Shown: positions 1-64,000 of the stretch, in pieces
How positions within the stretch are numbered: position 1 is the first letter of the stretch
Layout: the number at the start of each line of letters is the position of its first letter
From: Thozetella sp. PMI_491
Taxonomy: Eukaryota > Ascomycota > Sordariomycetes > Chaetosphaeriales > Chaetosphaeriaceae
Reading direction: 5' to 3'
NCBI GenBank assembly: GCA_021432635.1
Contig: MU270036.1
Coordinates: forward strand, 630,915-694,914
DNA length: 64,000 nt
The notes under the pieces: generated by a model
The model's input: only the letters and a program-made list of their open reading frames with translations
Told to the model about the DNA's origin: nothing
Database searches by the model: none
Translations under genes and position numbers: made by a program

Positions 1-634
1 TGGCCACGAAAGCAGCTATGCCGCGGTCTTGAGCCCGCTCGTCGAGGACAAACGAATTGCAAAACAGATAACCCTGCTAGAAGGAACCCCCGTTCCGGAA
101 GCTTTCAGAAATCTAGGTCTCAAGGAAAAGCGATTTGACTCGGTATTCAACAGGCTTTTGCCGCCGAAACCTGCGACTGCGGTGACCAAGCTGGAGGCGG
201 GCCAGGCTTCCCAGCCTAGAGGACGCGGGAATTCTGCTGACCTCCTCCACCTCGCCATCCCAACACCAGCTCCTAAGCCAGAACAGGCTGGACAACAAAC
301 ACCACCACCTGTCGGACACCGTATCAAAACACAATCGGAAAGGCTCGGTCCGATACTGAAGGATGGTAGCGGGCGTCGGATAGACAGGCCGTTGCAAGTG
401 GACGCGCGTCGCGTGGAGAAGATAAAGAAGAGGTGGCTGTGCTACAATCTCTACCTAAAAGGGGAGTGCATTTCGGAGAAGTGCAATAGAAACCATAACC
501 CGCGAGCGATCTCAGACGCTGAATTTGATATGCTATGGTCGCTGACTCGAGAACGGCCTTGCAAAGAGCAAAAGACCAAGGGGAGCTGTACGAATACAGC
601 GTGTGTGTACAGTCACGGTGTCGAGACGGCTTGA
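1..634 (+). CDS. CCCH zinc-finger protein, 3' end only (window-edge partial)
   Basis: The reading frame is open from the first bases of the window to the TGA at 632-634, so this is the C-terminal ~210 residues of a longer gene. The segment just inside the edge (HESSYAAVL..., then ITLLEGTPVPEAF) resembles the end of the DUF7923-type domain that precedes zinc fingers in many fungal proteins. A basic Pro/Gln-rich linker follows. Two C-x8-C-x4-C-x3-H fingers sit at the end (CYNLYLKGEC...H and CKEQKTKGSC...H), a nucleic-acid-binding arrangement usually linked to RNA. No ATG is needed here because the true start lies outside the window. Family assignment is good; the target is unknown. Confidence 0.75.
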   Translation, partial: GHESSYAAVLSPLVEDKRIAKQITLLEGTPVPEAFRNLGLKEKRFDSVFNRLLPPKPATAVTKLEAGQASQPRGRGNSADLLHLAIPTPAPKPEQAGQQTPPPVGHRIKTQSERLGPILKDGSGRRIDRPLQVDARRVEKIKKRWLCYNLYLKGECISEKCNRNHNPRAISDAEFDMLWSLTRERPCKEQKTKGSCTNTACVYSHGVETA

Positions 635-972
635 AAAAGATATGGCCGGTCATCTTGGAAAGCATGAATGACAAAACATGCTTGCTCACCAACTTCCCTG
701 AAGCACAAACGAGTAGCTCGCTAATGCGTGGCATACCTTGGGGACGACAGAGAGCGCCCCATGACGCTGGACCGAGCAGGCCGGGGCGGCTTCGGGCAGC
801 TTGCATGGAAGCTAACAAGCACCTATGCTTCTATGATAGAAGCCTATGATCATTTCTATATTATACCGAGGTCGTGCCAGACTATCCAAAATTTCTCATT
901 TTCGCCGCCAGCCTTGATATGACTCCAATTTAGATGGCGTCGACAATGCCCAGCCGGTGATTTGCTTGGTCC
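635..972. other. intergenic, convergent gene ends
   Basis: This holds the 3' flanks of two convergent genes. I see no ORF with domain signal and no repeat; it is presumably 3' UTR sequence. Confidence 0.5.
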
Positions 973-3900
973 TCAGTCTTCCGCTGTATCCACTCCTATA
1001 TTAGCCATAGTTAATGGCTCGGGACTCGGAGGATCTAGTTCTGAGTCCACTACGGTGATTGGGTTTGCCGAGGTGAAAGGACCGGTTAGCGAACTCCTAA
1101 CAAGATCTTCCAGATGCCGCCAGCCACCCCAATAATTACTTTCGTCATCTTCAAGCTCCACCTTTGTCCCCTCGCTCTCTATAGCATCGGTGGCGCTGGC
1201 TGATTCATCCAGGCAACTGACACTTGTGTTCCTAAATGGTGGGCTCCGCTTCTGCGTTGCCTGCTGTTGGACCTCCTCCTCGCTGCCGGCCCACACCCAA
1301 GCTATGTCAGGATTGGCCTGCATATCTGTGCTAACGTAGGCGAGAAGGTCTTCGTCCCTCATGATGTCACCCATAACGGCGTCCTGCCTTGAAGACGGGC
1401 GCGAAGCTTCGCTGGGGCGGTTTAAGGAGGCGTACCTGGCACGCTTGGACGCGAGAGTGGAAATGAAGAAGCCGATGAAGCGCCCACAAGGGATGGCCAC
1501 CTCGCGGCGGTTGCTGATAGCTGCGAGTAGCTTGATACACGCAGTTGCTTCATCGAGGTAGTCACTTAGGATGAGGAAAAGTGAGCATCGGAAAATATGA
1601 GTCGTAAACAGCGCAGAGGCAGCGCCGCTTATGTCCAATGATACATTCTGAATTAACGAGGCGGTCTCTAATGCCGTGCTCGTACATTTTTCGATTGCAG
1701 AGAGCCGCGCCTCGAGTGGGCAGGCCGGACTGAGATTGTGTCTGTGAAGGAGCATACGGGAATGGAGAGGGTAGACGATGGTGCTGAAGAAACCCGGCTG
1801 AGAATGTATTTCAACTGGCGGTTTGGGACATGCCTGGAAGCAGGTATCCAAGTGCTTATCGAAGGAGGCAAGCTTGGTCGGTGGGATGACTGGCGACTTC
1901 ATGGCCTTCCTCAGCGTCTCGAACGACCGTACGACTTGGATGATAGTCAGGAGATACTGAGTAGTGCGACTGTTGTCGTTATGGGGATCTTGTAAATCGA
2001 CGTCATCAACCACTATCGGAAGTTGAGTATCGTAATCCTTGTTGTGAATCATAGCGGGGCGCCCAAATTCGAGAGCTAAGCTCTGGTCGAGGATATAGGC
2101 CATCCACCACGTCCGCCGCCGCATCTCGCCCTCGATGAGCGACCATGGCCCACCCTCGATATGGAGATCAAGGTCCTGCGCGACCTTTATCGCCTGTCCC
2201 AGCATATTCCATGCCGCTGACTTGAGATTAAGCTCATTTAGAGACATGGCAATAAGGAGTAGGGCTCGTGCGTGGTCAAACACAAAGGAGTTGGCAAACG
2301 AGTCGATCACTCCCCGTGCTGCCTTGATCAGAGTTGCCGGCTTGTACGCTTGGTATAAGGTAGAGTCTGTAGTGAAAATAGAGCCCAGTGCCAGTGTTGC
2401 GAAAAACATTGAGACAAACGACGCTGGCATGTTCTGGAGATTGTCCGGCTTGTAGAGATCATTGACTGACTCTTGAAAGTGCTGCCAGGAGATGATACGC
2501 GACAGGGGGGGCGTGTTGGTATAATACGAAGAGATAAGGTTCCCCGCTACGGCTCTCGGGGGTAGTTCCGGTCGCGGGGCACTGTAGATTGGCCTCTTAG
2601 GTCGTCGATGTGGTACCGGTGACCCCCATATTCCCTCAGTAAAGGGTTCCGGGTTGGACCTTGTTTTCACTAGCTCAGGTACCAGCAGCGCTGAGCCCGG
2701 CCGCTGCTTTCTCTCTGGTTGTTCATCAATCCCGGGCAACTGAATCGAGAGTTGCTTCATGCGCACGTCGATATCCCCTTCAAAGTCGTTTATCGATCCG
2801 TACCTCTCATTTATCGTCCGCTTGATGGCCAAGTTCTCACGCCTAAGCCTATCTAGTTGCCTCGCTAGCTCTGCCGGCTTCTGAAAGTATCTTTTGCGTT
2901 GGCCAGTGTCCTGAGTGAACTGGCACTTATCACCCCGACGCACACATGCTGAGCAGCTCGATGTTTCAGTGGCATCACACTCCGCTTCAAGTTTGCGGCA
3001 CGCATCGCAAACGAGAGCCTTTCTCTTTTGGCGGTCTGCCCCCTTAACCTGGGGATTGCTCCACGCCAAACGCTCTTCTTGGGTGAGTTCCGGGTCAAGT
3101 CTCGACGAGTGAAGCTCTGAAAATTCGCCAAAGATGCTGGAACCCACAGCAGAATCGCGTTCGAAGTCAAGAGAACTTTCTAGCTTGGAAGTTGATAGGA
3201 CTGCTTGATCCCACGTGGATGCCTTGCTCATACGATAGCGGGAAGAATCGGGATCAAGATGAGAACTAAACGGATCTGAAATCTGAACAAGGTCAACCGG
3301 TACCTGTCGCTGTAGATTCTCGGTGGTAACGTAGCCGACAAAGGAAATGGCGGGATTTTCGGGAAGGCTATGCCAAACGGCCATCGGCACTCGAAGAATC
3401 GCGAGGTGCGAGAGGCTCCCATACCAACCCTCAACAAAAATCTTCTTGGCATCTAAAGGAGCCTTTAGTAGCCATTCTTGCCACTCCAGCTGGTCAAAAG
3501 AAGATGAGCTGAGCCTGGCCGCGAGAAGCACGTAGGGATATTCGATAGCAGGTCCACATTGTCTGGCTTTCGAACGGTTTAAGTTCGATCCTGGCGATGC
3601 CGTATCCTCTTCATCGAGGCCAGGTGCGGTGCCTGGGAGAGGATGCAAAGCGATTGACTGAAACGACCTCCCACTTGACAAGAAATAATGTACGGGGGTC
3701 CGCCGGCGAGGTGGCTCAAATCTTGGTCGACTCTGCTCATCCAAGGATAGTTTTCCTGTGTTATCGCGTAATATCTCCGGCTTATAGTCGCGAAGAGTGG
3801 CCAAGATGCGCGAATGTATCTCACCAGCGGTGATAGATCGCCTTTCCTGGGCCGCCAATGCGAGCTCGTGGATCAAGAGTGACGTGAATGAGTGAGGTCC

Positions 3901-4739
3901 AACCTCTGCCGCGATAGCCTCGTAGCCTCCGGCGGCTAGGGCTTCAGTGACGCCTTTGGCTGTCAGGCCGCTCCCAGAATGAATCGGATGGCAGCAGTCG
4001 TAAAGTAACAGTACATCACACTCCGACTCTTCTAAAAGTCTGTGGATAGAGAAAGGATGGAGCATGGCAGGGTCCTCGCGTTTCCTTGATCGGGGATGTT
4101 AGCACCAGCAACCTAGATGTCATGCCTCAAAATACAAGCGACTCACGAGGTCCAGACCGGGTAAGTCCCAAGATGCATGCTTGGACGAGCATGCCCGGCA
4201 TAGTAAAATATAAGGAGCGACTTTGTCAACTCGCATTCGTCCAGGAGGCTAGACGTCTTGGCTATAAGCGCTCGTTCCGACTTCTCGGACGGAATCTTCC
4301 AAATGTCCACGTCATAGCGATACACCCTTTCAAAGAGGTCTTTGAGCTGATCGATTTCTGATTCTACGCCGAGGTCGTCTTCCATCCAGCTGGTGAGAAG
4401 GACCTTTACTGCATTATACGGGGATCCCGGAACTTTTCGAGTAGCCCAGCTTGCTTCAAGGGCTGCTTCAAGCTCTGTAGTGAGGCATTGAAGGTCACGA
4501 AGGTGGAATGAAGCCGCAGATGTCTCATGTGTCATCCTGGGAGGTAGTTGGATGAAGCCCTGTTCCGCCAAGAGTCGCTCGTCATTAAAAGGGAGAGGTT
4601 GGGCTGCTGCTAAGTTTACACTGGTCGTGTGCTTCGCCCTTTTGCGGCCGGAGCTTGAGGAGCCTTGCGCCCACCCGCATTGGGGGCACTCATGGTCTAG
4701 GGAACTCATTGGAGGTCTTGAGCTCGGAAGAGAAAACAA
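973..4739 (-). CDS. caspase-like protease fused to Zn2Cys6 fungal transcription factor
   Basis: Two exons: 4739-4147 and 4084-973. The 62 nt intron (4146-4085) has a GTGAGT donor, a GCTAAC branch and an AAG acceptor; splicing keeps frame and gives about 1234 residues. Residues ~100-470 form a fungal caspase-like (peptidase C14-like) unit: His183 in YYAGHA and Cys229 in YDCCH form the dyad, followed by the conserved tail with VLLAARL and a WEEWL-like motif typical of stand-alone fungal homologues. After a ~90-residue linker comes a Zn2Cys6 cluster at ~557-585 (C-x2-C-x6-C...C-x2-C-x6-C) with a coiled stretch behind it. A Fungal_trans-type middle homology region then follows (RRRTWWMAYILDQ motif), with an acidic C-terminus. 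Exon 2 is one uninterrupted frame through both halves, so the fusion is a property of the ORF. Start could be M1 or M11. An undetected internal promoter or transcript could still split it. Confidence 0.8.
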
Positions 4740-6347
4740 TGGTGTCGCAAGCCCTTATGGACGTTGGTTTGCAGTGCGAGAAAAGACGAGCTTGTGTCCA
4801 AAGAAAAATCAGCTGTGGCCGATGCCTCCCAATTGAGATCCGGGTGGGAGTTCTACAGGGGAGGGTTTCAGCCGCACCTGGTGCTCACAACCATTCGCCA
4901 ATCAACATTCGTCAATGCAGCAATTTTATTCCGTACACACCGAGTACCTTGCTATATACCGCTTCGGTGGCTGAATACGTGTGTTCGGTATGCTGAAACT
5001 CGCCACAAGTTTAACTACCCAGGTACTCTACAGTCAACAGTAGCTTATTGTCGCAGAGTTCCGGCGTCCGAGAACAGGGCAAACAGAGACAGAAGTAGAC
5101 ATGTTTCCAAGGCACGGCACGAGGTCCAAAAAAGACGAATTTGATGTCTTACTATTGCTGGCCTGCCACGGACTTGTGCTTGATCTGGGGCTATCCAGTT
5201 ATATCAATAGCAAGGCAACACTTAAGCTTGCTCTGAGACGCGCTCTCTCGCTGTTGGCTGCCGATCAACTCTCTATTGTTTTCGACCGGCTTCAGCCTAT
5301 CTCCTTATCACATAAATATCGACTTCTACCCGGCAACAACCCCCCCCCCCCACTCGCAATTTATTCATTCCAGTTACCCTGCTCAAAAGGATAAATAGTC
5401 TGCTTAGGACCCCATCCCCAACATTCTGGATACTAGGCAAGTAGAGCATCCCCTTTAGTGAGCTCTCTACTCGCAGTAAACTACCACGAATGGGTTGATC
5501 ATCGGGACCTTTGCGCACCGTGGAGCAAGTGCACCCGAATCAGGACAAAGCTCCTCAGCCACGCCGTTAAGCGGGCAATATAGTTGCCATGAGTCTGGCC
5601 TCCTACCTTTACTGACCTACCACAGACTTTTCTTGGATCAGGAGCCTATCCAGTTGTATCAGAAGCAATACAGTACATAATCTTGGTGTGAAACGTGCTC
5701 TTTCGCTGCTCATCGCAGAGTAGGGTGCATGCTGTTCCCAGACCCAGGGTATCACGTGATTATCCTCGTTCACAATACCTCCTATGTGTTCATACCCCTG
5801 TGTATTCATAGCCTGGAGGCTGGATCTCGTATCGAGGCGAAAATGCGGCACACGGACACGTCCTAAATATTTAAGGTTGTGTGTGAATTAGGCACTATCC
5901 CGGACCCCTTGCCCAGTCCTGCATTGCCGAAACTTCTGGAGGGACAGCCGTCAATATGGAGCACAACCCTGCAACAGCATCACTCCTACCAAGTGAAAAA
6001 TCGGATTGCTCTTTCTGGTACTGCTGCACTGCCTCCCGTTGGATCATGAATGTAAGCTGTAGACGAGTTTCAAAATACTCCAACATGTACCTTGGTGCTC
6101 TGCCAAGAAGTGGCGGAGCCTATCACAGCGACTGGTACACGACAGGTGCCGCGCAGAGGTTGGTGCTTGAGGCCGGATGCTGAGATGGATGCTCTGCGCC
6201 TCCTAACCTCTTCCTCTGATATATTTTTTTTTTCTTTTTCTCCACTTCTACCCCAGCCAAAGCACTCATTACAGGACGCGCACATCTAGACACATTTAGA
6301 CGTACCTACCATCATCCCCGGACGTGTTTTGTTTGAAGTATGCAAAG
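4740..6347. other. intergenic 1.6 kb, divergent promoters
   Basis: This lies between two divergently transcribed genes. It contains an 11-C homopolymer near 5341 and a T-rich tract near 6222. The short ORFs show no family signal or codon bias. No RNA gene was recognised. Confidence 0.5.
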
Positions 6348-7294
6348 ATGACCCTGCCGGAGCTTCTGGACAACTGCGTGCGATGGTATGTGTAAACCGG
6401 CAGGCTAGGCAGCAACTGCCGATGTCCGTCGAGGCTGACGTGTTACGGATAGGCTCCTCGTGCTTGCCACCATCGCGTCGTTCGCTCCCCAGATCCGGCG
6501 GGTGATGTCGCAAAAAAGCTGTGACGGCATTTGTCTCTATTACGTCTTGTTCATTACCATTTCCGCTGCCGAGCAATTCACCATCTTTAGCCACTTCCTC
6601 GCCTTCCACGATGACTACCCGTCCGATATCGTGCACCTGATTCCGACTCTTGGAGATTGGCTGAACTGGTGCCAGTTCGCCGTGATGTTGCTCTGCAGCT
6701 TGGTATTGTATGGCTTCCTTGCGCCCCGGCTCCGGATGGGGACGCCAGCTGACTATCCGGTCTAGTTTTGTACTTTGCATCAGATATTCGCCGCCCCGAG
6801 ATGGCGAGAGAGTGATCGCCATCACAATGTTTGTGATGTTCGCGCTGGCGAGCTTGGTTCCACTCGCCGTCGAAGTCCTCCCACCGGTCCGGAACCGCCC
6901 ACAGCGCGACCATGGTGTAATTTGGTTCTCGTTCGACGAGCTCTTCCTCTTATTCCATATCCTCCTCGTAAATATCGGTATCATGGTCGGTCTTATTCTC
7001 TCGCTGTTCTCGCAAGCAGCCATGACCGGGGCGCGTTACACCCCTGGAGCTCTCAGCACCACTGGCTTGGGCGTGCAAGCCGTATTCTTTGTGCTCGTGG
7101 GTGTCTCATGGATGTTGCGCCTCCATGGCAATTCTCAAGATTTCTTCGGCTGGTATGCGTTAGTTGGCTGGGCGGCTATCGACAATATTCTGCTTGGGAT
7201 CGTGCAAGCGGTAGTATTTGTCGTTGCGACGTGCATCCCGCTAGATGATCCAGATGACCGGGCAGCGGAGACACGCCCACTTCTTGCGAGTTGA
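6348..7294 (+). CDS. PQ-loop-type multi-pass membrane protein
   Basis: Three exons: 6348-6385, 6453-6707 and 6784-7294. Introns have donors GTATGT and GTATGG with acceptors ATAG and CAG, and phases match, giving 267 residues. The N-terminus carries one clear PQ-loop signature (FAPQIRRVMSQKSCDG, Pro25-Gln26), as in lysosomal/vacuolar cystinosin-type transporters and KDEL-receptor relatives. About six or seven hydrophobic segments follow, and the C-terminus is short, acidic and cytosolic-looking. A second canonical PQ loop is not obvious, so substrate transport cannot be claimed. The start was chosen at 6348 because the ATG at 6340 meets a stop after three codons. Confidence 0.75.
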
Positions 7295-7487
7295 ACTGTG
7301 TCAGCGATTGGAGATATCATTTGGGGAGTCGTGTGATACTGGCTGGGTACTGGAGGCATTCCTGGGTATTTGGGCAGTTTAGAGCGTATAGGGACCAAGT
7401 AGCTCCCGCAAAAAGCACGGTGCATAGTTCGTCTAAAGATTACAAGCTAGACCTAGTATTCTGCCCTCGCTCTCCGCACGTAATTCG

Positions 7488-8243
7488 TCATTCCGGACAC
7501 GACACGCCGCTGATATCCTCCAGCATCTTCATTAGCTTGTCCTGCTGAGCCACGTCCAGTGCCGCCTCGTTGCTGGCCTCCGCCTTGGACTGTCTAAAGT
7601 ATGTAGCTGTCTTCCCTGACGCTGCCCCGTTCCCTAGGGCTTGCATCACAAAGGCATCGACAGCGCTGTCCAGGCTCTGTGGGGCAGAGCGCCCACCCAT
7701 TTTCGTCGGCACCCACCCCGGGTCAACGACGTTAGCCGGCACACCCGGCCAGCGCCGAGAAAAGGCCTTGGCGAGCATCACGTTGTGCAGCTTGGAGTCG
7801 CTGTACCCGGACGCCTGGAGCGCGGCCGGAGATTTGAGATTTGCCCGCCCGCCAAAGTGCATGCCGGACGAGACGAACACGAGGCGCTCAGGCTTATCCA
7901 TAAGGCAGGCGAGCATATACGGCGCTAGCGTGTTGACAGCGAAGAGGCTTGGGAGGCCCGACTTCCCGGGCACTTTTTCCATGCCAAGATATACTCCAGC
8001 GTTGTGTAGGACGGCGGCAAACGGCCCATGCTGGTTGGCCTCGGCGGCGAGTGTCTTGGTTTCTTCCAAACTCGTCAAGTCTGCAATGAGAACGTCTTTG
8101 GCCTCGGGACAGGCGGCTACCGTGTCGGCCGCCCTTTGGCTGTTGCGCGCATGTAGCACTACCTCGTGGCCCTGGGCTATGAGGCGTTTGGCCGTGAGAA
8201 GTCCGATTCCGTCCGAGGACCCGGTTATGAAGAAGCGAGCCAT
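7488..8243 (-). CDS. short-chain dehydrogenase/reductase (SDR)
   Basis: Single-exon, 251 residues, the usual length for a classical SDR. The Rossmann motif TGSSDGIG is at 7-14, NAG at 81-83, the catalytic Ser in SSGMH at ~125-126, and YSDSK gives Tyr147 and Lys151. Cofactor is NAD(P)(H). The Arg in HARNSQR after strand 2 favours NADP(H), by family knowledge. The substrate is unknown. There is no signal peptide, so it is cytosolic. It is convergent with the PQ-loop gene, with a gap of about 190 bp. The ATG is preceded by a stretch with no in-frame alternative Met. Confidence 0.88.
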   Translation of the reverse strand: MARFFITGSSDGIGLLTAKRLIAQGHEVVLHARNSQRAADTVAACPEAKDVLIADLTSLEETKTLAAEANQHGPFAAVLHNAGVYLGMEKVPGKSGLPSLFAVNTLAPYMLACLMDKPERLVFVSSGMHFGGRANLKSPAALQASGYSDSKLHNVMLAKAFSRRWPGVPANVVDPGWVPTKMGGRSAPQSLDSAVDAFVMQALGNGAASGKTATYFRQSKAEASNEAALDVAQQDKLMKMLEDISGVSCPE

Positions 8244-9108
8244 GAGGATTTGTAGACTATGCAGTCTCGACTGGCAAATGGTTTTGTGCGAGTTTTACAG
8301 GAAAGGTGCGGCAGCAGTCGGCTTTTGGCGGCTATCGAGAGGCTGTTGTCTAGGTAGACAAAGGGACTTGGTGTCGCCAAGCGGACATAAACCTCGGAGT
8401 TTGCCGCTATTGCCATTTTACCGGAAGAACCCCGGTAGTTCCGAGCTAAGATCATGACGAGTTGGCTTGTCCAGTGGTAGTAGTAGTTGCGACATGAAAG
8501 ACTGAGAAGGGGTTTATCCTCCAGTTTCGTTTTAACAAAAGATGAGATGTATTGTGAGAGATAATTGTATAGCACCGCCTACCTAGCCAAAAGAAATCAG
8601 CTCGCTAGTCGCTTACCCTGACTGGGGTCCGCAACAGACACTCAACCACGGAAAAGACCGGAAAGAGGCACATGCGACAAGGGGTATGCAGACAGGAAAG
8701 CTAGTACAGATAGAGGAACAGCTATACGTACGCGATTTTCTTTAATCTATTAGAGAAGAACGCGAGGGCGGTGTTAGTAGTGTGAATGCCAGCAATGCCT
8801 TGGTCGCCAAGAGATGTAGACTGACTGCACTCGTTCGTCTTCCAAACCTCGAATGGTGCCACTGCTGAAATGGAAGCACCTTCTATATCTGGAATGAGCC
8901 GTAATGGTGCCGCAGACTGTGCCCCAGAGCCGGGGTCTAGCGGGTCTACTCCAGCGCCAAGTACTGCTAGGTACTGTACCTTACCGTGGGGGCATAGCTC
9001 CTCCCCAGCCCCTCAGTCCCCAACATCATCATAGAGCTTCCTCTCAGGTAGCACAACGCACGAAAGGCAGAGCCCCAGTTACCTCTGGGACCATACAAAC
9101 CCGATACA
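8244..9108. other. intergenic 0.9 kb, divergent promoters
   Basis: This lies between the SDR (minus) and the hydrolase (plus). ORFs here lack family signal. No repeat was seen. Confidence 0.5.
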
Positions 9109-11053
9109 ATGAAGAGGCAATTGACCTGTGTGCTCGCTCTGGGCTCGGCGGTCGCCGCCTCCGGGCACGGGCGCCGGCCTGGGGCAGAGACTGAGAGTCA
9201 GGCGCCGCTCGGCGTGGGTAGCAGCAATCCTCTGAACGATGACTTTGCGAAGTTTGTCCACGAGCTTCTAGAGCATTGGCATGTCCCTAGCGCTGCGGTG
9301 GGTATTGTCGATGGTGATCACACTTGGACCAAGGCAAGTCTCTAGCGTGTCTGTAGGCTTACACGGCCCTCATCTAACTAGAACTCGTAGGGCTATGGAC
9401 TGGCAGATGTCGCGTCCAACACTCCCGCAACGGAACACACACTCTACTCAGTCGGCAGCACCACCAAGGCGTTCACGGGGGCGGCTGTGGCCCATATTAT
9501 TGATTCTGGAAGCTACAAGAACCCCACGTTCCCTCAGCGCGTGGTAGACTGGAAGACGCCGGTCGCCGACATCCTCCCAGACGACTTCGTGCTCCAGGAT
9601 GAGTGGGCAACAACCCACCTTACTTTTGAGGACACCCTCACCCGTAAGCCTTGTTTTGCAGCTGATTTCCTCCTTTTGGTATATGTCTCGCAAGGATTGC
9701 TCCCAAGATATATCCTAAGCACGCACAAAAAGGGACCAAGTATTGACTGAAGAACCTGAATAGACAGGTCGGGCATGCCCCGCCACGACGAGACGTACGG
9801 CGGCTACAACGCGACCCTGAGGGACGCGGTGCGCAGCATGCGCTACATGCCCTTGAGCGAGCCGCCGCGAACCAAGTACCAGTACTGCAACCTGATGTTC
9901 ATGGTAGCCTCGCATGCCATTGAGACACTGACGTCACGCTACCTGGGAGATGTGCTAAAGGACTGGATCTGGAAGCCCTTGGGCATGACCGAGACCTACT
10001 TCAGCGTCAAGGCCGCCCGCGACGCCGGCGCGCACGTCGCCACCGGGTATTACTGGCACCCGGACGAGCACCAGTTCAAAGAAGCGCCCTGGTTGCCCAT
10101 TGAGCTTGTGAGCGGGGCGGGCACAATCCTCTCCAGCGTCACTGACTACACAAAGTGGCTGCGGTCTCTGATCTACGAAGCCGGGCCGCTGTCGAAGGGC
10201 GTGCACAAGGACATCAAGGCGCCGAGGGTGTTCGACAGCGTGGAGCTCGGCTTCAATGACGCACCCTCTGGGTACTCGCTAGGGTGGTCCACAACGACCT
10301 ACAAGGGCCACAGCGTCTGGAAGTAAGTGAATAGCTACAATTCACGCTGCGGTCATGCTACATGCTGACTAGGCTTCTCAGGCACGGCGGCGCCATCGAC
10401 ACAATGGGGGCCGAGGTCATCTTCGTCCCAGATATCGAGTTCGCCGTCGTCGTTTTCGCCAACACCGGTTTGACGGCGAATCTCATTGGCACGCTGATCG
10501 TCTACAAGCTTCTGCACGACAAGATTGGGCTTCCCGAGGAGGAGCGGCCAGACTGGGCATCATAGTAGGACAGCCTTAGAGCGCAAAACAGGACCCCAAG
10601 ACATGGCTGACCTGAGAAAGTTGGCAGAAAACCATCGATCAGATGTACGGGAAATTTGAGACGGCGAAGGACACGCTCTACCCAGACCGGCCCGAGACGC
10701 CGATCGCCCCCGCGCTGCCTCTGGAGGCATACGCCGGGACCTACTACCACCCTGCCTACCGAAACACAACCATCTACGTGGGAGGACCCAAGCCGGCGCG
10801 TATCGCTGACTCCAAGCTCGGGGTAGACCGAGCCGACGCAGTGTGGCGGATGACTGGCGAGCTCCAGCACATCTCGGGGGAGTATTGGATCCTGTATAGC
10901 TACTTCACGACGGTGCCTGTTAGCCCCATTTCCAGCTCCCCGGTCCAGTTCCACATCGGCGCCGACGGAAAGGTCGCGTCGCTGGACATCGAGTTCGGAG
11001 ATGCCCCGAGAGGGAAGGGCGACGGCAGTTACACGTGGGAGAAGATTGCGTAG
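9109..11053 (+). CDS. secreted serine beta-lactamase-like hydrolase (class C/esterase family)
   Basis: Five exons: 9109-9333, 9391-9643, 9764-10322, 10382-10564 and 10621-11053, giving 550 residues. Intron 1 (9334-9390) begins with GCAAGT, a GC-AG intron; no GT donor there keeps frame. The last intron removes the TAG at 10563-10565 and joins the C-terminal domain in frame. An N-terminal hydrophobic signal peptide (~1-17) predicts secretion. Catalytic features of the beta-lactamase/penicillin-binding fold are present: S98-T-T-K101, the Y200-C-N202 motif, HRSGMPRHD at 160-168, and H347-G-G as the third motif. The C-terminal 130 residues resemble a DUF3471-type beta-barrel. Fungal relatives are esterases or amidases, some in polyketide clusters; the substrate here is unknown. 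Confidence 0.85.
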
Positions 11054-11325
11054 ATCGCACCCCGCGACCGGAAGCTTTGGTCTCGGTAAGTTCTTCAGCA
11101 TGCGAGACAAACTAGATTAGCTGTAGGCTTGATGGGCCCAGTGCTCTAGGCCTAAATGGACAGAGACGTGCAATTTTTGTATAGTACATGCCCCACGGAA
11201 TATACAAGCATCACTCGGTTGAACGGTGGTATCATACCATGACGCCAGCCCAAATCCCTAACCTGCGGCCCCAATAGGAAAAGGAGGCGGAGCGGTTCCC
11301 TCACCGCCCGCATTCATCATAACAC

Positions 11326-12567
11326 TCATGAAGTCACGACCTCGAACAGATGCACCTCGCCCGTATACTTGCCCACGACGACGTAACGCGAGTCGCTGGA
11401 GAAGGCGGCCGTCGTGACCAAGGTGCTCTCGGCCACGAAGTCGCCGCGGAAGCGGCCGGTCCCGACGTCGGACACATCGAAGCCCACCTCGGTACGGCAG
11501 AGCAGGAACTTGCAGTCAGGCGAGATGGCTAGCGGCCAACCCTCAGCTGCCCGGACGGCGTCGAGGTTGTACCCGCTGATGCCGCCGGTGCGCGGGTACC
11601 ACAGGTGTACCTCGCGCCCCCAGATGCTGACGACGACCTCGCCGTCCGGGGCCACGCGCATCATGCTGCAGTTGAAGCGCGTGGGCGGCACCTCGAACTT
11701 GCGCAGCGTGCGCCCCGTTGCGGTGCTCGTCATGCGCAGGGACCCGTCCTTGGATGCGCTGATGACGGCTGTCCCGTCGGGCGCCCAGCCCAGCTGCGTC
11801 ACCTCGCTGATGTGCGTGGCGATGATGCGCGTCGTCTGCACCGGCTGCTGCGACACGTCGACGATCATGATGCGGCTTGGATCTCGCGAGCTCGCGGCAG
11901 CCAGCAGCCGCCCATCCGGAGAGAAGGCGAGCGGGGCCTGTATTGGTACAATTGGGTCGCCCTTGCCCAGCTTCTTGCGTGTTACCAAGTCGTACAGGTC
12001 GAGATGGGGCTTCTTGGACCCTGGGTTCGGCACTGTGTCGGCCATGGTGTAGTAGGGTGTGGCCACGACCGTCTGGCCGGGCGAGATGGCGAAGTCACCT
12101 GTTACGCGGACGGGGTTCGGAGCGGTCAACGTCCAGTTGGCCCACGTCTTCGTCTCGTAGAAGCTGAGTGTCATGTAGTCGTCGGCATGCTGGTGAAGGG
12201 GGCTGAAGGCGGTGCAGGCCGCTACGAAGCGGTCATTGGGCGAGAACTCGAGGCGGATCACCTCGCGGCGCGTTGCGAACGTCTGCACGCGGCGAGCATG
12301 CACCAGTATTAGTGTCGTAGGGTTCTCGGCGGGCGCGTCGGGCTCGAGCTCGGGAGGGTCGTCCCACCGGCGGCCGTTCGTCGCCGGCTCGGCCGCGGGC
12401 GGGTCGAGGGCAGCCGGGATAGCAAGAGCGGTGGAAGAACCGAAGGCGGAGCCGGGCGCCGTTGCGCCGTTAGAGGCTGAAGTCGAGGACGAGGGCCGCC
12501 GGCTATTAGGGCCGTCCCCGCGCGTGGCCTCAAGGAAGTCAGGTGGGGGGTCTTCGTAGCTCGGCAT
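11326..12567 (-). CDS. WD40-repeat beta-propeller protein
   Basis: Single exon, 413 residues from the ATG at 12567 (MPSYEDPP). An in-frame upstream Met at 12699 would add a 44-residue extension unlike the rest, so I prefer 12567. A Ser/Pro/Ala-rich disordered N-terminus (~1-110) precedes at least six WD40-like blades with SPDGR/APDGT turns (for example LAFSPDGRLLAAAS and LGWAPDGTAVISAS). The blades look degenerate, with few WD dipeptides. The role is probably scaffolding. It is convergent with the hydrolase gene, with about 270 bp between. Confidence 0.75.
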   Translation of the reverse strand: MPSYEDPPPDFLEATRGDGPNSRRPSSSTSASNGATAPGSAFGSSTALAIPAALDPPAAEPATNGRRWDDPPELEPDAPAENPTTLILVHARRVQTFATRREVIRLEFSPNDRFVAACTAFSPLHQHADDYMTLSFYETKTWANWTLTAPNPVRVTGDFAISPGQTVVATPYYTMADTVPNPGSKKPHLDLYDLVTRKKLGKGDPIVPIQAPLAFSPDGRLLAAASSRDPSRIMIVDVSQQPVQTTRIIATHISEVTQLGWAPDGTAVISASKDGSLRMTSTATGRTLRKFEVPPTRFNCSMMRVAPDGEVVVSIWGREVHLWYPRTGGISGYNLDAVRAAEGWPLAISPDCKFLLCRTEVGFDVSDVGTGRFRGDFVAESTLVTTAAFSSDSRYVVVGKYTGEVHLFEVVTS

Positions 12568-15500
12568 TATGCAATTCGCGCGCAATTGGCTTCGAGAAAA
12601 CGGGCAGCGAGCGGCGGGCCGTTGGCGACGTGCAGAACAAACGAAACCCCGCGATTCGAGAGAGGTTTGCCAACAGGAAGGCAATGCAGACGGGAGCACA
12701 GAAGCAAGGAAATTCTTTGGGCTGCTCGACGAAGCTACATTTAAGCTTCCACCTCACCTTTGTCTGGCGACGATCTTGCCCCGCCAAACTGCCAAGCGTG
12801 GGAAGCCTCGATGAAGTCATGTTTGCTTCCTGCGCAGCGCAGCCTTGCTCCCCCGCCGAATCAAGAGCAACCAAGACCAGCCCGTGCCACCTCAGCCCGT
12901 GATCCACTCGCTCAAGTAAGGCTAACTCCGATGATCAGAGAGGTACGGCTTCACGGCCGCTCCGGCGAGGCAATCTTGCGGTCTCGCAATGCAATGCCCA
13001 GCATACATGGCTATTTGGGAGTTTGTTTCTTTCCTCTTTCTTTTCCTCTCTTTTAGATCGGACACAAGGGTGGGCGCAGTACCCACAAAGCGCCGCATCT
13101 TCTCCGAGGACAAAAATAGCGGCTTGGATTCCGCTTCTGGGCAAGCTCTCGTCAAATGGGAATAGAGCGAGCGGGAAGGGGGACCGGCTTACTGCCTACA
13201 CTACAGCACTGCCGGAGCTCGACGCTAGCGAGCCTAACCAGAAAGCCTGGCCGGGTGCCCCTGCTCGGACGACATGGGACGGGCGTGGGATGACGGAGGA
13301 TTGCCCTCTGCCGTCGAGCCTATCTCGACCCCCTATCGGATATCCATCTAGTCGGGAGACGAAACCCCACGAGCATGCCCTTTCGAGGTGGAACCTTCTG
13401 ACGGCGTAGGGAAGTAAGCAACCATGACTGCCGTGATTGATGATGAGCATGACGGTGACATGGCCATCTAAAGCAATTCCGTATACGGAGTCGCACGACT
13501 CCGACAGCCTTGGACCTTGGAGCTAGCATCACAGGAAAAAGCAAACCACCCGGGCCGGCATGCAGGAAAACAGCACGTTGGACGTCACAACGGCGCGCGC
13601 GGCGAGGCCGTCGTACCTGTACCGCATCGTCGTTCGAGGCGCTCGTGGGATATGGCCAGGGGTCCGTGGTGATATATGGTCAGCACAAAATGGCCAAAGA
13701 GTCGTACGGTCTCACGCAAAGGGAAAAGCCTAGAGGCCACGATGCGAGGTATATAGCTTGTGCGAAGCGCTGCTCGTCTAGGCCTTGTTTATCGCTCAGC
13801 TGCATGCAGGCCGAATGCGCCGAGTGCACCGAGCCCTCCCCACCGCCGCGCCGTCGTCTCCCGGTCAGCGTGGGCAGCAACCCACCACGTACGCAGTCAT
13901 CCGCGGCGAGCGACGTCGATTGGTCCGGCTGCAATCAATATTGCACACGACTCACAGCTGCCTCCCCAGTTGGGCAGGAACATCAGTCGACGCGCGCAGT
14001 TTAGATGGCCCGAGGCTTCGCGGAGGGTGGACAGCCAGCGCTGAGCTGCGTCGGCCGAGTTTCTTGGCACGCGAGGCCTAAGCAAGACATCGAAAAAGCC
14101 ATGGGGCGAAAGGAGTGCGAGAGGGGTGAAAAAAAGGGGGGGCACAGATCAACCCACCCCGGGAAAGGAGGCGGGCGGGTATTAAAAGTAGCTGTCACCG
14201 TTGCTGGCTGTTAGACTTTAGACTTTTTTTGGCCAACGCGACAGATCATTTGCGGGATTCGAGCGCCACCAATGCGGCTCGGCTCAGAAGTGCCAACCCC
14301 ACAGCGCCCTCGGGCTCTCGTATTTGGGAGCTCAGTGGAGATTGGACTTAATGCAGGGAACGGGATTCGGGGCGGACAGGCCGGGGAAAAAGAAAGCGCC
14401 AGACTCAGGGGGAGAAGGGGGGGAAAGAGGCAGAGAACCACATTTGGGGGGACCATGCAGATCAATAGTCTACGCTCTGCGATCCGGAGCGGTCAGGAGC
14501 GATAGCAGAGCGCAGCGATGGGTGCTGAGCACATCGTCGACGAGTTTGGGCAAGCTTCGCGCAGGCGGTCGCCAGCTGAACTCGAGCGAGAGGAAATATT
14601 GAGGACTTCGGCTTGGCACTCCGCAACCCGGCCCCTGGTGCTCTGTTGCGTGGCCGGGCGCCAACGAGGCACCAGCCTTACCCCCCCCCTTCCCCCTTCC
14701 ATCTCTGACTGCTGCTCGTGTGTTTATCCGTTTTCTGTGCTATGTAAGGTACCTTGGCGGCGAGAGGGTGGAGCCGACGGCCGGCCAGCGCAAACCTGCC
14801 TGTCCCTGGGCGTGGCGCGCCGGAGCGCCGCGTTATCTTAGGGTCGCCCACCGATGGGTGGGTTGGGTGGTGTGGAGGGGCGTGTGGAGGGGCGATTTCC
14901 GTTGCTAGCGGCGCGGCGCGGGCTAACAACGGCCACAACGGGTGGTAGGCGCTGTTAGGGTGCTCGGGCTTACTTTCGACGACGCGTTCTCGAGGCCGCG
15001 GCCGACACACGGCCTCGTCTGTCGTCTCGGCACGGCGCCTTATGCGTCGTCGCTCACCCGCAGGTGGGGGAGACGGCAGCTACGCATCGGTCTGCGACCT
15101 GTTTCGGCGCTATCCGCTGAGCGCTGAACACTCGGCGGCGGGGAGGGGAAGAGGCGTTCTGCCTCATCGGCGCGGCGCCGTCAGATCTAGCTGACGGGTT
15201 GAGTGGGCCAATGTCGCCCCGACCCTCTTGGATCGCAACGTGCCTTTCCCCGCCATCGAACACCGTGCTGGACGGAGAGCATGTGTACATACATGGCATG
15301 TGGATAGGATAGCTCCCATGTACGTACAGATTATGTACATAGCTGCTTACCTAGGTAGATGGTGCCTTGGATAAAATACCAGGGAGTGGAGCGCGGCATG
15401 TATGTACCATGTAATCTGTATGCCGTCAGCGAGGAACAAGTTCTTATCGCGATGGTGGCGGCCCCCTGAAGCCGCTCGCCGGGTTCGGTCCTTCACAATC

Positions 15501-16680
15501 AAGGCGGAAGGAGAGGGGAGGTCTCCAGAGGAAAGGCCCCCCCGGCCTCCTCGTCTATGCGCCTGCTGATGGGTCGATGACGGTTCTCGGTCATTATTGT
15601 TTTAACGCCCGCCGCGGCACGGCGCCTGGCTGCTTTCGCAAAGATGGCCACAAAAGCTGGGCGGGGGATGGATCCAATAGCCCGGCCGTTGCGCGCGCAG
15701 TGGCTTGCGCCCGACAGACAATCCCAATTTGTCTTGCTTGCGCTGCCTTCTGCTTCCATGCCTCGAGGACGGGTCTCATTGCGGCTGAGATCATCGGTCC
15801 ATCTGCTTCCTCCCGTGGCCTTGGCTGCAAGCCTGGCGATTCAGGGTAGACCCTTTTTCTGCAGCCTCCATGCAGCAATGAGTCCACAATCTTATCTCTC
15901 TCTCTCTCTCTTCCTTTTTTTGCACAGCGCCGGCCCTTCATCCGGGACTCGGCATCCACGCCGCGCCTGGAACGGGGGCGTAAGATAGGGTCTTATTTTA
16001 GGGCTCGGCGCACTGTGCTCGGCCAAGGACAGGGAAAGACGCGGGCAATCGATGCGACTGCACCGGCGTGTGGGCAACTCGATTATCGCCATTGGCACCC
16101 TGCTGGGCCAACATCGAGAGAGCTGGGCCTCTATCCTGCGGGCTAGAGGCCGGTCCCTGTCGTACTAGCCTTGCCAACCTGGCGCAGAGTATGCCCTGAA
16201 CCAGTGAGGGACCCGGCAGAGCTGCATTCAGGTGCAGATTGCAGGGGACTGGGCTGCAGCTGTGCTACCAGTGTGCATCGAGCCTGTGCGCCCCACACCC
16301 TGAATACGAACTCTGGGCTCTCAGCGTGGTCTAAGCCCGTTTGGTGCATCCTGCAGCTCAATGTCCTGCCGTCAGCCAACAGGGGTACCCAGGTCCAGAA
16401 CTCATGCATGCAGAGGCGGTCCAGCTTGGTTGGGAGCTCGGAGCTCTAGATTGAGAGCAAGGGAAAAAAAAAAAAAAAAAGAGCTAGGCAGGTCGTACCG
16501 GGTCATTGGCAATACCACCATGACCAGGCGTTCATATAAGGACCCCCTGCGGGATCCCGAATACCCAGCCAGGTTGGTTGTCTTTCCTGGAGCCTCACCT
16601 CTTGACATCTCGAAGTCAGGACGGCTGCATACATTCGTTTACGCCGTGGTCTTTCTCCAGAATCTGAGAAGACCGTCGCC
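12568..16680. other. gene-free GC-rich 4.1 kb upstream region
   Basis: No ORF here shows a domain or convincing codon pattern; the open frames on both strands reflect high GC content. Visible elements are G/C homopolymers near 14125, 14410 and 14680, a TATTAAAAG box near 14180, a (TC)n tract near 15895, repeated TGTAC-rich words at 15290-15420, and an A17 run near 16465. It lies between divergent WD40 and glyoxal oxidase genes. It may hold a long regulatory region, or a non-coding transcript that I cannot see. Confidence 0.5.
16535..16540 (+). promoter_or_regulatory. TATA-like box of the glyoxal oxidase gene
   Basis: TATAAG lies about 140 bp upstream of the ATG at 16681, downstream of a poly-A tract. 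The position suits a core promoter with a ~100 nt leader. It is based on motif and spacing only. Confidence 0.35.
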
Positions 16681-19600
16681 ATGGGACCCTCTCGCAGAGC
16701 TTCCGGGCTCTCGCTCTCGGCCATTGGCCTTGCTCTGGTGTGTATTCTCCCTCAGGACGCTGGCGCCGTGCTTTTTGACGCCGCGAAATCCCCTGGAAAC
16801 GGGTTCTAACAGCTCGCGAAAGGTCTCGCTCTCCAGCGCGGCCGTGTCTCGACGCGCCGTCGGCCCCCCCGCCGTCCTGCCGGGAAGCTGGCAGTACCTT
16901 GGATGCTACGTAGATGTGGCCGGCCGAACCCTCCAGGATGCTTCATACGCTGATGGCGCTGCAATGACGGATGAGTCTTGCATTGCTTTCTGCACGTCCA
17001 AGGGTTTCCAGTATGCCGGCACCGAATACTCGTCTGAGTGCTGTACGACCCCCTCCCCCCTTTCTTTTCCAACCGGCTCGTCGCATCCATGGTTTGCTAA
17101 CCCCTGTCTGCCAGACTGCGGCAGCGCCCTTGCCGCCGGTGCCGGTGTGGCCCCCGCGGCCGAGTGCACCATGGCTTGCTCTGGCGACGCCACCGAGGTC
17201 TGCGGTGGCCCCAGCAGGTTGTCGCTGTTCCACAGCCCCGACCCGGTTGGGCCCCAGCCGAACCCAGGCGTTGATGGCTGGGAGTACATTGGCTGCTACT
17301 CGTGAGTCCTTGCCTGAGAGTATCTCTGGAAGAGCCAAGACTGACGTGCTGTAGGGAGGGCACGACTGGACGCACTCTGTCGACTGCCATTGGCTCCATC
17401 CCGGCCGCCAACATGACCGTGGCGTCGTGCACAACTGCTTGCAAGGCAGCTGGATTCATCCTCGCAGGTCTTGAATATGCCGGCGAATGCTGTGCGTAGC
17501 CCCCGTTGCTGCTTCCAATCTCGTTGCCCCGTTCTCTGTTTGGCATGTGCTAACACTACTCTGCAGATTGCGGCAACACCATTGCCAACGGTGGTAGCTT
17601 GACCACCGGCTGCACTATGCTTTGCAACGGCAACAGCAGCGAGTTCTGTGGCGGACCCAGCCGTATGAATGTCTACGACTACCAGGGCCTGTACAACCCG
17701 ACGGCCGTCCCCTCGACCACTACAGCCGGCCCCACAAACCCCGGTGGTGGTGTCTCGTCGACCGCGCTCCCGACCGCGACCGGCCTGCCCACTGGCTGGA
17801 GCTACCAGGGCTGCTACATCGACGGTGCCAACGGCCGCATCCTCCCCAAGCAAATCGACGACAACCAGCAGAACACGAATGCCGTCTGTGCGGCAGCCTG
17901 CTTCAACCTGGGGTACACCATCTCGGGTACCGAGTACGGCGTGCAGTGCTTCTGCGGTAACGCTACCTTCAACGGCGCCGCCAAGACTGTCGATGCGGAC
18001 TGCAGCACAACGTGCCCGGGCAACACAGCCGAGAAGTGCGGTGCCGGCAACCGGGTGAGCATCTACTCGACTGGCCCACCGCCCGTGTTCCAGGCTCCGG
18101 CCCCGATCCCCAAGATCGGCGACTGGACCTACCAGGGCTGCGCGCAGGACAACATCAACGACAAGCACGTCTTCTTCTGGCAGATCTTCTACAACAACAT
18201 CATGACGCCTCAGATGTGCCTGGACACGTGCGCCAAGTACAAGTACATGGCCGCCGGTCTTGAGTACGGCCAGGAGTGCTACTGCGGTGACCCCGCCAAC
18301 ATTGCCCAGGCTGGCTCTACCTTCCGCCCCGAGACCGAGTGCGACGTCCCCTGCGCCGGCAACGCGAGCGCCATCTGCGGTGGCGGCAGCCGCATGACCA
18401 CCTACTTCTGGACCGGCACGCCCTTCTACTCGTGGTCCTTCCCGACTGGCGCCGCCGCCGGTGAATACCAGATCCTCGTCGGCGACGGCAAGACCGTGCC
18501 CCTCATGACCATGGAGTCGATTACTGGAAAGGTTACCTTCCTGTCCAAGTGGGGTGAGGGTCCGGCCAACGAGACCGGTGCCTACGAGCTGGACCCCTCG
18601 CTGGTTGGCGTCGCTGCCGACCCTTGGAGAGAGCTCCACCTCACCACCGATGTCTTCTGCTCTGCCGGTCTCATCCTGCCCGACAAGGTCGGCCGCCAGC
18701 TCACCGTCGGTGGCTGGGCCGGCAATGCCCTTTTCGGTGTCCGTCTCTACTGGCCCGACGGCTCCGCCGGTGTCTGGGGCACGCACGACTGGCACGAGAA
18801 CCCCGATGAGGTGTTCATCCAGGTGCCGCGCTGGTATCCCACTGCTATGATCATGTCCAACGGCTCGATCCTTGTTATCGGTGGTGAGGTCGGCTCCAAC
18901 GCCGCCGCCCAGCCCAACCTGGAGATCCTGCCGGCCACTGGCACTCCGCCCGTGTACATGGATTGGCTCGACCGTACCAACCCCAACAACCTGTACCCCT
19001 TCACCTTCGTGCTCCCCAGCGGTGGCATCTTCGTCGGCTACTTCAACGAGGCCCGCATCCTCGACCCCGTCACGTTCGCCACCACCAAGACTCTGCCCCT
19101 GATGCCCGGTGGTCCCAACGACAACGGTATGGGTGGCCGAACCTACCCTCTCGAGGGCGCCGCCGTGCTGCTTCCCCAGAGCGCGCCTTACACCGACCCC
19201 ATCGGTGTTCTGATTTGCGGTGGTTCCATTGACGGCCCGCACAACGCCCTGGACAACTGTGTCTCGACTCAGCCGGAGGTGGCCAACCCGGAGTGGGTGC
19301 TTGAGCGTCTGCCCTCGTTCCGCGTCATGGCTTGCATGGCCCCGCTGCCCGACGGCACTTACCTCATCGTCAACGGCGCCGTCCATGGTGTCGCCGGATT
19401 CGGCCTCGCCACAGACCCCAACCTCAACGCGGTCCTCTACGACCCCACCAAGGCGGTCGGCAGCCGTATGACCATCATGGCCAACACGACCATCGCGCGC
19501 CTGTACCACAGCGAGGCCGTCACGCTGCTCGACGGCCGCGTCCTCATCAGCGGCTCGGACCCGCTCGAGCCCGGCGTGAACCCTGAGGAGTACCGTGTCG

Positions 19601-19995
19601 AGGTCTTCGTGCCCCCGTACCTCCTCAGCGGCAAGCCCCGCCCCAGCTTCACCATCACCAACAAGGACTGGACCTACGGCCAGGCCAACATTCCCTTCAC
19701 CCTTGGCGCGGCGGCCCGGAACGGCGCCATCAAAGTCTCGCTGCTCGGTGCTGTGTCCAGCACGCACGGCAACTCGATGGGTGCGCGCACCCTGTTCCCG
19801 GCCTTCAGCTGCACGGGCACGAGCTGCACCGTCACGGCGCCACCCAACTCGCACATCGCGCCGCCGGGATGGTATCAGCTCTTCGTCCTCGACGGTGGCG
19901 TCCCCGCCGTCGGCACCTACGTCCGCATTGGCGGCGACCCGGCCGGGCTCGGCAACTGGCCCAACGTCGGCGGCTTCCAGGTGCCCGGCGTCTAA
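16681..19995 (+). CDS. glyoxal/galactose-oxidase-type copper radical oxidase with four WSC domains
   Basis: Five exons: 16681-16737, 16823-17042, 17115-17301, 17355-17491 and 17567-19995. All junctions are phase-compatible, giving 1009 residues. The signal peptide covers ~1-26. Four WSC carbohydrate-binding domains begin near residues 40, 142, 278 and 386, each with a GCY/GCA start, a C(Y/F)CG core and CGG or CGA near the end. The oxidase domain (glyoxal oxidase N-terminal then DUF1929, CAZy AA5_1-like) follows. The radical/copper residues are visible: Cys in DVFCSAG (~564), Tyr in RWYPTAM (~623), Tyr-His in RLYHSE (~846-847) and His in STHGNSM (~932). It should oxidise aldehydes or alcohols to give H2O2 at the cell wall; WSC domains suggest wall anchoring. 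Strong third-position C/G bias produces long antisense ORFs. Confidence 0.93.
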
Positions 19996-20360
19996 GGAGG
20001 AACGCGTAGGATTCTGGGGAGCGGGAATGGAATAACGAACAGGGTCTGGAGAAAACAGGCGCAGGGATCATGAAGCAATGGAAACATCCATCCCAAGTTT
20101 TCTTGGTAATCTTTTTCTACGTAATGATATTGTCTAAACGCTATATATCCGTTAGAGGCCATCGCCCTTATAGGAGGAAATTGATGGGTTGAAAGGGACA
20201 TGGAACAATCGCTTGCTAGTAGTGGTTCGGCTGTGGAGGATTCACTTCGGGCATCTTTTTGTCTCTGCTTGTATACCCAACTTGTTGTATCATCGGCTTG
20301 GGCGTGGAGGAAGCTGGCCTAGAAACCCTGGTGCACACCAACACTGCCTGCCATGGTGCA

Positions 20361-20423
20361 GGGTAAATAAACGCCAGTCAAGCAGCATCAATCCTGCCCT
20401 CTGTTCGGTCTGCGAATCGTGCC
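20361..20423. repeat. diverged dispersed repeat, copy A
   Basis: About 62 bp align by eye without gaps to 23405-23466 at roughly 70-75% identity, with most differences being transitions. Both contain ATAAACGC, TCAAGCAG and GCGAATCG blocks. It is probably a relic of a transposon or duplicated sequence. Confidence 0.45.
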
Positions 20424-20733
20424 TGCATTTTGGCCATGGCCTGCCGGGTCTTCGATCATTTAACAGTGATTTGAGCCAGGATGACCGACAAAGTGTAGCC
20501 AAAACAGTACCCATTGACAAGCAAGGGACTGCGCTCGTACCGCTCGCAGGTAAAAGGAAATTTTGGCGGACTTTACAATTGCATCAAGCTGCTCTTAGTT
20601 TCGCTCTCTCGAGCTACTCACCCAGAACACCACGGGAAGGTGGCAGCTTATCGTTCTGGATCGGCCACTTATTTTGTTTCTGTGACCGACCCTCCGTAAT
20701 CGCCGAGTGGGCGGTACATCATCGGTCGGGGGG

Positions 20734-20789
20734 TTCTTCTTCCTTGATCTCTTCTTCCTTCCTTGATCTCTTCTTCCTTCCTTGATCTC
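20734..20789. repeat. 19 bp tandem repeat, three copies
   Basis: Three near-perfect copies of a CT-rich unit, each ending in CCTTGATCTC. A short minisatellite. Confidence 0.7.
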
Positions 20790-20889
20790 GTCATGCTTGA
20801 TCTGCCGCATGTTTAGGTCTACGGACGATGCCTCCCTAGGTACCGGGTAGGCAGAACATCTCCGGCCAAGACGATCCAGAGCAGTTTGA

Positions 20890-22476
20890 CTAGCTAAATA
20901 CAGAGGATGCAAACGTGTCGCAGTCTCCTAGGAAGTTGAAATTGACCCAGGGCTCTAGTACTGGCCTGAGTCTCGCCTGCATTGGCTCGTTGTTTACCCA
21001 AGCAACCAGTCCGCCCTTGTTGCTGACTCGCTCGCAAAGGCGAACTGCAAAGTCCCGTAGTGATGGAATCTGAAGCCTGGTTCCCACGATCAACACTGCA
21101 TCCACCGGGTGGTCCAAGTCCTTTTGCATGGTATCCAGGAGGTCCTCCTCGTTGGTGCAATCCTCTCCGTACAGGAGGATGTTCGGACGAAGCAGGCCAA
21201 CACCTCGTGCCCGCTTGCCGACTGCGATTCGAGCTGACTGCTCTCTCTGGTAAAGAGAACAGGCTGCCATGACCATCGACCTGAAGCCCTCCGGGTTGAC
21301 TCGAAATTTATGCTCAGAGCTCTTACTGCACATTAGTGTGTCTGATCTACCGTGGAGCCAGACTGTTTGTTTTGAGAGATAGGGTAATCTCGTGTGTCGA
21401 CAGTCAATGTTCTGCGTGAAGTGACGTCTGATGCGTTCGGTCCCAGCGAGATATTCTATAAATCTATCGAATGGCGTGAGAGAGGCAGAGAGACCAGTCT
21501 CAAACTTGGCGAGAATGTCTGCATGCAGCATCTCGGCCGACTCCTCGGTCGAGTAGGCTGAGGGGTGATATACCACCTGGCTAGACCTGGAGGATCTCGA
21601 GGCTGCCTGGTAGGTAGGGACTGCCAAAACATGTGTTAGAAGCGAACGATTGTCAGGCATGGAAGAGAAGGATTGACCTACTTCCTGTGCTGGCTGAGAC
21701 TCCGGCACCAGTAATCAGGATAATGTTTCGCCTTGTGCGCAACAAGTCTCCGACGCGACTTGGATAGTCATCCGAATGTCTGTGGAAGCCAATAGGCAAG
21801 AGTGCACCGCGCACTCGTGGAGGCAGGATGAAAGCGCCGTATTGAGTCGGTGTTTGGAGGACTTGCTTGGGACCCCATGTTCCCGACACGCGTATCCAGA
21901 TCTTATGTTCCGTGGCAACGTCAAATTTGACAAGTGGGTGTCCTTGCTCGAGCCACACACGAGAACGAAGGTTTAGATTGTCGAGCTTGAAGGCGGTCTC
22001 CTGCCAGTACTGATCTAGATAGATCTGCTGGATCACTTTGAAGGAGCACTCGGCGGCGCAGGAGCGAGCGATACAAGACGCACATGCAAAGCCCCAGTAT
22101 GTCGGTAGCAATACACAGTCCTGGAAGGGCATCGCGTAGCCGGTAGCTTCGTAGCTATTTTTGCACTGATTGCACGGCGCCAGAGCAAGCTGGCCTCGGG
22201 AGTAGGCTAAGATGGCGTTCAAAGCATCGCTGGTACCGTGTCGGAGCTTCTCTTGGAGGTTGCTCGACTTGTGGAAGCAGGTGAGGCGGCGGGCGGGTAG
22301 TGACGCGACCTCTTCTTGCGTGCTTGTTTTGGTGTTTAGCTGGCTATGCTCGATGGGGAACTGGGTCCAACCATCGTCTAGATGCACGAAACTGAGCTAT
22401 CCCGTTGGTAAGAATACAGCCTACGTGGCCTTAACAGTAAACAAGAGTACTCCCATACCTGACTTTGGGTCGCCAT
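20890..22476 (-). CDS. sirtuin (Sir2) with N-terminal DUF3716-like Cys-rich module
   Basis: Three exons: 22476-22459 (MATQSQ), 22396-21682 and 21620-20890. Introns are 62 and 61 nt, the second with TTCTAAC branch, giving 487 residues. Splicing rebuilds the sirtuin motif GAGVSASTGIPTY (~236-248). TQNID follows near 313, then the catalytic His in WLHGRSD (~334), RPNILLYGED, VGTRLQIP and NNEP. The N-terminal ~125 residues carry PCNQC...FACASC...CSF, resembling the fungal DUF3716 zinc-binding domain. The sirtuin's own zinc ribbon is degenerate: only Cys in LMCSK and AACSL remain obvious where four are normal. NAD-dependent deacylase or NADase activity is possible. The catalytic core looks intact, but the missing cysteines leave function open. 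Confidence 0.82.
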
Positions 22477-24584
22477 TTGCGCGCGCTTGGTCTTGCTCGG
22501 TGTGAGGGTAGATGGCGCGAGAAGAGGGGAGATCGAAGCGCTCGCCAAAGCCGCAGATCGCGGAGAGCTAGCGAGCAGAGTGACGTTCTCGAGTAGAATG
22601 AGTGATGATGATGAGGGGGTTATGTCAAGTTTTAGGTGTAAGACGTCTCTGTGACCTAGTCGCACGTGTGGAGGCGCACGATCAAGGTAGGCGAGAGAGC
22701 TTTGCTTGTGGGTTTGCTGTGGGATGAAGAGAGAAAGAGGGAACGTGGCAGAAAGAGCGTGAGATAAGTATTGCTAGGTAGTGCTATCCACTGATGGCTT
22801 ATTAACCCATCTGCGTGTAGATTCGCGCACGAAACCCGGACCGCGGATGAGGTTGCGGTTCAAGGTGCCTAGTACGCGCTAGGCGTAGTCAACCACGTGA
22901 TGAGCGAAAATAGGAGGACGTGGCACACGTGAATCGTTGTCCCTGGGAGGTGGTTGCCGTCGGGGAAGGTATCAAGACCGACCCGCGGACTTCGGTGTGG
23001 GGAGAGAGTGCCGGCCAAGGTGTGCCCTCCCCGCCGCCAGCTAAGCGGCTAGGAACTTTCTTAGGAGCTGTCAGTAAGAATGTATAGGCATCGTTTGCGT
23101 AGGAGGAGATCTGGTGAGTGACGTACTCATCTTGATTTATGGCTAACCTAGCTTTTAGCCTGGCGCTATCCATTTGCTAGCTATAGGGCTACGCCTTGAA
23201 AGGCCAGTCGATTTGAGTAGACCTAGTTCTTCACCTGAAAATACCAGTCTTGCAGCCGTTGCCTGGTGTGGCCGTCATCGCAATAAATGATATGAGCAGT
23301 GAGCCGCTGGCCTAGTCGCTATACGTAGTAAGCAGGCTAAGTGTTGTAACGAAGACGCTGGAACGGTCCTCCCCTAGGTACTAGACTTCGGCCGCCTCTA
23401 AAAAGTAGATAAACGCTGTTCAAGCAGTACCAACTATTATCTCTGTTTGGCCCGCGAATCGGGACGTTTGTTCTTGTGGATCGGGAATCCAGTCCATCAA
23501 CCGGGACTGCGAACGGGTTCGGCGGACAGCAACGCAGCCGACACAACATCTATCGACAAAAGATCTACCTATTCTCACATCTCGAGAACCTGCCTTATGC
23601 TTCGATTTTACTAATCACGATACCAACCGTTTGATAACTGTGACCTATTCTCATTCTCCATCCCTAGGATCACGAGTGTGCTGTGAAGTGCGTTCTATGG
23701 AAGGCTTGACGTGGCTTTTCCCTTCTACGAGGGGCGTTTAGTTCTCAGCCCATATCAACAACGTACCAGCAAAATTGGAGCTACGGTGCTGTACAGCAGG
23801 AGCTCTTACGGCTCTGAGGTCTTCTTCCGGTGGGCATTTTGCCCAACTGGAGTGGGTTGATGCACGGTAATGACAGAGCGCTTGGCCCGTGGCAAGATAA
23901 CGAGACCGATATTGGAAAGCTTTGAATCTTAGAAACACTGAAAACTTAAGAGTACATGACCGCAAGTAATGCCCGCTGTAAGCTGCATAAACTCTGCCGA
24001 ATGAGCCATCACGGGTCGGGGCATCATTACACCGCACCCCACACAGAAAACCAGCAATAGAGCCTACTCATTCCTTGGGGATGGCAGAGACCAGGCGTCA
24101 ATCCTACCTGCTTCTTGATAGCTGCTCCCTCGCTGCTCTACCGTTGTGCCCTAGACACTGTGATAATGGACTAGCCCCTTGTCCTTCACTTTATATGGAC
24201 CCCCGAACTCTGCCATTTTGCTGCGCAGTGTACGGATTTGGAAGCATTATATTGAGCGCCCTGGCCATTGTCATGAGGCCATAGCAAAGGCTGCCAAATA
24301 ATCGCCGTGGCCGCGCAATCCGTAACGTAATCATTCCAAGTGCTTATTGCGTGGACTCGGCGTCACAGATTCTCACCTGCCGTCTATACATGCTTATATG
24401 GTAAGGCACCTAGGGACGGGTACTCGTAAATAATCGCTCAAAATAACTTTTCCGTCCTCCTACCTAAGCTAATTAAAGTAAAGGGCACAATTCATGCCAC
24501 CGTACGTCGCTGATCAGCTCCGGGAACTAGCGATCGCTCTAAAACACCGTTCATGGATGCCAGTGGAGAGGAGCACACGCCACG
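22477..24584. other. intergenic 2.1 kb with repeat relic
   Basis: No recognisable gene. It contains copy B of the diverged repeat at 23405-23466. ORFs at 23.7-24.0 kb have no family signal. Confidence 0.5.
23405..23466. repeat. diverged dispersed repeat, copy B
   Basis: Partner of 20361-20423 in the same orientation. Transition-rich differences fit RIP or old age. Confidence 0.45.
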
Positions 24585-25406
24585 ATGAATCCCCCTATCC
24601 CGACCAGCTTGCCCTGGACCGGCAAGGTGCCGTTTGAGGATACCGCCCTGGCCGTCACCGACACCGGCGGTCCCGGCACCCCAATGATCTACCTCAACGG
24701 CCAATTTGCGACCCAGTTCCACTGGAAGAAAGCGATCGCCGAGTTGGGGACGGCGGAGTGGCGGCACATCACTTACGACGAGCGGGCCCGCGGCCGGTCG
24801 AAGCGCTCGGCAGACTACTCCTTCGAGGCCGCTGTACGGGACGTCGACGCGGTCCTCACAGGCCGTGGCGTAGTGGCGACGGAGCGCGTGGTGGTGGTGG
24901 GCTGGTCATACGGAGCATTCGTGGCGGCGCACTGGGCCAGCCGGCACCCAGACCGCTGTCTGGGTGCTGTTCTGGTCGACGGCGCGTACGCGTATGACTG
25001 GCTGGACGAGGCCATGGAGGAGCGGATCCGGAAGCTGTTCCGGCGGCTCAACTGGTTCATGCCGCTGTTGCGCCCGACGGGCCTGGCCCCGCGCATGAGC
25101 GCCGAACAGCAGGCAAACAGCAATATCGAGCTGGGCGTCATCTCCCGCGAGCGAGAGCTAGGCCCCGTGCTTGACCGTATCGCCGTCCCGACGCGCTACG
25201 TAGTCGCCTCGGGCACGTCCTTTGGCAGCCGCGGCGACGAGCAGGAGCGCTGTCGCCCCAGCGCGGATGCGGCAGCCGCCCGCAACCCGAACATCCGTGT
25301 CAGCGCCAAGGTCACCAGTAACCACACCTCAATCCTGAAAAAGGACTCTCCAGCCGTCGCCGCGGCCATCCGCGAAGTCGCCGCCCTCGGTCGCGGAGGA
25401 AGCTGA
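24585..25406 (+). CDS. alpha/beta hydrolase, bacterial-type
   Basis: Intronless, 273 residues. The alpha/beta hydrolase nucleophile elbow GWSYGA gives Ser108; Asp132 in VLVDGAY or a later Asp, and His247 in SNHTSIL, complete a triad. The N-terminal strand contains YLNGQFATQ and the oxyanion side has the YDERARG motif. The sequence strongly recalls actinobacterial/proteobacterial hydrolases of this length. It is notably GC-rich with G/C-ending codons against AT-richer flanks on both sides, and has no signal peptide. Bacterial origin is inference from the absence of introns, base composition and family resemblance. The substrate is unknown. Confidence 0.85.
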   Translation: MNPPIPTSLPWTGKVPFEDTALAVTDTGGPGTPMIYLNGQFATQFHWKKAIAELGTAEWRHITYDERARGRSKRSADYSFEAAVRDVDAVLTGRGVVATERVVVVGWSYGAFVAAHWASRHPDRCLGAVLVDGAYAYDWLDEAMEERIRKLFRRLNWFMPLLRPTGLAPRMSAEQQANSNIELGVISRERELGPVLDRIAVPTRYVVASGTSFGSRGDEQERCRPSADAAAARNPNIRVSAKVTSNHTSILKKDSPAVAAAIREVAALGRGGS

Positions 25407-26453
25407 AGTGCCGTATCGTAAGCATCCAAGGCAGAATTGTGGGCCTTTCAGCTGTCCAGGGCCACAGCGTAAAGCTCGCAAGTAGCTTTCATACTTAAAG
25501 CATCCTCATAATCACTATCAATCATCAATGGTACAAATCTAGCCGTTTCAAACTCCTATCATTACAAAGCCGAAGTACCCAATATAGAAAGGGCACATGA
25601 CAGGTGCAGGGCCACCGGGTGTAAAACTTGGCTTCTACTTCTATGAGATTATACGACATATCCGATATATCTTCGTGCGAATGGGTCAACTAACATATCG
25701 CTGAACTCTTCCGAGCCATTTTCTCAAGTCTTTTCATCATTATCAAGTCCTTCAACTACATTATAGCCCTGGTCGCCGACTGTTGGCGAAATGTAGACTG
25801 GCAATGCATCAATGCCAATTGGTCGGACCTTCCCCCAGACAACGAAATCAAGGCCGCCAGAGAGTGGCCTTCCGATTTTATACACTCCCAGAGGACCAGT
25901 CTTCGCCAGTGGGTACTTCTTCACCCAGTAGCTTACTCTCTACTATGCTCCGAATCAGAATGTCGCGACCGACTTGCGGCTAGGAACGAGGCTTCGTTTG
26001 CTGTGGAAGCCACCTATGGCCGTGGCGGCGCCTGTTGGCTGTACCTGAGAACTTCCGTGAGCAGATCCCAATAGACGTTCTTCTGGCCGTTCCCGGACCC
26101 GAACGCCTAACCGCCTTCTTGCTGTTGCTGGCCCATCCTCGGAGGATCTCGATAACCTTACCTGAGACTTTCAGCCTAGCTCTTTGCCACTTCTTCCCAT
26201 TCCTTAGCAGCCTGTCATATTCGCAGTGTCTGTGCCTTACGGTTGATGCAGAGGTAATGTTGGCGGTTCTGTCTGGGAAGCAAGGCTCCGGTTTCATTTC
26301 ACGGAGTCGAAGCTTTTAGGATTATTAAAAATAGGGCCACCACCGAAATCTGACGACATATGCCTCCAGCCTTAGCCCACGATGATATGAACTTGTTGGA
26401 TATGACAGAGAATTAGTAAGGTCTCCTTTTGCCTTCCTGCTGGGAGGGCTTGG
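25407..26453. other. intergenic 1 kb, possible decayed gene on minus strand
   Basis: Short minus-strand frames at 25724-26297 have ordinary protein-like composition (for example KIGRPLSGGLDFVVWGK) but are broken by stops and frame changes. They may be a gene relic; no family recognised. Confidence 0.3.
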
Positions 26454-26906
26454 TTGGCCAGGGCACGCGGCAGCGTCGGGGGCGAGGGGAAGCGGCCAAA
26501 GCACATCGCGGACGGGCTGGGGACCTGGGGGCGGGACTGTAGATGCTGTGCTGATCTCTGTGCGCCTGTTGGTCGCCTACATCGATGTGAGTGGTATGAT
26601 AAGGAGAAGCTCGACCGTTATGCAAAGAGAGTGGGCATATCTTGTGCCGGCAAGAGGCTGTTCTTCACTGATAAGGGAAGCATGGGGTTATGCCGACCCT
26701 CCGCGCGCAAAAGGGACCTGATTGTATTTTCCCCAGCCGACAACTACCCGCTCTTACTACGCGGGAGTGGAAAAGGCCCAAGGCAATTTATGCTCGTCGG
26801 GGAATGCTTTCTTCACGGCTGGTGGCCACATCTTCAGCTTGTTTTTGAAGCAAGAGGGCTTGGCTTCTCTCAAGATAGTCTCTTGACAGAATTTACCATC
26901 GTCTAA
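26454..26906 (+). pseudogene. orphan C-terminal fragment of a HET-domain protein
   Basis: The 150-residue frame ends in a region typical of the C-terminus of HET (heterokaryon incompatibility) proteins: AGKRLFFTDKGSMGLCR, then KRDLIVF, LLLRGSG and FMLVGECFLHG. In full-length relatives this follows a HET domain and a long linker, both absent upstream. The first ~40 residues look unrelated and basic. I read it as the remnant of a truncated HET gene. It could instead be the last exon of a gene whose 5' part has decayed. Confidence 0.6.
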
Positions 26907-27402
26907 GGGGGCCTATATAGATAGATGCCGTGGCAAAAAGTGGGGGTTGGATTGCAGCAGGACCGTCAACCCTCCAGAAGACGCCGTCACGCAGCCGCTC
27001 TAGTCTGGTAGCATTCTGATTACCTCTACAAGAGGTTAAATCGTGAAAACAAGCAATAAGCAGGCATTGATAAACTTTAGCCCTCGAGCCCTGATCAATT
27101 TTGAGGCTCAAAACTACGAAGTAAATGTCCTAGATCGAATGCCCCACTGCGAGCTCTACCACCACGCAATATCCGGCGGCACAGCGCGGGACTTGGCTCA
27201 ATAGGGCAGGTGCTAGCCGCGAGTAGGTACACAGGCAGGTACCTAAGGATGACGCGGATTCTCGTCCTTGTTATCCCGTAACTACTCAGCCGTTATTTAT
27301 GCGTCGAGCACGCCTGTGCGAAAGGATCTAAATCTACCGCAGCGTCCAACAATCACGACGAGCATCTAGTGTCAAATCATTGTAACTGCACTACGCGCCT
27401 TG
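26907..27402. other. intergenic 0.5 kb, promoter side of the TAP-like peptidase
   Basis: No gene-like frame. GTACCTA-type words occur near 27240. Confidence 0.45.
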
Positions 27403-29281
27403 ATGGCCCTTCAATCGGCAGTTGGTCTCGCTGCCGCCCTGGGTGGCTTTGTGGCAAGCGTAGCGGCATCTTCTCCATCTAGCAGTTTCGACTGGTCGGC
27501 AATTGAGCCCACCGAAGACTTGCGATATCACGACTGTTACGATGGATTTCTCTGCGCGCGGCTGAAGGTTCCCATGGACTGGAACAATCCCGATGGCAAC
27601 TCGACCGTTGCTATTGCTATCACCACGCTACCTGCCGAAGTCCCCGCTCACGACCCGAGACACGGGGGAACCATCCTTGTCAATCCTGGCGGGCCGGGAG
27701 GATCCGGAATCGGCCTCGTACTTGGCGAGGGCCGGCTGCTCCAACGCGCCCTGGACGGCGACAAGTCGTACGAGATCATGGGGTTCGACCCGCGTGGGAT
27801 ACGCTTCACAACGCCCAAGGTAGACTGCTTTGACAATGATGCATTCGCACGGGATGCATGGCTACTAGAACGCCATGGCCTTGGCTGGGTGGATGCGAGC
27901 GATGATGCCCTCAGGCGTCACCTTGGCCTTTACAAGGCATACGGATCCCTCTGCGAGAAAACATTGGGCGACTCGGGCATTCTTAAACATGTCACCACTG
28001 CCGCGGTGTGTCGAGATATGGTCGAGATTGTGGATCGGATCGATGATCTCCGGAAGAAAGATCTAGCACTCAGGAGTGCCGATGGCCAGGCTCAGCACCC
28101 GCTCGTGGATAAGCAAGAGCCCGGGCAGCCAGACGTCGCCAGACTTCAGTTCTTTGGCTTCTCTTACGGCACTGTTCTCGGGAATACCTTTGCCTCCATG
28201 TACCCAGGCCGTGTTGGACGCATCGTGATAGACGGAGTTGTGGATATAAATGACTACACGTCAGGGGTAAGGTCCCTGTTGCTGCATCTCTTGGTTCGCC
28301 TAAGCTTCATGAACGCTAACTTTAGGGTAGCTCTGGAATCAGAACCTACTAGATACTGAGTCCATCGTTAAGTATTTCTATGATACCTGCTTTGACGAAG
28401 GAGACGGCTGTCCCATTAGAATTACGACGGATCGGAGCGGCGCGGACATTAAAGCCCGTATCGACAAACTCATCACCGACGCCGATATGTCACCGCCATC
28501 ATTTGTTCATGGAAACAATATCCGAGCAGTGACGGGCAACGACATCCGCAATGCCTTTAAATACACCCTATATGCGCCCATCGCCCTCTTCCCTCGCCAC
28601 GCTCAGCTGCTTGCCGATGCCCTCATGGGAAACTATACTCTGGTTTTTCAAGACCCCGACATACCTCAACTTCGAGAGGCCTGCAGGTCGGACTATACCG
28701 AGAACCTGCCTCTTGAGAGGGATGCCTCGTTGGCGATCGCCTGTAGCGATGCAGATGATGAGATCACGCACGACTTTGCCTTCCATACCAAGAACATCAA
28801 CTTCCTCAAAAACCAGTCCATTACCATTGGTGCCAAGTGGGCCGAGAATACGATGCGATGCCACGCGCTGCAATCACGGCCTGAGTGGCGTTTCCAAGGT
28901 CCCTGGACTACACCCCCGGCAGACCCGAATCTCAAATCCGGCGTCCCTGCCGCTCCGTTGCTACTGCTTAGCAGTCGCCTGGATCCCGTGACACCGCTAG
29001 TCAACGCCAATCTCATGTCGGCTAGTCATCCCGGGTCAGCGGTCGTGATCCAGGACTCCGTTGGCCATTGTGCGTTTGGGTCGGCCTGGAGCGAATGTAC
29101 TAACCAGATACTGCGGGATTACTTCCAGCATGGTATCGTTCCGCAGAACGGCACTGTGTGTGGATCTACTTGCCGCCCATGGCATACAGAAGGCTGCGGC
29201 CTGGAATCGCAAGAGGCGAGTGTCCTTGCGACACCAGGGGAGTATAAGGGCTTCTCTTACCGCTTTCCCCTAGGAGTTTAA
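27403..29281 (+). CDS. secreted alpha/beta-hydrolase peptidase with TAP-like C-terminus
   Basis: Two exons, 27403-28266 and 28331-29281, joined in phase 0 across a 64 nt intron (GTAAGG donor, GCTAAC branch, TAG acceptor), giving 604 residues. The signal peptide covers ~1-22. The family is the tripeptidyl-aminopeptidase/proline-iminopeptidase-like S33 group. The oxyanion segment is LVNPGGPGGSG, the nucleophile GFSYGT, and the C-terminal TAP-like domain provides Asp in SRLDPVTPL and His in VGHCAFG. Cys pairs suit an extracellular enzyme. It likely removes N-terminal peptides from extracellular proteins. Confidence 0.88.
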
Positions 29282-29945
29282 GACGTTTAAGCACACTTAA
29301 TGTTCCTTCTACTTAATCCGGAGAGATTGAGCATTGCTTCGCTCTGCTACTCGGTGCTGAAGCATATTACTTGACACCTAGCTTGTATCTAGTTTCTTTT
29401 GCAGACGTTTACCTGTGTCATCCTCATCTAACCATGATACTCATCGACATAATGTGGCAAGAAAGAGCGGGGTTATTGCAGCGAACATATGCAGTGGCAT
29501 GTTCGACGCCAGGCTTAGTCGGGTATGGTCAAGGCAGATATGCTTTTCGCACCAATTGGTCTTGCCAAATCAGCATGCATATCGGCACAATATAGCAAAT
29601 ATGGATTGGGGCTGATGCAGTAAATATGCATGAATACCTTGCCTCCTGGCACAGCCGGGCAAAATCAAGGCAACGGTGTATTCCGTATACCTCGACTTAG
29701 CACCCACAACTTAGATTTAGGTGATAGATATAGGCGAAACATAGCTTACGAGTTGCTTGCTATACTACAATAATGTGACGACGATGCTTTGACTTCGTTT
29801 ATAGCCTGGCAATGTTAGCTCTGTAATGGCATTTCTCGAGGTGTTGCATGGGAGCCTCCTGTTCTGTCTCCAACCCCCTCGCTGATTCATGAACACCAAA
29901 TATAACTGAGCTTTTTTAACACGAAGAGAGACAATTACTATATAA
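29282..29945. other. intergenic 0.7 kb, convergent gene ends
   Basis: AT-rich 3' flanks of two convergent genes. No gene-like frame or repeat. Confidence 0.5.
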
Positions 29946-31556
29946 CTATACTCTGCACTGGTCTAGCTGAGATATTACGTGCATAGTCATGCTACAGGTT
30001 AGCTCTTCGTCTGACGTCGTTGCCAGCTTGCGCTCTAAACACAACGTAACAACCCCTGCATAAATACGACCCATTAGGGACGGTAGCTTCTCTCTGGCGG
30101 TCCTCATAAAAATCTCCTGGATCTTGTCTAGAGATTTAGGTTTATTCTTGGACCTCGTGATCTTATCCCGCAAAGGCGTCCAGTAGGCAATCTCGAGAAG
30201 CACAATGCCGAAGCTATAGAGGTCCATACTCTTATCAAATCCATGGACAACATTGGGGTGATAAAAGTAATCCACAGATCCGGAACCATCGGGTCGATTC
30301 CCTAGAGATTCCATATGAACCTCTCGAGAGTTCTCAAACCCAGCGACTAGCGGGCGCCGTAGCGTATCCACATCGGCTTCTGATCCCAGGAAAAGTATAT
30401 TGTCGCTACGGAATGCCTTGTGGAGCCAGTTGGAGTAGTGAAGCATGGCGAGACTTGACGCCAGTCGCTTTGCGAGCTCAAACTTGTGTCCTAGAGGTGG
30501 CACAGGCATTGCGCCCTCAAGCTTCAAGGAGCTCCTCTCAATGATCTGCGACAAAGAAGTCGGGTATCCGCCGGTGGATTTAAAAACTAAACCAATACGA
30601 TGGTTTTCTTCGACGACGCCGATACATTCACCTGTCCCTAAGATTTCCGTGGATGTGTTGTCTAGTATCGTGCTGAGTGTACGAGTACGGTTCAATAGCT
30701 TAGGGACATGAGATTCCAGGACGCCGCTCAGATTAGTCCACTCGACCCAAATGCGCTGGGTCAAGCTGTAAATACCGAAACTCCGAGCCCCGGAGATAGG
30801 TGCCAGCTCTGTAGGAAACTGAAGGTCAGCTTCTGCGATGAGATATGGGGTTGTTATCGTGCCCCGAGCCAGGGAGATTTTTAGCGCCTTTAATTTTGCG
30901 GCGTGGGCGACTTCAGAGCTTGGGCCCTGTGCTAGCCGCGCGAGGTCTACCGGGTTCATGATAGAAGCCAGCACGCGGCCGGGTAGAGTCGTAACGAGGC
31001 TGTCTCTTATCGTGGCCCCAGTCAAGTCTAAAAGGTCCTGATTATATGACCGTAATTTGGATATTACCCCCGTAAAGCAGTCCCTGTTCTTGATGGCCCA
31101 CAACATCCGTTTCTTAAGCGCTCGCGTCTCTTGTGCCCTTCCTTTTGCCACGTCACCATCCAGAGGCAAGCTGAAGGCTTTCTGCACAGATGAAGTGTCA
31201 ACGATGTCGGGAAACGTGACATCGCTGCCGTGGATTTCGATATAATTCCTGGCCTCTTGGTGGAGCTCACGAATTCGCAACACCGTCTCGAGTAAGATTT
31301 TCTTCATGCGATCGCTCTCCTTCTGTAGGGAGCAGTCCTCCGGATTCTCTGTGCGCAGGTTGTGATGGTCTCCCCAGTTTTCAAATATCTGACATTGGAT
31401 ATGGTATTGCAAGGCCAAGTCTTTCATACCCGACTTCGTATAGGCAGCCGCGAAGCTCATGTTGATATAACTTTCAAACAGCAAGTAGGAATCTACTGCT
31501 CCTTTAAAGGCGAGCAGCAGGGCAGCGACCCCGGTAACACTACCCAAGACCTCCAT
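29946..31556 (-). CDS. HeLo-domain protein with C-terminal pseudokinase (MLKL-like layout)
   Basis: Single exon, 536 residues. The first ~210 residues match the HeLo (prion-inhibition and propagation) helical-bundle domain: hydrophobic start MEVLGSVTGVAALLLAF, then the LALQYHIQCQIFENWG helix. HeLo bundles are membrane-damaging cell-death effectors in HET-S and resemble the MLKL four-helix bundle. The C-terminal ~250 residues follow a kinase fold, but the catalytic loop reads HKAFRSDN (379-386). Asp is replaced by Ala381 and Lys by Arg383; the DFG position reads AGFE and no glycine-rich loop is clear, so it is a pseudokinase. The GIVLLEIAYWTPL segment fits kinase helix F. It lies head-to-head with a kinase-ankyrin gene across 0.5 kb. 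Confidence 0.82.
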   Translation of the reverse strand: MEVLGSVTGVAALLLAFKGAVDSYLLFESYINMSFAAAYTKSGMKDLALQYHIQCQIFENWGDHHNLRTENPEDCSLQKESDRMKKILLETVLRIRELHQEARNYIEIHGSDVTFPDIVDTSSVQKAFSLPLDGDVAKGRAQETRALKKRMLWAIKNRDCFTGVISKLRSYNQDLLDLTGATIRDSLVTTLPGRVLASIMNPVDLARLAQGPSSEVAHAAKLKALKISLARGTITTPYLIAEADLQFPTELAPISGARSFGIYSLTQRIWVEWTNLSGVLESHVPKLLNRTRTLSTILDNTSTEILGTGECIGVVEENHRIGLVFKSTGGYPTSLSQIIERSSLKLEGAMPVPPLGHKFELAKRLASSLAMLHYSNWLHKAFRSDNILFLGSEADVDTLRRPLVAGFENSREVHMESLGNRPDGSGSVDYFYHPNVVHGFDKSMDLYSFGIVLLEIAYWTPLRDKITRSKNKPKSLDKIQEIFMRTAREKLPSLMGRIYAGVVTLCLERKLATTSDEELTCSMTMHVISQLDQCRV

Positions 31557-32057
31557 GAAGTATTTCAGGCCAGGACTATCGACTTGAAATTGGTGCTAGA
31601 ATATGAGCAGATTCTGTACCGACTCAGTATGACACTAGGTCGACGTGGCCATCAGAGGAGTGGGTGTGTAGAGAAACATGAGTAAAACGAAACGTCCGAT
31701 TTTTGGGTTGGGCATGATGGCAAGGCATCTTTATTGTGGAGCGGTCAGCGAATGGCCAAGGCATTTCAGCACTTCCGCTATTTCAGACACCCTAGATAGG
31801 GCACTTACCTTACCTAGTTGGTTGTGAATGCATATCAAAACAGGCAGCAGCGGCAATGTAACCCCGCGACCCCGAATACTCATTGGACGGCATCGGGACT
31901 TCGGCATCGTTCCTCTCTCTTCTTGACTCTTGATAATTCTCTGCGGCTACACTGCTCCGCTAATTGCCTTGGCTCCGTCTACCTAATCAACCTTTCCAAT
32001 ACAGTACACCCTGAATTTGCTTTCATTCTCAAGTTGGAACCCTAATTGTCATTTAGG
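31557..32057. promoter_or_regulatory. shared divergent promoter region
   Basis: The 501 bp between the HeLo-pseudokinase ATG (31556, minus) and the first ATG of the kinase-ankyrin gene (32058, plus) must hold both promoters. No exact operator was recognised; CT-rich tracts lie near 31910-31930. Confidence 0.45.
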
Positions 32058-35000
32058 ATGGATACTTTCGATATCTCCTCAAAATCGTTGGCACAGTGCT
32101 CTTCAGAGCCACGGAGCTCAAACTCTTCAGAGTCACATGAAGCTATAGCAGGTCGCAGCGATCTATTCGCTATAGATGAGTCGATCCAAGAGCCTGACAG
32201 CCTCGGCGTTTGGGGGTTCTTGAAGTTTTGCTACACTCTTTCAGGTACCCTTCCAATATCTTGACTCCATTGGGATTGCCGATGATGGCGAGGCAATTAG
32301 CTTCGTTCGGTTTGCCGGCTTCAAGGCTGGCGCTGGATACTCCAGCCAAGTTGTTCGCCACCGCACCACTAGAGAGATTGGGGGAGTGAAGAAAGGGACA
32401 GTGGTTGCGTTGAAGAGATTTCTCTCGAAACCGGAGCACGGGAAAACCGCCGAGGAAGTGGAAGAGCACATACTCAAGGCAGCTAATCGTGAGCTTCTCA
32501 TGCTCTGCCACCCGGTGATGAAGGAGCACGAAAACATCTGCGATATCTACTTCATTGCGTGGACGACAGACAGCCCCTATCCCATTTTCGGGTTAGAACT
32601 AGGAGCCTACGGCACGCTAGAGGATGTTCTAACTTCGACCGGAATGGGCCCGAGTTGGCTCCAGAAGATTAACACCACAATCGATGTAACACTAGGGGTC
32701 GCTGCGATCCACGACAGCGGGCTTATACATGGCGACATTAAGGCTAGCAACATAATTATCCAACATCATGACGAACGGCAGATTGTAGCCAAGCTGATCG
32801 ATTTCGCCGGGTCCGGGATCGCCGACAGGGAGTTATATCGCACCAACCTCTCCCCAACGATAGGAACAGTTCTCTGGTGGCCGCCTGAGTTATGCGTCAA
32901 CCAAGAACAGGTAGATTGGGTAGCAGCCGATATATATTCCTACGGGCTTGTCGTTGCGAGCATATGGGCGAGGGGCGAGGTCTGGCAGTCGACTAAAAGC
33001 CCCAGTGCTTGCTTTCTCAACAAGTTCCTGCCCAAGACTTTAGACCAGTCAGGCATACGCGATAAGCTTTGTGTTATGAAGACGCAGTCAGACCTCAGCC
33101 CTCAAAGTGTTATGAATAGGAGCTGGACCGTCGAGGCGTCTATTAATCCCATTCTGCTGATGACTTTGGGTGCTCTGCCGGTTCAGAGAGCAAATATGCG
33201 TCACCTGGCTTCTCTGGTTATCCCAACACTCTGCCAACTTGCATCTAGGAGGCTTTCCAACAACCGATACACTCCCATCAACTGGCCAAAAGACTGGGAA
33301 AATCGGACTATGGAACAGGAAGAGTTTCCTAATAGTCAATATTTCTTCGCCGACCCTCGCCTACAAAAACTTGCCTACAGCGATCTACGGCGCCGTTCTA
33401 GGTCCATCTACACCATGCTCGGGTATATAAGCGGAAAACTGTCTCCGAATGCCGAGATCGGGACAGAGCATGTTCCATTGATCTCAACATTTTTAGTTTA
33501 CAATGACGAGAATATGGAGTTCCGGGAGTTGGCAGAGGATGCTTACCAAGTCGCAAGGAGTAATCTACTGGGGCTGGGCACAGCCTGTGACGAGGAGCTC
33601 GTGCTCGACTCGCTTTATGCTGCAGCCTTCGGATGCTATCTCCCTGCCATATTCCACGCCCCTCTTGTTTCACGCCAGGAATCCACTCTGTATCCCGCCT
33701 TCATTCAAGGGTACCGGCCGTTTTTACTCAAGGTCAGCGCCATGATGGGGTCTCCGCATTCCTTGCGGGAGCTAAAACGTCACCACCACGACATATATAC
33801 GTCTACGCTGCAATACCTACGCGAGCGTCGCAATAGAATCTTTAAGGGAAACAAGCGAAGTCACATTTGGTTTTCTGTAGCTATGCTCGAAGCACTAGAA
33901 GCATACCCGGCCGAGGACCCTGGAAGCTTCAGTCTAATCGAAGCTCTCCAAAGCCATAATCCAGACCGAGCCCGGCAGCTTATTACATGCGGCGTTGATG
34001 CCTCTATTATAGACGATGAGGGTCTTGGTATCTTCCACCACCTCACCGCTCTCGAGGACGAAGCCGCCGCGTCACTCGCGTCTTTGTGTTTAATGCACGG
34101 GGCAGATATCACTCACAAAGCTCGACCTATCTGGCTACATCAACATTTGGCAGAATTTTGGCCGCTGCCATGGATACCTCTTTTCTGGGCAGTGTGCAGC
34201 GGTATGGAAGCTTACTTCGAAGAGCTACTTCGTCTCCACACCGAACACAAGATCCCCATACCCCAGTATTCCTATTTGCTACTCTATTGCTCGGTAACCC
34301 ACAGCTATAGAGAGCTCGAAAGGCTGCTAAAGATACGGGCGGATCACCCAGAGCTGATACCTCCCATCTGGAACCTCGATTCCTTGAGCCGATCCTTCGG
34401 GGAAACGTTACCTAACCTCGATCCTGACGAGGCAGGAATGGCCAACAACCCGTTTGCCATTTCATCAGAGGCCGGGGCTCTAGACCTTTGCTTCAAGCTC
34501 TGCCTGACTAGTCTCCCCATCACTATAGCCTCTCTAATACTACATGGAACACAAGGAATAGAAGCGGCCCAAAGGAGAACAATGCAGGTTATTCTAGATG
34601 CCGGCGTTGATGCTCTTGAACCGACGGCTCTAAAATTTCTCATCGCAAAGGACGACTACGAATCAATGGAACTGATATGTAGAAGTTTGAACGCACAAGG
34701 GCCCCAAGAGTATGAGAGCAGAGATGAATTGCAAGGATGGCTTGCGACTCTAGCCTCGCTCACCCAAGAGCCCGGCAACTACAATGTATCACCAGTATTC
34801 CGGCACATCGTCCGCCAGAAACTAGCCAGATCCATGCGAACTGAATGCATGAGCGAACTGCTGAAGTTTTGCATGGATTGCCCAGGGATCATGACTAGCA
34901 CAAGGTCGTGCCGGGAAGACGGCTCTATCAGATGCTTTGAGGTGCTGTTGTCTCAGTTCCCTCACCTCGCTAGCTGGGGAAACGACTTGGTTGGTACTCC

Positions 35001-37127
35001 TCTGCAGCGCCGGCGATTGGTACAGGTAGTATTCAATTCGGTCAAGCCCGAGGTTGTCGAAGATTTCACGACTATAGGTGCGGCAGCTCGGCACAAGAAC
35101 GTCCTTTTTCTTGAACGGTTGCTGGATCTTGGGGTGGAGCTCGATCCTGAAGGCTCTGAGGCTCTTCCGCCCCTGTGGTACGCCTTGAAGAGTGCAAATT
35201 TTGAGACTGCAGATCTGGTTTTCCGCCACATGAACGAGAAACAACGCCAAGCGATCAACCAAGAACACCGCGCAGATGGCTGTACAATGGGGGCTAGGGT
35301 TTTGCGTGAGTGGTACAATGAGCATGATATGAGGCTGTTAGAAGCGCTTGATTGGCTGAAGGATCACGGGGCGGAGCAGTTCTCCTGCCGTGGTTTTCCA
35401 GGCTGGAGCCACTTTGTGGCAGGAAGCTCAAATACTCCAACACTGTTGGACCATGATCTTGCGGATGCAAGACTGGCAAGGAAACTATTTCAATGTTACC
35501 CGAGGCAATTGACCGAAGCAGATGTGGACGGGCTACAACCCATCCACTGGGCTGCGATGGGTGGCCAACTTGAAGTTCTCAAGACTCTGCTAGATCTGAA
35601 GACCGATATCAACTGCCAGGTCACACGAGCTAGGAGAGTGAGTCAAACTTTGCGTGGTGGCATAGCCGAAGGGGTGAACACAGCAACATACCGAGACGTT
35701 GATGGCGACGATGCCAATCTAGCCGATCTCACCGACAGCTCTTTACTCGGCAAAACACCCTTAGACATGGTGTTTTATAGCCTGAACATGCTAAGCAGAC
35801 GCTCCGAAGTCGACGAGCACCGATTCTTCAAAAGAGGAACAATAGATCTGGAATATCAGCACCGAAGGCTAGCCAGAGTCATTTTGTTTCTTTGCTCGCA
35901 TGGTGCACAACTGGGCAACAGGGCAGACTCGGTAGAGAGGGTAATTGCAGCACAAGCCATGGGCCGACTGCCAAAACTCGCCAATTTGTTCTATGAAATG
36001 CAGGGAGTGAGTGCCGCACCTTCACTCCAGAACCTGGAGTTCGACATACAAACTATGCTAGATATATACTATCCGATGAGGGGTGAAAGGAAGAGTGCAT
36101 GGCCTAGACTTCTTGAAGGCGACCGAACAAGTCGGCCACAGAAGGAGGTGGGCTTTTCTAAGCGCTGGATGGAGGTGCTATGCACTAAGGTGACGCTTAT
36201 ATCGGACGACTTGGGACGCTTTTCAAGGGTCGTGATGGCGGGAAGAGAGACAGTGAGCCGCAAAATAGTCGAAGAATACCTCCGACCGGCAGAAGCTCGA
36301 GGTATATGCCCTACAGGATATACCCAGTGGTTGAGGAAGACGGCAGATATAAGAAAACGGGTGTGGCGGACACTCATCACAGGTTGTCCATCTGATGCAA
36401 TAGACGAGCCACTGCCGCAATCATGGGCCGCACTCCATACTCGCGGCATGCGACCTATCGGGACTGATCCAAGTATCGAAGAACTACCAGCAATAGGCCA
36501 AATCTTTTGGGTCGGGCGAAACTGGGCATCTCCTGAGGCGGCCGAGGAAATGGGCTCGGCCCTAAGGATTATGTCATGGAATCTCGACCCAAATGGAGGC
36601 AGCGTGGTCGTAGGATTTGAAAGCTCGTGGAGTGGCGAGACGGCTCAGTTCGCTAATATCGGCAGGTCGATAGCCACAAGCATTTCCACAAAAGGGGTTT
36701 TCAAGGTTCTTATTCATGATGATCACGCCGCCATCCAGAGTATTACAACCCATGATAGTATCCTAGCAGGTGGCTATATTGGATTGGTATGCGCGCAGGC
36801 TTCCCCCAATCCAGCAATTCCTAAGCAAACGAGACTAATATTTCATCAAACCAGGCCCATATTCCAGTCTCTTTATTTAATGCGCAAGCGCCTATTGTCC
36901 AAATGGCCGTTAAGATTATAGAGCGTGAGCTAGAAGAGGACATAGGCAGAAGCCACGCAGGTGATCCAGCCTCTCAGATAGCCAAGCGCACTCAGTTCTA
37001 TGACACGATGAAGAAGGCCGTTCATGAAAGCGGCGCGGTTGAATCCGGAACGGACTGGAGAGCTGATGGTTCTCCTAATGTAATGGAAACTGGGTCGTAT
37101 CACTTCTTGTGGAAAAAGGATGCTTAG
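32058..37127 (+). CDS. protein kinase with ankyrin repeats, large
   Basis: The main frame runs from 32245 to 36786. A 68 nt intron (36787-36854, GTATGC donor, CTAAT branch, CAG) joins a final exon 36855-37127. The 5' junction is unresolved. A Ser-rich frame from the ATG at 32058 runs to ~32240, one base out of phase with the kinase frame; no good intron fits, so a one-base frameshift or assembly error is possible. The total is ~1,600-1,670 residues. The kinase domain has the glycine loop GAGYSSQV, Lys in VALKR, HGDIKASN and DFAGS (Asp kept), so it looks catalytically competent. Distal segments include ankyrin-like units: FHHLTALEDEAAASLASLC, PLFWAVCSG, PLWYALKSANFETADLV and QPIHWAAMGGQLEVLKTLL. 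The N-kinase/C-ankyrin order recalls RIPK4/ANKK1, by analogy only. Confidence 0.72.
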
Positions 37128-37963
37128 TTTCGTGGTCCTTGGTTTAACCCCATTTGATCGAGTTTCAGTTTTTTATATACATGAAACTCTTATTTTAATA
37201 CACCGTTAATTAGAAAAGTTAAACAGTTAAATATAGGTATGCATAGTATATTGAAGAGTAAGAAGAAGCGCTTCCGTCGCCTTCTCTTCGTAGCCGAACT
37301 GGTGCCGTCTGCCAAGACTGCAAAAGAAAAAGGCATAGTAACCTTAAGAATATCTAATCCTGACGTTAAAAATATTTGGCAGCTGAGGATTGTTATCAGG
37401 GAGGCGGAAGAAGGGGACAAAGAAGAGCGAGCATCAGTAATACTGGCACTGAGTGAGGAGAATGATTTTCCCGAAGCAAGACGGTCTACACAATGGAATA
37501 TGACGTTCGTCACATATTTGAGCCGTTCATAAACCCTCCAATATAACTATTGTTATTTTTCGGAAAACAAATCACACCATCCTATCTCATTAGAGGCTGT
37601 TTAGCCGCAATATTGTAGAGCTACTAGTAATACACCCTCGTCTGATTTATTGGTAGAGAACAATAGAAACAAAGCTAGTGGACAAGCCGAGTGTCGGATC
37701 CATGTATCAAAGTCCCCATTGGTATCTTATGTACGGGTGGATCTCGACCCCACGTTTTGCCAAATATGTACCTGGTGTGCGAGATCTATAATACCGGGCC
37801 AAACTATCATAAGCGCTAAACGCAAACCGGCAACATGCGGACAAACATCACAGCGTAGAGGCCGCGCATTCGGCCTTATTTATACACCGTGCCTTCTATA
37901 TTCACGAACTTCAAGTCGTTTATAAGCCTGATAGCATTGATACTACGGAATTCGGAAACCCAC
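37128..37963. other. intergenic 0.8 kb
   Basis: AT-rich. Overlapping opposite-strand frames at 37190-37532 have no recognisable domain and I do not call either. Nothing else seen. Confidence 0.4.
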
Positions 37964-39672
37964 ATGATGTCTCTCAAGGGCTTTAGGGACTCACTGCCGT
38001 CGCAAAGTCCCGGGCTCTCTGATACCACACGGCGGCTGCTCTCGTGTCCTAAGTCACTACCCTTAGCCTTTCTGGTGCTTGCCGCTGTTACGACACGCTC
38101 TCAGGTTGGTGCCGAATCGTGTGAAATCCGGCCCCGGCAGTGCACTACACTCACGGCCGCTGATATCCCAGGAATCCCGGGAGCGGATGTGGTGTCAGTC
38201 TCGACTGCCGAGGCACATGGCTACATGAGTGCTAGCGGCGTACTAGACTTCTGTGAAGTAAACATCACCTTAACCCATGCCCCGGCAGGAGACAATGTAC
38301 TCATCCGCACCTGGCTGCCCCTTGTCCTACACGACTGGAACGGTCGCTTCCAGGGGACAGGAGGCAGCGGATTTGTCGCAGGCGGATTCACGGCGCTACT
38401 AGAGCCCGGTATAGCAAACGGCTATGTTGCATCCACCACGGATGCAGGCCTGCAGGGGGATTCAGGGCAGTCGCTTCTGAACGACTCCCAGCTGATGCTG
38501 AACTTTGCTTCGCTGTCGATCCACGAGATGACGGTGGTCGGAAAAGCTCTCACAAAGGCCTACTTTGGAAAACCGGCCCTATTCTCGTACTTCAATGGCT
38601 GTTCCACTGGAGGGAGACAAGGGTTGATGGAAGCCCAGAAATACCCGGATGATTATGATGGTATCCTCTCTATTGCGCCCGCTATCAACATGCCCAAGTG
38701 TAAGCATCCCAAAAGTCAAAGTCAAACACGCTAGTAGACTTCTCAACGAACTCGCGCAATTTTGTGCGCTAACGTCGCTGACGTGCATATACAGTCCTTC
38801 CAGCAGAGTTGTATCCATATGTAGTCATGAACCAGGAGGAAGGCGCAGTTTCCGCCTGTGTCTTCGACACTCTCACTGCGGCTCAGATCGCAGCTTGTGA
38901 TCTCGGCGATGGTGCTGAAGATGGCATAATAGCGGATCCCGGATCCTGCACCTTCAACGCTTACACAATGGTAGGCCGCCCGACCGGCTGCCAGGATGCC
39001 TCGCATTCAAAGATCAGCTCTGCCGAAGCAAGCATCTTCAATCGCATTTTCGAGGGGTTTCGTGCCCCAAACGGGACTAGATTGTGGTATGGCCTTTCTC
39101 CCGGTGCACCAGTCACCTCGCTAGCTGCCGAGCCCCCGTTCGAGCTTCCGCGTATCTGGGCTTTGGACTTTGTACTGGGAGAGCCTGATCGCAACCCGCA
39201 AACTCTCACATATACAGACCTCTTGGACATATTCGCTCAGTCTGAGGCCCGTTACGGCGATATCCTTGGAACTGACGACCCGGATCTAAGGCGGGTGCGA
39301 GACGGCGGCCACAAGATCCTCAGTTGGCACGGACTAGCGGACCCTCTCATCTTCCCAGAGGGGACCTTGGACTACCGCCGGAAAGTAGATGCCGCCATGG
39401 GAGGCACTGTGGCAGTAGACGAGTTCTACCGTGTATTCGAGGCACCTGCGGTCGGTCACTGCTTGGGTGGAAATGGCCCGGTTCCCGACTGGCAGGCGAC
39501 ACTTGCTACCCTCGTAGCCTGGGTAGAGCACGGCGCGGTGCCGGACACTCTCTGGGCCACGACAATTATCGAAAATATCACCACGACAAGGAACTTGTGC
39601 CGCTACCCAAAGAAGCAGAGATATGTTGGAACCGGGGATGTGCATGACGCCGCGAGTTGGACCTGCGTATAA
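37964..39672 (+). CDS. tannase/feruloyl esterase family protein, secreted
   Basis: Two exons, 37964-38699 and 38795-39672. The 95 nt intron has donor GTAAGC and acceptor CAG in phase 1, giving 537 residues. The ATG at 37964 was chosen because the longer frame starts at a GTG. The N-terminus has a hydrophobic signal segment at ~31-42 after a long polar stretch. The family's CS-D-HC arrangement is visible: Cys213-Ser214 in NGCSTGGRQ, Asp in WHGLADPLI, and His-Cys in VGHCLGG, where the two Cys bracket the triad by a disulfide. Typical substrates are gallate or ferulate esters of plant material, so a plant-polymer role is likely. Confidence 0.9.
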
Positions 39673-40246
39673 GACTGGCGATCTCGCTACGGCGAAACGG
39701 ACATTGGGCAACTTTAGTATAGTGTTACTACAACACAATAACGCCTAGCTGTAGCCATCGGTAGCTAGAATTTGTTCCAGTATAAAATCCCGAATTAGTA
39801 TCGCCTCGTTGAGTATATATCGCCTAGCTCATAGTTTTATGTATCTGAGGTTGGTAGGTACTAAGTGAGGTACCTAGGTACACTCCTAGTTGCACCTTGG
39901 GGACGGAGAAAAAAAGGCCTTGATCCCGTGAGCACAAATGTGCTCTGACTGGTCGCTCGCTGGCAGGCTCCCTCCGCCCACGTTTTAGGCACCACGTCGA
40001 ATTCTTCTTTACAAGTCTCCGACTGGGGAAACCCCCCCCACCGATTTGGCGTTTTCTAAACCGAAAGAGAAAAAAATCTGTTCTCTCATTCCTATGCCGT
40101 GATTTTTCTTATTTTGGGTTTCTTTATTTCGTCTTGCAGCGCGTAACGAAAGAAAAGGCTTTGTCTTTTGCTCTCGTGTCTTAGTGATCGACACGTGGGG
40201 CAATACAACTTCAGTCCACAGTGTACACCGCCCAGCACCTCTATTC
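39673..40246. other. intergenic 0.6 kb
   Basis: No gene-like frame. GTACCTAGGTAC-type palindromic words near 39868-39880 and short C and A runs near 40030-40075. Confidence 0.45.
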
Positions 40247-41585
40247 ATGTGCTACCAGGTTATGGAGTTGTATAGCGCGTGTCGCTGTCTATACTACCAA
40301 CATGCTATCGACCGTTGTGATTCATACGGCCGCCATCCGATCCAAAGACGGACGATACTTGTCGGCTACGCCTGCATTGACCACTCCGGAGGACAGCCGG
40401 AAGGTATCTCCAACGCTTGCCTTGTGCCCGTGGGCTATGTGGGCTATGATTCGGACTCAGGCTACGGCACTCTACGGATAGCTAGTCGCCCTAGTCACCC
40501 GAGTTACCTGCTCGTGGGCCGTGATAGGTACCTAAGGCCGACATCGGGACTGACATCGGTGGGCGCCGTGGTTAATGCAGCGAGCGACCACAGATCCCAA
40601 GCCCATCGAGAAGCCGACACGGAACCTATGGCTCTTTCAACAGGTATTTAGAGCTGCTCGTCTAGCGAATCCGGCTATCATTCTATAGGCATGCCGGATC
40701 AAGACTCACGTTCCGATGCAACCGCTTCAGAGCCTGAGGATCATGTTTCCTCAGAAACATCGGAGCACTCCGAAATGACTGAATATCACTATCCCTGGAG
40801 TGAAATCGAGAGGGACATGCTTTACATAGTCATCGCGGTTTCATGCATCCCAGAGAGGTACACCGGGGAGCGAGCAGTCGTCTCAACAAGCAAGCAGGCA
40901 CCCAGGAGACCGCGCCAACACCACAGACTCTTTAAGCACTTCGGCGCAGAAACGGTCTCGATTAGATGGGAGCTCTGACACGTCAAGCGAGCCACGCGGA
41001 TCACAATGCTCCAAGAAGCTGAGGTGCTCTGCAGAAAGAGACCTCCTGTTTGCTTGTGTGTTTTTCAAGAAAGATCTCCGACGATACCATGCTTGCGAGA
41101 AATTGGGCCAGAAGAGAATTCGAGATATTAAGCAGCACTTGCGCCGCAAGCACTTTGACCCCTTTTATTGCTCTCGCTGCTGGGGTGTCTTCGATTCGGA
41201 ACAACAACGTGACGATCACACTAGAATCCAGACTTGCCAGCTCCAACCCGAAAACACTCGCGAAACACTTAGCCTGGCCCAGATCATGGCTCTGAATAAG
41301 AAGGTCAACCATAAATTGACCCCTTCTATGCAATGGTTTAGCGTCTGGGATATTTGTTTCCCTGGCCTGCAACGTCCTGTGTCTCCGTATATCGACCCGG
41401 AGCTATCCGAGCAGCTGTCTTCTTTCAACATCTACTACATGGAGGATGGCCGGGACATTATATTCGAAGCTTTGAGGGGGAGAAATATGATCCATTTAGG
41501 GGCTACCTCTAATACCGAGCATGATCTGGCGACTCTAGGGCGAGTAGTCCTTCGAGACGCCCTCAATATTATATATGAATCATAG
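40247..41585 (+). CDS. C2H2-like zinc-finger protein, truncated by an in-frame TAG
   Basis: Model: 40247-40643, 40689-40799 and 40858-41585 (introns 45 and 58 nt, phases match), about 411 residues. The first exon holds a Cys/His-rich module (CRCLYYQHAIDRC...GYACIDH) found at the start of many fungal proteins. A Ser/Asp-rich linker follows. Then comes the fungal C2H2-like segment FACVFFKKD, RIRDIKQHLRRKH and FYCSRCWGVF...H. After the TAG at 41583-41585 the same frame stays open with protein-like sequence to a strong donor (AAAG|GTAAGT) at 41949, so the stop is probably a nonsense change (CAG to TAG, RIP-type). The second intron's donor (GTGAAA) is weak. Part of the lost C-terminus is duplicated at 60591-60709. 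Confidence 0.6.
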
Positions 41586-41948
41586 GTACATAGGACTCCC
41601 TCCCAGATAGAAGGGATCTTACCTATAGTAGTTTCAGGGAACGAGTCTCAGGAAGGGCTAGACTACCCCAATGAGTCTACATCTAACACCGAGTCAAGAG
41701 GCGGAGAATTCACGAACTTAGAAGCCGAGGAGCCTGACTCTGAGCTTCTGAGTTATTCGGGCTTGTCCGAATACCCACAGCAGCTAAACGTACTACCCTT
41801 TGACCAGTTTCAAGCTATACACCCCGAAACTGCTACCGAGATGGCTGGAGATGCACTGGATTTCCCTTTTGATACATTTTTACTGGAAGGGGGAGATTTC
41901 ACTTCGACAACGGACCCGCTCCCTAGCTTCAAATGCTCGAGAATAAAG
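41586..41948 (+). pseudogene. orphaned C-terminal coding segment of the C2H2-like gene
   Basis: The frame is open from the codon after the TAG through acidic, Ser/Glu-rich sequence to a GTAAGT donor. Protein-like composition plus the duplicated copy at 60.6 kb indicate former coding sequence. Confidence 0.55.
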
Positions 41949-42035
41949 GTAAGTCGATTTAGCGGTAAAAAGTTCTTATTACTAGTAATTAGCAGTCTTT
42001 TTTTTTATTTAAGCCTTTTATTTTTTAAGCACTAG

Positions 42036-42975
42036 AGTTGCATTATATATATAAAAATAAGTTGTTCGTAGTAATAGTAGACCATACAAATAATAAAGAG
42101 CTAAATAATAGATAATTAGACCTTTACCACTAGGTATCTTACTATAGCTCCCTAATCATTAAAGAGCCAGCTAGTCCTCTTTGATTGAGGCGCCCCACTG
42201 CCTCACTACCTAGTGGCTTCCATAGCTCCCTAATCGTTAGGGAAGGAGCTCTATATAGTCGACAAAACAGCGGCGACGAAGATAGAGGTAGGATAGGCGG
42301 TGCATATCGCCGTGAGCAGCTCAGCGCGGAACAGCTTAGTGGGAACTAGCGGCGTCGTCCGCATCCCGCTGTCAATACGTAGCGGGCCGAGAAACGAGAC
42401 ATTTACAAAAACGCTAGGCCCAAGAACAGAGCAAAACCTATTCTCTAAGGAATAAACAGCTATATTACTCGCATCACGATCGATACTAAAGGTTAAACAC
42501 CGTAGGGTTACGATCGCAGTAAACCAAAAAAATAGCGGTGCTTATAATCAAGAACCCTCGCAGCGGGGACGATACCATGGTCCTGTGGGTGTGGGCGATG
42601 TCGATGGGGCCAGACCGTGCAGCTATGATATCGGCGACAGGCTCCTAGAGCGCCGCCGAAATAGAGGGCAAGTGAAACGCCACCGGCAGGATGAGCTCGA
42701 GTTGTGCGGGCTGCAGGGGTCGTGAATGGCGGTCAGCACCATGCGACACCGGCCAACGACTGAAAATGGTCAGTGCGCGATCATCGCATGCTGCCTCAAG
42801 CACTAACTAGATGGCACCTACGCTGGGGGACATGATGGTGCGTGTCAGCGCCAGACAGCGAGAGGCCCAGCCACCACCGAGTCACGTGTCATGCACTGGC
42901 TCTCAACAAAACCCTCAACAAGTTTCATACAAGAGAGAACTTACACTCTGTCCCGTGTACTCTCTCCGCTACGAA
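42036..42975. other. AT-rich then GC-mixed non-coding stretch
   Basis: At 42040-42260 there are direct repeats of TAGCTCCCTAATC and an inverted pair CCACTAGGTA/TACCTAGTGG about 80 bp apart, suggesting a small decayed element. The 42.26-42.8 kb part has no ORF. No tRNA fold was found. Confidence 0.4.
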
Positions 42976-44907
42976 ATGAGGCTTTTGAATACAGCTACTC
43001 TTCGCCTCGAGACTTTTCTCGTGAGCGAACTTCCGCCGTATGCGATCTTATCGCACACATGGGCTCAAGATGAAGTCCTCTTCGAGGACCTGGAGCCGGC
43101 CAAGAATCCGGTGCTAGGGAAATTGACTACAAACAAGGCGGGCGGCTCTAAACTCGTCCAGAGTGCTAGGCTTGCGGCCCAGGAAGGGTACCAGTACATT
43201 TGGATCGACACATGTTGTATCGACAAGTCGAGCAGTGCTGAGCTATCCGAGGCCATCAATTCCATGTTTCGTTGGTACATGCTTTCGACAGTTTGCTATG
43301 CGTATCTTGCCGATGTGGACGCCACGCCATCGGATACTGCTGCTGTTCTGGACCAGTTTCATCGATGTCGGTGGTTCACACGGGGGTGGACGCTTCAGGA
43401 GCTAATCGCCCCTGGCAACTTGGTATTTTTCAACAAGTCATGGAATCCCATTGGCACGAGAGACAGTCTCAAGTCAAACATTGAGCAAATCTCACAGGTA
43501 CCGAGCCCAATCCTTGCTTCGGACGCGTCGCAAAAGCCAGGGAGTCGCAACCCTCTCCACTACCTATCCCGGGTGAGCGTGTCGACGAGGCTGAGTTGGG
43601 CCGCGCGACGGCAGACCCAGAGAATCGAAGATGAAGCGTATTCGCTCATGGGCATGTTTGGCATCAACATGCCCCTGATATACGGAGAAGGGAGCAATGC
43701 ATTCCAGCGCCTCCAGGAAGAGCTCATCAGGATTTCTGATGATCAGAGCATTCTAGCCTTTCGCAATCCGCGGAGCAACCCCATGCCATACGGGGAGAGG
43801 ATGTTTGCGGAGTCTCCTAGTTGGTTTCTCCCAAATATCGAAGGGACACGGCTCGCCGACGAAGCTGTCCCGATGTCGTGGACAAATAGAGGCCTCGAAC
43901 TCAACGTGCTTCTCTGCAACGGGTTCTTAATGCGGAAAACAATGCGTGGAGAACTCGAAGTCGGCATAGGAACGGCCGGAATCGTCGGCGTCTTACAGTG
44001 CGGTATTAAAGACAAACATCTTTCTCGGATAGGTCTTGAATTATTGCCCTTGAATTATCTCAATACAGGTCCTGACTCGGAGCCGCCTCGCTATTTCAGG
44101 CGCCGCCCGGGTCCAGGCACGGTTCTAGTTTTTGACCCCGACAAAGGAGAGCAAGGCATATGCGAAGACCAAGACGAATGTGAGAGTTGAGCTATCTGTA
44201 TAATTGAGCCGGAAACAATACTGACGGCCCTACTAGCCGGCCCTGTCAAAGTTTCATTTCAGATCCACAGCTTCGTCCCCAAGCGGATCTTCCTCGAGTC
44301 CCCGATGGATCATTCCGTCAAAATCCTGAAGCCCTCGCTACGCCTTCGCCTAGGTGGTGCCAGCGGCGAAAACTATAAGCTCGCCATCGCCGTCCCGCAA
44401 CTAGATTCACGCCGGGTGTCTGCTTCTAGGATTCCTTATTCATGGTGTTTGCTAAATGACCAAGGCGAGAGCTTCTGGGGCTACGCTGTGATAAGAAAAA
44501 GAGCTGCGGCGGGCTTGAAAAAGACCGAAAGCCATATTCATGCGTGCTTTTGGCGCCTGAGTTTCACTCGCGCTACTAACTTGAGAGGCGAGGCGATTTC
44601 TGGCTTAGGAATAATAGCATGCCAGCTTGTTGATAAAGTCGACTTGAGGCGCGGAGACCCCTTCAAGAAAGACCCAACTGCAGGCATTGCCAATATCTTG
44701 TATCACAGCAGCGCGAAAGAGATTGAGCTGGGGGCACCATGCTGTATTTACAACGATGAGGACATCAATATCTCGGCTTTGGTTTCCAAAACCGAGTTTC
44801 TATGCCGGCCGACATATACTCTCACCTTTGATGTCAGCAAGTCAGAGGGAGCTCAAGCAAATGGTGAAATCCCTGTGCAGGGGTCGGACGAACTTGAGCA
44901 ATCTTGA
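42976..44907 (+). CDS. HET-domain (heterokaryon incompatibility) protein
   Basis: Two exons, 42976-44179 and 44237-44907. The 57 nt intron (GTGAGA donor, CTGAC branch, TAG acceptor, phase 1) removes the apparent TGA at 44188-44190, giving 624 residues. I start at MRLLNTATL, the usual HET-E/HET-D-type opening; an in-frame Met at 42811 would add 55 atypical residues. The HET domain is complete: YAILSHTWAQDEVLFEDL, YQYIWIDTCCIDKSSSAELSEAINSMFRWY, CRWFTRGWTLQELIAP, ending in DEAYSLMGMFGINMPLIYGEG and AFQRLQEE. The C-terminal half has no recognised domain. HET proteins trigger incompatibility or death reactions, with the TIR-like HET domain as effector. Confidence 0.87.
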
Positions 44908-44919
44908 AGTTTGACGGCA

Positions 44920-45214
44920 TGAGCTTGAGCATCAGCTATCTTCGACTCCTATCACTGTTTCTAGCCAGACAACGTGCCCAGCACCTCCAGCCTCCAGCTG
45001 TCCGATCGCAACTGCGTCGAACGATCCGCCAACTTCTTTGACGGCTTGCTCTTCAATAATATCTGTCTCTGTTTCCACCGTCACCCAGCCGCCGTCTACC
45101 TTGACGCAAATTCGAACACAAACCGTTACGTCAACATCGACTTCCTTGTACCTATGCCCCTCCAGCGCCGATTTCTTTCAGAATCCAGGCTTTGAGCAGA
45201 GTTACGACGGCTAG
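44920..45214 (+). pseudogene. relic of a Ser/Thr-rich secreted protein
   Basis: One frame reads Cys-Pro-rich then Thr/Ser-rich sequence (SVSTVTQPPSTLTQ..., TVTSTSTS), followed by NPGFEQSYDG and a TAG. This resembles the linker and start of a CBM-like module (N-x-GFE) in fungal secreted proteins. No start, no signal peptide, and stops follow at once. Confidence 0.35.
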
Positions 45215-45786
45215 AAGGTCGAGGCCAGCACTAATGCTGACTGGGGTGTTCGGCTTAATACACTACACACAGGCACTAGCTTACCGCCCAGACCCCGCGG
45301 CTGATGGCATCACTTGGCAATCAAGGCTCCCCTGGACGTAGCCCCCCTGGACGTAGCCCCCCTGGATGTTGCCTGGGTGCAGGTGCACCATGCCGAAGTC
45401 CAGGATGCAGGCCGAAGTCTAGGATTAAGGTTTCCTGTATGCGGCTGTTCTAGATGAGGCTAACTTGCATGTTGATAGCATGAGATAGGCGCGCATGGCG
45501 ACCTTGCCGGTGCGCATTGCGTGACGACATTCTCTACCACCAAATGGTACGGAATGAAGCTCTTGCTTTTGAGTGCATGTGTAAAATTGAGTGTAAATAT
45601 TTTGGGCCTAGGCTTATTGCTTGTATCGCCAGGTTTGGACAAGAAAATAGGAAATGCTGAAGCCGGCCCCAAAGACTCTAGGTCACTCTAGTTGGTGCCT
45701 GCACTGTTAACAAAAGGCTACCTTGTCATATCTAATGTCATTTTCGGCAGAAAACCGATCAAATTCTAAGGCAGCAACTGCAATCT
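45215..45786. other. intergenic 0.6 kb
   Basis: Contains the small tandem repeat at 45328-45373. No gene-like frame. Confidence 0.45.
45328..45373. repeat. ~15 bp tandem repeat, three copies
   Basis: Three consecutive copies of CCCCTGGACGTAG(C); the third is diverged (GGATGTTGC). Confidence 0.7.
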
Positions 45787-46701
45787 TTAGCGCGAGCGGA
45801 TTTCCCGTAGAAGCTGGGCGTACTCAGCGGCCCCTAGGGCTGTCAGGATATGCCACCAACCGTGAAGTTCCAATAGGAACGCCCACGGCAGGCCCAGTCT
45901 GTTTCGAAGAGCCCGCAGTTGCAGGCACTTTTCCAGGTCGATGTTCCAGATGACGAAGGCCACGACGAGAACCAGAACGGCCTTCCCAAACCGCCTCATC
46001 AGCCTAGTCGTGTCCTGCTTTGGACGGCTGCCAGAGTAGATGAGGTAGATGGTGCGGGGCCAGATCAGTGTCAGCATGAAGGCGAAGGTGTAAAAGTGGA
46101 GGAGAATGTTGCCCGATTGTACATATACGACCGACATGATACTGGTCCCCACAAAGATGACGGCGCTGACCAAGCCAGCAGCGCTCGGGGACTGGCCGTG
46201 CGTATAAACATACTGGAGCAGGAACGCCGCAAGGACCAGCATGGAGAGGTCGTCCATGAACTGCGGGCCCTGACGCAGCGTGGCATGGAAGCCTGCAGAT
46301 GTGACGCCGATAGAGAATAGCGCGATAGACATACTATCGACTCTTTGCGGACGTTGGCCGCGCCGTGGCGGGCGAAGCGCATAGTAGACTGGGACGAGAT
46401 GAGAACTTGGCTGTGACCTCCAAACCGGCTCCCGGGTCAACGTACCGTACGCCATATTGGAGAGGGTGTTGATGAACTCGGCGATGTAAAAGCTGATTGC
46501 ATAGTCTTCTTCGCAGAAACTACATTGGGTGTCTCCGGTTAGCGAATGGCTCCGTCGCATCAAAAACAAATTGTGCCGTGCTGATGGGGGATTTGCACAT
46601 CAGCCTCGCTACTCGGCTTACTTGGCGGCGCTCGTGGGGGGGCTCCAGTATCCATCGTTGGCATACGGATCCCCAGAGAAATGACGGTGTTTATGCGCCA
46701 T
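45787..46701 (-). CDS. alkaline ceramidase
   Basis: Three exons: 46701-46622, 46519-46446 and 46388-45787. Introns of 102 and 57 nt have GTAAGC and GTACGT donors with CTAAC branch in the first, giving 251 residues. Splicing restores the family start GYWSPPTSA...FCEEDY then AEFINTLSN. Other hallmarks are the metal-site motifs GFHATLRQG with Asp in QFMDDL, and the C-terminal LELHGWWHILTALGA with two His. About seven transmembrane helices are expected, in ER/Golgi. The enzyme cleaves (phyto)ceramides to sphingoid base and fatty acid. Confidence 0.9.
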
Positions 46702-47754
46702 AGCTAGCCTGAGCGATTGATGGTCGGGGCTAATGAAGTCGGAAGGTGGAGTTATAAAACCACCAAGATGGTCCACAATCTCAGCTTGTGATGTGATAGC
46801 CGCCAGATAGCTTGCTAGGGTTTACGAGCCCGAGGGAACTTATACAAGAATCGTGTCAGCGTCTGGTGTGGCACGTGCCGGCTCTCCCGGTACGGCGCCC
46901 GCGGACTGCCGGTCCAACGGCAGGGGTCGCTAGGGTCCCGCCGACACGCACGGTTCTACGTAGTAAGGCAGCTATCCACCACGCAGACTACGCGCGTCAG
47001 CGAAGTGACTGACGCAGCTGAAAGTTGATGCCCCGCAGTCTACCCTACCTATAGCGACCTTTCTTCTAAGCGAATGATGGCGCGTAACACAAGTACAAGT
47101 TGGATTTGCCCTTCCCCCTCGTCTATTTTTTTGCTTAGTTGGGCGGTTTTGGGAGTCGTTGGAAGCGCTTCGGAGTTAGGATTACAGCTCAGCCAGGGGT
47201 ATTTATAGCATAGTTAAGTTATAGCTGGTGTTTAATTAGGAAATTTGACGGGGGGGTAACTGGCATATAACTAATGTTAATTAATAATTAACTGGGAATA
47301 TAGCTGCTAGTTAATTAGACTTATAACTAGTGGTCGACTAATAGTTAACTGGAGATACAATTACTGGTTAATTAGACTTCTAACTACTAGTTAACTAAAT
47401 TTATAACCAGCAGTTAATTAACCTGTAACTAATAGTTAACTAGTAGTTAACTTAACTTATAACTACTAGTTAACTAGACCTAAATTTACGGGTTAACTAA
47501 TAACTAATAGTTAAGTAGTAGTTAACTAGGTCTTGAACTAGCTATTTTAATACCCGCTGCTCTAGCCTGGCGATTCTCTGCTTCTTGGTTTGCGAGGGCT
47601 TCCGCCTGGCACCTGGGAACGCTTTCATGTCCGAGCACGAAAATCGGGTCAAAGTCCAGCACAGTTTCGAGACGATGGACGATGACGACGACAATGCAGC
47701 CGCCGAATGGCATCACGCGAGCAGCTGCTTTTCCCGGCTCGGGGGGTGGGGCGA
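46702..47754. other. intergenic 1 kb with AT-rich repeat
   Basis: Upstream side of the ceramidase gene and 3' side of the DUF6594 gene. No gene-like frame; an AT-rich degenerate repeat occupies 47225-47530. Confidence 0.5.
47225..47530. repeat. degenerate AT-rich repeat built on (C)TAGTTAACTAG
   Basis: About ten copies of the self-complementary core AGTTAACT(A/G), alternating with TTATAACT(A)-type words at irregular 15-35 bp spacing. Origin unknown: RIP-decayed satellite or local expansion. Confidence 0.6.
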
Positions 47755-48627
47755 TCAAGTGGTTGTGCCGCTGGTTCCGACGAAAACAACTAGCACGGCA
47801 GCATAGGTGGCTGTAGCCGCCAGAACCTCAGTATTCGTAGCTCCGATCCCAGAGGCCAGAAATATGGCAAAAAGCAGAACTGAAATCGAAACCGTGATGA
47901 GACTCTTGTTTCGAGAAGGATCGAACGTCATGACTACCATAGGGACAATAAGAGCCGCCCCGCACGCCACTGCCATGATGAAGCGGGCGAGCGAGTCAAC
48001 GAAGGGTGAGTAGATCTCCGGTGCCCTCCCGTGGTGGTAATCGTTGAGTCGAATGTCCCTCTCAGTTCTGGTCCACGACAACCGGCTCGGTAGGTAGAGT
48101 CTGAGAAACTCCCGGACGCCGTCCTCCTGTGGCCGCAGCACTGTCCGGAAAGTCAAGTATCTCGTACCTAGCGGCTCACCTGGCATGCTGCTTAGCTCGG
48201 GAAAGGCATTCATGATGGACATTTGGTAGTTGCTGACGCTTGGCGGCACAATCAATTGTCTCATATATTCGTAATCTCGGATCGCATTTGCTGAGAAACC
48301 TTTAGAATTTCGGCCTAGAAGATGGACCGAAGACAAGGGTGAGAAATGGGGAGCCATACTATAGTTATGAAGGGTCTGACAAAGTGCTTTCATTTGGTCC
48401 TCTGACGTTGTTTTGGACTGGAAGATTTCCCCTTTGATCCTAGCGAGGTCTGTCTGGAGATGAACCACATTAAGTCGTACTAGGCCGTCATACTCGCCGA
48501 ACAGTGGAATTGCCGTCGGTCTCCCAACGTAAGCAACGAGTCGCCGCCAAAATCGGGCCGTTGGGCGGGACCCACGACTTGGGTTGTCCTCAGGACTGTC
48601 CGTAGCAATCATGGAGGCAAGATTCAT
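47755..48627 (-). CDS. DUF6594 membrane protein
   Basis: Single exon, 290 residues. The layout is that of the fungal DUF6594 family: a soluble helical N-terminal ~200 residues with a FGEYDGLVRLNVVHLQTDLA segment. At the C-terminus are three closely spaced hydrophobic helices (~210-232, ~243-262 and ~270-288), with the conserved EVLAATATYAAVLVVF end. Function of the family is unknown; members are multiplied in filamentous fungi and often sit near HET or NLR genes. Confidence 0.8.
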   Translation of the reverse strand: MNLASMIATDSPEDNPSRGSRPTARFWRRLVAYVGRPTAIPLFGEYDGLVRLNVVHLQTDLARIKGEIFQSKTTSEDQMKALCQTLHNYSMAPHFSPLSSVHLLGRNSKGFSANAIRDYEYMRQLIVPPSVSNYQMSIMNAFPELSSMPGEPLGTRYLTFRTVLRPQEDGVREFLRLYLPSRLSWTRTERDIRLNDYHHGRAPEIYSPFVDSLARFIMAVACGAALIVPMVVMTFDPSRNKSLITVSISVLLFAIFLASGIGATNTEVLAATATYAAVLVVFVGTSGTTT

Positions 48628-49093
48628 CGCGAGATATATAGAGTATTGTTGAAGGTCAGCCAGAACTTGTTATCTCTGTTATAGCAGTATGGGGTTCAAG
48701 TTACTTAACGGTAAAAAGTGGTAAAAAATAAAGAAGGTGATGATACTCGGAGGAGAGAAAGCGTGACGCCAGCTGCTGCGCTCAGCTAAATGTTTACAGG
48801 TCTTATCTTACCGGCAGGTGACCCCGCAAGTGGCACCTGCCCGCCTAGCGGGGATTCACTACCTGGCCCGTGCTCCTTCTTCTACGTATTTTCTTCCAAT
48901 CAGGAGTCTCCAAAATCCTTAGCGTGGGGGCAGGTGCACGGCCTTCCGTGTACCCTCCATGATACAACAATCTTATTGGGCACATGCCTCAGCCAAGAGA
49001 TCACCTCTACGTCATGCTTCAGGGCATTTTCAGCTCGTCGATATTAGACCCGCCTGCTATTCTGGCTTCTTACTGTATCCTAGTCATGTAGCT
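48628..49093. other. intergenic 0.5 kb, divergent promoters
   Basis: Lies between the DUF6594 gene and a plus-strand hypothetical gene. No gene-like frame or repeat. Confidence 0.45.
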
Positions 49094-49767
49094 ATGGCGC
49101 ATATTTTAGAACTAGACGATGAGTCAAGCACGACCGGGGCCGCCTGGACTAGCTCCCCAAACTCGACCACGGCAACCTCGACCTCGCCAGTCTCGACCGC
49201 GCTAGCCTCGAGCAGAGTGTCGAATAGACCACTACTTGAACATGCAGTCCCTCCTCATTCATCTTACCGATTCACTGAAGCGATTAAAGGCCTTCGCTTC
49301 ACGCTGAAGATATCAGCAGAATTGATTGAGAGTATCAAGTCCAGGGAAAGACCCAGCGCCAGAAGGTTTCGTTGGTTCAGATCCACGCCAAAGCTGACCG
49401 GCCCAGCGAAGGACTTGTACGACCGTTTGCAGAAGGCAGAGGAGCTGATCGGCACCGACATTGAGGAGCTGAAGCAGAAGCATGGCCATGGAGCTCAAGG
49501 CGATAGTAGGGCAATGCCTCCCATTCTACAACCTCATATGCTGACATATTCTGATGTGGGCCCATGACAGAAATCGCGATGGGTCGGATTCTCTCCATTG
49601 GTGCTGCCGTACAGAAACTTGAGCAGATTTTGCAGGATACACTCAGAGCTGCGAACAAGCATAATCCCAAGGCCGACGAGTTTTACAAAAGCTTTACAGA
49701 AGAGGTAGCAGACATACTGAGTGAGACGCAGAAAGTCATTCAGGAGCTAGATAAGAGGCTGGGCTAG
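49094..49767 (+). CDS. hypothetical helical protein
   Basis: Two exons, 49094-49505 and 49571-49767. The 65 nt intron (GTAGGG donor, GCTGAC branch, ACAG acceptor, phase 1) gives 202 residues. The first ~60 residues are Ser/Thr/Ala-rich and disordered. The remainder is strongly helical with heptad-like spacing (FTEAIKGLRFTLKISAELIE; VQKLEQILQDTLRAAN; EEVADILSETQKVIQEL), suggesting a small helical bundle or coiled coil. No family recognised, no signal peptide. Without the intron it would be two short overlapping ORFs. Confidence 0.5.
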
Positions 49768-50537
49768 ATAACAGACACAACGGTCTTGCTGGCACTGTTT
49801 CGTGTCTTATATCTTTACCTATGGCATCCAATTGATTCAATCTATACCTTCCTTGGGAACTAATATTAAACGCTTCTCCATGACTATTAATTACTCGAAA
49901 CAGGATAGCATTGATATAGATTCAGAACCAGGAACTTCACTTTTGTCAGTCCTACACCTCAAGCTCCCACTCCAACAGCCTTATAATCAGGTACACCAGC
50001 TACAGCAGCGCCGGTCACAAGCAGTACGCCAGGATCTATCTAAGCCGTTGTTGTCCGGTGTGATATCAAGGGAATCAGATTCATATCTCAGTCCGCAACA
50101 ATAATCCAAGCAGATTATCATTTCTTCTCTAATTACTCGCGCTTCGCGTCTTCATACTTCTACCCACTTTTGACCGCTTTCCTTTTCTTTTTATCATATT
50201 AGAGTCAAGCTGGACATCAAAACCGTCTGAGTTATGTCGAGATTATGAACTCATCTGTCTCAAGAATAGGTAAGTACAGAGCATATTATGGCATGGTTTG
50301 GCATATATCTCTAGAATGAGACCTGATGCCTGTCAGGGCTGGCCAGCTATGCAACTCGGTGATTGTGACGGTCCTGAGTATCGACACTGTTAAAGGAAGG
50401 CCAACAGGATCTCCCAGTAAGAGCTCTGCCTGAGACTTTACAGCTGAAGGTAAAGACAAAGACTAATTGGAAATACTTTAGCCCCATCTGCCTATTGCAA
50501 CGACTGTATACTGTCCGTTTTACATACACAGCTAGCT
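49768..50537. other. intergenic 0.8 kb with possible decayed LysM-linker sequence
   Basis: At ~49930-50100 one frame reads a Pro/Thr-rich linker (PTPQAPTPTAL, then SGTPATAAPVTSS) interrupted by TAA codons, as between LysM domains. It may be an eroded 5' part of the next gene. Confidence 0.35.
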
Positions 50538-51545
50538 ATGCCTATGGCCTCCAAAGACAACTTAGCCACAGTCCTGTCGAGTTTAACATCTTCCTATCGA
50601 TCGATCCAGGGGCTCTCCACAACTAAAACAGTTGCAGCCACAACGTTTACGATAGCGCCAACTAAAAGCACTACCCCTACATGTTCCGGAAGTGTATATA
50701 CGGTTCAGAGTTCCGATAGCTGCCAGAGCATATCAACTTCGAAGAGAATCAGCACATATGATCTCCTTTGGTCTAATAACTTGTCCTCGGGGTGCAGCGA
50801 CTTTCCCGCCTCAGGAGTTCTCTGCATCCCATTTAAAGCTACTTGTGAACCATATCTAGTCAAAACTGGCGAGAGCTGCAGCTCGATCATGCAAAAGTTC
50901 TCGATCTCATACGCACAGCTTATCACGTGGAACCCACCATTAGGGCTAGGATGTCAAGGGATGGAGAGCCTTATTGGATATGTTATATGTATCTCTCCCC
51001 CGGGAGGCCACCTGGTTGGTCCTAGCCAAGCCCTTCCTCCCAGCACGTACACGGGGCTCGGACGACCGTACGCAGCCCCCTCCCCTCCCCCCACAGAACC
51101 CCGGTCTTTAATAGCATTAGTGCTCACCACTTGCCTCCCTAGGACGTTAATCACAGGGTCTCTAACCGCTGTCGCCGCTCTCCCAACGCACACCTTTACA
51201 GCTGTAACTGACAATCTTAGCGTCCCCTACGCTAATCTCACCCGTCTCGACTGTGCGAAGTACATAACTGCTCCAGTCTTCATCGATTCCTTTCATAATA
51301 CTACATCATATAGCTGCACGGACGCTGCAGCACAGTATTCTGTTCCTCTGACCGACTTTTTGAGCTGGAGTCCTTCTCTTCTCGACACGACGCCATGCCT
51401 CCTCCAACCTCGGCAGCAATACTGCGTGCAGTTGTTCGAGTGTCCTATCCCCTTCTCGGACTGTACTTCTAAGCAGGCCCTAGCTAGCGTAATGACAGCC
51501 AAGACGAAAACATTGCCGGATTTCCAGTGTTATCCTCTGGTCTAG
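50538..51545 (+). CDS. LysM-domain protein, probably lacking its original N-terminus
   Basis: 335-residue frame with LysM units: YTVQSSDSCQSIS...LLWSNNLSSGC...LCIP, then YLVKTGESCSSIM...LITWNPPLGLGC...VICISPPGG. A third diverged unit is near the C-terminus (YSCTDAAAQYSVPLTDFLSW). LysM domains bind chitin or chito-oligomers, and fungal secreted LysM proteins mask chitin. No signal peptide is present at the ATG used. Either upstream exons exist or the gene is truncated; LysM-linker-like sequence with stops upstream favours decay. Confidence 0.6.
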   Translation: MPMASKDNLATVLSSLTSSYRSIQGLSTTKTVAATTFTIAPTKSTTPTCSGSVYTVQSSDSCQSISTSKRISTYDLLWSNNLSSGCSDFPASGVLCIPFKATCEPYLVKTGESCSSIMQKFSISYAQLITWNPPLGLGCQGMESLIGYVICISPPGGHLVGPSQALPPSTYTGLGRPYAAPSPPPTEPRSLIALVLTTCLPRTLITGSLTAVAALPTHTFTAVTDNLSVPYANLTRLDCAKYITAPVFIDSFHNTTSYSCTDAAAQYSVPLTDFLSWSPSLLDTTPCLLQPRQQYCVQLFECPIPFSDCTSKQALASVMTAKTKTLPDFQCYPLV

Positions 51546-51563
51546 ATAGCCCACAGAGCGATC

Positions 51564-53000
51564 TTACCTTGCAGCATCCGGGCTGCTCGCTTCCAGCAGG
51601 TTCCTCACCGCCAGATGTCCATGCTTGGCTGCCAGGCTCATTGCCCTCTGGTACTGTGAATGCCCCTGCCCGCTGCGTTCAACACCAGCGTTGAGCAAGA
51701 GCTGCACTATATCTATACAGCCATGCTCCGCAGCGCCTTCTAGCGCCGTCCTGCCGTCTTCTTTGGCTGCTGGTGCATTAACATCGGCCTGGTTCTCAAG
51801 GAGTCGCAACACAACCCCAAGGTAGCCGTGGATGGAAGCCGCTTACAGTGCCGTTATCCCTTTAGAAAAAGCGGGTGGGGCGTTTACATCAGCGCCGCCA
51901 TCAAGCAGAAGCCTAACGAGCTCGAGATTCCCTTCTTCACAGGCTGCTTGTAGTGCCGTTCTTCCATCCAATTCAGCTGGGGGAGCATCTATGTCAGCGC
52001 CAGCATCAAGTAGAATCTGAACAAGCTCAAGATTCTCTTATTCACAGGCTGCTTATAACACTGTTCTTCCGCTCACTTTAGCTGGCAGAGTATTAACATC
52101 AGCGCCAGCATCAAGTAGAATCTGAACAAGCTTGAGATTCCCTTTTTCACAGGCTGCCTGCAACGCTGTTCTTCCATACTTAGCTGGGGGAGTATCCACG
52201 TTAGCGCCAGCATCAAGTAGAATCTGAACAAGCTCGAGATTCCCTTTTTCACAAGCTGCCTGTAACACTATTCTTCCAGACTCATCTGGCAGAGTATTAA
52301 TATTAGCGCCAGCATCAAGTAGAATCTGAACAAGCTCGAGATTCTCTTGTTCACAGGCTGCCTGCAACGCTGTTCTTCCAGACTCAGCTCACAGAGCATT
52401 AACATTAGCGCCAGTATCAAGTAGAATCTGAACAAGCTTGAAATTCCCTTTTTCACAGGCTGCTTGTAGCGCCGTTCTTCCATTCTCTTCAGCTGGGGGA
52501 GCATCCACGTCAGCGCCAGCATCAAGCAGAATCCAAACAAGCTCAAGATTCCCTTTTTCACAGGCTACTTATAACGCTATTCTTCCCCTCCATCCAGCTA
52601 GCGGAGCATTAACGTCAGCCCCAGTATTAAGTAGCAGTCTGACCAGCAGCAGGTTATTTTTCATTACTAAGTAAGAGAGAGGCAAGCCGGTAAATCATGT
52701 TGTTATTTAGTTTAGGTTAGCGCCTGCCTTTACAACCACTTAGAGGATACTATCATCTTCCGCCAGCACAGCATCGATAAATAAGACTTCTGTAAAGGCC
52801 TCGGTTATCAGTCCTTTTATTGATAAAAGACAGCGTAGGAGGTGCAAATCTTTCTATTGACATAAAAGATCGATCGTTTTATCCCGTCCTTCATTTGTTA
52901 AGAGGTTATTCAACAATAAATACACGACAAGATTAATATATAGCATGGCAGCAGCCAGATCCTTCGCTAGAACCAGTTAGCCAGCTGTCGAGATTTCCAT
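51564..53000 (-). pseudogene. ankyrin-repeat array with RIP-type stops
   Basis: Reading minus from ~52640 to 51564 gives about nine consecutive ankyrin units of the form GRTALQAACEKGNLELVQILLDAGA. Weaker ankyrin-like sequence upstream to ~53.0 kb is also broken by stops. In-frame stops fall in several units. LQ is replaced by L-stop (TAA) in the units near 52575, 52050 and 51850; CEQEN becomes CE-stop-EN (TAA) near 52040; and NAL-stop-AESG (TGA) occurs near 52390. Each matches CAA to TAA or CGA to TGA. It probably belonged to an NLR or HET-ankyrin gene. Confidence 0.72.
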
Positions 53001-53929
53001 ATCTAAATCCCCTAGGAGGATCGCTCATAGGCACGAATAAACGTCTCGAATCAAGGTTCCATAGTAAGCAACAAGACATGCAGTCCACTAAGAGAGAGCC
53101 GGGTCATACGTATCGCTACTCCAGATCGCCAGGAATTCCATCCGGCTAGAGAACAGCACATAGGCTATTAAGGCAAGATCAGGGATAAATTTGTCTATCA
53201 TTATTTAGCAAATAGTCGCCGTTAGATATGATAATCTTATCTACCTATAGGCCCTAGGAAGCTTTGAAACTGGAACCAAGGCAGGTTTTATAGCAGATAG
53301 GTGTCGGCGGATTGGTGTCTAGATGTAAAAATATGGAATCCCTCGGGTGTTCTTGGACTTAGGGCTGTAAGATCTTTAGTATGTTAAATCCATAGGACTC
53401 TGGCGCCATTACCTTGGCCGTACTATTCTTAGACGGTGGGGAAATAATGACGGGAGACCTCTCTACGGGCTTTTTTAGAAATGTTCTTACCATCGAGATA
53501 TACCATAGATTCTCTTCCGGCTCGCTTCCACTTTTACATTTTTTGACCGACAATCTGCCACTCAAAGACTGTCCTGTGCTTATGCATGTCCCATTTATTC
53601 AGTTGGCGCTCGTACCCTTTTTTACTGCCAAACATTAGAGATATTCCATACTCGATTTACAAAACCATACCTCCAGACAAAACCATATTGCCTCTTCATT
53701 TCCTCTATAACTTCCTCAAGGGTTTTATTCTCGTGAAGGTAAAGTTTCCTTATTACCTCCTTATACAGCAACCAGTAGTCTCTCATATTGCTGGTATTTG
53801 AGATAAAACAATGGAGAGTATATGACTAATCAGGGAGGGCTGAAGTGTTGCGAGCATGTCAGTCGGAGTGAGTGGGAAGGTAGGAGGCGAAGGCCTATTT
53901 ATTCTTCTCGCCGATAACAATCAGCTGCT
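53001..53929. other. intergenic 0.9 kb, AT-rich
   Basis: No recognisable gene; small frames at 53.36-53.80 kb show no family. Possibly the eroded 5' part of the ankyrin gene. Confidence 0.35.
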
Positions 53930-54300
53930 ATGGCTCTGCACACCCTGATTGGCGGTATCCATAACCCTCATCTATGGCGTGCAGCGATGGCAGTCGCGGG
54001 CTGGCTATCTCAGCTAAGCGGGGCATACCGCGAGAAGGCTTTTTGGCTGGGATGGATGCCGCTTACCTATTGGGCGAGCCCAAAACCCTCATCAGCGCTA
54101 GCTCCCGGTTATGCGGAGCTAAAGTAGCCACCTCGTAGGCGCAGCGTGTGTGCTCGACGCCAACAGGCAGAGTCCATAACCCTCACTTGGTGGGGCTGTC
54201 CTGAAGAATCAAGGCTGCCATGGCGCCACTGCCGCTCCGCCTTGTGCTCGACGCTGATAGGCTCGATCCCAAACCCTCGTGCTTGGCGGGCTTCCGCTGG
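53930..54300. repeat. degenerate ~95-118 bp tandem repeat, about four units
   Basis: AACCCTC(A/G) cores occur near 53965, 54084, 54178 and 54273. The last two units share a longer block (TGTGCTCGACGC ... AGGC ... CCC/CCA ... AACCCTC ... TGG). Spacing is 94-119 bp. Confidence 0.5.
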
Positions 54301-54427
54301 TCCCAATCCCTAGGATGACTTCGCCATATATATATTCACAGCCAAGGAAAGCCGTTCAATCAAAGATCAGTCACCCCTAACAATTACTTACCAACAGACA
54401 ACATTACTCCTGCTACCATTGCCAAAC

Positions 54428-54598
54428 ATAGACATCTCAGTAGAAGCTCTCATTGGAATTCTCGCCCTTATGGTGTCTCTCCCTCCCTCGGCTCTTGTTG
54501 TCTGGAACATGATCCGACGCAGAAGGAACCGGGAAGCTGGTCTTAGGCCACAGAGCGCTAGGATCAGTGGGTACAGCCGCAGCTCCTACCTAGATTGA
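54428..54598 (+). pseudogene. small single-TM ORF lacking its start codon
   Basis: A 56-codon frame reads DISVEALIGILALMV..LPPSALVVW (one transmembrane helix), then the basic MIRRRRNREAG tail and a TGA. Upstream are TATATATA at ~54325 and a CA-rich leader, but the expected start is ATA (54428), which would be ATG with one G-to-A change. It could instead use an internal ATG or be a 3' exon. Confidence 0.3.
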
Positions 54599-55004
54599 GA
54601 ATTGACATGTCGACATAGGTCGTCGAACCTATTCCCGCCCCATCGTCACCAATTCTGTCCATTTTTGGCCTACCGACGACCGGCAAGACAGCGTCGAATT
54701 AGGCATATAGTACCACCACGAACTAGACCCGTGTTCGCCTCCTGCGGCCCACAGTTAGGGGGTTCTTGATCCACTGATGACAAACAGGAATTACTTAAGT
54801 TTGATACTACGACCTTAACTACTGTATACTATATAGAAATAGTTACAGAATGAGAAGGCGGAACTGTTATTGGGAAGAACCTGGCAACCGGGCCAATGAC
54901 TACGGATAGGTATCGAGTCATAGTATAGGCCGTTCCAGCCCAGCTTTACTACCCCACTACGCACATGGTAGACACCAAGGAGTTAAGGTACTAATTGGCG
55001 ATTG
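54599..55004. other. intergenic 0.4 kb
   Basis: No gene-like frame or repeat. Confidence 0.45.
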
Positions 55005-56228
55005 CTAAAAGGAGTACTGCTTCATAAACCACTCCTCCAAAACTTTTACAGCTTCTGCGTCCCCAAACTTTCTCGCTCTATCTAGAGCTGTCTGTCCACC
55101 GCCGTCGGTAGCATCTATTGCTGCGCCCTTGCTTAATAAAAATCGCAGTGCATCCGCATTGCCATTTCTCGCCGCCGTGTGTAGGGCTGTTTCTCCCGAG
55201 CCTTCCAAATGATCCCGCTGTGCAGCATAATCTATTCGCACCCCGTAGTCGATTAGGAGCTTCAACAATCCCACCCCCCCAGACCGACGTCTACCAAGTG
55301 TAGTCAAGAGAAGGTATGGCGACGGCTGAAGGCCTTTTTGGCGGATCATCTGAAGAAGTCGTTCTACAAGGATGGTGTCGTCGCGCAATGCGCACACGCT
55401 ATGCAATATTGAATCTTCATCCTTTTCTAGATCGAGTCCAGAGTCGAGTAATCGATGGAGGAATACGGACCAACCATCTCCGCCTTCACCTCTTACGTCT
55501 GCAATCGCCGAGAAGATCAATTTAGAACTTGGTATGACCCAGCGAGCAAGTACGAGAGCAAGCCATAATGACCAGGGCCACTCCAGCATGCGGATCTCGA
55601 AGCCCGAAGGCCAAAGCGCGCCATCTCGGAGCCGCCAAAGAGACGGGAAAGGCGCGTCGTTGGCTCTGAAATAAGTCGAATTTGGCTCCGTCAGCATCGA
55701 AGTAGCAAGCTCTGTATTTTTCATAGCGATGGCAGCTAAAACTAGAGCCTGCCGCTGTAGAGGAGTGACCCTAGAGAGTGGGGAGTTGATGTTGAGTCTG
55801 TCAGACAGCTTCATTTCAGAAAAGGTCATGTTCTTGCGACATTTTCGGAGCAGGTGCAACAGTTCCTCAGATGATACATCATCTGGGTTCGTATAAGGCA
55901 TGCACAGCTTGATAGCAGCCGCCAGTGGACCGCCAGGGCCTCGCCTAGTGAGAGCGACAAGGTTCGCAGCACTGGCGTCCTCAGGGTGCCGAACCGGATG
56001 TTCTCGATCGAGATGATGCACTAAAGACTCGAGGAAAACCGGCCAAGTGATCTGGAGTGTGTAATAGTCGTGAGCAGCGCGAAGAAAGCATCCCGGATTC
56101 TCGTCAAGTTCGTCATCTTTTCGAGATGTAAATGTTGCTATAGAGGGGTTGCGACCATGTTGACGCAATTTTGCGGGGTTATTTATATGCAAAATCTCCA
56201 ACCACTTTGAGACAGGGATTATAGGCAT
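55005..56228 (-). CDS. ankyrin-repeat protein
   Basis: Single exon, 407 residues from MPIIPVSKWLEIL (56228); an in-frame Met at 56288 is the alternative. The N-terminal ~300 residues are helical and not recognised. The C-terminus has at least two good ankyrin repeats (GETALHTAARNGNADALRFL and GQTALDRARKFGDAEAVKVL), preceded by weaker ones (LLKLLIDYGVRID). The frame is intact, unlike the ankyrin array at 51.6-53 kb. Probably a protein-protein scaffold. Confidence 0.75.
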   Translation of the reverse strand: MPIIPVSKWLEILHINNPAKLRQHGRNPSIATFTSRKDDELDENPGCFLRAAHDYYTLQITWPVFLESLVHHLDREHPVRHPEDASAANLVALTRRGPGGPLAAAIKLCMPYTNPDDVSSEELLHLLRKCRKNMTFSEMKLSDRLNINSPLSRVTPLQRQALVLAAIAMKNTELATSMLTEPNSTYFRANDAPFPSLWRLRDGALWPSGFEIRMLEWPWSLWLALVLARWVIPSSKLIFSAIADVRGEGGDGWSVFLHRLLDSGLDLEKDEDSILHSVCALRDDTILVERLLQMIRQKGLQPSPYLLLTTLGRRRSGGVGLLKLLIDYGVRIDYAAQRDHLEGSGETALHTAARNGNADALRFLLSKGAAIDATDGGGQTALDRARKFGDAEAVKVLEEWFMKQYSF

Positions 56229-56570
56229 GGTCGAAGACCGAGATGGGTACAATGGTATGGCAGCTGTGAGTCTACAAGAGGGTGGCATGGACGGAATGGG
56301 TGCGGTGGGGAGGTCTAAACTATTTCACTGCCAGACGGCCGCTCGGCAAGGCTGCGTTGGGTGCCTATGCGACGGGCTCTGACCTGCGGGATATGCCTCA
56401 GAATCAGCCTGTTCATTTTTACTCTATTGAATGCGTCCCTTTTTGGGAGAATAGCCGAGACTTCCAGGCGACAGTTTTGTACCTCTTGACCTCCAGCCGA
56501 ACTAATCATCATCATTCGGTTCGTTCTGCCAATTGATCAGACAAGAATCCTCGCGCGCAGCCAGTAGTTG

Positions 56571-57026
56571 TTAGCCATTTGTATCGTTGCTCCCAACGTC
56601 TCGCTTAGTAGGCACTGTCGCCGTTGCCTTGAGCGTAAGCCAGTCAATATAGAACTGCTGGGTCATATCAACGGCATCGATGGCAATTAGGGCCATCGGA
56701 GCCGTATTAACTTCATTCAGTCTCTCCCTGAGAGTAGGTAGTTCGATGTCGCCCCAAGTTCTTCCATATTTACTCAAGTTCTCAGGCTATAATGTTACAA
56801 CACGGATTGTTCCGCAGCACATTGAGGCCATGGCCTTGGACACGCGTTGGAAATACGTCCTGGCCTTCTCCTCATCATTCGTGTTAAGATTCTTCGATGA
56901 ATCAACAAGCCCGACGTATAACCAACTACGTTCAATAAACATCTCGTAAGAGTTGTGGCGGTCGGGTTTTCTTTTCCTCCAAGTTCCTTGTCTTTTCCGG
57001 GCCATAGTTTCTATGAAATCAATCAT
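56571..57026 (-). pseudogene. unrecognised gene with a single in-frame TAG
   Basis: One frame runs from 57026 to 56571 with a single TAG at 56789-56787, between IRVVTL and PENLSKYGRTWG. Sequence on both sides is protein-like (EEKARTYFQRVSKAMASMCC; GDIELPTLRERLNEV; FYIDWLTLKATATV). CAG to TAG would explain the stop. The family is not recognised, and upstream exons are likely missing. Confidence 0.4.
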
Positions 57027-57772
57027 GTTAGCAAACCTTGTCTATATCCGGCACTGCCGTCTTGACGTACCCAAATAGTCTTAAGGTCGCGGTTGCGGTC
57101 GCAGGCCCGTTTAGTCGCGATTTTGATAGGTTTCCTGGTATCTTCCCAATCAGCCCAAATCTCCACAGCTTCTTCGCCTTCTCGCAGTCACGATCTTGAG
57201 ATCCTTATGTATTTAGCGTGGCTTAGTGGCAAATGTGGAGTTAAGTATGCGCTGCGGAGTAAAAGTGGTGCGTTACGGGTAAATCCTCTAAAAAGAACGC
57301 TATAACTATCGTATATAGACACTTAGCGCAAAAAGTGGGACTAAATATGCGGCACGCAGTAAAAAGTGGTGTATCCTACCGATTAGACCTCGTAGTTAAG
57401 GGCATTTCATGGGATGGCTCGACTAGAAGCCTTATTTAAAGGAGGTCCTCCGGAGATGTCGACAGAAAATGCCGACGCGATTAGGCTGCCTCACGTGACG
57501 ACCAAATTTCGAATGGACCCCTCGCTCGGAGGGATCAACTGAGGGTTCCTCCTCCTACAGCTCACCTCAACAGAGTGGAGTTGCTCATCTCTCACGCAGT
57601 TCAAGGCTGTGTATTCCCTCAAAACTTCCCTCTGTATATTTTCTTGCATTAAATATATAGGCGCATCGCCTCCCTGTAAAGGATAACGAAGGCGCCCTTC
57701 CGACGCTGAGGCCAGTTTGCCTTACGAATTCTCTCCCTTGACTGCGTCAGGTGGCTAATAAAGTGCACCTAA
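57027..57772. other. intergenic 0.75 kb with a degenerate direct repeat
   Basis: Two ~70 bp related segments, near 57215-57290 and 57325-57395, share (G/C)AGTAAAA(A)GTGGTG. Upstream side of a HET gene. Confidence 0.4.
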
Positions 57773-59592
57773 ATGGACTCGAGTCATTATTGTCTCAGGG
57801 ACCCTACACGGGAAATCCGTCTGCTGGACCTTGTTTCAGCAAGGGACCTGGGAGATGTGGAAGGACGCATCAGACGTGCGAACATTGGCAATGCGCCTCC
57901 GTTCGTCGCCGTCTCCCATGTCTGGGGGGATAGAAAATCTGATCGAAGGATACACCTTGACTCAGGTTGCGGGTCTAGGTACGCTCATATATCTCCGAAT
58001 CTTGAGGCCCTGTTCACCAAACTTCTCGGCCATGATTCTACAACCCTTCCGCAACTATGGGAGAACGACTCGAGACTGCCGTTGTGGGTTGACATGATCT
58101 GTATCAATCAGATTGATGCCGGGGAAAAGGCATCACAAATCCCTCTCATGCGGGAAATTTACTCGCAAGCAAGTTCGGTCATTATTTGGATCCATGAAGA
58201 CGATAGTCGTGTTCACAAAGCCTTTCGCTATCTCCGCCAAATTGCTGCATACCGAGTAGTCGGAGCAACAAATCGTTCGGTTCTATTTGACCCGGAAGGA
58301 TGGGATGCTGTAAAGCAATTTTGAATTGCGATTGGTTTCGTCGAAGATGGGTCCTGCAGGAGTCGGTGGTGCCAAAAGAAGCCCTCTTTCTTTGCGGCTC
58401 GGATGTACTGTCTATGGACGACCTGTTTAACGGGATCGATATGGCTGTGGGCGCGTTGTTGGCACGACCTAGGGAAGCCAAGATGCTCCATTTCGCCCAT
58501 GTTGGGTCAGCAAGGCCAGTACTGGCTTTGAAGGAACTAAAGGAGTACTACGCCAAGGCCGAGCATCAATTAAGCCTGCTTTGGTTGTTAGAGCACTTCC
58601 GTTTCACAAGGGCGACCCTGGCTCACGACCAAATCTATTCGTTGCTAGGCCTCTGCAGCTCCGAAGAGGTTGCTAGCAATCCAATCCGATACGATCTCGA
58701 ACCCGAGGAGGTATACAAAACCTTCGTTGTATCTCACGCACAGCTGCATACCAACTTAGAGTTCCTTGGTCTCTGTACGCCTGCTCAGCGCGACACCTTG
58801 TGCTCAGGTTCGTTGGAGAAACTGATATCTCGGCCCTTCGCTGGCCCTTCGTGGGTGCCGAATTGGCATTCAGAACGTCTACGACGTTGCTTGGGGCTCA
58901 ATAATTTCGACACTGATCTCAAATTTTTCAATGCCTCGGACAGAATCCCCGTAACCATATCATTTCAAGGCAAGGAACTAGTCGTTTCGGGCGTTCGACT
59001 TGACCAAATCCTGAGTCTTGGTGGTTTTTGTTCCCCCGAGCGGCGCCCTGAGCTATCAGATGGCAATTCACGACTGTTTCAACAGTATTTTGATTTCTGG
59101 ACCACTGCGACTGAACGGCCTATGCCATATAAGGACAAAAGACACCTAGCCGAGACCTTTGCCCGCACTGTGAGCCTTCTTGGCATCTACCTGGATCCAG
59201 TACCTTCGCCAGTCGATATCCCGGATATGTTCTGCCGTTGGTGCAGCGACTCGATTTTAGGCAGGCAACTGGCAAATTACGGACTCAAGCCCAGCAGCGC
59301 AGGAAGTGCGGATGGAGAAAAGGCATTTATGAGAATGAGGCGCTTGATGTCCTGGGAACCACTCGTCACCGAAAGGGGCTATATTGGCCTTGCTCGCGAG
59401 CAAAGTCGTGTAGGAGACGAGATTTGGCTCATCGGCGGCTGCAGCGTGCCTCTTCTTCTTTCCCCGCAGACAGTGGACACTCCTTGTTTCAAGGTGAAAG
59501 GCGAAGTCTTTCTCGATGGTTTTATGTTTGGGGAAACAATGCGGATGGAGGGCTCTGACCTTTGTTCGGTGCAGTGTATCACTCTAATATGA
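57773..59592 (+). pseudogene. HET-domain gene with a one-base frameshift
   Basis: The HET domain starts normally: FVAVSHVWGD, then LWVDMICINQIDAGEKASQIPLM and YSQASSVIIWI. The frame runs into a stop just after WDAVKQF at ~58322. The expected continuation LNCDWFRRRWVLQE is present one base out of frame from 58322, and stays open to 59592 with the typical middle (DQIYSLLGLCSS) and C-terminus (YIGLAREQSRVGDEIWLIGG, then LIGGCSVPLLL). The break sits in a TTTT run (58319-58322), so one T appears missing. A GTAAAG-donor intron would delete the conserved WFRRRWVLQE block, so I reject it. An assembly error is equally possible. Confidence 0.8.
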
Positions 59593-60590
59593 GCCGCGGA
59601 AGAGACTTTTAGCGAGTTAGAGCTGATTATGATCCAAGCGAGCACTCTGTCACCTGATTTCGCAGCGGCTACAAGGGACTATGCTATTTACACCGGGAAG
59701 AGTAGCGGGTCTAAGGCCTTCACCGCTTCCACCATCTGAAACATTTCGAGGAGCTATGCTGCCTCTCTAGCTATTACACAAGCGTCGACGACTCTGGACC
59801 TGTCTTATGTTTACCCGCGATGATCTTGTGTCCCTCGACCCCTTTGGAAATGTGTCCCGTCGAGCGGAGGTCCAGCGACCGTCTCCTCGCTGTTGGCCAT
59901 CGTATCGTCTCGTTACAGGTATGGCTGGGCGGCTCGTATAGGCTATTGCACGATAAAATGCACATGAGATGGTCCAGAGTTCTTTGCGAAGGCGACTAGA
60001 AACCCGGGCTTGCTGCTAGTGACGTCCGAGTGCTTTAGTGCCACCCTAAGGATTAGGGAGGCACCCTATTCCACCACCCCCTTCGGCCACGGGTCCAGTA
60101 GCCTCGAGAACATTTCGAGCCTTTATCAAGCTACAGCCCGGCAACCGGGCAATTTGTAGTGCATCCGACGGCCCCACCTCGTGACGCGACCTCATGTTTC
60201 CTGTGTCCTGGTTTCAGGTGCCACCAAAAGTGACAATTCTGATCGTTCTCAGCGCACACCGTTGGCTGGTCGCACCAGTCCATGTTCAATTTTGATTGGG
60301 TCTGTCTATGATTCCTTCGTTGCCTTTAGTCGTCCACGGGCAATGCAGGGTGATGGCAGTATCAGTTGACCGACCTTGCCATCCAACAGGGAGGGTGTTT
60401 TGCGCATTTCGACTGACAGGGAACTCAGTGTACAGAGCCTGTTGCATACGTTACTCGTACTCTAAAGATGGTAACGTAACGTACTCCATATGTGTGGCTC
60501 CATCATATATTTGGGTCGACCACTCGATATTACATACTAAATCATGATTTTCTTACCAGCTTTTAACCGTCAATTCTTAAGGTATTTTTA
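59593..60590. other. intergenic 1 kb
   Basis: No gene-like frame. Small palindromic words only. Confidence 0.45.
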
Positions 60591-60709
60591 TACCACCCTT
60601 TGACCAGTTTCAAGCTATACACCCCGAAACTGCCACCAAGATACACTAGATTTCCCTTCTGATGCGTTTTTACTGGAAGAGAAAGATTTCACTTTCGACG
60701 ACGGCACTG
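60591..60709. repeat. duplicated fragment of the C2H2-like gene
   Basis: Near-identical by eye to 41791-41921 in the same orientation (shared TTTGACCAGTTTCAAGCTAT and neighbouring blocks), with a ~13 bp deletion and frame loss. It is a relic of a segmental duplication or lost paralogue. Confidence 0.8.
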
Positions 60710-61203
60710 ATGACAATGATGAAGGCTCAGTATGACGGCGAATGTCTCTGGAAGACCTATAATGCGGCACCTCATAAAATAACCTCCTTGTTTGGATTTA
60801 GGGCTTTTACTACACCTTAAAATACCCGTTGGCTTCTATCATCCATGATTGCAAGGAGTGGAATGAGATTGAAGCAAGATGCAGTTTCGCCCGTGAGACT
60901 CGGCAGTTCAAGACTGCCACTTTTCTTGGCGTTTGCGGTATGCACACACTCAAAATTGACTGTACGGCGTTGTTACTCTGTCGGCTGCCAAGTATAGTCT
61001 CTGCTTTATAAAATCGCTTTCCTCTTTCCTCGGGCCTAATCGCTCTCTAGAAGCCGGTTTGCCGTGCGTCCTACTAATAATACACCCATAGCCAACAAGT
61101 GGAATGCCACCATCTTACGCTGATTTCGACTTAGCTGGACCGCTGCCTCAAGGAAATAGCCCCGCTTCATGAGGTAGCTACCTGCCTAGATATAGGGATC
61201 ACT

Positions 61204-61226
61204 AAATCCACCGGACCGGTGGATTT
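61204..61226. repeat. perfect 23 bp palindrome
   Basis: AAATCCACCGG, one central A, then the exact inverse; a partial second copy (ACCGGACCGGT) follows at 61235-61245. Confidence 0.85.
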
Positions 61227-61265
61227 AATATTTTACCGGACCGGTGAGAATTACATAAGCCTAGA

Positions 61266-61277
61266 CCCTAACCCTAG
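61266..61277. repeat. short telomere-like repeat
   Basis: CCCTAACCCTAG matches nearly two units of the fungal TTAGGG telomere repeat on the minus strand. It is short enough to be chance. Confidence 0.3.
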
Positions 61278-61414
61278 GATCCCCCATATAGGAGGGGGGA
61301 GGGGGATAGTCTACAACCACCATATCTAAGATCGTATGCCCTTATATTTTAAAAAATAAAGCGGCCAGCTAGCGCAGTGGATATATAGTCGTAAATATCG
61401 TAAATATCAACTAG

Positions 61415-61492
61415 TAAAAAGCGTAGTAAAAGTAGTAAAAGTAAAAAAAAAAGTAAAAAAACAGCCAGCAAGCCAGTTGAACTGCCCCCCCC
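61415..61492 (+). repeat. left terminal inverted repeat of the MULE
   Basis: About 78 bp from TAAAAAGCGTAG to a poly-C run, matching the reverse complement of 63920-64000 except for one substitution and small homopolymer or junction differences. Confidence 0.85.
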
Positions 61493-61896
61493 ATACCACA
61501 ACTAATCCTCCTCAAGAAGCATATAAAATCCACGTCGACCAGTAAAAACTCCATTACGTTCCACCTGTTGATCCACTCGAGCCTAGATACAGCGCTCCTC
61601 AGCTGCATTCCAATCCAAATAAGCCATCTTTGCCTCCTAAGTCCAGGGCCTTCCCTCACAAAGCCTCCCCATCTGCTTCCAGTCAAGGCACCAGCTATAC
61701 TAGGCCCTAGTATACCATTGAGGCAAACCAGTAGCCTTACGATAAGCCTCATTAGTACGGGGAGCTTCTAGTAGCTAAGCCCTATACCAAGAATCTCTAG
61801 CTTAGAGATATCATTAATATATGGCTTATAGATCGTTACTATGGAGCTCCAGGGAGGGGGATAGAGATAGCTCTAACAGCTGGCTAGGCGTTAACT

Positions 61897-62006
61897 GGGC
61901 TGGCTGGGCTGGCTGGGCTAGCTGGGCTGGCTGGGCTGGCTGGGCTGGCTGGGCTGGCTGGGCTGGCTGGGCTGGCTGGGCTGGCTGGGCTCGCTGGGCT
62001 AGCTGA
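61897..62006. repeat. GGGCTGGCT minisatellite inside the MULE
   Basis: About eleven 9 bp units (GGGCTGGCT, with CTAGCT and CTCGCT variants), which would encode Gly-Trp-Ala repeats on the plus strand. Expanded inside the transposon body. Confidence 0.85.
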
Positions 62007-62790
62007 GCCAGCTGTTCGTCGTATCGTTAAGGGCAGGATTTTAAGGCCATTGTATGGCCGATTTAATGGCATCGGCTGCAACAAGGTGGTACTTTTAGCT
62101 TTAGATCAACTCGTTCAAATCCACTACGCTCGCAACGAATGCTTCGTGACGAGCTAGTATATGGATCGATTCGCTGGCATGGCTCGGCTAAAAATAGCTT
62201 AGGATCCATACGCTATAAGTGCCAATGGGTGTGAAAGTGGGTAAGTTGAAGCGGCTGGCCGTAAAGATCGTAGATCGTATGAGCACATGGCAAGCCAGTT
62301 GACTGGGTAAAAGCTCTCGTACAAGCTAGAAGTGGTTGAACGCGCTGTAGCTAGTCTTAAACCTGCCGTAAAGCTTCATGTGATATCCAGCCATATATCT
62401 GGCTAAATAGCCCCCTAAAAGAACTAGTAAGCTTCTTAATTTACTGGTTGGCTTGCCTAGCTTTAAGCTCTGTAAGCTAGTGAAAAAGAGCTATTTTAAT
62501 GCTTTGCCAAGCTATAAAAAGATCCAGCTTAGAATGGGGTAAATATTGCTTTAATACCCAGTATATACCCTCTATACGAGAGGAAACAACCGTATTAAAA
62601 TAAGTGTTTTAATCCACCCATACTTGTATAATCTTTTCCTTATAAGGGTTAAGCCACGTAGCTTTAAGATAGCTTACTACCTTAATATAAGCTGGAAACT
62701 ATTTACGCTTAAGCTTAGCAAGCTGTTCATTATAAGCTTCCTCTGTAGGGGATTGGATCAGCGTATGCCAGTAGCTGTAAAAGCGGGACT

Positions 62791-62826
62791 AATCTATAGC
62801 TATAGCTATAGCTGTAGCTGTAGCTA
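62791..62826. repeat. AGCTAT/AGCTGT hexamer tandem repeat
   Basis: Six consecutive 6 bp units inside the decayed transposase region. Confidence 0.7.
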
Positions 62827-63919
62827 TACTACCTTAATTAAACAAGGGCTTATAATAAGCTAAAACAGCCATATTGACGTGCCAGCGGCAAAGCAAGAGG
62901 GTAGCTGATGGAAATGTAGTTGAAACTACGTTCATACAAGCTAAATAACAGTCTATAAGAACCATAGATAGGGGCTGTATATCATATGCTTGTTGGATCG
63001 CCTTGATTTGAGCTAAAGCCCAGAGGAAATCTCCTTTATCCTCCCTACATAAGAAAGCAAAGCCAACGCAAAACGATCACTGGCAAGCATCTACCCCAAC
63101 TATATCAAGAAGGGGCATCTTATATTTATTAGTCTTATAAGTATTATCCAAGATCAACAAGTCAGGGTAAGCTTTTAAATAAGCTAGGGAAGCTGGGTGG
63201 GCAAATAGGATTGCTGTAATTACACCAGTACTCTCATCATACTAGATACAGCTCCAGAAGCCCTCGTCGTTAAGCTAATTAGCTAAAGCATAAACTGGAT
63301 TTTAGCCTTGGTAGCTCTCCTTTTATATATTAGCTAGCTGGTTATAGATATCTTATTATATAGGTATAGAATCTAAGTTTTGTCGTATATATGTAAGGAT
63401 ATGTCTTGGCTTTACACCAGCAGCAGATAGCTTCGTAACTACTTCTTAATCTGCCACTTGTAGGCAACAATAGGCTGGATAAGCTAGTGGATAAGGACTT
63501 AGCTCGTGGTTATGGATCGAGTGCCATGGATCTGGACGATATTTTAACGTCCAACTAGATCTGTCAAGTGATTCTTTAGCCAGTATTGAGAACTGGCAAC
63601 CGGTCTTGCATGTATTTGTATCTCGTATACGGGGGGTAGTTGAGTCTGGTGGTTGACCTGATCGATCACAAGCATATATAACCACTTGTTTTCCAGAGTT
63701 CTCCTTACGAGACCGGCTAGTGGTGAAAGCGTATCCTCTGGTTGATGCCCATTGGTTGATTGAACGAAGCAGCTCCTCTCGAGAGCTAAACTCGCCCTCA
63801 GGGGGGAGGCATTCGGCTGGAAACGAAGCCATCTTGATCAAGATCGTATAGCGTTGCTTGGTTTAAGATCCTTTACGCGACGCGTTCGCGTAGATATAGT
63901 GGATACTAGTGTGATATGT

Positions 63920-64000
63920 GGGGGGGGGGGCCTGTTCAACTGGCTTGCTGGCTGTTTTTTTACTTTTTTTTTACTTTTACTGCTTTTACTACGCTTTTTA
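63920..64000 (-). repeat. right terminal inverted repeat of the MULE (cut by window end)
   Basis: Inverse of 61415-61492, running from a poly-G run to CTACGCTTTTTA at the last base. Confidence 0.85.

Follow-up and report, generated by a model that had tools for sequence, protein, structure and literature searches.

Fungal HeLo executioners are known to respond to NLR and amyloid signals. According to sections of a 2025 review (PMC12881547), the HeLo-type executioner of the HET-S/NWD2 and HELLP/PNT1 systems adjoins its activator in a two-gene cluster, HET-S, a HeLo protein, acts in heterokaryon incompatibility, and more than 80% of gasdermin genes in fungi cluster with one encoding a protease. 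Here, we analyzed a 64,000-nucleotide stretch of contig MU270036.1 from Thozetella sp. PMI_491 (the window), in which a kinase-ankyrin gene and a HeLo-pseudokinase gene are divergently oriented. Like HET-S/NWD2 and HELLP/PNT1, as far as these are covered in the same sections, the locus is a two-gene cluster of a HeLo-type protein and a putative activator. However, the activators in those systems are NLRs acting via amyloid motifs, whereas here the candidate is a kinase with an ankyrin region. Moreover, the window HeLo protein, unlike its counterparts, ends in a pseudokinase, and a short-motif scan for a C-terminal amyloid/PP motif found no G.Q.G core in it. As in fungal gasdermin-protease pairs, the gene of a repeat-bearing enzyme adjoins that of a pore-forming target (putative here), but with a kinase and HeLo in place of the protease and gasdermin. 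The passages describing fungal HELL-kinase/pseudokinase proteins mention no kinase-ankyrin partner gene for them, and no report of the present pairing was found in the open-access literature. Our best reading is a HeLo death switch triggered by the kinase, which would be a new version of the fungal necroptosis-like modules; the pair probably constitutes a two-gene, kinase-controlled HeLo cell-death module.

The gene pair and its products

The HeLo-pseudokinase gene (29946..31556, reverse strand) is a single ORF of 536 aa, with ATG at 31556 and the stop at 29946, in which Pfam HeLo and DUF7580 both score above their cut-offs. The kinase-ankyrin gene (32058..37127, forward strand) has proposed exons 32058-32179, 32226-36786 and 36855-37127, which together would encode a protein of ~1651 aa. 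The preliminary description had placed the genes head to head across 501 bp, and the predicted starts give precisely this gap; the intervening region common to both starts (31557..32057) presumably acts as a bidirectional promoter. In five other pairs measured in the same genome, the start-to-start gap is 356-640 bp. The 5′ end of the kinase gene, earlier regarded as unresolved, can be accounted for by ATG 32058 followed by a 46-nt GT-AG intron (32180-32225), which is short, has a weak donor and draws part of its support from the C45 paralogue. The last exon, ending at 37127, follows a second GT-AG intron (36787-36854); both introns are predictions from sequence. There is no sign that this gene is a pseudogene, which would have counted against the original proposal, and the kinase looks intact.

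The expectation that the N-terminal domain of the shorter protein is a HeLo bundle was borne out. The domain (aa 5-182; 31011..31544, reverse strand) matches Pfam HeLo (PF14479) at 1.3e-9, with 38.6 bits against a cut-off of 23.2, and the HeLo family profile matches the HET-s/HET-S structures 2wvn, 2wvo and 2wvq at 5.8e-14 to 3.8e-12. By hydropathy, the most hydrophobic 19-aa window of a 216-aa segment of this protein begins at aa 3, and in seven of the eight HeLo copies the first 30 residues hold a 19-aa window that is unsurpassed in hydrophobicity. The pseudokinase domain (29949..30788, reverse strand) carries VEWT at the VAIK position (30735-30746), HKA for HRD within HKAFRSDN (30399-30422), and GFE for DFG within GFENSR (30324-30341), so that the HKAFRSDN motif and the loss of DFG, both part of the original description, were located. 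DUF7580 matches at 8.3e-11 (42.5 bits, cut-off 27), overlapped by a sub-threshold Pkinase match (22.5 versus 31.7).

The partner protein retains a protein kinase domain (32329..33000, forward strand; Pkinase match 3.1e-19 within the ORF 32224-36921). The VALKR, HGDIKASN and DFAGS motifs ascribed to it are all found in that ORF, the Gly loop GAGYSSQV spanning 32329-32352, VALKRF 32404-32421, HGDIKASN 32728-32751 and DFAGS 32800-32814. Within its repeat region (33874..35616, forward strand), a single ankyrin stretch passes the Pfam cut-off (ORF aa 1098-1131, 35515-35616), and two further Ank_2 matches, searched on segments, lie far below it (E 0.03 and 0.074). Thus, C-terminal ankyrin sequence is present, but the plural "repeats" was generous for the window protein. 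At the other loci, two stretches pass at C45 and at least three at each of C10, C3, C76, C71, C75, C20 and C92.

Relationship to the animal necroptosis proteins

The MLKL pseudokinase has GFE and HGK, as given in passages of two papers (PMC5104457, PMC6013482). Like animal RIPK3-MLKL, the fungal pair is predicted to combine a helical bundle (pore-forming in the animal protein) with a pseudokinase that has GFE for DFG and lacks the HRD Asp, beside an active-type kinase. By contrast, the fungal partners are adjacent genes, the family profile does not place the kinase near RIPK, and the core [VI]Q[VILC]G, which we take to be the RHIM pattern, is absent from both window proteins in a short-motif scan. 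Among the best 60 of 1551 PDB matches, the kinase family profile found ULK, LRRK2, IRAK4 and others instead of any RIPK; a search with the single window kinase reached RIPK3 at 3.9e-7, behind PAK4 and others. The proposed likeness to RIPK4 is therefore one of architecture only.

The MLKL-like layout stands insofar as an HKA/GFE pseudokinase follows a helical-bundle domain, but the N-terminal profile matches HET-s/HET-S, with no MLKL chain found among structures up to E 10 and no 4HB likeness at the sequence level. As for the pseudokinase, its unmasked profile ranked MLKL first, with ten sequences and again with nine. When seven residues around GFE were masked in the same nine sequences, LIMK1 came first and MLKL matched at 3.5e-6 (C27, which has a long insert and GYI for GFE, was left out of both the masked set and its unmasked control). 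Since the rank of MLKL depends on the GFE motif, specific kinship to MLKL is unproven, and we do not retain it.

Recurrence of the arrangement across the genome

In the 72.3-Mb genome from which the window comes, we found the divergent kinase-ankyrin/pseudokinase arrangement at nine loci, eight with HeLo (C22, which is the window locus, C45, C10, C3, C76, C71, C75 and C92) and one without (C20). In seven of the nine, the kinase and ankyrins are separate adjoining ORFs on one strand, and at C76, C71 and C20 the effector is likewise divided into two ORFs; we assume that each such set of split ORFs is one gene. A divergent kinase lies within 1.1 kb of 6 of 20 HeLo genes, where 0.03 would be expected by chance, a count that includes eight rows of a second kinase list chosen by eye as new relative to the first and three added effector places. 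Among the 150 HET matches listed, none has a divergent kinase within 4 kb; this comparison used 140 kinase rows and omitted some that represent second exons. The genome match lists are lower bounds; indeed, the C92 kinase appears in neither kinase list and was found separately. Most copies are 14-30% identical, and the 95 flanking ORFs, covering short stretches, yield no cross-locus match at 1e-3. Because the copies are related and lie in one genome, the loci are not independent.

The distribution of the two components extends beyond these pairs. At C70, C47 and C21, the kinase and this type of pseudokinase are fused in one ORF; a HeLo-like linker sought in these fusions reached an hhalign probability of only 12% and was dismissed. 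HeLo-pseudokinase genes devoid of a divergent kinase of this type are found at C103, C8 and C27, and family kinases with no partner in the stretch read at C2 (kinase-ankyrin, 7 kb) and C9 (8 kb). C49 was rejected as a further locus: the ORF with its DUF7580 match continues into a subtilisin-like DTG motif, identified by eye, and its kinase groups with that of C8 rather than with the paired kinases. At C20, the ORF adjoining the pseudokinase displays HYGGHG and DCCFAA, read by eye and presumably caspase-like motifs; as a caspase-like domain, this ORF matched no Pfam family up to E 5, its sole PDB match was irrelevant, and the assignment was set aside.

Catalytic residues differ between the partners. 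All nine paired kinases retain HxD and the Lys after it, and all eight whose ORF extends that far retain the DFG Asp, whereas the pseudokinases have G[F/W]E for DFG in 9/9 cases and have lost the HRD Asp in all but C76, which has HKD. In the kinase tree, a branch (100/99) separates eight of the nine paired kinases from 12 further kinases of this genome. In the pseudokinase tree, the paired genes do not form a single group; C92 is in none of the trees, and L008 and, in the kinase tree, the L038 kinase are absent because they lack the motif used to cut domains. Distances of kinases and pseudokinases correlate over eight pairs including the C22/C45 duplication (r 0.78; 1235/40320 permutations), but cophylogeny beyond C22/C45 is not supported, r being 0.11 without C45 (1679/5040). 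Over seven loci including both C22 and C45, HeLo distances correlate with those of kinases (r 0.71; 122/5040) and pseudokinases (r 0.80; 70/5040).

Candidate mechanisms and their bearing on fungal cell death

In the proposed switch, the kinase-ankyrin protein would be the sensor-activator, its repeats recognizing a cue and licensing the kinase, and the HeLo-pseudokinase the executioner, whose dead kinase domain would both restrain the HeLo bundle and serve as the receiver. The partner kinase may phosphorylate or bind the pseudokinase, freeing the N-terminal helix for membrane insertion. We thus infer sensing, phosphorylation, interaction, autoinhibition, membrane attack and death. The two-gene death switch first proposed is thus partly supported: the domains, HeLo identity, catalytic residue pattern and nine-locus recurrence speak in its favor, and the RIPK4 analogy holds for architecture alone.

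Alternatively, the pseudokinase could be a docking adaptor and the kinase a scaffold or competitor, with release through oligomerization or an ankyrin ligand rather than phosphorylation, and the module would still control HeLo death. Because both folds share one ORF at C47, C21 and C70, the kinase folds might simply pair with each other, and the catalysis of the paired kinases is itself a prediction from residues; nevertheless, a pure scaffold would not need the HxD and DFG residues that they keep, and we consider this version unlikely. Kept catalysis would be equally superfluous if the divergent partner merely restrained the HeLo protein, as toxin and antidote, with allele mismatch causing death on fusion. 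Such a heterokaryon-incompatibility locus, as opposed to a sensor cascade, would accord with the role of HET-S (sections of PMC12881547) and with the high divergence of the copies, but appears improbable. Finally, the adjacency might be a by-product of one ancestral pair duplicated many times, with no joint function. All pairs may indeed have a single ancestor, unpaired relatives exist, and cophylogeny does not go past C22/C45. Yet adjacency persists at 14-30% identity between flanks that differ from locus to locus over the short stretches read, and active-type and dead kinase roles remain split within pairs; this explanation seems the least credible of all.

Returning to the kinase-controlled switch, a broader version is conceivable, to which we give slightly less than an even chance: a fungal kinase-to-pseudokinase death pathway in which the kinase-ankyrin sensor phosphorylates a G[F/W]E receiver whose killer domain can be exchanged (HeLo at eight loci, the caspase-like ORF adjoining the C20 receiver), so that RIPK-MLKL-like logic would exist, in modular form, outside animals. 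A wider study of fungal HeLo proteins is needed to clarify the extent of necroptosis conservation, as stated in part of the 2025 review (PMC12881547). With nine loci in one genome, mostly highly diverged, partner specificity could readily be tested. Kinase-driven HeLo death, if true, would add the kinase half of necroptosis to fungi and would make the origin of the RIPK-MLKL logic testable.

The divergent gene pair of the window

The HeLo-pseudokinase gene lies on the minus strand (ORF 29946–31595, first Met at 31556) and encodes a protein of 536 aa, in which HeLo (aa 5–182) and DUF7580 (aa 333–510) both score above their Pfam cut-offs, the latter overlapping a sub-threshold Pfam kinase match. 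A profile of eight HeLo segments from this genome (seven paired loci plus locus C27) matches the HET-s/HET-S structures 2wvn, 2wvo and 2wvq in the PDB with E-values from 5.8e-14 to 3.8e-12; the chain ranked after them reaches only E 0.2. HeLo bundles are described in PMC12881547 as working on membranes via their N-terminal helix; in seven of the eight HeLo copies, including the window's, the most hydrophobic 19-aa window falls within the first 30 residues.

The main ORF of the kinase gene (32224–36921, plus strand, 1565 codons) contains every kinase motif of the gene, and only one ankyrin stretch of the protein exceeds the Pfam cut-off. Comparison with the paralogue at C45, together with splice signals, suggests a three-exon gene model that begins at ATG 32058 and runs to 37127: two introns, the first of 46 nt and with a weak donor, the second of 68 nt, flank a long middle exon. 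The 501 bp that the preliminary description placed between the two genes is borne out as a start-to-start measure. Elsewhere in the window, the pair has a HET-domain ORF (42811–44187, plus) at a distance of about 6 kb, with an ankyrin ORF (55008–56324, minus) farther along. Long open frames overlap on opposite strands at 17299–20067 (minus, 923 aa) and 17554–19995 (plus, 813 aa); the minus-strand frame has no Pfam match.

Recurrence and make-up of the pairs

The window occupies C22:630915-694914 of a 72.3-Mb genome (157 contigs), whose HeLo, HET and fungal Zn-cluster genes point to a fungus. Conservation was assessed within this genome, using 20 HeLo genes merged from 22 rows and 137 merged kinase places from two match lists. 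An opposite-strand kinase match is found 726–1028 bp upstream of 6 of the 20 HeLo genes, the chance expectation within 1.5 kb being 0.03 for the whole set. As a control, none of 150 HET matches (the best 150 of 440 candidates) has a divergent kinase within 4 kb. Since the pair copies are related, this enrichment rejects chance placement, not common descent. DUF7580 and protein searches added the pairs at C75, C92 and C20, bringing the divergent loci to nine: C22 (the window's own), C45, C10, C3, C76, C71 and these three.

Kinase domain and ankyrin repeats exceed the Pfam cut-offs at all nine loci. They share a single ORF only at C22 and C45; at the other seven, a kinase ORF is followed by an ankyrin ORF on the same strand, the two being assumed to be exons of one gene. 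A HeLo domain scores above its cut-off at six loci (C22, C45, C10, C3, C76 and C71), at the last two on an ORF separate from the pseudokinase, and falls below it at C75 (20.1 versus 23.2 bits) and C92 (17.7 versus 23.2 bits). C92 is recovered at 1.2e-11 by the HeLo profile, which includes C75 and excludes C92. DUF7580 passes at C22, C45, C76, C75 and C92 and scores below cut-off at the remaining four. C20 has no HeLo match, and a single in-frame stop parts its pseudokinase ORF from an N-terminal ORF (325–1095 and 1099–2589, minus, in the extracted stretch L042, C20:138500-146500); this copy may therefore be broken. Its kinase and ankyrin ORFs (3232–7282, plus) are divergent from the pseudokinase ORF, and caspase-like HYGGHG and DCCFAA motifs, read by eye, are present in the N-terminal ORF.

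Other HeLo and HET arrangements were also seen. A 719-aa ORF joins HeLo to a ubiquitin-conjugating enzyme domain (2278–4434, plus, in L037, C44:340000-349900), and a HeLo ORF (1195–1635) precedes a NACHT-type ORF (2116–3639; NPHP3_N, NACHT) on the plus strand of L035 (C120:13000-17900), the two perhaps forming one HeLo-NLR gene. Kinase matches lie 1.5–1.9 kb from HET-domain matches, on the same strand, at C1:2912684, C27:180922 and C8:986652, possibly representing kinase-HET genes.

Catalytic motifs and likeness to MLKL

HxD and the Lys two residues further are intact in all nine paired kinases, as is the DFG Asp in the eight whose ORF reaches the motif, that of C3 stopping short. Of the nine paired pseudokinases, only C76 (HKD) retains the HRD Asp; the other eight have another residue there. 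At the DFG position, seven have GFE and two GWE; three unpaired HeLo-pseudokinases display GFD, GFE and GYI. Human MLKL has GFE and HGK, according to PMC5104457 and PMC6013482. Mouse MLKL is the top PDB match of a ten-pseudokinase profile (4.2e-10), and MLKL heads the list for an unmasked nine-pseudokinase profile (2.5e-9); with GFE and its neighbours masked in the same nine, LIMK1 comes first (9.1e-10) and MLKL drops to 3.5e-6. Judged by these profiles, most of the likeness to MLKL resides in the degraded metal-binding motif, and both common descent and convergence are possible explanations.

Relatives of the pair and its proposed action

In a tree built without C92, the other eight paired kinases group on one side of a 100/99 branch; the comparators, nine other and three fused kinases of the same genome, are a small sample of the 137 places. 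The group stays at 100/99 after addition of a kinase-ankyrin gene at C2, which has no pseudokinase or HeLo match within 7 kb. C22 and C45 are 48% identical in HeLo segments, 53% in the pseudokinase and 51% in the kinase domain, and look like a co-duplicated pair; the remaining aligned copies are 14–30% identical to the window segments. Co-variation of kinase and pseudokinase distances was not found beyond C22/C45, and the paired genes do not form one group in the pseudokinase tree. The flanks of the nine loci, compared through 95 ORFs of 90 codons or more, gave no cross-locus match at 1e-3, a limited test with several flanks shorter than 3 kb.

No divergent kinase of the paired type accompanies the HeLo-pseudokinases at C103, C8 and C27 in the 9.9 kb read; C8 does have a different kinase, on the same strand and 3.3 kb upstream. 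A C9 kinase ORF matches the paired-kinase family profile and reads HND and NFG; it has no ankyrin match, and no pseudokinase or HeLo match in 8 kb. Among 45 DUF7580 places, 33 are without a listed kinase within 4 kb, including C92 only because its kinase is missing from the list. At C47, C21 and C70, one ORF combines a kinase (HHD, DFG intact) with a pseudokinase of the paired type, and a family-profile kinase ORF, adjoining TPR-repeat ORFs, lies within about 3–6 kb of each. At C49:237800-243600 (L046), a DUF7580 ORF leads on to a subtilisin-like DTG motif, recognised by eye, and is divergent from a 1098-aa kinase ORF, whose domain clusters with that of the kinase lying close to the HeLo-pseudokinase at C8.

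A HELL-kinase/pseudokinase architecture is mentioned in section 20 of PMC12881547; the open-access texts searched yielded no reference to a partner gene of the kinase-ankyrin kind. The same article describes phosphorylation of the MLKL pseudokinase by RIPK3. On the simplest reading of the fungal pair, the pseudokinase is the part of the HeLo protein through which the kinase switches it on: the HeLo-pseudokinase would be autoinhibited, the partner kinase would phosphorylate its pseudokinase, and cell death would be the outcome.
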